Source of the DNA: a virus | Direction: 5' to 3' (one strand) | DNA: 26,465 nucleotides | IMG/VR virus record: IMGVR_UViG_3300033273_000182 | Span: 1-26,465 of that record | Shown: positions 1 through 26,465 of the stretch, in pieces | Layout: each line of letters starts with the position of its first letter | Position numbering within the stretch: position 1 is the stretch's first letter | The notes under the pieces: generated by a model | Databases searched by the model: none | Seen by the model: the letters and a program-made list of their open reading frames with translations, nothing else | What the model was told of the DNA's origin: nothing | Program-made: the position numbers and the translations under genes

Positions 1-4
1 AAAA

Positions 5-244
5 ATGATTCAAGCACTAGTTTATGGTAACGGTAGTCAAGAATCAGAAAGAGCAAAGATGGTTCTTGAAGCATGTGATCAAGATGTAAAAGAATTCTTG
101 TTAGGTGTTGACTTTAGCGATAAACAATTCCGAGCAGAATTTGGTAAAGATGCAGAGTATCCACAGATTGCCATTGGTTTAGACCATCGTGGCACATTGA
201 AGGAAACTCTCAAGTACATGAGCGACAAAGGAATGTTTGTGTAG
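5..244 (+). CDS. Glutaredoxin-like protein lacking the CxxC active site
   Basis: A 79-residue protein of glutaredoxin length. It opens with a beta-strand-like ALVYG followed by a helix (ERAKMVLEA), where glutaredoxins have a vYgr-CPYC-xrAkxlLe arrangement. Near residues 52-57 it has YPQIAI, matching the TVPQIFI cis-proline segment, and a terminal helix TLKETLKYMSDKG like the last glutaredoxin helix. At the CxxC position the residues are GNGSQES, and the only cysteine (in LEACDQD) is elsewhere. The fold assignment is inference from this pattern. If it is right, dithiol redox chemistry is unlikely, and a binding or regulatory role is possible. The start lies 5 nt into the window, so its ribosome-binding site cannot be judged. 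A consensus promoter follows the stop codon after 2 nt, so the next gene probably has its own transcription start. Confidence 0.72.
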   Translation: MIQALVYGNGSQESERAKMVLEACDQDVKEFLLGVDFSDKQFRAEFGKDAEYPQIAIGLDHRGTLKETLKYMSDKGMFV

Positions 245-246
245 GA

Positions 247-275
247 TTGACAAGACCTCAGAAACTCAGTATAAT
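247..275 (+). promoter_or_regulatory. Sigma-70 promoter with perfect consensus
   Basis: TTGACA at 247-252, a 17-nt spacer, and TATAAT at 270-275: both hexamers and the spacing match the sigma-70 optimum exactly. The expected start near 282 leaves an 18-nt leader with an AGGGA ribosome-binding site ahead of the ATG at 300. It would drive the two small genes and probably the tRNA cluster by host RNA polymerase early in infection. Confidence 0.88.
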
Positions 276-299
276 CAACTCTGTTAGGGATAAGACACC

Positions 300-440
300 A
301 TGACTTTAAAGACTTTTAAGAAGATCGATAGTAAGGGACACGAAGAGATCTGGGAATGGGAAGAGACGCCAGATCTCAAGGCATTCATCAAGAAGCAGAC
401 AATCGCAAAACTGTCCACACCTCCCACAAGACCTAAATAG
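300..440 (+). CDS. Small conserved-looking phage protein, 46 aa
   Basis: An ATG at 300 preceded by AGGGA opens a 46-residue reading frame ending in TAG at 440. The protein starts MTLKTFKKID, has a tryptophan/glutamate patch (EEIWEWEETPD, residues 15-25), and ends with a basic and proline-rich tail (TPPTRPK). I do not recognise a family, and there is no signal peptide or membrane segment. Support comes from its position directly under a perfect sigma-70 promoter, a good ribosome-binding site, and a second small gene 33 nt downstream. Small early proteins of this size in T4-like phages often act on host proteins, but that is only analogy. Confidence 0.65.
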   Translation: MTLKTFKKIDSKGHEEIWEWEETPDLKAFIKKQTIAKLSTPPTRPK

Positions 441-442
441 TG

Positions 443-451
443 TGCTATAAT
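443..451 (+). promoter_or_regulatory. Possible extended -10 promoter
   Basis: TGC-TATAAT (443-451) is a perfect extended -10 (TGn plus TATAAT). No good -35 lies 17-18 nt upstream. It would start near 458, giving a short leader to the gene at 474 and a second entry into the tRNA cluster. The same TGTGCTA core recurs in the promoter at 20827-20855. Confidence 0.55.
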
Positions 452-473
452 TACTAGGTATTGAGGCAGACCA

Positions 474-602
474 ATGACTACGCTTCCTAACTGGCAGAAG
501 CATTCTAAAAAAGAAAAGAAGCGTAGTCTGAAACCCCAGGCATTACGTCAGGCAAAAGCACGTCGTCAAGCATTGAAGAAAAAACTTCTAGTGCTCGCTT
601 AG
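474..602 (+). CDS. Very basic 42-aa protein ending inside a tRNA gene
   Basis: An ATG at 474 with GAGG 6-9 nt upstream opens a 42-residue frame. The protein is strongly basic: 14 of 42 residues are Lys or Arg and only one is acidic. It looks like a single helix rich in K, R, A and Q (ALRQAKARRQALKKKL), as seen in small nucleic-acid-binding proteins, but no family is recognised. The last three codons (V-L-A) overlap the 5' acceptor strand of the CAT tRNA, and its TAG stop (600-602) is T8-A9-G10 of that tRNA. The out-of-frame alternative is that nothing is translated here; the ribosome-binding site and promoter context favour a real gene. Confidence 0.6.
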   Translation: MTTLPNWQKHSKKEKKRSLKPQALRQAKARRQALKKKLLVLA

Positions 603-665
603 CAATCTGGTGAATGCAGCGGACTCATAATCCGCCTAAGGTGGGTTCAATCCCCTCAGCGAGCA
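593..665 (+). tRNA. tRNA with CAT anticodon (elongator Met, or Ile2 if lysidinylated)
   Basis: A 73-nt cloverleaf: acceptor GCTCGCT (593-599) pairs with AGCGAGC (658-664), with discriminator A665. The anticodon stem GCGGA/TCCGC encloses CTCATAA, and the T loop is TTCAATC. The G1-C72 pair argues against an initiator tRNA. The CAT anticodon cannot separate Met from lysidine-modified Ile by eye. CCA is not encoded. The 5' end overlaps the preceding coding sequence by 10 nt. Confidence 0.9.
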
Positions 666-668
666 TCT

Positions 669-740
669 GGGAGATTAGCTCAGTGGTAGAGCAACGTGCT
701 GATAACGCGGAGGTCGCTAGTTCAAATCTAGCATTTCCCA
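669..740 (+). tRNA. tRNA-Ile (GAT)
   Basis: A 72-nt cloverleaf: acceptor GGGAGAT (669-675) pairs with ATTTCCC (733-739), with discriminator A740. The D arm holds AGCTCAGTGGTAGAGC, the anticodon loop is CTGATAA with anticodon GAT, and the T arm is CTAG-TTCAAAT-CTAG. CCA is not encoded. It lies 3 nt after the CAT tRNA, so the two should be processed from one transcript. Confidence 0.93.
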
Positions 741-743
741 TAA

Positions 744-828
744 GGGACGGTGGCGGAATTGGTAGACGCACCAGACTTAAAATCTGTTGAATGTAACATT
801 CGTGAGGGTTCAAGTCCCTCTCGTCCCA
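744..828 (+). tRNA. tRNA-Leu (TAA)
   Basis: An 85-nt class II tRNA. Acceptor GGGACGG (744-750) pairs with TCGTCCC (821-827) through one G-T pair, with discriminator A828. The anticodon loop CTTAAAA gives anticodon TAA. The long variable arm (GAATG/CATTC) and T arm GAGGG-TTCAAGT-CCCTC are typical of leucine tRNA. CCA is not encoded. It reads TTA codons, which fit the AT-rich late genes. Confidence 0.95.
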
Positions 829-870
829 TTCCTGTGTAAATAGTATTACCAGGAAATCCTGACAAAGCAA

Positions 871-1155
871 ATGCCTAGAACTTACAAGTATACAATTAGC
901 AAAAAGCATGTCTTCGTTGACAATGAACCTGTGCTGATGTATTTTATTGAGGGTGTCCCATTTGCTTTTGACATTTTAGAAAATGACGAAAAGCAAGATA
1001 AATGGATTCTGTCAGAAGCAGCACTTAACATAGAATACACACTTGAAGATATCTTTAAGTATTCTGATTATTTGATTGCTGAAGAGTGCCACCCTGTATT
1101 GTTTGAATTAGAATTAGTTAATCCTGGAGTATTGCCCGATGAACCAGTTTCTTGA
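871..1155 (+). CDS. Hypothetical protein, 94 aa, coupled to cpeT
   Basis: A 94-residue acidic protein beginning MPRTYKYTISKKHVFVDN. Its residues alternate hydrophobic and charged, with aromatic-rich strands (VLMYFIEGVPFAFDI) and an acidic middle (LENDEKQDKW), so a small beta-rich domain is plausible. There is no signal peptide or transmembrane segment, and I do not recognise the family. Its last 17 nt overlap the start of cpeT in another frame, which suggests translational coupling and possibly a related job. The preceding 42 nt after tRNA-Leu carry only a weak late-promoter-like TGTAAATA, so it may be read through from the tRNA transcript. Confidence 0.75.
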   Translation: MPRTYKYTISKKHVFVDNEPVLMYFIEGVPFAFDILENDEKQDKWILSEAALNIEYTLEDIFKYSDYLIAEECHPVLFELELVNPGVLPDEPVS

Positions 1156-1663
1156 ATTGCTTGAGGGAACGTTTGCAAATAAACTGCAAGCACAATCTCA
1201 TCCTACTCGTTATGCACATATTAGAGTAAGTCATCGCAAGGTCTCTGATAATCGTTTCTATGGAGAACAGGCATATAATTATCAACTAAATATGCCATAC
1301 CGACAATTTGTAATTGAAGTTGTCGCAGAAAAGGGACAGTTTCGTCTAAAGAATTACGAAATTGAAGGTGCCAACAAATTCACTGGATGTAAAAATCTAG
1401 AAGAAATTACAGATGACATCTTGACATACAGAGAAGGATGTGATATTATTATGACTCAGACAGGTCACGATAAGTACGAGGGTGGAACCTCTACCTGTAA
1501 TTGTTGGGTGTATCGTCAAGGCATTAAAACTTATGTTCAAAACAGAGTTGTCTTGACTCGTGATACTTATGAAGTCGAAGACAAAGGACTTCATGCAGAA
1601 ACCAAACAAAAAGTTTGGGGTTCTGATTACGGAGCATTCAAATTTGTCCGTATGCCACTCTAG
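1139..1663 (+). CDS. cpeT: CpeT/CpcT-type phycobiliprotein lyase-like protein
   Basis: A 174-residue protein with the family pattern of T-type bilin lyases. The N-terminus has FLELLEGTFANKLQA and a YAHIRV strand, then RFYGEQAYNY and PYRQFVIEV. A GC-D segment sits near residues 99-101 (GCDIIM), followed by the threonine/cysteine strand GGTSTCNCWVYRQGIKTYV and the C-terminal QKVWGSDYGAFKF. Host CpeT/CpcT proteins attach phycoerythrobilin or phycocyanobilin to phycobiliprotein beta subunits in the cytoplasm; phage copies are auxiliary metabolic genes whose enzymatic activity is debated. The ATG at 1139 has GGAG upstream and overlaps the previous gene by 17 nt. The last residues (M-P-L) are encoded with the acceptor stem of tRNA-Thr, and the TAG stop at 1661-1663 is part of that tRNA. 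Confidence 0.9.
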   Translation: MNQFLELLEGTFANKLQAQSHPTRYAHIRVSHRKVSDNRFYGEQAYNYQLNMPYRQFVIEVVAEKGQFRLKNYEIEGANKFTGCKNLEEITDDILTYREGCDIIMTQTGHDKYEGGTSTCNCWVYRQGIKTYVQNRVVLTRDTYEVEDKGLHAETKQKVWGSDYGAFKFVRMPL

Positions 1664-1726
1664 CTCAGCTGGTAGAGCAGGGCTTTTGTAAAGCTCAGGT
1701 CGCAGGTTCAAGTCCTGTGAGTGGCT
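1654..1726 (+). tRNA. tRNA-Thr (TGT)
   Basis: A 73-nt cloverleaf: acceptor GCCACTC (1654-1660) pairs perfectly with GAGTGGC (1719-1725), with discriminator T1726. The D arm is TAGCTCAGCTGGTAGAGC, the anticodon loop TTTGTAA gives TGT, and the T arm is GCAGG-TTCAAGT-CCTGT. CCA is not encoded. Its first 10 nt are also the end of cpeT. Confidence 0.95.
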
Positions 1727-1727
1727 T

Positions 1728-1774
1728 TGATAGGCGTTGTCTATCATACGGGTCGGGATCATCATATCCGACCC
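1728..1774 (+). other. Two perfect hairpins in the tRNA-Thr/tRNA-Ala spacer
   Basis: TGATAG (1728-1733) pairs with CTATCA (1741-1746) around a 7-nt loop. Then GGGTCGG (1750-1756) pairs with CCGACCC (1768-1774) around an 11-nt loop. Together they fill the whole 53-nt gap between the tRNAs. Neither is followed by a T-run, so they are not terminators. They may guide tRNA processing or protect the precursor. Confidence 0.6.
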
Positions 1775-1779
1775 ACCAC

Positions 1780-1852
1780 GGGGGATTAGCTCAGTTGGTA
1801 GAGCACCTGCTTTGCAAGCAGGCTGTCAGGAGTTCGAGTCTCCTATTCTCCA
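1780..1852 (+). tRNA. tRNA-Ala (TGC)
   Basis: A 73-nt cloverleaf: acceptor GGGGGAT (1780-1786) pairs with ATTCTCC (1845-1851) with two G-T pairs, and discriminator A1852. The D arm is TAGCTCAGTTGGTAGAGC. Anticodon stem CCTGC/GCAGG encloses TTTGCAA, anticodon TGC. The T arm is AGGAG-TTCGAGT-CTCCT. CCA is not encoded. Starting at 1780 rather than 1781 gives a fully paired acceptor stem. Confidence 0.95.
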
Positions 1853-1854
1853 TA

Positions 1855-1969
1855 ACGGATTGGCGACATCCGTGCTCACATCTCCAGGAGAAAAAAGAAC
1901 TGGAACAACAACCCATGTGAGAGAGGGGTGGGACCCCCCTTGGTGCCCCCGCTGCTGACGAGTAGCGGG
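1855..1969 (+). ncRNA. Candidate structured RNA in the tRNA-Ala/tRNA-Asn spacer
   Basis: The 126-nt gap has no plausible gene but holds consecutive inverted repeats. P1 is ACGGAT 1855-1860 with ATCCGT 1868-1873. P2 is CTCACAT 1875-1881 with ATGTGAG 1915-1921. Inside P2 is P2a, CCAG 1884-1887 with CTGG 1900-1903, whose loop carries GGAG and an A-run. P3 is AGGGG 1924-1928 with CCCCT 1936-1940. P4 is a 9-bp helix, 1948-1956 with 1961-1969, closed by a GACG tetraloop. No T-run follows. T4 is known to make stable non-tRNA species (RNAs C and D) from its tRNA cluster, so an analogous RNA is possible. It could also be only a processing spacer. Confidence 0.5.
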
Positions 1970-1978
1970 TATTCTCAA

Positions 1979-2051
1979 TCCTCTATAGCTCAGTCGGTAG
2001 AGCAGTTGACTGTTAATCAACCTGTCCCTGGTTCGAGCCCAGGTGGAGGAG
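1979..2051 (+). tRNA. tRNA-Asn (GTT)
   Basis: A 73-nt cloverleaf: acceptor TCCTCTA (1979-1985) pairs with TGGAGGA (2044-2050), with discriminator G2051. The D arm is TAGCTCAGTCGGTAGAGC, the anticodon stem GTTGA/TCAAC encloses CTGTTAA with anticodon GTT, and the T arm is CCTGG-TTCGAGC-CCAGG. CCA is not encoded. The next coding sequence begins 16 nt downstream. Confidence 0.96.
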
Positions 2052-2067
2052 TTCAGATAAAAGTATC

Positions 2068-2679
2068 ATGAAAGTAATAAAGCATACACCATTTGTCTGG
2101 CAATATCATGACGTATTTGAAGATGGAGTTGTAGAGTGGATTGATTCTGAGTGCAGAGAATACATGCATGATCATGCTGACATTCCTACACGCCCTCAAA
2201 CATTTTCTGTAAAGAATGATAGTTACAATCTAACTACAATTTCTAGAATTCATCCCAATCTTGTTGCTAGAAAAAAGTTATATGATGTTGACCAAAAAAT
2301 AAACACATTATATAATAAAATTCAAAACCATTATATAGAAAACAATGCATTGTTTCAGTATACTGTAAAAGCAGCGCGGATTGTAGCATTCAATTCTGAA
2401 TATCATTACAGGCACTATGATGTTGGTGAAGAATACAAGTGGCACTGTGATTTTCATTACAACAAACGCTTTGTTCTTTCTGGTTTAGTTTACTTAAATG
2501 ATGACTTTGAAGGTGGTGGCACCAGATTTCTAATGGATAAATTGACATGTCAACCAAAAAAGAATAGTATGCTGGTATTCCCTTGTGGACCATACTTTAT
2601 TCACAGATCAGTTCCAATCAAAAACGGAGAGAAAAGTGTTATCTGGGCATGTTTTGATAGAATCCATGAAGAAAATTAG
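2068..2679 (+). CDS. 2-oxoglutarate/Fe(II)-dependent oxygenase (prolyl-4-hydroxylase-like)
   Basis: A 203-residue protein whose C-terminal half is a double-stranded beta-helix oxygenase. The metal ligands appear to be H126 and D128 in KWHCDFH and H179 in IHRSVP, with K189 (GEKSVIW) in the position that binds the 2-oxoglutarate carboxylate. Between them lies the characteristic strand LSGLVYLNDDFEGGGTRF. Such enzymes couple decarboxylation of 2-oxoglutarate to hydroxylation of a substrate such as a protein side chain; the substrate here is unknown. The N-terminal ~90 residues are less conserved and may give specificity. It sits between the tRNA cluster and the giant late virion gene. Cyanophages commonly carry several of these genes near structural genes. 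Confidence 0.85.
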   Translation: MKVIKHTPFVWQYHDVFEDGVVEWIDSECREYMHDHADIPTRPQTFSVKNDSYNLTTISRIHPNLVARKKLYDVDQKINTLYNKIQNHYIENNALFQYTVKAARIVAFNSEYHYRHYDVGEEYKWHCDFHYNKRFVLSGLVYLNDDFEGGGTRFLMDKLTCQPKKNSMLVFPCGPYFIHRSVPIKNGEKSVIWACFDRIHEEN

Positions 2680-2782
2680 AGGAGACGTAACTTGGCGAGA
2701 ACAATTCGGTTACATCATTCTGTGTTTTAACGAAATCGCCAGGATACTGGTTTTGGGAAGTAGATATAGACCACCCGTATAA
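2666..2782 (+). CDS. Possible 38-aa protein overlapping the oxygenase end
   Basis: An ATG at 2666, 14 nt inside the end of the oxygenase gene in another frame, opens a 38-residue frame ending at TAA 2782. The product begins MKKIRGDVTWREQFGYII and ends with SRYRPPV, with a hydrophobic, aromatic centre (FGYIILCFNEIARILVLG) that could be an amphipathic or membrane-associating helix. There is no strong ribosome-binding site, so translation would depend on coupling to the gene upstream. The late promoter box overlaps its stop codon. I do not recognise it and it may be chance. Confidence 0.4.
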   Translation: MKKIRGDVTWREQFGYIILCFNEIARILVLGSRYRPPV

Positions 2783-2785
2783 ATA
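2778..2785 (+). promoter_or_regulatory. T4-like late promoter box TATAAATA
   Basis: TATAAATA at 2778-2785 is an exact match to the T4 late promoter element, recognised in T4 by gp55 with gp33 and the gp45 clamp; cyanomyoviruses carry gp55 homologues. Transcription should start near 2792, giving a leader of about 35 nt before the ATG at 2826. It lies exactly before the giant virion gene and overlaps the TAA stop of the small ORF upstream. Confidence 0.8.
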
Positions 2786-2825
2786 AATCGAGAAGATCCT
2801 AGACAGAATCGGTCGGTTTAATACT

Positions 2826-5800
2826 ATGCCTTTAACAAGACTGGACAACCTGATTACCAGCAAAACAGGTAAATATCTTTATGTTTCGCCAGACGATTTT
2901 AATGCGTCGGATGAACTGAACAACAGGGGTAATTCTCCTGTTAGACCTTTCAAGAGCATTCAGCGTGCTTTCCTTGAAGTAGCAAGATATTCCTATCTTC
3001 CAGGCAAAAATAATGATCGTTTTGACCAGTTCACCATCATGCTTATGCCTGGTGAGCACTTCATTGATAACCGCCCTGGTCTAGTTGATACCTCTGGTGT
3101 CGATGCATTTGGTTTTGATCAGGCAACCAATGAGTGGACTGATAACAGCATTCTAGATCTGTCTAATCCGTCTAACGTACTTTACAAGTTTAACAACACT
3201 GAGGGTGGTGCAATCATCCCTCGTGGTACTTCTCTTGTCGGTTATGACCTTCGTAGAACGATGGTCAAACCTCTGTATGTTCCCGATCCTGCTGACTCCA
3301 GAGAACCACGTTCTGCTATCTTCAATGTAACTGGTGGTTGTTACTTCTGGCAGTTCACTATTAAGGACGGTGAGACAACTTCTCTATCACCTCTTTACGA
3401 TGCTACGGAAGGCATTGGTAAAGTCTATTACTCTAAGGATGACTTCACCAAACTTGCTACACCAAACTACTCACACCACAAACTAACTGTATTTGAGTAC
3501 GCAGATAAGCAAGAACTAGAACTACTCTACAGAAAGATTGCAAAAGCATTTGCAGAGTATCAACCAACTATTGATGATCCCGAAGAGTTTGAACCAAGAG
3601 TTCAGGAGAACCGAATTGTTGGTCCTCTATCTGACTCTAGACAGATTGAAAGCATCAAACTAGATGACAACACATCTCCTGGTTTTACATCTCTTCCTGG
3701 TTCTACTACTCGTGTTGAGATTACAACCAAGATCGATCACGGATATTTCCAAGGTCAGTTCGTTGCTGTTACCAACACCAACGTCGATGACATCCTAGAG
3801 GGAACATTCCAGATTGATTCTATCGACCAGAACGATCCTCGTAAGTTTGTATACCTTGTTCCACAGACTGTAAACTCTATTGGAACTGGTATTGTTTCTG
3901 GTGATACTATCACTGCAACATCAACTCCACCATTAGGACAGAACGCACAGGTTCTTGCTGAGGTTGATTCCGTTGAGTCTGCATCACCCTATGTCTTCAA
4001 CTGCTCCATTCGTTCTACCTGGGGTATTTGTGGTATCTGGGCAAACGGTCTTAAGGCAACAGGCTTTAAGTCAATGGTTATCGCTCAGTACACGGGTGTT
4101 TCGTTGCAGAAGGACGACAGAGCATTCATTCGTTATGACGAGTTTACCAATACTTGGAACCAAGCAAACTTAACTGACGCTTTTGATAGCATCCCTTATC
4201 ACACCAAAGGTGATTCCTATTGGAAGGATGAGTGGCGTAACTTCCACGTCCGTGCATCTGAAGACGCATTCATCCAGAACGTTTCGATCTTCGCTGTTGG
4301 TTTCGCTGATCACTTCCTGATGGAGTCAGGTGGTGACATGTCGATCACCAACTCTAACTCCAACTTTGGTAACACATCTCTACACGCTATTGGTCACAAA
4401 GGATTCTCCTTTAACAGTGACAAGGGTGGTTATATTGACGCGATCATTCCACCTAAGGTCATTGAAACCACTGATCAGAAGATCAACTACTATCCTTTCA
4501 ACGTACCTGCATCTCAGACTGGTGTTGAGGGTGTACAACAACTTCCTATCTCTGGCGTAAGAACAAGAAACGATAGCAGAATCTATCTTGATTCTCAAGA
4601 TGATGCACTTGACCCCGCGAAGCGTCCTGCTGTTTCTATCGAGGGATACAGACTTGGTGCTAGACAGAATGAAAAGATCTACACCACACTTGAGACAGCA
4701 TATCAGGGTGACGACGGTGAATATGAAGCAGAACTAGCAATCTCTGGTTACAGAAAGTATGTTGCTAAGCCTTCTATTCTAAGTCCATCTTCTGCTCCTA
4801 ATACAGATCCAAACTTCCATCTAAAGCAGGATGCTGCTAACCTGATTACTTCTAACAAAGTATTCATTCAAGAAGAAACATTTGGATATATTCTTGAGAA
4901 GTACCCAGCACTTCAAAATATTTCTTATGTTAACCCTGGTCTAGATCCTGCTGCAAACAGATATCAGGATGCTCGCAATCTAATTCTATCTAACCGTAGT
5001 CAGATTGTTAATGATGCATACGATTCGATGTATGCTGCATTTGGTCCTGCTGGTGAGAACAATGCTCAGTTCATGGCAGGTAATGATGAAACTAAGTGCA
5101 AGCGTGACATTGGTTTCATTGTTGACGCTATTGCAGAAGACCTCAGAGATGGTGGTAATGCAAATATCATTGAAGTAACTAAAAAGTATTTCAATGCTGA
5201 TGGCACACCTCTTGCAAATGGTCTAGTTGGTGAAGAGAAGTTTGCTGTATTTGCATTCAACAGAGCTCGTGAACTATGCAAGCAAGCAATTGCAAACCTT
5301 CTATTAATCACAGACAGCAGTGTTACTGTTGATCCAGCAAATGGTGTAAATCCTTCAAATAGTCTATATTATACTCCTAGTGCTGCAACATATGATCCTG
5401 CAACTGGTGTATTCACTGCAACTATTGGTAACCATACCCTCACAACTTCTCAAAAAGTTGAGTTGGCGGTTGAGGGATTTACCTTTACTTGTGCGATGGA
5501 TAATAACAAGACAGAAAAGTCATATCCTCGTGCAACAGATCCTGCAGCAAATACGGAACTATCTATTGTTGGTGTAACTGGCACTACAATTAGTGTAAAT
5601 GTTGGTGCTTCTGCTGCTGATCAGCAATGGACTCCATCTGCTGCTACATATGATCCTGCTACTGGTGATTTTGTAATTACTCTAGGAGCTGGTCATGGTC
5701 TTACAACAGGTGAAGGAATTGTTCTGGCGGACAATAGCTTCACATTCACTTGTGGCATGGATAATAATGATGCCCAGAAGACATATCCACGTCCTGGCAT

Positions 5801-8800
5801 CGATCCTTTTGCTGGAAGATCTTTAACGATTACTTCCACCACAGCAACTACAGTTACAGTTAATGTTGGTGCTTCACGTCCAAATCAATACTTTACTCCA
5901 TCTGCTGCTACTTACAATCCAGTAACTGGTGACATGACTGTCACTGTTGGACAGCATGGTCTTGGAGTTGGTAGAAGTGTTGTTCTTGCTGATAACTCAT
6001 TCACCTTCACATGTGCTCTAGACAATAATGCTACTCAGCACACGTATCCACGTCCTGGAACTGACCCATATGCAGGTAAGTCTATTGCAATTACTAATGT
6101 CGGTCAGACTTCTCATAACATTACAGATGCACCTTATAATCCATCAACTGGTGTAATTACTCTGACTGTAGCTAATCATGGATTCTCTAATGGAGACTAT
6201 GTTAAGGTAGATGATGGTGGACTTACTTACACTTGTGTTCTAGATGGTAACACAGTTCAGAAGTCTTACCCTCGTGCTGGTTATGACTATCCATCGGGTC
6301 GTTGGTTACAGATTTCTAACGTAACTACTAATACGTTTGATATCAACTGTGGTCCTTCTTCCTACACTGGAGCACATACATTTGTAAGTGCTACTGCTGG
6401 TGCTCTGAAGCGTCAGACTGGTGAATTCACAATTAACGTTGGTACATCATCTGATACCTCTGCACACACCTTTGTAAGTGCAGCAGCAAATGCTATCAAG
6501 CATGAACCACAGTCTGCTCATACATTTGTTTCTGCAGCTGCAAATGCCGTTAAGCATCTACCACAATCTGCTCACACATTCGTTCGTGCTGCAAGTAATG
6601 CACTGAGAGTTGCTGGTACTACTAGTGGTAGTGTATCAGACATTAGTTCTGGTAGCTACAAGGATGCTCGTAATCTGATCCTTGCTAATAAGAGCAATAT
6701 GGTCAGTGCTTCTATCGCAGCAATTCAAGCATATAATCCATCATTTGTATTCCCTGGTGGTAGCACGACCAAGTGTGAGCGTGACCTTGGATTGATTGTT
6801 GACGCTGTTGCACAAGATCTCTGGTTTGGTGGTAACGAGTATACTATTGCATATGTCAAGGAATACTTTGATGGTAATAACTTACTTTCCAATGGAGTTC
6901 AGGGTGAAGTACCCGAGACTATTGTTGGATTGAACAAACTGCAGGATCAGATGAACCTTGCAGTTAACAATCAACTTGCAAATACTGATAACACTATTAC
7001 TCTAGACAATACTGGCGATCCTGCTATTGTTTCTGATAGTGCTGCTGATGCTTTCAACTTAATCACAGCAAACAAGAAGTTCATTGCTAAGGAAGCATAT
7101 GAGCGTATGAAGGTTGCTTATCCTGCATACACTCCATCTACAGGCAACACTGAGCAAGATTGCTTAGATGATGTCTACAATGTAATTGATGAGATCCTTT
7201 ACAATGTTAAGTTTGGTGGTAACCATAAGGCATTTGATGCTGCTAACATATATGTCACTAATGTATTCAATGGTGTAGCAGTTCAGACATTCATTGATGC
7301 TGAGCGTGATGAAGCAGCAAGAGTATTCACTGAGGCACTAGACGTTGCCATTGATGTGATGCGTAACATTGCTGTTACTCCAACTAACTGGATTCCAAGT
7401 GGTGATGAGTTACAATCAACTGACCTAACGATCATCATTGATCCTAACAATCCAACATGTGCTAGTGTTGAGGCATCACTCAACACACTATTCGGTCTTG
7501 TTATCCAAGCAATTGGCACTGACGCTGGTGTTGGTAACCTTAATGGTATTACTAGAACTGTTCCTTCACAACCAACTGCATACACTGCTGGCAACTGTTC
7601 CACTGTTCTATCTAACATTGATAACTTAATTGGTTTATTCATTGATAGTCTCTATGCTGGTAATCTAAACAATCTTCCTGCTGTTAACAATGGTAATTGG
7701 GATTGTGCAAACGTAAGAGCAACTATTGATAATCTAACTGACATCATTACAGATGCAATTACTGCTGGTTCGTTAACAGGACTACCACCAGTAAATGAAG
7801 GAGACTTCATTACTAACGCACAAGCATCTAAGTGCTATCGTGACGTTGGTTATATCGTTGATGCTGTTGCTAATGACCTCAAGTTCGGTGGTAACATCAA
7901 CTCTGTACAGGCAGGTGAAGCATACTATGTTGGAAACAATCTAACTTACATTGATGGTGAGAAGAATGAAACCCTAGATGCATGGGGTTATGTCAAGACG
8001 CTTGCAATTTCCGCAATGCGTAACCACACCACTCAGATTAACGGATGTAATATCACATCTGGATCTGCAGTTGTCAATGTTGGTAGTAACGTTGGTCTAT
8101 CCATTGGCATGAAGGTTGAAGAGTATACACCTTCAGATTTCTTACAGAATAATGTTGCAAACGGTCAACTTAATCCTGGTGCAACTCCAATCACCACCAA
8201 TATTCCAACGGGAACTTATATTAAGCAACTCATTGGCACTGATAGAATCGAGTTGGGTACTGAGAACAGCAGACTAACAAGTGGTCAAGTTCAAAACGCA
8301 CAAGGATCTAACACCAATGCATCTCTCTACTTCACACTAGAGAAAGGACAGTGGGCAGATACTGATGTATCAGTTGATTCCAGCATTCTTTCTACTGGTG
8401 CTGGTTATCCTGAGTGTGCAGGTGTTGCATCTGCTATCGATACACTAGTAGACAATATCATCTTTATCATTAACAACGGTTTGAATTCTGTACAAAGACA
8501 GGAACCAACTGTTACACCTTCTGACTTCTCTTCTCGTTCTACTCTATGGACAGTTGATATTACTGGTCTTGGATCTGGTGATCCTCACCAGTTTGAAACT
8601 GGAACACCTGTAAGACTTATTCCACGTCCAAGATGGGATAATGACGCATCTAAGTATGTTGAAGTTGATAAGCGTTTGGTTAGATTACCTAACGGATTTG
8701 AAACTAACAGAACTTACTATGTAATTGCTCCTGGTAGAGTAACACAACCATTTAACTTTGCTGGTTCAACTGAGTTTAGTGGTAATACTTCTAACAATAA

Positions 8801-11800
8801 GTTGATGCTTGCTGAAAGCAAAGAGAATGCAGCAGCAGGTATCTACATCTTCTCATCTGAAGCAGATTCTATTGATCCAGATGTAGAAATTGATATCCTA
8901 CAGTTCACTCTTGATGAAAAGTATGATCTCCATAATTACAAGTGTACTTTAGATCCAAATGTCAATGGTGGTATTAAGACTAACATTGGTCACATCTTTG
9001 ATGTTCCTTACTCCAATGTAACTCCACAAAGAGTATTCTTCAGAGCAGCGGAAGGTTCTACTCTTCCATTGTTGTCTTCCACTTACAATAGTGACAACGC
9101 TACTCAAAACGGTGGTGATTCTACCGCTGGTGTTGCTGACTCTGCTGGTAGACTAAACCCAGAGTTTGAATTCTATGTAAGATACGTTTATAACCCTGTC
9201 TTCCCCAACAAAGTTCTGTGTGTTTATAAGACACATGCAGATGCTATTGCTGACGTTAATAGAATTAACTTTAGCACCACAACTGCACCAGAGTTTATCC
9301 TTTATGGTAGCAAGAAAAATTCTCCACTGGCATTTGACCCAAGAGGAACTGCATATTCTAACAGCACAACTGGTAGATGGTACATCAAAGTCAAGGATAC
9401 TTCTAGCACTTCCAATCCACTATCGGTACAGCAAGAAAGCATCCTCTGGAGATTCCAAGAGTCTGACTTCCTTACCTCACCACCTCCAAAGACTGATGAC
9501 TCGTTCTACTTCCGTCAAATTGACGCAAGAGATCCTAAGGATAGAATCTATCGTGTTCGTTATACTATTCCTAAGTATCTTGAGGGAGTTAGAGATCCTA
9601 TCAACGGATTTGTTCTCAAGACAAGAACTGACAGTCTCCGTAAACTAAGACCACAGAAGATCTTACTAAAACCAGCTCCTGGTACAACCAAGACCGATGC
9701 ATTCTTCGAGAACACCAACAACTCACCAGAAAGAATCGGTTGGACTAACCAACAAATCATCAATGCAATTGGTGATGATTCAAATGCATACGATCCATAC
9801 AGACTAGATCTTTCTGGTCAGGGTATTGATTATGCTAAGCGCATCGTTACTCAGCAAGGTAAAGTACAATTTACCATTCAGTCTGGTAAGTTAGTTGACA
9901 TTGAAGGTCAGGAATATCTAGAATTGGTTGTCTTTGACTTCCAACCTGATCCTGATATTGCTGCAATTAGCAATGAGGTCTTCAGAACTGTTAAGATTGG
10001 TGCTCCTCAGGGTGGATTATTCAATACAGATTCAACGCAGAAGACAACAAATAACGCTGTAACTTGGGCAGGTAATAGTTCTGGTGCTGGTTGGGTACAA
10101 GCATACTTTAATGTTGGATCTGATCACTACTTGATTCTTAAGGGTGACAACATTGATGGTAACTTAACATACAGTCCATTTACTAACACTAGAATTACTC
10201 AGGGTAACAACGTATACGCTGATCTTCTAGATGATCCAGATATGGGCAAATCCCTACCTCTGAAGACTCTAATTGAAAAAAATTATCCTGAGTATTATTA
10301 CCGCCAAAACCGCGCACCAGTTTACACTCTAACTCCTGGTGATACTATCAGAGAAGATGGATCAGACAATCTCTACTACATTGATACTGTTGAAGATCTA
10401 GGTGAAATTGAAGATACATTCTATATCTTCGATATTGATGAACTACAGCGTCGTATTTCTGGTCAGCAAGATGGTGTTTACTATCTAACTCTTCTCCGTG
10501 GTAATATCTCTCCATTCCCACAAGGTGCTGGTAACCAAGGTAACTTCCGCAACTTCAAGTTCTCTCAACCAATCTCCTTCTTGTATCCACAAAACTACAA
10601 GAATGACCCATTCTGGTTCAAGTACAATGGTACTACTGCAAACGAACTAGCATATGCTAATACGTTTATCGATCCACCAGCAACATATTGTGCTGCTGAC
10701 AACTACATCCATGGTTTAGTTACCACGAACGACTCTAAGTCTTCGGTATCTAGAGAGATGATTGCTGACCTCACTGAGACTCCAGCATTCTTCGGTAACA
10801 CATATACTGGTGATAATGCAGTCAAGGCACAAGAAGGTAACGCATCTGCTGGTGCTGAAGATAGAATCATTCCTCTATCTGGTGATAACAGAGTTGCTAC
10901 ACAGCAGAGGTTCTACGTTGAACTTCGTAGACCATCTATTGCTCGTGCTGGTAACCATACATTTGAGTACCTTGGATTCGGTCCTGGTAACTACTCTACA
11001 GGTCTCCCAGCGCGTCAGGAGATCGTCCTAACGGCGACTCAAGACTACTATGCTCAAGCGAAGCGTGAAGACGCTGGTATCGTCTTCTACACTGGTATTA
11101 ACTCCAACGGTGAACTTTACATTGGTAACCGTAAGATCAATGCTATCACTGGTGAAGAAGAGTTCCTAGAGAAGGCAGCACTATTAGATTCTGACGATGA
11201 TGAGGACGATATCGGTTCACTCGTCACCACCTTTGATGTTCCTGTTACATTTAACCAGAACATCACAGTTAATGGTGGTGATGGTGAAAAGGTCAGTGCA
11301 TTCAACTCACCTGTTCTCATCAATGTTGACAACGCTGATCTAACCCTACAGGATGCTCCAATTGTAATCAGATCTCGTGTTAACAACCAAGATCCTGATG
11401 GATCTTACAACGATCCTCTACTTGATAGAAGCAACTACAATCCTCGTGATTCAGGTGACATCTTCCTTGGTAAGAACTATGTAAGATCTGCTGTATTCCA
11501 GTTCAATCCACGCAGAAATGGTCAGAACTATAAGTTCCAGACACATACTGTTGGCACAACTCCAAGCAACATTGCACCTAACCAGTCTGGTGTTTATGGT
11601 ACTCCTGGTGGCACTGCTATCGATGCAACCCAGCGTGTATTCTATGGCGTTGGTGTAAACGGTGTTCTACCTGAAGGCGGAGACATTCTATTCAAGGGTG
11701 ATTCTGTACAACGTTCTGGTTCACTCGGATGGATCTTCTCCAACTACTACGTTGCTCTCCAAAATACTAACATCAATTCACTGCAGTTTGGTGGATTGTA

Positions 11801-14800
11801 TGTCAAGATCAATTGGGCTAATGTAAGTGGAACACAGCAAACCAACCAATTGTTGGGTATTAACGAGACTTCTAGCATCAGAATTGCTAACTTCTTCCCA
11901 ACACCACTACTAAATGGAACGTTTGCAATTGTTTCTCCTTCTGGCGATCCATTCCTACTCTCCAACTCATACTGTCACATTCAGCTGTCTTCTACTCTTG
12001 CAAGCATTGTTTACAATGATGCACAGAATACACAGCAGACAGTATCTAACCCATCATGGGCAGTTCTAACTGATCCTGCAGTTCTTGGAAACAATAATGT
12101 TTCTGTTGCTCCTACAATGGAGTTCTCTAATGCAACTTGGAAAGAACTTGGAATCCTTGGTGCTGAGACATTCAGAACTGCTACTGAAGTCATTGGTGAT
12201 TACAAGTTGGGTATCAACACTGTTGCTCGTTCTGCACATTCTGCATACGAAACAGCATTTGTTGATGCAGCAACTGATCCTCGTGCAAACCTTGACGTTG
12301 TTGGTACAGCATTTATCAGCGGTAAGACAATTGGTGATTACTTAGATCATGCAGCATTTGCTAATAGAACTGAGACCGCACAAGATAATGCACTTCTAGT
12401 TGGTGGTAACAGTGCATCACCTGGCAATGAAGCAACGTTGAGAGTCTCCACTACTAACGGTGGTAGAGTTGGTATTAACGTAACCAATCTACAATTGAAT
12501 GGCAGTGCTAACAATGGATTGTTTAATCAAGCACTTGCTGTTGATGGTAATGGATTTATCAGTGGAGATCTTCGTGTTGAGACTGACCTAGCGGTCAATG
12601 GTGGTGATCTCACTACCACTCAAACCACATTTAACCTCCTAGAGGCAACGGTTACCACACTGAACTTTGCTAACGATGCAACTACAGTAAATGCATTCAA
12701 TGATGCAACTGGTACGCAGACAATCAATGTTGGTGGTAGCACTGATAACCAGACTCTGAACATCGGTACTGCTGCTGATACAAGCAGACTCAACATCCAT
12801 ACCACACCTGAAGATTCTGAGATCAACATTGGTACTGTTCCTAACACTACTAACACCTTCAGATCTCTAATCACTATTGGTGGTGCATTTGCTAACGCTG
12901 CGGAGTCTAGATTAACTGTTGAGAACTTCCAGACTATCTTGAAGTCCTCAATCCTTGAAATTAACAATGGTCTAACTTCTACAACTGGTAACGAAAACGC
13001 ATTAGTAGAACTACAATCTAACGCAAGAAAGGTTGATTTGTTTACCAGAAATGGTGCTGGTGCTGAAATTAATGCATTCACGAAAGCAGTTGCACTAAGC
13101 ATTGGTGCTATCGCTGGTCAAACTCAGATCAACAACGCACTACGTGTTCTTGGTGATACTACACTAGAGGGTGATGTTACACAGAATGGTGGTAACAACA
13201 ATGGTGCTGTACAGGTAGCAAGAGGTGTTCTTGGAACTACTGCAATCGAGCACAACATTGGTGATCTTAACAGTCTCAACGTTGACTTCTATTCATACGT
13301 TGCAAACTTTACTGGATCACTGAGATTTACTACCGCTGCTGTTTCTAACAACACTCTGGTAGTTGACAATGTACTTGGACCAGCAAACTACCTCGTAGAT
13401 GGTAATGTTGTAAGATTTACTGATGTAACTGGACTCTCTGGAGTTACAGTCGGAACTCTATACTTTGCTTACAATGTTTCTGGTCAGACTTTCCAGATTG
13501 TACCAAGTGCAGCAAGCACAACACCAGTTACAATTACTGGAACTCCAACCGATGCTCGTGTAACTCTAGACGGAACAAAGATTGACGCTTCTGGTCAAGG
13601 TGGCACTGGAACATCTATCACATCGTCTACAACTCTACTACCACTAAACAACGTTGATGGACTAACCGTTGGTGATCTTCTACTCATTGATAATGAAATC
13701 ATCCGTGTTGCAAATCCACCAAGTGTTGCAAATAGAACCGTAGTTGTTGAGCGTGGTATTGATTGTACTACTGCTGCAACACATGCTGACAATGCATTTG
13801 TTGCAAAACTAATCTTCACTCAGGATGCAACATTCATTCGTGAAGGAGACCAGGGACCATCTGATATTACACTAGCAGCATCTGCTACTCAGATTGAACT
13901 TGGTGAGTTTGGTGGTACATTCAAACCAAATGATTACCTAAGACTATCTGCTGGTGCTACTTGCCCATCTGGCGAATTTGTTAGAATTACTGCAATTCTC
14001 AATGCAGCACCTGAGAGATTTAGAATTAATGATGGTGCTAACAACGATAGATTTAATGTTGACAGTGTAACTGGTAACGTTACTAGCACACTAGTTGCTC
14101 CTCAATCTGGTTCTGGAACAGAAGACTTCCAGATTCAACTAACGACCTCTAGCAACAGATTTGTCATCGAGCGTGACACAACTGGTAACGAGAGATTGAC
14201 CATCGATCGTGATGGTAAGATCAATCTGATTGGTGATGGAACTGCTGCTAACCCAGCAGCAACTATCCGCTCTGATGGTACTGCTGCATTTACTGGTGAT
14301 GTTTGGGTAACAAATACTCACGCAGAAGATACTTCACTAAACAATGGTAGATTGAGACTTGTTCAATCTTCTGGTGATCTTGATGTTGCTGGTGGTATTG
14401 ATCTCGATGGTGAGTTCAGAATCTACAGTGGTTCTACTGGAATTAACTTCACTGGAACTCCTGTATTTGCTGTCGGCACAAATGGTGCAACGACCATTAA
14501 TAACGATCTAACCATTAACAATGGTGGAATAAATATTGGTGGCATCGACAACTATATTACTCAGACTGGTGCAAGAAAGTGGTTGATTATTGATACTCCA
14601 TCAAATACTGATTCTTCTGCTCCAACACTTGCAGCAAACACCAGTTACTTCATCAAACCAGCTGGAACTGGAGTAGTTCTAGTTCTTAAGTTGCCCTCAA
14701 GTGCAGCTAGCGGTGATTTGATTAGATTGATTGACATTGCAGGTAATCTATCTTACAATTGTCAATTGATTGTTCGCGCTCCATCTGGTGTTAACATCAT

Positions 14801-14972
14801 GGGAGACGCAACAGGAACTAATCTTGGTGGTCTTGGATCTGCACATAATGGTGGTGAATTGATTGTTAACACACCTAATGTTGGACTTGGACTAGTATAT
14901 GTTGGATCAACAGATGCCGCAGGTGTAAGTATTGGTTCTTCTGACCAAGGATGGAGACTCGTAGAGGTATAA
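2826..14972 (+). CDS. Giant repeat-rich virion structural protein (putative fibre/adhesin), 4048 aa
   Basis: This one gene takes 46% of the window. Residues 1-600 look like a cyanophage virion-protein module with beta-helix-like character: GKYLYVSPDDFNASDE and SPVRPFKSIQRAFLEVARY at the start, then glycine/asparagine-rich strands. Residues ~715-1720 contain alpha-helical modules with a CxRDxGxIVDA core and FGGN (cores near 757, 1315 and 1668, plus a divergent copy near 1444). Between them are four ~87-aa beta repeats (~850-1180) and four AHTFV repeats (~1183-1260). An acidic patch DSDDDEDD lies near 2788. Residues ~3150-3450 have fibre-like NVGG and NIGT strands. The last ~110 residues form a compact domain ending in QGWRLVEV. 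Transcription is from the late box at 2778, and the tail-collar gene follows after 3 nt. The likely role is a distal tail or fibre component contacting the host; this is inference from context and composition. Confidence 0.85.
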   Translation: MPLTRLDNLITSKTGKYLYVSPDDFNASDELNNRGNSPVRPFKSIQRAFLEVARYSYLPGKNNDRFDQFTIMLMPGEHFIDNRPGLVDTSGVDAFGFDQATNEWTDNSILDLSNPSNVLYKFNNTEGGAIIPRGTSLVGYDLRRTMVKPLYVPDPADSREPRSAIFNVTGGCYFWQFTIKDGETTSLSPLYDATEGIGKVYYSKDDFTKLATPNYSHHKLTVFEYADKQELELLYRKIAKAFAEYQPTIDDPEEFEPRVQENRIVGPLSDSRQIESIKLDDNTSPGFTSLPGSTTRVEITTKIDHGYFQGQFVAVTNTNVDDILEGTFQIDSIDQNDPRKFVYLVPQTVNSIGTGIVSGDTITATSTPPLGQNAQVLAEVDSVESASPYVFNCSIRSTWGICGIWANGLKATGFKSMVIAQYTGVSLQKDDRAFIRYDEFTNTWNQANLTDAFDSIPYHTKGDSYWKDEWRNFHVRASEDAFIQNVSIFAVGFADHFLMESGGDMSITNSNSNFGNTSLHAIGHKGFSFNSDKGGYIDAIIPPKVIETTDQKINYYPFNVPASQTGVEGVQQLPISGVRTRNDSRIYLDSQDDALDPAKRPAVSIEGYRLGARQNEKIYTTLETAYQGDDGEYEAELAISGYRKYVAKPSILSPSSAPNTDPNFHLKQDAANLITSNKVFIQEETFGYILEKYPALQNISYVNPGLDPAANRYQDARNLILSNRSQIVNDAYDSMYAAFGPAGENNAQFMAGNDETKCKRDIGFIVDAIAEDLRDGGNANIIEVTKKYFNADGTPLANGLVGEEKFAVFAFNRARELCKQAIANLLLITDSSVTVDPANGVNPSNSLYYTPSAATYDPATGVFTATIGNHTLTTSQKVELAVEGFTFTCAMDNNKTEKSYPRATDPAANTELSIVGVTGTTISVNVGASAADQQWTPSAATYDPATGDFVITLGAGHGLTTGEGIVLADNSFTFTCGMDNNDAQKTYPRPGIDPFAGRSLTITSTTATTVTVNVGASRPNQYFTPSAATYNPVTGDMTVTVGQHGLGVGRSVVLADNSFTFTCALDNNATQHTYPRPGTDPYAGKSIAITNVGQTSHNITDAPYNPSTGVITLTVANHGFSNGDYVKVDDGGLTYTCVLDGNTVQKSYPRAGYDYPSGRWLQISNVTTNTFDINCGPSSYTGAHTFVSATAGALKRQTGEFTINVGTSSDTSAHTFVSAAANAIKHEPQSAHTFVSAAANAVKHLPQSAHTFVRAASNALRVAGTTSGSVSDISSGSYKDARNLILANKSNMVSASIAAIQAYNPSFVFPGGSTTKCERDLGLIVDAVAQDLWFGGNEYTIAYVKEYFDGNNLLSNGVQGEVPETIVGLNKLQDQMNLAVNNQLANTDNTITLDNTGDPAIVSDSAADAFNLITANKKFIAKEAYERMKVAYPAYTPSTGNTEQDCLDDVYNVIDEILYNVKFGGNHKAFDAANIYVTNVFNGVAVQTFIDAERDEAARVFTEALDVAIDVMRNIAVTPTNWIPSGDELQSTDLTIIIDPNNPTCASVEASLNTLFGLVIQAIGTDAGVGNLNGITRTVPSQPTAYTAGNCSTVLSNIDNLIGLFIDSLYAGNLNNLPAVNNGNWDCANVRATIDNLTDIITDAITAGSLTGLPPVNEGDFITNAQASKCYRDVGYIVDAVANDLKFGGNINSVQAGEAYYVGNNLTYIDGEKNETLDAWGYVKTLAISAMRNHTTQINGCNITSGSAVVNVGSNVGLSIGMKVEEYTPSDFLQNNVANGQLNPGATPITTNIPTGTYIKQLIGTDRIELGTENSRLTSGQVQNAQGSNTNASLYFTLEKGQWADTDVSVDSSILSTGAGYPECAGVASAIDTLVDNIIFIINNGLNSVQRQEPTVTPSDFSSRSTLWTVDITGLGSGDPHQFETGTPVRLIPRPRWDNDASKYVEVDKRLVRLPNGFETNRTYYVIAPGRVTQPFNFAGSTEFSGNTSNNKLMLAESKENAAAGIYIFSSEADSIDPDVEIDILQFTLDEKYDLHNYKCTLDPNVNGGIKTNIGHIFDVPYSNVTPQRVFFRAAEGSTLPLLSSTYNSDNATQNGGDSTAGVADSAGRLNPEFEFYVRYVYNPVFPNKVLCVYKTHADAIADVNRINFSTTTAPEFILYGSKKNSPLAFDPRGTAYSNSTTGRWYIKVKDTSSTSNPLSVQQESILWRFQESDFLTSPPPKTDDSFYFRQIDARDPKDRIYRVRYTIPKYLEGVRDPINGFVLKTRTDSLRKLRPQKILLKPAPGTTKTDAFFENTNNSPERIGWTNQQIINAIGDDSNAYDPYRLDLSGQGIDYAKRIVTQQGKVQFTIQSGKLVDIEGQEYLELVVFDFQPDPDIAAISNEVFRTVKIGAPQGGLFNTDSTQKTTNNAVTWAGNSSGAGWVQAYFNVGSDHYLILKGDNIDGNLTYSPFTNTRITQGNNVYADLLDDPDMGKSLPLKTLIEKNYPEYYYRQNRAPVYTLTPGDTIREDGSDNLYYIDTVEDLGEIEDTFYIFDIDELQRRISGQQDGVYYLTLLRGNISPFPQGAGNQGNFRNFKFSQPISFLYPQNYKNDPFWFKYNGTTANELAYANTFIDPPATYCAADNYIHGLVTTNDSKSSVSREMIADLTETPAFFGNTYTGDNAVKAQEGNASAGAEDRIIPLSGDNRVATQQRFYVELRRPSIARAGNHTFEYLGFGPGNYSTGLPARQEIVLTATQDYYAQAKREDAGIVFYTGINSNGELYIGNRKINAITGEEEFLEKAALLDSDDDEDDIGSLVTTFDVPVTFNQNITVNGGDGEKVSAFNSPVLINVDNADLTLQDAPIVIRSRVNNQDPDGSYNDPLLDRSNYNPRDSGDIFLGKNYVRSAVFQFNPRRNGQNYKFQTHTVGTTPSNIAPNQSGVYGTPGGTAIDATQRVFYGVGVNGVLPEGGDILFKGDSVQRSGSLGWIFSNYYVALQNTNINSLQFGGLYVKINWANVSGTQQTNQLLGINETSSIRIANFFPTPLLNGTFAIVSPSGDPFLLSNSYCHIQLSSTLASIVYNDAQNTQQTVSNPSWAVLTDPAVLGNNNVSVAPTMEFSNATWKELGILGAETFRTATEVIGDYKLGINTVARSAHSAYETAFVDAATDPRANLDVVGTAFISGKTIGDYLDHAAFANRTETAQDNALLVGGNSASPGNEATLRVSTTNGGRVGINVTNLQLNGSANNGLFNQALAVDGNGFISGDLRVETDLAVNGGDLTTTQTTFNLLEATVTTLNFANDATTVNAFNDATGTQTINVGGSTDNQTLNIGTAADTSRLNIHTTPEDSEINIGTVPNTTNTFRSLITIGGAFANAAESRLTVENFQTILKSSILEINNGLTSTTGNENALVELQSNARKVDLFTRNGAGAEINAFTKAVALSIGAIAGQTQINNALRVLGDTTLEGDVTQNGGNNNGAVQVARGVLGTTAIEHNIGDLNSLNVDFYSYVANFTGSLRFTTAAVSNNTLVVDNVLGPANYLVDGNVVRFTDVTGLSGVTVGTLYFAYNVSGQTFQIVPSAASTTPVTITGTPTDARVTLDGTKIDASGQGGTGTSITSSTTLLPLNNVDGLTVGDLLLIDNEIIRVANPPSVANRTVVVERGIDCTTAATHADNAFVAKLIFTQDATFIREGDQGPSDITLAASATQIELGEFGGTFKPNDYLRLSAGATCPSGEFVRITAILNAAPERFRINDGANNDRFNVDSVTGNVTSTLVAPQSGSGTEDFQIQLTTSSNRFVIERDTTGNERLTIDRDGKINLIGDGTAANPAATIRSDGTAAFTGDVWVTNTHAEDTSLNNGRLRLVQSSGDLDVAGGIDLDGEFRIYSGSTGINFTGTPVFAVGTNGATTINNDLTINNGGINIGGIDNYITQTGARKWLIIDTPSNTDSSAPTLAANTSYFIKPAGTGVVLVLKLPSSAASGDLIRLIDIAGNLSYNCQLIVRAPSGVNIMGDATGTNLGGLGSAHNGGELIVNTPNVGLGLVYVGSTDAAGVSIGSSDQGWRLVEV
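5371..6360 (+). repeat. Four tandem ~87-aa beta repeats within the giant gene
   Basis: Each unit opens with SAATYDPATG or a close variant, runs through alternating strands, and contains a signature F-T-F-T-C-x-[ML]-D-x-N followed by YPR. The FTFTC codons begin at 5478, 5739 and 6000, exactly 261 nt (87 codons) apart; the fourth unit (LTYTC near 6222) is shorter at about 74 codons. All four keep the cysteine, the D-x-N and the YPR. The DNA is diverged, so the duplication is old. Confidence 0.85.
6372..6605 (+). repeat. Four short AHTFV repeats within the giant gene
   Basis: Units begin with GCACAT or GCTCAC-type codons at 6372, 6462, 6516 and 6570. The last three are exactly 54 nt (18 codons) apart and read AHTFVSAAANAIKH, AHTFVSAAANAVKH and AHTFVRAASNALR. 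They directly follow the four long repeats and look like a strand-plus-short-helix linker array. Confidence 0.85.
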
Positions 14973-14975
14973 TAG

Positions 14976-16070
14976 ATGGCAGTTAATTATAATTTTCTAA
15001 AGTCATTAAAGGGGACAGCGATTGGCACGATTGTCCCCTGGACTGGAGATCTTACTGCTATCCCAGGTGGATGGGTCCAATGTAATGGACAAGAATTACA
15101 AGTTACCGATTACCCCTATCTTTATGAGGTAATCGGTAACAAGTATGGTGGTACAACAAATGTGAATTTTAGATTACCTAACATTCAAGGTAAATCGATT
15201 ACAGATTATCATACTTCACATGATGCTGGAACTTCATATGGTCAAAGTTGGAATATTCCAGATGCATTTGAAAATCTTGTTAATGACAACACTGATGGTG
15301 CTAATGAAGTAAACTTATCTAGAACATCTCAGATTGATTTGTTTGCATTCTTCAATAATAATGTAAATGACATGCTTGGATTCATTGAAGACATTAATTT
15401 GAATGATCCTATTTTGTTTGATGGTCTATCAACTGCTGGTAGAGCAATGGGAGACCACCATTACCCTAGTCATAGTCATGGTGGATCATTTGATGTTGTC
15501 TCTGGACCTAATCAGTGGGCAGAAGCTTGCCAGAACAATGGAAATGCTAACTGTATTCTTTTCTGTCCTGATGATTGTGGATCTCCTCAATACAATAGAA
15601 TGGAAGCAAACAACCCCGCAGATGAAAGACAAAGAATTGGCGTTTTTGATGGAAACCCAGTTTCTGGATCATATATTACTAGAAGTGGCAATTACAGTAG
15701 TCCAAAAGGTTGGGCAGCAAGAAGAAATCCTGGACAAAATCAATCAACAAATTACAACTATGTTGATTCTGGTAGTATGGATACATTATCAGATATTTCT
15801 GGTAACTGGTCCTTTGCTGCTGTCGATACTCAATCTCCATATGCTAACTTTGTTAATGCTGGTCAGGACAATATGGATGCACACAGGCACCCAGCAATGT
15901 TCTATTCAATTACAAAGGGTAGTATGAATTTGCCAGCAACTTTGGTTGTAAATAATGTAGGAAGAGGCACAATGGCTCCATTGAATCAATCTAATGAGGA
16001 GATTGCAACTATTCGTGCCAATATGCAGACTCCACAGTTAAGTATTCTTCATATCATTAGGGCATACTAA
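14976..16070 (+). CDS. Tail collar domain protein 1 (putative tail fibre tip)
   Basis: A 364-residue protein. After MAVNYNFLKSLKG comes a phage tail-collar domain (about residues 16-72): GTIVPWTG, then GGWVQCNGQEL, DYPYLYEVIGNKYGG and FRLPNIQGK. This domain is found in T4 gp12 and in tail-fibre tips. The rest is glycine/asparagine-rich receptor-tip-like sequence with two HxH motifs, HSH at 166-168 and HRH at 303-305. In T4 gp12 and gp37, HxH motifs bind Zn or Fe along a trimer axis, so a trimeric metal-stabilised tip is plausible. The C-terminus (LSILHIIRAY) resembles the ends of the next two proteins. The ATG lies 3 nt after the giant gene stop. Confidence 0.88.
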   Translation: MAVNYNFLKSLKGTAIGTIVPWTGDLTAIPGGWVQCNGQELQVTDYPYLYEVIGNKYGGTTNVNFRLPNIQGKSITDYHTSHDAGTSYGQSWNIPDAFENLVNDNTDGANEVNLSRTSQIDLFAFFNNNVNDMLGFIEDINLNDPILFDGLSTAGRAMGDHHYPSHSHGGSFDVVSGPNQWAEACQNNGNANCILFCPDDCGSPQYNRMEANNPADERQRIGVFDGNPVSGSYITRSGNYSSPKGWAARRNPGQNQSTNYNYVDSGSMDTLSDISGNWSFAAVDTQSPYANFVNAGQDNMDAHRHPAMFYSITKGSMNLPATLVVNNVGRGTMAPLNQSNEEIATIRANMQTPQLSILHIIRAY

Positions 16071-16071
16071 G

Positions 16072-16971
16072 ATGGCAGTTAATTACGCATTCGAGAGAGG
16101 AAAGTATGGAGTTTTTCCTGGAACTATTATTGCTTTTTGTAGAACTCTACAAGGAGATGATCCAAATGACTCGGATTTTAGACAGAGAATTCCTGCTGGA
16201 TTTTTGAGATGTGATGGATCTATTTTAAATGGAGTAGATTATCCAAATTTAAAAGATATTCTTGGTGTTGGTGCTAACTCAAAGTTTAGAAAAAGTGGTG
16301 CTGAATTAGAAGAAGATGTAGCATTAAATGCTTCTGGTGGACAATTCCAACTTCCAGACTTGGGATCTAAATTTATTCAGGCAAACTCTTCTTCTGGTAT
16401 ATACACGGGTGACACAATCACCTCTCCTAACGATGTTATTACACCAAAAGTTGGTATTGGAACTGAGATCAATTTAAATCTTGGTAATGAAATTAATATT
16501 TCATATTCTGGTGCATTTTCTGTTCCTAATGTAGATATTGATTTTCTTTCTAACCAAAACTTTGGTACTAACCTTGGTGTTGTAACTGATGAGATTAATG
16601 TTAATGATTCCAGTTATCTAATGCACGGTCACTACAGTAATCTTCCTGTGTATGCATACGAAAATCCTGGTGAAAATTATTCAACTGATATGTCAATCGG
16701 TTCTGCCGACCCATCACCATCTCTTGGAGACATCAATAGTGTCGCAATTGTTGGTCAGGTGTCGGAAGTTGCTGGTTCTACAGAAAATGCAACCCACCTT
16801 CATACTTTAACGAGAACATTTCCTGTAAGAAGTACAAATTCTCAGGTGAATGCATTTACTGCAGATGGATTTAATGTAGTTACTACTGTAACTCTTGCAG
16901 AAAAAAATACATTTAAGATGGACGATCTTGTCCCAGCATATATTTTAGTAGAGTATTTAATTAAATTCTAG
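16072..16971 (+). CDS. Tail collar domain protein 2
   Basis: A 299-residue paralogue of its neighbours. The N-terminus MAVNYAFERGKYGVFPGTII aligns with the other two, and the collar domain continues with PAGFLRCDGSILNGVDYPNL and FQLPDLGSKF (about residues 18-105). The middle is beta-rich and asparagine-rich. Two HxH motifs occur, HGH at 185-187 and HLH at 242-244. The C-terminus PAYILVEYLIKF matches the collar paralogue ending. It starts one base after the previous stop codon, so the genes are surely cotranscribed. This gene is notably AT-rich (one 60-nt row, 16201-16260, is 23% GC). It probably forms part of the same adsorption apparatus as protein 1. Confidence 0.88.
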   Translation: MAVNYAFERGKYGVFPGTIIAFCRTLQGDDPNDSDFRQRIPAGFLRCDGSILNGVDYPNLKDILGVGANSKFRKSGAELEEDVALNASGGQFQLPDLGSKFIQANSSSGIYTGDTITSPNDVITPKVGIGTEINLNLGNEINISYSGAFSVPNVDIDFLSNQNFGTNLGVVTDEINVNDSSYLMHGHYSNLPVYAYENPGENYSTDMSIGSADPSPSLGDINSVAIVGQVSEVAGSTENATHLHTLTRTFPVRSTNSQVNAFTADGFNVVTTVTLAEKNTFKMDDLVPAYILVEYLIKF

Positions 16972-16975
16972 AACG

Positions 16976-18088
16976 ATGCCAGCAAATTATTCTAAAATTC
17001 AATCAAGATCTGGTGTCAGCATTGGCACAATTGTCAGTGTACCAAAGTCTAAGAATTGGTCTACTTCTAGTAACCCCACAACAGAGGGAAATAATTGGGA
17101 GATTGGTGATAACTTCCCAGGATGGTTGCCATGTGACGGCAGATCTGTAAGTAAAACTGATTATCGAGCACTATATGAAGTTATTGGTGGCACATATGGT
17201 GAGACCACTAATAATTTTAATCTTCCTGATTATAGATCAAGAAAGTTGATGGGAACTGGTCCTGTTGATGGTAACACCCCAGGTGGACTTTCTTTGACAC
17301 CAACTGAAGGACCTGGAACTAGTAGCACTAGTGCATCACCTAATGAAGCAGGATCTGAAGGTGGTTTTTATGTTGTAGAGACTGTAAGACAGTTACCTTC
17401 ACTTTCTGAAATCACACCATCAACACCATCTACTCCACCAACTATTGGTGGTGGTGCTACTGATACATTTAATATTAGTTCATTTAATACGAATGGATTT
17501 AGTCAGGTTACTACTATTGTAAACTCTAGTATTGCTGGTAACGTTAGTTGGAGTGCTGGACCTGTTGGTACATTCTCTACACCAGCAGCACCACCACACT
17601 ATCATGAATTGAGATATGCTCAGCAGGGTGGAACTAAAGCAAGAGAAGGTAACCCCTATGCTGAAGCAAAAGACGTTGGTTTTATGGGAGAAACTCAGGG
17701 TGGTGTGTTAACATATGATAGATTTGGTAGTGCATTGAGGACACACTCTCACTATATTAACTGGGGATATAGTACAGAATATGCTACTTATGGTAATGAT
17801 AATAACTACGGTAGTTCTGGACTTGTAAACATTCAGGACCCTGGTGGTTCATTCTCTACTAAATTTGGAACATCCTTTAACAACGATAATAACAGAGGAA
17901 CTGTTATTAATAAAACAGTAAATGTTGTTAACGACCTTGGTGTTTTCTTCAATATTGGAAACTTTACACTATCTGATGCTGCAAAAGCAGACTTTGATGC
18001 TGCACTTGGAGTAAGATTGCAAGCAGCAGAACAAATGCCAATCATGCAACCTTATTTTAGACTTAAGTACATTATCAAAGCGTACTAA
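16976..18088 (+). CDS. Tail collar domain protein 3
   Basis: A 370-residue third paralogue. MPANYSKIQSRSGVSIGTIV is followed by a collar domain with PGWLPCDGRSVSKTDY, LYEVIGGTYGE and NFNLPDYRSRKLMG (about residues 14-90). A proline/threonine-rich stretch (about 110-155) and a glycine-rich distal part follow. Two HxH motifs occur, HYH at 208-210 and HSH at 257-259. The C-terminus FRLKYIIKAY matches those of proteins 1 and 2. It begins 4 nt after the previous stop. It closes the fibre block; a new promoter lies at its 3' end. Variation among three tandem tips could broaden host range or build a hetero-oligomeric tip, which is inference. Confidence 0.88.
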   Translation: MPANYSKIQSRSGVSIGTIVSVPKSKNWSTSSNPTTEGNNWEIGDNFPGWLPCDGRSVSKTDYRALYEVIGGTYGETTNNFNLPDYRSRKLMGTGPVDGNTPGGLSLTPTEGPGTSSTSASPNEAGSEGGFYVVETVRQLPSLSEITPSTPSTPPTIGGGATDTFNISSFNTNGFSQVTTIVNSSIAGNVSWSAGPVGTFSTPAAPPHYHELRYAQQGGTKAREGNPYAEAKDVGFMGETQGGVLTYDRFGSALRTHSHYINWGYSTEYATYGNDNNYGSSGLVNIQDPGGSFSTKFGTSFNNDNNRGTVINKTVNVVNDLGVFFNIGNFTLSDAAKADFDAALGVRLQAAEQMPIMQPYFRLKYIIKAY

Positions 18089-18100
18089 ATATGGTATAAT
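18072..18100 (+). promoter_or_regulatory. Sigma-70-like promoter ahead of the second oxygenase
   Basis: TTATCA at 18072-18077 (4 of 6 matches), a 17-nt spacer and a perfect TATAAT at 18095-18100. ACTAAATA at 18085-18092 is also close to the late box. It overlaps the end of the third collar gene and would give an 18-nt leader to the ATG at 18125. Confidence 0.6.
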
Positions 18101-18124
18101 ATTAATCTGGAATGTGATTGAATT

Positions 18125-18787
18125 ATGACACTTAGAGCAACAGCGCCCGTTGTCCCCATCAGACCACCTGAATTGATGGAAGGAGAATATGACCAGTTTA
18201 TTGGAATTTATGAGGGTCACGTACCAAAGTTTATCTGTGACAGACTAATCAAGACGCTTGATACTTACATTGATACTGATATGTCAAGCGGTGATTTTAG
18301 AGCTGCGGGTCTTTCTGAAGACGCAGTTGTTATGGATGGTACAACACAGTTTTCTAACAAATCACTGGGAAGAAAGGATAAAGCAATTCTTCTACAGTAT
18401 GCAGATGCTACACTACATCAAGAAGTAAACCAGTATCTCAACGCTTGCTATCTTCACTACGTTGAACAATATGGTTTTGTTGGACCAAAACTAATTAGTT
18501 TTGATCAAAAGATCCAACGAACAGAACCAGGCGGTGGTTACCATCATTGGCACTGTGAGAATAGTACATGGGAAATGGCACAAAGAACTCTCGTTTGGGC
18601 AATCTATCTGAATGATGACTTTGAAGCAGGTGAAACTGAGTTTTTACATCAGCACAAGAGAATCACCCCCACTAGAGGCACAGTAGTAATCTGGCCAGCA
18701 GCATGGCCATGGCAGCATCGTGGCAACCCACCTCTTAACGGCACTAAATATATTTTGACAGGATGGTACGTTAATTGCCCAGTATAA
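18125..18787 (+). CDS. 2-oxoglutarate/Fe(II)-dependent oxygenase, HxE variant
   Basis: A 220-residue protein with an N-terminal ~100-residue leader region and a C-terminal oxygenase core. The likely ligands are H143 and E145 (HWHCEN) and H198 (WQHRGN), with K208 (TKYILTGW) in the 2-oxoglutarate-binding position. The strand VWAIYLNDDFEAGETEF and TRGTVVIWPAAWPW are typical of the prolyl-4-hydroxylase-like group. Most family members have HxD; glutamate as second ligand is a permitted but less common variant. It has its own promoter and is followed by a tail-assembly-like gene after 1 nt. That placement in the virion block suggests a virion protein or a late host target as substrate (inference). 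Confidence 0.85.
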   Translation: MTLRATAPVVPIRPPELMEGEYDQFIGIYEGHVPKFICDRLIKTLDTYIDTDMSSGDFRAAGLSEDAVVMDGTTQFSNKSLGRKDKAILLQYADATLHQEVNQYLNACYLHYVEQYGFVGPKLISFDQKIQRTEPGGGYHHWHCENSTWEMAQRTLVWAIYLNDDFEAGETEFLHQHKRITPTRGTVVIWPAAWPWQHRGNPPLNGTKYILTGWYVNCPV

Positions 18788-18788
18788 G

Positions 18789-19703
18789 ATGTCTTCACCA
18801 AAAATCCAATTAAACACTCTCGATGGTTCACTGTGGTATAAGAACCGCATTGAAAAGTTAACTGACGAGGAACTCGCCGCAGTAAAAGAATCTGCTGGTG
18901 AGTTCTGGTGGACAGATAATGACGCACTTGTTCTTCTCACTATCAATTTTGATGGTTCTTTTATTTGCGAAAGAAGAAAGAGAGTGTGGAACTACAGAAG
19001 TGGTGATTGGTCATACACTTCTTACAAGTTTGTACAACCAACAGAGGCACAGGTTGTTGCTATTGGCGATAAGTTGTTAGCAAAGTTTGAATCTCTGAGA
19101 TTAGACAGACTAAAAGCAGAGTATGATAAGTTAAGTGGTTTTCTTGCTAAAGAATATAATGGTTTAATCAGTTCATTTAAAGCAATGCGAAATCGTATGC
19201 TTATTGATACTGATTGGTCGCAACTTGCTGATGCACCATTATCTGATGACGATAAAGCGTTGTATCGTGCTTTTAGACAATATCTTCGTGATATGCCTGA
19301 AGATCCAGCATGGATGAGTAATGATGTATTCCAAATAGAATTTCCTATTACTCCTAAAGTTTATCTAGAGCAAGACCCAAATAGAGAAACACCTTATTTG
19401 TCTGTTCCTGATCACTTTAAAAACCAAGCAACTGTTAAAGCAAAATATAATCTTTCTAGAGTATACAGACACCTCGGACTTCCTGGTCTTCACATTAGTG
19501 ATGCCGAGTGGCAAGAAAAAGGTTATGATGAACTCAAAGACAACCTTAACAAGTACCTTGGTAAGATTAATAAGGATCTTGAATTCAAAATTCAGTTTAA
19601 AGTTATTGAAGAAGACAGACCAGACGATTATGGTGAAATCACTGGTCATTCTTCAGGTGTTACAGTCGATGAATTATACTCGGATGGTAGAGACTTTAGT
19701 TAA
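18789..19703 (+). CDS. Virion/tail protein with tail-assembly-chaperone-like segment
   Basis: A 304-residue protein. The N-terminal ~90 residues are a mixed alpha/beta unit with aromatic-rich RVWNYRSGDWSYTSYKF. Residues ~95-135 are a long charged helix, likely coiled coil. Residues ~136-173 read MLIDTDWSQLADAPLSDDDK and then YRAFRQYLRDMPEDP. This closely follows the pattern of phage tail-fibre assembly chaperone domains (TDW-L-D-P-L then YRQxLRDxP). The C-terminal 130 residues are unassigned. It starts one base after the preceding oxygenase gene. It may help assemble the fibre proteins upstream, or be a structural protein that carries this motif. Confidence 0.72.
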   Translation: MSSPKIQLNTLDGSLWYKNRIEKLTDEELAAVKESAGEFWWTDNDALVLLTINFDGSFICERRKRVWNYRSGDWSYTSYKFVQPTEAQVVAIGDKLLAKFESLRLDRLKAEYDKLSGFLAKEYNGLISSFKAMRNRMLIDTDWSQLADAPLSDDDKALYRAFRQYLRDMPEDPAWMSNDVFQIEFPITPKVYLEQDPNRETPYLSVPDHFKNQATVKAKYNLSRVYRHLGLPGLHISDAEWQEKGYDELKDNLNKYLGKINKDLEFKIQFKVIEEDRPDDYGEITGHSSGVTVDELYSDGRDFS

Positions 19704-19712
19704 TTAAAAATT

Positions 19713-20447
19713 ATGATTTTCCAGATTATTGATCTTTTTGAAAAAAACTCAAAGGAAGTAAATTTTTTACAAACTGCTTTCCGTGATGCTCCATTTTCTC
19801 CTGGAACAATGAGAGTCATTACTCCAGAGCAGAAAGAAGATATTTTGACTGATACTAAAAATAATTTGGAGATGGAGCAGGACTCTGTTGATCCATCACA
19901 CAAATATTTTGAACATTATAAGAAACATTCTTACTATGGTAGATGTTTCAACATTGTGAAAGATGCTGTTGAGAAATGTGGTTCATTGAGATCATGGACC
20001 ATGATGAATCGCAATAACGATTTCATTTTCTCGAAATATGAGACGGGTGGATATTATCATACTCATGTTGATTCTCAGCGCATGGGAAGAATGAGAACCG
20101 ATTATAGTTGCACTTTGTTTATCAATGATCCTTCGGAATATGAAGGTGGTGAGTTGTGCATTGACGTTGGAACTGAAGAGCTAAAGTATAAATTAGAACC
20201 AGGACAATTGTTGGTCTATCCAACTGGAATTAGTCATCGTGTGAATAAAGTTCTATCTGGCGAGCGACATGTTTGTGTGTTCTGGATTGAATCTGCAATG
20301 CAAGATGTCCGAATGCGTGAAATTTATAGAGGTATTGATATGATGATCAATAAATATCTTTACGAACCAAATGCTGTTGAACTTGTCGCTAAGAAGGGAT
20401 ACGAACTACAGCATCACATCATGCGTCACTTTGCACATTACAACTAA
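19713..20447 (+). CDS. PKHD-type (PiuC-like) 2OG-Fe(II) hydroxylase
   Basis: A 244-residue protein that matches the PiuC/YbiX hydroxylase pattern. The core holds FIFSKYETGGYYHTHVDS with H118 and D120, a strand YSCTLFINDPSEYEGGEL, then LEPGQLLVYPTGISHRV with H175, and R185 in GERHVCVFW for 2-oxoglutarate. The downstream helix AMQDVRMREIYRGID is also typical of PiuC. Bacterial PiuC members are linked to iron-limited growth; phage members have unknown substrates. It starts 9 nt after the previous gene and its last base is shared with the next start (TAATG), so translational coupling is likely. It is the clearest family match among the four oxygenases here. Confidence 0.9.
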   Translation: MIFQIIDLFEKNSKEVNFLQTAFRDAPFSPGTMRVITPEQKEDILTDTKNNLEMEQDSVDPSHKYFEHYKKHSYYGRCFNIVKDAVEKCGSLRSWTMMNRNNDFIFSKYETGGYYHTHVDSQRMGRMRTDYSCTLFINDPSEYEGGELCIDVGTEELKYKLEPGQLLVYPTGISHRVNKVLSGERHVCVFWIESAMQDVRMREIYRGIDMMINKYLYEPNAVELVAKKGYELQHHIMRHFAHYN

Positions 20448-20830
20448 TGAGAGTAGTAGAAGTATTAGAATTTACAAGATTCATTGAGCATTATTGCCAA
20501 ACCAAAAATGTTGCTGTTCTCTACTATGAAATCAATTGTAGAGAAGACAGACGTGATGACGTTGTGGCATTCTATGAGGGTAAAATTGATCGTCTCTTGC
20601 TAAATCCACTGAAGAGAGATGATGATAACTTCATTGTATTCCCAACAGATCATGAAGCAATCCAGTATGCTGAGAGCAACTTTCCATACGAGACTGATTT
20701 AATCTCTGCTGGTACAGATTTAGAGTTCTTTATTCATTGCCGTGTGTGGCACCCATCGGGATCATTCAGTTGGGAGAATAAAGATGGAGCAATTGCATCT
20801 ATTCCTGAAGCACAACCACCAGAAGGTTGA
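20447..20830 (+). CDS. Hypothetical protein, 127 aa
   Basis: A 127-residue acidic protein whose start overlaps the PiuC-like stop by one base (TAATG). It begins MRVVEVLEFTRFIEHYCQ and contains an alpha/beta-like region (VAVLYYEINCREDRRDDVVA) and a carboxy-terminal proline/glutamate tail ending QPPEG. There is no signal peptide, membrane segment or recognised motif. Tight coupling suggests joint expression with the hydroxylase, but I cannot name a function. The TGA stop at 20828-20830 lies inside the TTGACA of the next promoter. Confidence 0.75.
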   Translation: MRVVEVLEFTRFIEHYCQTKNVAVLYYEINCREDRRDDVVAFYEGKIDRLLLNPLKRDDDNFIVFPTDHEAIQYAESNFPYETDLISAGTDLEFFIHCRVWHPSGSFSWENKDGAIASIPEAQPPEG

Positions 20831-20855
20831 CAAGGTTTGACTGGTGTGCTAGGGT
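20827..20855 (+). promoter_or_regulatory. Sigma-70-like promoter ahead of the 89-aa gene
   Basis: TTGACA at 20827-20832, a 17-nt spacer and TAGGGT at 20850-20855 (3 of 6 matches), with a TGC extension just before the -10. The expected start near 20862 gives a ~14-nt leader with GGAG before the ATG at 20876. No terminator hairpin accompanies this one. Confidence 0.6.
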
Positions 20856-20875
20856 AGCAGGGCAATGGAGATAAC

Positions 20876-21145
20876 ATGAAAGTCCCTACAAAACCCGAGT
20901 TGATGCACTTGCAACTACAAGCAATGTTACGCGATCACAATATTCCAGACAGCGAACTAATGTATCTGGGTGATAGAGAATACCCTGAAGATTTCCAAGC
21001 ACATCCAGAGTATCGTGGTGTTGTGATGCCTTGGTATCTTGTTGGTGGTGAGCATGAAGTTCCAGTTGCTGACATTGCATCGGTTGACCGTGTGGACGAT
21101 GAAGATGTTGTCCCTGAGAATGACGGGTGGGGACCACAAGAATAA
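20876..21145 (+). CDS. Hypothetical acidic protein, 89 aa
   Basis: An 89-residue protein starting MKVPTKPELMHLQLQAML with GGAG 6-9 nt upstream of the ATG. It has a helical N-terminus, a middle with YPEDFQAHPEYRGVVMPWYL, and a strongly acidic tail (VDRVDDEDVVPENDGWG). I do not recognise the family. It stands alone between a sigma-70-like promoter and a rho-independent terminator, so it is probably a single-gene transcription unit, likely early or middle. Small acidic early phage proteins sometimes mimic DNA or bind host enzymes, but nothing here proves that. Confidence 0.75.
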   Translation: MKVPTKPELMHLQLQAMLRDHNIPDSELMYLGDREYPEDFQAHPEYRGVVMPWYLVGGEHEVPVADIASVDRVDDEDVVPENDGWGPQE

Positions 21146-21154
21146 CTGTCACAC

Positions 21155-21176
21155 GGGGGTCTCGAACCCCCTTTTT
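21155..21176 (+). terminator. Rho-independent terminator
   Basis: GGGGGT (21155-21160) pairs with ACCCCC (21166-21171) around a 5-nt loop and is followed by TTTTT (21172-21176). It ends transcription of the 89-aa gene. It shares the CCCCC-TTTTT-CATGCC tail with the elements at 23564 and 24444. Confidence 0.88.
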
Positions 21177-21183
21177 CATGCCC

Positions 21184-21189
21184 TATACT
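21184..21189 (+). promoter_or_regulatory. Promoter -10 (TATACT) ahead of the helicase gene
   Basis: TATACT at 21184-21189 directly follows the terminator tail, as in the two later composite elements. The -35 region falls on the terminator loop (CTCGAA at 17 nt spacing) and is a poor match. The expected start near 21196 leaves a leader of only about 16 nt before the ATG at 21212. Confidence 0.55.
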
Positions 21190-21211
21190 ATTCTCATCAA
21201 CAGCGCACCAC

Positions 21212-22462
21212 ATGACCCTGACCCTTCGCCCCCACCAGCAGCGTATGCTCGATGCCCTGCAAGGTGCTGATCGTGGACGCCTGACCTGCCCTACAGGCGG
21301 CGGCAAGACCCTTGTGATGATCCTTGACACCCTGCGTCGCCTTCAGCAGGCAGAGCGCCCCCAGACCATTGTGGTGGTGTCTCCTCGCATCCTGCTGTCT
21401 GTCCAGTTGTATGAAGAGTTCTTTGCTGAACTCAATGGTAAGGTTGATGTTGCTGTGATGCATGTTCATAGCGGTGAGGTTGAAGGCAACAGCACTACTA
21501 AGATCCAAGAGATCCAGTGTCATGCTGCTGTGTGTAAGACTGCTGGTGTTCATCAACTGATCTTCACTACTTACAACTCTCTGCGTCGCATCAATGAGGC
21601 AGGCATTGATGTTGACACCATCTATTATGATGAGGCGCACAACTCTGTGCGTCGTGACTTCTTCAAGGAAGTTGCTGCTGCTAGTCTGACTGCTAAGCAA
21701 GCATACTATCTGACTGCCACTCCTAAGTATCGTGGTGGTGTGATCAGCATGAACAACACTGATGTGTATGGTTCTGAGTTGATCAACGTGCCTGCTCCTG
21801 AATTGATCAGCAACGGTAGCATCATCCCTCCTACCATTCTGCCTCACGTTGTTGACATTGAGCGTCACAAGTCTCTGCTCGCTGCTGAGAATGACCGTGA
21901 GGTGCTGGTTGACATCATCAACAAACTCGATGATGATGCTGCCCAGAAGATCCTGGTTGCTGCTCCTAATACTCGTGTGCTGTGGGCATTGCTGACTGGC
22001 ACCAATGTGATGCAGGAGTTTGCTGACCGTGGTTATGATGTGCTGCACATTACTAGCAAGCATGGTGCCTATGTGAACAAAACTAAGGTTGGTCGTCAAG
22101 AGTTCTTTGACACTCTTGACACTTGGGGCAAAGATCCTAACCGCAAGTTTATTATGTTCCATTACAGCATCTTGTCTGAAGGTATCAACGTGCCTGGTCT
22201 CACCCATACCATTCTCCTTCGCAATCTGCCTGTGATTGAGATGGCGCAGACCATTGGGCGTGTGATCCGTCTTGACAAGCGTGATGCTGCTGATATTGCT
22301 GAGGGTAAGATCCCTGCTGGTAAACTTGACTTCTACCGCAAGCGTACTGGTTTTGTGACTGTGCCTATCTTCACCAACTATGGTAAGCAGACTGAGAAGC
22401 GTTTGCAGCGTGTGGTTGACAGCATCTTTGTCAAAGGTGTTGCTGCTACCGAGTTTGCCTGA
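21212..22462 (+). CDS. Superfamily 2 DNA/RNA helicase (DEAH)
   Basis: A 416-residue ATPase with the SF2 motifs in order: a Q-motif-like RPHQQRML at 6-13, Walker A CPTGGGKT at 26-33 (K32), motif Ia region VVSPRILL, FTTYNSL (Ib), DEAH at 140-143, TATP at 168-171, and QTIGRVIRL (motif VI) from 346. The GINVPGL segment is a typical motif V. This layout is close to restriction-enzyme R-subunit-type and UvsW-like helicases. UvsW of T4 is longer, so I do not assign that name. The role may be remodelling of replication forks, R-loops or RNA. Its codon use is GC-rich with CTG preferred for leucine, unlike the late genes (row 21241-21300 is 65% GC). It has a private terminator-promoter upstream and almost no ribosome-binding site. 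Confidence 0.85.
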   Translation: MTLTLRPHQQRMLDALQGADRGRLTCPTGGGKTLVMILDTLRRLQQAERPQTIVVVSPRILLSVQLYEEFFAELNGKVDVAVMHVHSGEVEGNSTTKIQEIQCHAAVCKTAGVHQLIFTTYNSLRRINEAGIDVDTIYYDEAHNSVRRDFFKEVAAASLTAKQAYYLTATPKYRGGVISMNNTDVYGSELINVPAPELISNGSIIPPTILPHVVDIERHKSLLAAENDREVLVDIINKLDDDAAQKILVAAPNTRVLWALLTGTNVMQEFADRGYDVLHITSKHGAYVNKTKVGRQEFFDTLDTWGKDPNRKFIMFHYSILSEGINVPGLTHTILLRNLPVIEMAQTIGRVIRLDKRDAADIAEGKIPAGKLDFYRKRTGFVTVPIFTNYGKQTEKRLQRVVDSIFVKGVAATEFA

Positions 22463-22476
22463 AATATGAAGAATGT

Positions 22477-22500
22477 GTGAGGATATACTGATTTCCTCAC
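22477..22500 (+). other. Perfect intergenic hairpin with TATACT in the loop
   Basis: GTGAGGA (22477-22483) pairs with TCCTCAC (22494-22500) around a 10-nt loop that begins with TATACT. There is no T-run after it on either strand, so a simple terminator is unlikely. It fills the helicase/64-aa gene gap and may be an mRNA end-stabiliser, a protein site, or a promoter -10 without a recognisable -35. Confidence 0.5.
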
Positions 22501-22538
22501 AAAACAATCTAAAATACTTAGGACTACGCTAAACTAAC

Positions 22539-22733
22539 ATGGACTGGCAAGACCGCACTAAACATGAGAAACGTAAAGATGCATTCTACATCTTTTACGA
22601 AAGTGTACTAAAACCAGACCATGAACTGCGCCAAGATGCTCATGAGCAGTGCTGTTATCATGAACTGCTAGAGTGGCGTGGTGAAATCATTGCTTACCTT
22701 GACCGTCGCCGTAACGAAGAGTTTTATTCATGA
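22539..22733 (+). CDS. Hypothetical protein, 64 aa
   Basis: A 64-residue, highly charged, helical protein (MDWQDRTKHEKRKDAFYIFY at the start, then LLEWRGEIIAYLDRRRNEEF). It contains a CC pair and several histidines (HEQCCYHE), but no classical zinc spacing. The stop overlaps the next start by 4 nt (ATGA), so the pair is translationally coupled. The family is not recognised. It is the first of a string of small genes that runs to the terminator at 23564. Confidence 0.72.
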   Translation: MDWQDRTKHEKRKDAFYIFYESVLKPDHELRQDAHEQCCYHELLEWRGEIIAYLDRRRNEEFYS

Positions 22734-23014
22734 CTATTGAAGGACGCCCTTTTCTTGGACCAGATCAGACTTATGAAAAGCAACGCAAATGTCGTATGCA
22801 AGATGCTATCGACGATTACCTCCAAGATGATAAAGTACCAGCACGACAAGCATATGAAGAGATGCTATCTTGTATCGATGATGTGATTAAATACCATGAG
22901 CAAGCATACTGTCGTGCTGTTGGTCTTCGTGATCTTATGATGGGACATCGTGAAGTTGACCTTGATGATCTTGCCAAGAAGTGGCAGTATGATAAAATAC
23001 CTAAGCATTTCTGA
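22730..23014 (+). CDS. Hypothetical helical protein, 94 aa
   Basis: A 94-residue protein coupled to the previous gene through ATGA. It is mostly helical and charged, with MQDAIDDYLQDDKVPARQAY followed by EEMLSCIDDVIKYHEQAYCR and a C-terminal VDLDDLAKKWQYDKIPKHF. The layout suggests two or three antiparallel helices. No enzymatic motif, signal peptide or membrane segment is visible and I do not recognise a family. The next gene follows after 5 nt. Confidence 0.75.
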   Translation: MTIEGRPFLGPDQTYEKQRKCRMQDAIDDYLQDDKVPARQAYEEMLSCIDDVIKYHEQAYCRAVGLRDLMMGHREVDLDDLAKKWQYDKIPKHF

Positions 23015-23019
23015 TTACC

Positions 23020-23220
23020 ATGAACGAAGAAGAACTGAAAGAGACTATCAAGAATCTCTTGATGATGCAAACCAACAACGATTATAACTTCCAATTACTG
23101 GAAGCAAAGATCGACCGTCTGGAAAAAAGAATTAAAGATCTAGATGAGTTGCGTGAAGTGTTCAGACTTCCTCCACCTCAGAATCTAGACCGTGAACCAT
23201 TTGAGTTTGTAAAAGACTGA
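23020..23220 (+). CDS. Small coiled-coil protein, 66 aa
   Basis: A 66-residue protein. Residues ~2-45 form a heptad-like charged helix (LKETIKNLLMMQ, then FQLLEAKIDRLEKRIKDLDE), so dimerisation by coiled coil is likely. A short tail, FRLPPPQNLDREPFEFVKD, follows. The TGA stop overlaps the next ATG by one base (TGATG). No function can be assigned from sequence. Its position in an unbroken run of small overlapping genes indicates cotranscription. Confidence 0.72.
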   Translation: MNEEELKETIKNLLMMQTNNDYNFQLLEAKIDRLEKRIKDLDELREVFRLPPPQNLDREPFEFVKD

Positions 23221-23498
23221 TGCGGTTTGAACTGCTCCAACCTGTGATATATGGCAAAGTCACAGGTTACATTTCTTTCATTAGTGAGCATTACATCACT
23301 ATTTGCTTCAAAGACATTCCACTGCCCAAGAGTGCAAACTCACGGTGGGGTCGTCACTATGTTAACATTGTTGTTTACCCTGAATTTTGGCATGAAGTAC
23401 GCAGTTGTGTGGATGAAGAACAAGAAAAAAGGCACTTCCCGCCAAGAAGCGATCTTTTACAATTTGGAAGACGCCGCACTGTGGGAGCAGCATATTAA
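23220..23498 (+). CDS. Hypothetical protein, 92 aa, overlapped by another gene
   Basis: A 92-residue protein. The N-terminal 60 residues look like a compact beta domain (VIYGKVTGYISFISEHYITI, then RWGRHYVNIVVYPEFWHEV). The last 30 residues (CVDEEQEKRHFPPRSD onwards) are arginine-rich and lie where a second frame also reads like protein. The start overlaps the previous stop by one base. The conserved-looking part ends just where the overlapping gene starts at 23392, so the tail may be free to vary. The family is not recognised. Confidence 0.68.
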   Translation: MRFELLQPVIYGKVTGYISFISEHYITICFKDIPLPKSANSRWGRHYVNIVVYPEFWHEVRSCVDEEQEKRHFPPRSDLLQFGRRRTVGAAY

Positions 23499-23550
23499 CA
23501 AGACCGAACACGCTAAAACTGACATCATCCCCATCTTTGGGGACATTTGA
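23392..23550 (+). CDS. Small protein, 52 aa, in an overlapping +1 frame
   Basis: The ATG at 23392 lies inside the preceding gene in the +1 frame and opens a 52-residue frame ending TGA at 23550. It begins MKYAVVWMKNKKKGTSRQEA and continues IFYNLEDAALWEQHIN, the pattern of a small alpha/beta protein (strand, basic turn, then a helix with LEDAxxWEQH). An upstream ATG at 23251 would add 47 residues that read as a shadow of the other frame, so I prefer 23392. The overlap with the 92-aa gene is 107 nt. It ends just before a composite terminator-promoter, so it is probably the last gene of its operon. Confidence 0.55.
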   Translation: MKYAVVWMKNKKKGTSRQEAIFYNLEDAALWEQHINKTEHAKTDIIPIFGDI

Positions 23551-23563
23551 CAAACTGGACTAG

Positions 23564-23586
23564 GGGGGTTGACAGACCCCCTTTTT
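23564..23586 (+). terminator. Rho-independent terminator with a -35 hexamer in its loop region
   Basis: GGGGGT (23564-23569) pairs with ACCCCC (23576-23581) around a 6-nt loop and is followed by TTTTT (23582-23586). TTGACA (23569-23574) starts on the last stem base and runs through the loop. It ends the small-gene operon that starts at 22539. Confidence 0.88.
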
Positions 23587-23597
23587 CATGCCATAAT
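23569..23597 (+). promoter_or_regulatory. Sigma-70-like promoter built into the terminator
   Basis: TTGACA at 23569-23574, a 17-nt spacer made of the terminator 3' stem and T-run, and CATAAT at 23592-23597 (5 of 6). The expected start near 23604 gives a ~46-nt leader to the zinc-ribbon gene at 23650. Confidence 0.72.
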
Positions 23598-23611
23598 AAC
23601 AAGGTCTTCAA

Positions 23612-23644
23612 ATGAAGGCACCAAACAAACTTCAATCGGACTAG
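23612..23644 (+). other. Possible 10-codon leader ORF before the zinc-ribbon gene
   Basis: An ATG at 23612 opens a 10-residue frame (MKAPNKLQSD) ending TAG at 23642-23644, 5 nt before the ATG at 23650. It falls just after the predicted transcription start, so it would be the first ORF on the message. It may be chance. Confidence 0.25.
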
Positions 23645-23649
23645 TACAA

Positions 23650-24423
23650 ATGACTCAACAATTTGTCAAGCAGGTTATTGAAGGTTGCACTGCTGGTCTT
23701 CCTGCCCAGATTAAGTATTACACTCAGTTCAACCAACCCGTCAGGGTCATCGATGATACCCTCGCTGAGGTTATCGGTGCCGTTATCAATGACACTCTCT
23801 GTGGTGGCACTGGTGGCGGCGGATGGGATGCCGTTGATGGTGGTGAGAGTAAGAACTCTTCCCATGTTCAGTCCAAGTTTTGTGCTGATTGTGGTAAGAA
23901 AGTCTCTTTCTTTGCCGAGCACTGCCCCCACTGTGATTGCACGGACTTCAAAGCATCTAAAGCACAGAAGAACGTAAAGCAAACTAACCCTCGTGATGGT
24001 CGTTGGGGTATTAGCGCCAAGTCTCACTTCCAATATAAGGAAGAACTCAAGGAGTATCGCCTTTCTTTGGTTGAACCTCTCGCTGATGATCCTACTTGCC
24101 GAGAGTTCCGTTTCACTTACTGGACTCTTGACAAGAACAGTGAGCACCTTGATCGTTATGCTCAAGCGCAGTTGGATAGTGATAAGTCCAACCACATTAA
24201 CTTCCAACCCTACGGTGTTGACTTCTACCTTAGTCGTCCCGTGATGAAGTTTACTGGTGTGCTCACTGTTCATGAAGATCGTACAGAATTCAACTTTGAT
24301 TTCTTCGATCTGAACAACACTACCCCCGTAGAGATTCCAGACAAGTATTCTTCCCGCGACTCGCAATCTGTGATCGAAGGTAAGAACTTTGGTAAGGATC
24401 GCGGCGAGTGGGTCCGCAACTAG
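23650..24423 (+). CDS. Zinc-ribbon protein, 257 aa
   Basis: The N-terminal ~60 residues (MTQQFVKQVIEGCTAGLPAQ, then VIDDTLAEVIGAVINDTLCG) look like a helical domain and end in a GGTGGGG linker. A zinc ribbon follows: C78-x2-C81 (CADCGKK), 10 residues, then C92-x2-C95 (CPHCDC). The C-terminal 150 residues are charged and mixed alpha/beta, with FRFTYWTLDKNSEHLDRY and FDFFDLNNTTPVEIP. No known enzyme is recognised; a nucleic-acid or RNA-polymerase-binding role would fit the ribbon. I chose ATG 23650 because the frame upstream (TTG 23569) is the -35 hexamer and terminator, which lie before the predicted transcription start. It has private terminator-promoters on both sides, so it is a single-gene unit. 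Confidence 0.78.
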   Translation: MTQQFVKQVIEGCTAGLPAQIKYYTQFNQPVRVIDDTLAEVIGAVINDTLCGGTGGGGWDAVDGGESKNSSHVQSKFCADCGKKVSFFAEHCPHCDCTDFKASKAQKNVKQTNPRDGRWGISAKSHFQYKEELKEYRLSLVEPLADDPTCREFRFTYWTLDKNSEHLDRYAQAQLDSDKSNHINFQPYGVDFYLSRPVMKFTGVLTVHEDRTEFNFDFFDLNNTTPVEIPDKYSSRDSQSVIEGKNFGKDRGEWVRN

Positions 24424-24424
24424 A

Positions 24425-24440
24425 CCAGTTGGCAAACTGG
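24425..24440 (+). other. Hairpin just upstream of the terminator
   Basis: CCAGTT (24425-24430) pairs with AACTGG (24435-24440) around GGCA. It lies 3 nt before the terminator stem and 1 nt after the stop codon of the zinc-ribbon gene. Its 3' half, CAAACTGGAC, also precedes the terminator at 23564, where no matching 5' half exists. Confidence 0.6.
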
Positions 24441-24443
24441 ACA

Positions 24444-24467
24444 GGGGTGCTTGACGGCACCCCTTTT
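24444..24467 (+). terminator. Rho-independent terminator with a -35 hexamer as its loop
   Basis: GGGGTGC (24444-24450) pairs perfectly with GCACCCC (24457-24463) and TTTT follows (24464-24467). The 6-nt loop is TTGACG (24451-24456), the -35 hexamer of the next promoter. It terminates the zinc-ribbon transcript. Confidence 0.88.
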
Positions 24468-24479
24468 CCATGCCATACT
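24451..24479 (+). promoter_or_regulatory. Sigma-70-like promoter built into the terminator
   Basis: TTGACG (24451-24456, 5 of 6), a 17-nt spacer and CATACT (24474-24479, 4 of 6). The expected start near 24486 leaves an 18-nt leader with an AAGGGA ribosome-binding site before the ATG at 24504. Confidence 0.68.
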
Positions 24480-24503
24480 ATGTTCATACCACTCAAGGGA
24501 AAC

Positions 24504-24740
24504 ATGCGCCTCACCAACTCCGCCACTCAAGTTGATTTCTACCCTGTCTCTGGTGGCAAGCGTTTTGTCAAGCGTGTCATCTGGCACCCTGGTGCTGAGA
24601 GCGAGATGATCTCCTTTTCCACCGTTGTCAAGAGTGATGCTCTGTATTCTATCCGCAATCTGATCGCCAACGGTGCTGAAGTTGTTGACTTCAACATTGA
24701 AGCATACTCTGGTTCTGATTACTCCCCTGTCTATTGCTGA
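24504..24740 (+). CDS. Hypothetical protein, 78 aa
   Basis: A 78-residue protein starting MRLTNSATQVDFYPVSGGKR. It looks like a small alpha/beta domain, with strands around VDFYPV, RVIWHP and VDFNIEAYSG and one helix (DALYSIRNLIANGAEVV). The start at 24504 is set by AAGGGA and by the promoter at 24451-24479; in-frame codons further upstream lie within the terminator. The last base is the first base of the next ATG (TGATG). Codon use is C-ending and GC-richer than in the late genes. The family is not recognised. Confidence 0.75.
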   Translation: MRLTNSATQVDFYPVSGGKRFVKRVIWHPGAESEMISFSTVVKSDALYSIRNLIANGAEVVDFNIEAYSGSDYSPVYC

Positions 24741-25036
24741 TGTTGGAACTACCATCTGATTTTATCCATGAACCACCTAAAAACTACACTTACGAAGTTA
24801 AGGAATTCAGACGCAACATTTTATCTATTTGGTGCTGCAATCATGCTGAATTCTCTTACAACGGCGGTGCTGTTGCAAAAACTATTTGGGGATTCTACAA
24901 CACAAAGCAGAGAAGGTATTACGCGCCTGTTAACTCCACCAAGTGCGGAGATCAGGTAGATATACATAATACTACTCCGTATACTGCGATGCAGATACTG
25001 AAACCAATGAGACCAACAGTATTGTCATTCATATGA
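24740..25036 (+). CDS. Hypothetical protein, 98 aa
   Basis: A 98-residue protein beginning MLELPSDFIHEPPKNYTYEV. Aromatic-rich strands (ILSIWCCNHAEFSYNGG, TIWGFYNTKQRRYYAPVN) suggest a small beta domain. It ends with a TTPYTAMQILKPM segment. The ATG at 24740 overlaps the previous stop (TGATG); an upstream TTG at 24734 is less likely. The last 4 nt overlap the next start (ATGA), so three genes from 24504 to 25716 are coupled. I do not recognise the family and no catalytic motif is evident. Confidence 0.75.
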   Translation: MLELPSDFIHEPPKNYTYEVKEFRRNILSIWCCNHAEFSYNGGAVAKTIWGFYNTKQRRYYAPVNSTKCGDQVDIHNTTPYTAMQILKPMRPTVLSFI

Positions 25037-25716
25037 GTATTAAGTTCTTTCCTACTAATTTTGTCTGCTGCAAGGAAGTAGAGAACCACGCGGAAATTAA
25101 AAATGAATTACTCCCTTTGATTCTGCATTATGCGGAACAGCACAAAGGAAAGAAGGAATTTGCGTGGGATGACATGACCACCAGCAATATGATTACTACA
25201 TTCAATGTTGGTGTAGAGAAAGAAATTGCATCGATTGTATTAGACAAGTACATCAGGAATCTAGCATGGGATCCTTTCCGTGAGATTGTTGACTATGCTG
25301 GTGTCATGCAATTCAATGATGCTGGTGTGACTAACTTGTGGTGGAACTACTATAATCCTGGTGATTATGGTGAGTTGCATTGTCATAGTAATGGATCACC
25401 TGGAACACCAAACTATTCCGCAGTTTACTTCCTTGATTTACAGGAAGAGAATACGCTTGAGTTCTATTCTCCATTTTTGTCATCATCTCATCCGATCCTG
25501 GGCACCACACACTACATGAACACGAAAGATGTGACAGAAGGCATGGTTTGCATCTTCCCCTCTACATTGCTGCATCAAGTTAAACCAGTGACGAAACGTA
25601 GAATAACTTTATCTTACAACATTGCTTGCCGATTCCCATTCATGGATGCTAACATCGATGCATACCCAACAGATCCATCGGCAAAGCGTCCGACTCGTGG
25701 GTGGGGAGTGTCCTGA
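25033..25716 (+). CDS. Putative 2OG-Fe(II) oxygenase family protein with HxH motif
   Basis: A 227-residue protein resembling the phage/bacterial putative 2OG oxygenase family known as TIGR02466. The core reads LWWNYYNPGDYGELHCHSNG, then YSAVYFLDLQEENTLEFYSP, VTEGMVCIFPSTLLHQV and KRRITLSYNIACRFPF. Likely ligands are H116 and/or H118 and H181, with R189/R190 in the 2-oxoglutarate position. The usual acidic second ligand of HxD is replaced by histidine (H-C-H), as often in this group, so catalysis is less certain than for the other three. The ATG overlaps the previous stop by 4 nt. No terminator is obvious in the 42 nt after it. Confidence 0.75.
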   Translation: MSIKFFPTNFVCCKEVENHAEIKNELLPLILHYAEQHKGKKEFAWDDMTTSNMITTFNVGVEKEIASIVLDKYIRNLAWDPFREIVDYAGVMQFNDAGVTNLWWNYYNPGDYGELHCHSNGSPGTPNYSAVYFLDLQEENTLEFYSPFLSSSHPILGTTHYMNTKDVTEGMVCIFPSTLLHQVKPVTKRRITLSYNIACRFPFMDANIDAYPTDPSAKRPTRGWGVS

Positions 25717-25758
25717 GACCCTCCTAGGATCGCCTGTAAGACCCCTGCACCTTTTACC

Positions 25759-25944
25759 ATGACCCAAACCACTGACGTGCCCCTGACGCCCTCTCAAATC
25801 CGTTTCCTGATGGACGTGATGATGGGATCACAGTTGGGCATCACCAAAATCCATGCTATCCAGCACAATGTCAACGATTGTGCTGTGTACAACCACTTGG
25901 CGAACTGTCTACCAAATCATCCAGACCCCACTGAATGCTGGTAA
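25759..25944 (+). CDS. Small protein, 61 aa; first of two tandem paralogues
   Basis: A 61-residue protein. From residue 8 it reads PLTPSQIRFLMDVMMGSQLG, then ITKIHAIQHNVNDCAVYNHL and ANCLPNHPDPTECW. It aligns without gaps to the next gene over about 44 residues, including LT-x3-[IL]-[RK]-FL-x-D-x-M and HLAxCL. The helix-turn-helix-like spacing (two helices separated by a glycine turn) raises the idea of DNA binding, but the family is not recognised. Codons are C-ending and GC-rich. The 42 nt upstream, CACCTTTTACC before the ATG, recall the tail of the composite elements but lack the hairpin. Confidence 0.7.
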   Translation: MTQTTDVPLTPSQIRFLMDVMMGSQLGITKIHAIQHNVNDCAVYNHLANCLPNHPDPTECW

Positions 25945-25959
25945 GATTACAAAGTAATC
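25939..25959 (+). promoter_or_regulatory. Possible extended -10 and hairpin between the paralogues
   Basis: TGG-TAAGAT (25939-25947) is an extended -10-like sequence with no good -35, and it overlaps the stop codon of the first paralogue. GATTAC (25945-25950) pairs with GTAATC (25954-25959) around AAA. No T-run follows. Either could control the second paralogue at 25987. Confidence 0.35.
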
Positions 25960-25986
25960 GAGAGACAACACTGCGACTCTACCCCT

Positions 25987-26163
25987 ATGAAAAGCGTTGA
26001 CGTGACCCTGACAGACCGTGAACTCAAGTTCCTGATCGATCTGATGTGGGGTGCTCCCATTGCCACAGTAAAGCAGACTGCTGAGCGCCATGGCATCCAT
26101 GACAGTGACCTTGAGGGACACCTTGCGAAGTGTCTAGGCTACCTGTATTTGGAGACCGACTGA
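25987..26163 (+). CDS. Small protein, 58 aa; second tandem paralogue
   Basis: The ATG at 25987 opens a 58-residue frame ending TGA at 26163. It begins MKSVDVTLTDRELKFLIDLM and contains GAPIATVKQTAERHGIHDSD and HLAKCLGYLYLETD. Identity to the previous protein is concentrated in LT, FL-D-M, and HLA-CL, so the two arose by tandem duplication or share a small fold. The residues between the two helices differ (WGAPIATVK against MGSQLGITK). The pattern of short helix, turn, helix resembles small DNA-binding folds, without proof. There is no strong ribosome-binding site just upstream. Confidence 0.68.
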   Translation: MKSVDVTLTDRELKFLIDLMWGAPIATVKQTAERHGIHDSDLEGHLAKCLGYLYLETD

Positions 26164-26197
26164 CGCTACACTACTAAGGTACTCAAGAGAACGACCC

Positions 26198-26356
26198 ATG
26201 CCTCTGATCTCAGACGACACCATCGACCTCCAACTCCGCCGCACCATCCTCAAGAGTATTGAAGAGATGGACATTGAGCAACTGAAGCGTATTGCTTACG
26301 AGTGCCGCTGTGAAGAGATGGGTTTGCTCCCTGACAACACTTACCTGAACTTCTGA
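26198..26356 (+). CDS. Hypothetical protein, 52 aa
   Basis: The ATG at 26198 opens a 52-residue frame ending TGA at 26356. It begins MPLISDDTIDLQLRRTILKS and goes on IEEMDIEQLKRIAYECRCEE, a charged helical protein with a single C-R-C. A TACACT (26167-26172) could be a -10 for it, giving a ~19-nt leader. The stop overlaps the next ATG by one base (TGATG). Codon use is GC-rich like the neighbours. The family is not recognised. Confidence 0.62.
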   Translation: MPLISDDTIDLQLRRTILKSIEEMDIEQLKRIAYECRCEEMGLLPDNTYLNF

Positions 26357-26465
26357 TGATTACTTCTAAGACGCAGATGCTCAAGGTGATTGCTACATGT
26401 GCTCAACCGCATGTGCTCACCCGTGAAGAAAAGTTCAAGGTCTTCTGTAATGTGTGTGATAACAT
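26356..26465 (+). CDS. Partial hypothetical protein, cut by the window edge
   Basis: The ATG at 26356, overlapping the previous stop (TGATG), opens a frame that runs off the window after 36 complete codons. It reads MITSKTQMLKVIATCAQPHV then LTREEKFKVFCNVCDN. Three cysteines are visible, two as CNVC, so a zinc-binding motif may continue beyond the edge. Its length and family cannot be judged. Confidence 0.55.
   Translation, partial: MITSKTQMLKVIATCAQPHVLTREEKFKVFCNVCDN

Follow-up and report, generated by a model that had tools for sequence, protein, structure and literature searches.

Bacteria and phages transcribe protein genes together with tRNAs in polycistronic mRNA-tRNA transcripts that are processed by RNase P. 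The stop codon of the protein gene usually lies before the tRNA in such transcripts, whereas the stop codon of the cyanophage cpeT gene considered here lies inside the tRNA. Overlapping phage gene ends share with this locus an economy of bases at gene borders, visible also where an upstream frame, ORF871, runs into the start of cpeT, but the partner at the 3' end of cpeT is a structured RNA, and its conserved core bases are the stop codon. Mitochondrial tRNA punctuation offers a further likeness, in that an upstream message adjoins the tRNA that is cut out, and TAG stops are annotated as extending into that tRNA. Rodent nad1/trnI and nad2/trnW are annotated with overlaps of coding sequence and tRNA (PMC4624183, PMC6847864). 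In mitochondria the overlap is 1-2 nt, and a terminal U or UA becomes UAA through polyadenylation, whereas the cpeT overlap spans 10 nt. Completion of the cpeT stop by poly(A) is excluded: the cleaved remnant would end ...CGU AU, and an added A would give AUA. Since poly(A) cannot restore the stop, normal termination needs the uncut transcript, and the cpeT junction resembles mitochondrial punctuation only in the shared cut site. A search of the literature, limited to open-licence text, found no discussion of the cpeT/tRNA overlap.

The window, meaning the whole stretch of DNA analysed, is 26,465 nt of a virus record (IMGVR_UViG_3300033273_000182). The features that bear on the junction all lie on the + strand near its start:

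474-602, + strand: ORF of 42 aa (phrog_3309, E = 6e-16), with its TAG at 600-602 on T8-A9-G10 of tRNA-Met
593-665, + strand: tRNA-Met(CAU), by Rfam coordinates (592-667 by ARAGORN)
835-842, + strand: T4-late-like motif TGTAAATA (NNTAAATA), upstream of the ORF871-cpeT pair
871-1155, + strand: ORF871, 94 aa (phrog_4134), overlapping the start of cpeT by 17 nt
1139-1663, + strand: cpeT (CpeT/CpcT phycobiliprotein lyase-like), 174 aa, TAG stop at 1661-1663 (ORF list, Pfam PF06206)
1421-1449, + strand: candidate sigma-70 promoter inside cpeT, TTGACA-17-TATTAT with TG before the -10, pointing at the tRNAs
1654-1663, + strand: 10-nt overlap, acceptor 5' strand GCCACTC plus T8-A9-G10, read by cpeT as (AT)G CCA CTC TAG
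1654-1726, + strand: tRNA-Thr(UGU), lacking an encoded CCA (ARAGORN, Rfam RF00005 at 64.5 bits)
1673-1675, + strand: second in-frame TAG, in the D arm, four codons 3' of the first (TAG CTC AGC TGG TAG)
1780-1852, + strand: tRNA-Ala(UGC), next in the tRNA cluster (ARAGORN, Rfam)
1979-2051, + strand: tRNA-Asn(GUU), the final tRNA of the cluster (ARAGORN, Rfam)

Both partners of the overlap are well-formed members of their families. The cpeT product matches PF06206 over its full length (residues 4-171, profile positions 2-181 of 181, E = 8.7e-40, score 137 against a cutoff of 21) and is, by this match, a member of the CpeT/CpcT family, with bilin binding and lyase activity only predicted. The tRNA-Thr far exceeds the Rfam gathering score of 29, its RF00005 coordinates equal those of ARAGORN, its acceptor GCCACTC/GAGTGGC is paired at 7/7 positions, and the cloverleaf is kept in a fold with cpeT sequence attached. 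The 3' end of cpeT reads ...GTC CGT AT|G CCA CTC TAG, with the tRNA beginning after the bar, at 1654. The initial annotation, which took the cpeT TAG to be T8-A9-G10 of tRNA-Thr and saw no in-frame stop 5' of the tRNA, is borne out on both points by the sequence and the ORF list, and on the first by ARAGORN and Rfam as well. Its statement that the last three codons end within the acceptor strand holds for CCA and CTC, which lie there whole; of ATG, only the final base does. Sequencing error as the cause of the missing upstream stop is excluded, since the fused state recurs in 79 distinct cpeT sequences drawn from many assemblies. The TAG in the D arm is possibly a back-up stop for cpeT, and 32 of the 103 cpeT loci that end at tRNA nt 10 (described below) have a second in-frame TAG at the same spacing. 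The 17-nt overlap with ORF871 makes it likely that cpeT is translated from a transcript starting upstream. RNase P cleavage of such a transcript at 1653/1654 would leave cpeT stopless, as had been proposed, and the anatomy of the locus agrees. The 42-aa frame at 474-602 is the window's second predicted tRNA-borne stop; the corresponding phrog_3309 frame in phage S-H9-1 (L005) likewise ends on T8-A9-G10 of tRNA-Met.

A single ORF ending at tRNA nt 10 is not beyond chance, because entering a tRNA in the right phase is enough to end any frame at that point. Comparison with other cyanophage cpeT loci, which the initial annotation had proposed as a check on whether a tRNA abuts the stop, has been made with loci from phage records and IMG/VR, each scored for the position of the cpeT stop relative to the next tRNA. 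The stop falls exactly at nt 10 in 103 of 184 scored loci (79 distinct cpeT sequences), and the tRNA species is Thr at 85 of these, Asp at 17 and Ile at 1. Six loci overlap the tRNA at another position, 32 have their own cpeT stop at most 15 nt before it, and the remainder stop farther off or have no tRNA. With 103 of 109 overlapping loci ending at nt 10 on three tRNA species, the ending is, across the cpeT family, beyond chance. On a CpeT tree built from the protein minus its C-terminal tail (a quick tree with recombination likely, so that counts of changes are rough), the nt-10 state changes about 24 times, supported branches forcing at least 14 of these changes, and among fused loci the tRNA switches species 12 times with the stop position unchanged. 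As reconstructed from these sequences, the junction is kept and rebuilt many times in marine cyanophage cpeT. The same 10-nt overlap is annotated in the GenBank records of S-RSM4, S-WAM2, S-CAM4, S-CAM1, Sf-CH1b and Sf-FR1. ARAGORN also places tRNAs 3' of cpeT in ACG-2014e, ACG-2014j and ACG-2014i (L008, L009 and L011, respectively) that are unannotated in the public records.

The residues encoded by the overlap follow the tRNA. Fused CpeT C-termini are mostly -M-P-x with tRNA-Thr and -M-G-L/M with tRNA-Asp; unfused C-termini are -R-Q, -K-K-E-T-S-Q and others. The 13 distinct acceptor pairs found among the fused Thr and Asp tRNAs checked vary widely in sequence, and every one is paired at 7/7 positions. 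Given that acceptor pairing is kept while the coded tail varies, the overlap evolves as tRNA, and the protein tolerates whatever tail it is given.

Several natural experiments indicate that the tRNA's TAG is the working stop of cpeT. Some of the adjacent tRNAs have no stop triplet at positions 8-10 (tRNA-Leu with TGG, one tRNA-Asp with TGG, some tRNA-Thr with AAG), and 13 of the 14 cpeT genes next to them end before the tRNA, the other within its first 8 nt; where the triplet is present, cpeT overlaps in 108 cases and has its own stop in 22. Locus L213 shares its CpeT core with ACG-2014j, its tRNA-Asp has T-G-G at 8-10, and a TAA stands directly 5' of the tRNA. Three loci, L017, L736 and L738, read TC|G CCA TCA TAA and so retain nine bases from the start of the tRNA-Thr of L733/L734, its TAG having become TAA; ARAGORN finds no tRNA in any of the three, and Rfam likewise finds none in L017 and L736. 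These loci stand to L733/L734 as fossils, a relation to which that of L222 to its sister L219 has been likened, and a search for a tmRNA or tRNA in the tRNA-less fossil cpeT loci found none. The reverse step is represented by L188, L194 and L195, which are nested in a clade whose members have their own stop and read CAA CC|G CCA TCA TAG; they represent a re-fusion, in which cpeT lost its own stop and that of the tRNA took over. The retention of a stop whenever the tRNA changes suggests that termination is selected, not nonstop rescue. L164, L154 and L713 carry a phage tRNA-Thr with A-A-G in place of U8-A9-G10 (GCCCTATAAGCATTG...), an odd tRNA core.

A promoter inside cpeT, which the initial annotation had named as a result that would speak against its reading, has a strong candidate at 1421-1449, although its identification is a sequence inference. 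The site has 11 of 12 hexamer matches at a spacing of 17, inside the 16-18 nt range of sigma-70 promoters, a pattern expected 0.07 times in the window, and it is synonymously conserved. Among 88 distinct sequences, the Leu95 codon that lies in the -35 is TTG in 92% (lowest codon entropy of 9 six-fold columns), the Asp102 codon, from which the -10 takes its T, is GAT in 99% (lowest of 34 two-fold columns), and the Thr96 codon is ACA in 82% (fourth of 22 four-fold columns). Of the 164 loci that have a tRNA in the 700 nt downstream, 137 carry the internal site, against 4 of the 18 that have none there. The 27 tRNA-bearing loci that lack the site are mostly divergent and include a divergent group of fused loci; on independent pairs, the association of promoter and tRNA gives 2-3 contrasts in the same direction and 0 in the opposite one, which is not significant by a sign test. 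This conserved promoter-like sequence could make the tRNA separately from cpeT. Between 400 and 2900 the window holds 13 sigma-70-like sites against 6.0 expected. Besides the one in cpeT, strong sites at 2288-2316 and 2542-2570 lie within a 2OG oxygenase gene, 5' of a giant tail-fibre ORF. A possible promoter at 917-945 in ORF871 was rejected: a TTGACA-type site occurs there in 36 of 126 loci, and no special conservation was seen.

Upstream of the ORF871-cpeT pair, a different class of promoter is suggested. The late promoter motif of cyanophages is NATAAATA (PMC2984593), from which the window's TGTAAATA at 835-842 differs by one mismatch. Among 132 distinct upstream regions, 114 have a TAAATA core some 290-304 nt 5' of cpeT, and the background is 6%.

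The junction is shared by other phage genes. A general survey of 438 viral loci, picked solely by tRNA motifs and holding 1,989 tRNAs, found 56 called ORFs that end inside a tRNA, most commonly at nt 10 (21 ORFs). The nt-10 phase holds 31 of the 56 against an expected one third (p = 6e-4, assuming independence and with some ORFs of uncertain reality). The modal distance from stop to tRNA in the survey is 5-6 nt, before the tRNA. In a bacterial control, 5 overlaps were found at 259 tRNAs, 1 of them at nt 10 and with no Pfam match, against the viral 21 at 1,989 tRNAs; with a Fisher p of 0.5 and a bacterial sample too small for the comparison, no difference between phages and bacteria in nt-10 endings is claimed. 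Looser gene calling put 13 of 36 viral and 4 of 11 bacterial endings at nt 10, about one third of each, and several of these ORFs, being spurious translations of tRNAs, have been discarded.

Genes with family support that end at tRNA nt 10 encode 2OG oxygenases, nucleases of the HNH and GIY-YIG types, a redoxin and a SpoU methylase. An HNH-like gene of L204, preceded by TATAAATA, sits between cpeT and tRNA-Thr and ends on the TAG of the tRNA, and cpeT has its own stop upstream of the inserted gene. L154 is arranged similarly, also with TATAAATA before the HNH gene, which ends at nt 9. HNH-like or GIY-YIG genes that lie flush with tRNAs and end at nt 9-10 are seen at L154:3049-3456, L204:3052-3393, L007:2302-2610 and L287:1193-1708 and in L038, L086 and L102; the HNH calls for L204, L007, L086 and one in L038 were made by eye, with no Pfam match. 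Genes for 2OG-Fe(II) oxygenases near cpeT end on a tRNA TAG at L148:2905-3522, L166:3016-3618, L014:2108-2791 and L016:2016-2567, the last recorded as DNA endonuclease V and matching 2OG-FeII_Oxy_5 in Pfam. In L172, L189, L191, L199 and L207, ORFs of about 163 aa end TA|G, overlapping nt 1 of tRNA-Met or tRNA-Leu by one base.

The tRNA-borne stop is likely a tolerated economy and not a dedicated switch, with cpeT and the tRNA probably made from different promoters. The overlap may carry a cost or have a regulatory use. The regulatory reading holds that ribosomes finishing cpeT and RNase P meet at the same ten bases and so set the balance of CpeT and tRNA-Thr. The overlap does make CpeT and the tRNA mutually exclusive products of any one transcript, the junction persists across lineages, and a ribosome halted at nt 8-10 would be expected to cover the acceptor strand and D arm. 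Bacterial RNase P prefers U at -1 (PMC10731613), and U(-1) stands at 91 of the 103 fused junctions but at only 6 of the 32 nearby junctions that are unfused, which suggests a good RNase P site and a cut that is probably not suppressed. Such a balance is nonetheless unlikely to be what the junction is for, as the candidate internal promoter would uncouple the two genes and give tRNA that consumes no cpeT message, the same clades hold close relatives with unfused junctions, and the coded tail is not conserved. The occurrence of the junction in unrelated genes and with other tRNAs argues further that it is not a lyase-specific device. The fuller form of this reading, in which termination and tRNA maturation compete at the ten-base site and the junction is rebuilt for the link it makes between tRNA supply and the timing of an antenna protein, is likewise improbable; were it true, tRNA would come early from the cpeT promoter and CpeT late, when ribosomes shield the tRNA from RNase P. 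The overlap showed no further sign of regulation, and the built-in switch between lyase production and tRNA supply put forward in the initial annotation gained no positive evidence.

The same annotation had suggested a hijack of host tmRNA rescue, in which the nonstop remnant would be made on purpose, for tagged CpeT or to load the rescue system. Marine picocyanobacteria have a two-piece tmRNA (PMC1242208), and any RNase P cut would be expected to give a nonstop remnant, but the stop is kept at the same place after loss of the tRNA and tRNAs that lack a stop triplet are matched by earlier cpeT stops. These patterns, with no positive evidence on the other side, make a hijack very improbable. 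Inheritance of a single ancient fusion, its junction unselected and lost at random, is disfavoured and seems rather unlikely. AT|G is common to 84 of the 103 fused loci, and label changes on the CpeT tree are fewer than when labels are shuffled, both of which fit descent from one event. Against it, the re-fused L188, L194 and L195 have CC|G in place of AT|G, some other junctions read TC|G or AC|G, tRNAs for Thr, Asp and Ile have been swapped repeatedly, and the fossil loci retain their stops.

Under the preferred reading of a tolerated economy, the stop codon of cpeT would be supplied by the highly conserved U8-A9-G10 of the abutting tRNA. A gene fused to a tRNA in this phase would be closed after two extra codons with the tRNA undisturbed, which may be why the junction survives swaps of tRNA and gene and insertions at a variable locus. 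Full-length CpeT would come from the uncut transcript starting upstream, probably late in infection, and the tRNAs partly from the promoter-like site in cpeT, probably early, and partly from the long transcript through RNase P processing. Every cut of this kind would leave a nonstop cpeT remnant, presumably cleared by host tmRNA as ordinary waste. In its simplest form, the model that we infer has ORF871, cpeT and the tRNAs transcribed late from upstream and the tRNAs early from within cpeT.

For annotation, the rule for phage genes beside tRNAs would be to keep the full ORF and keep the tRNA. The junction also offers a clean natural setting, one where the bases that ribosomes need are those that RNase P needs too. 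More broadly, highly conserved tRNA bases serve phage genes as a portable stop codon as well, a use to which evolution has put them repeatedly and that helps to explain how genes such as those for HNH nucleases and 2OG oxygenases can lie flush against tRNAs.
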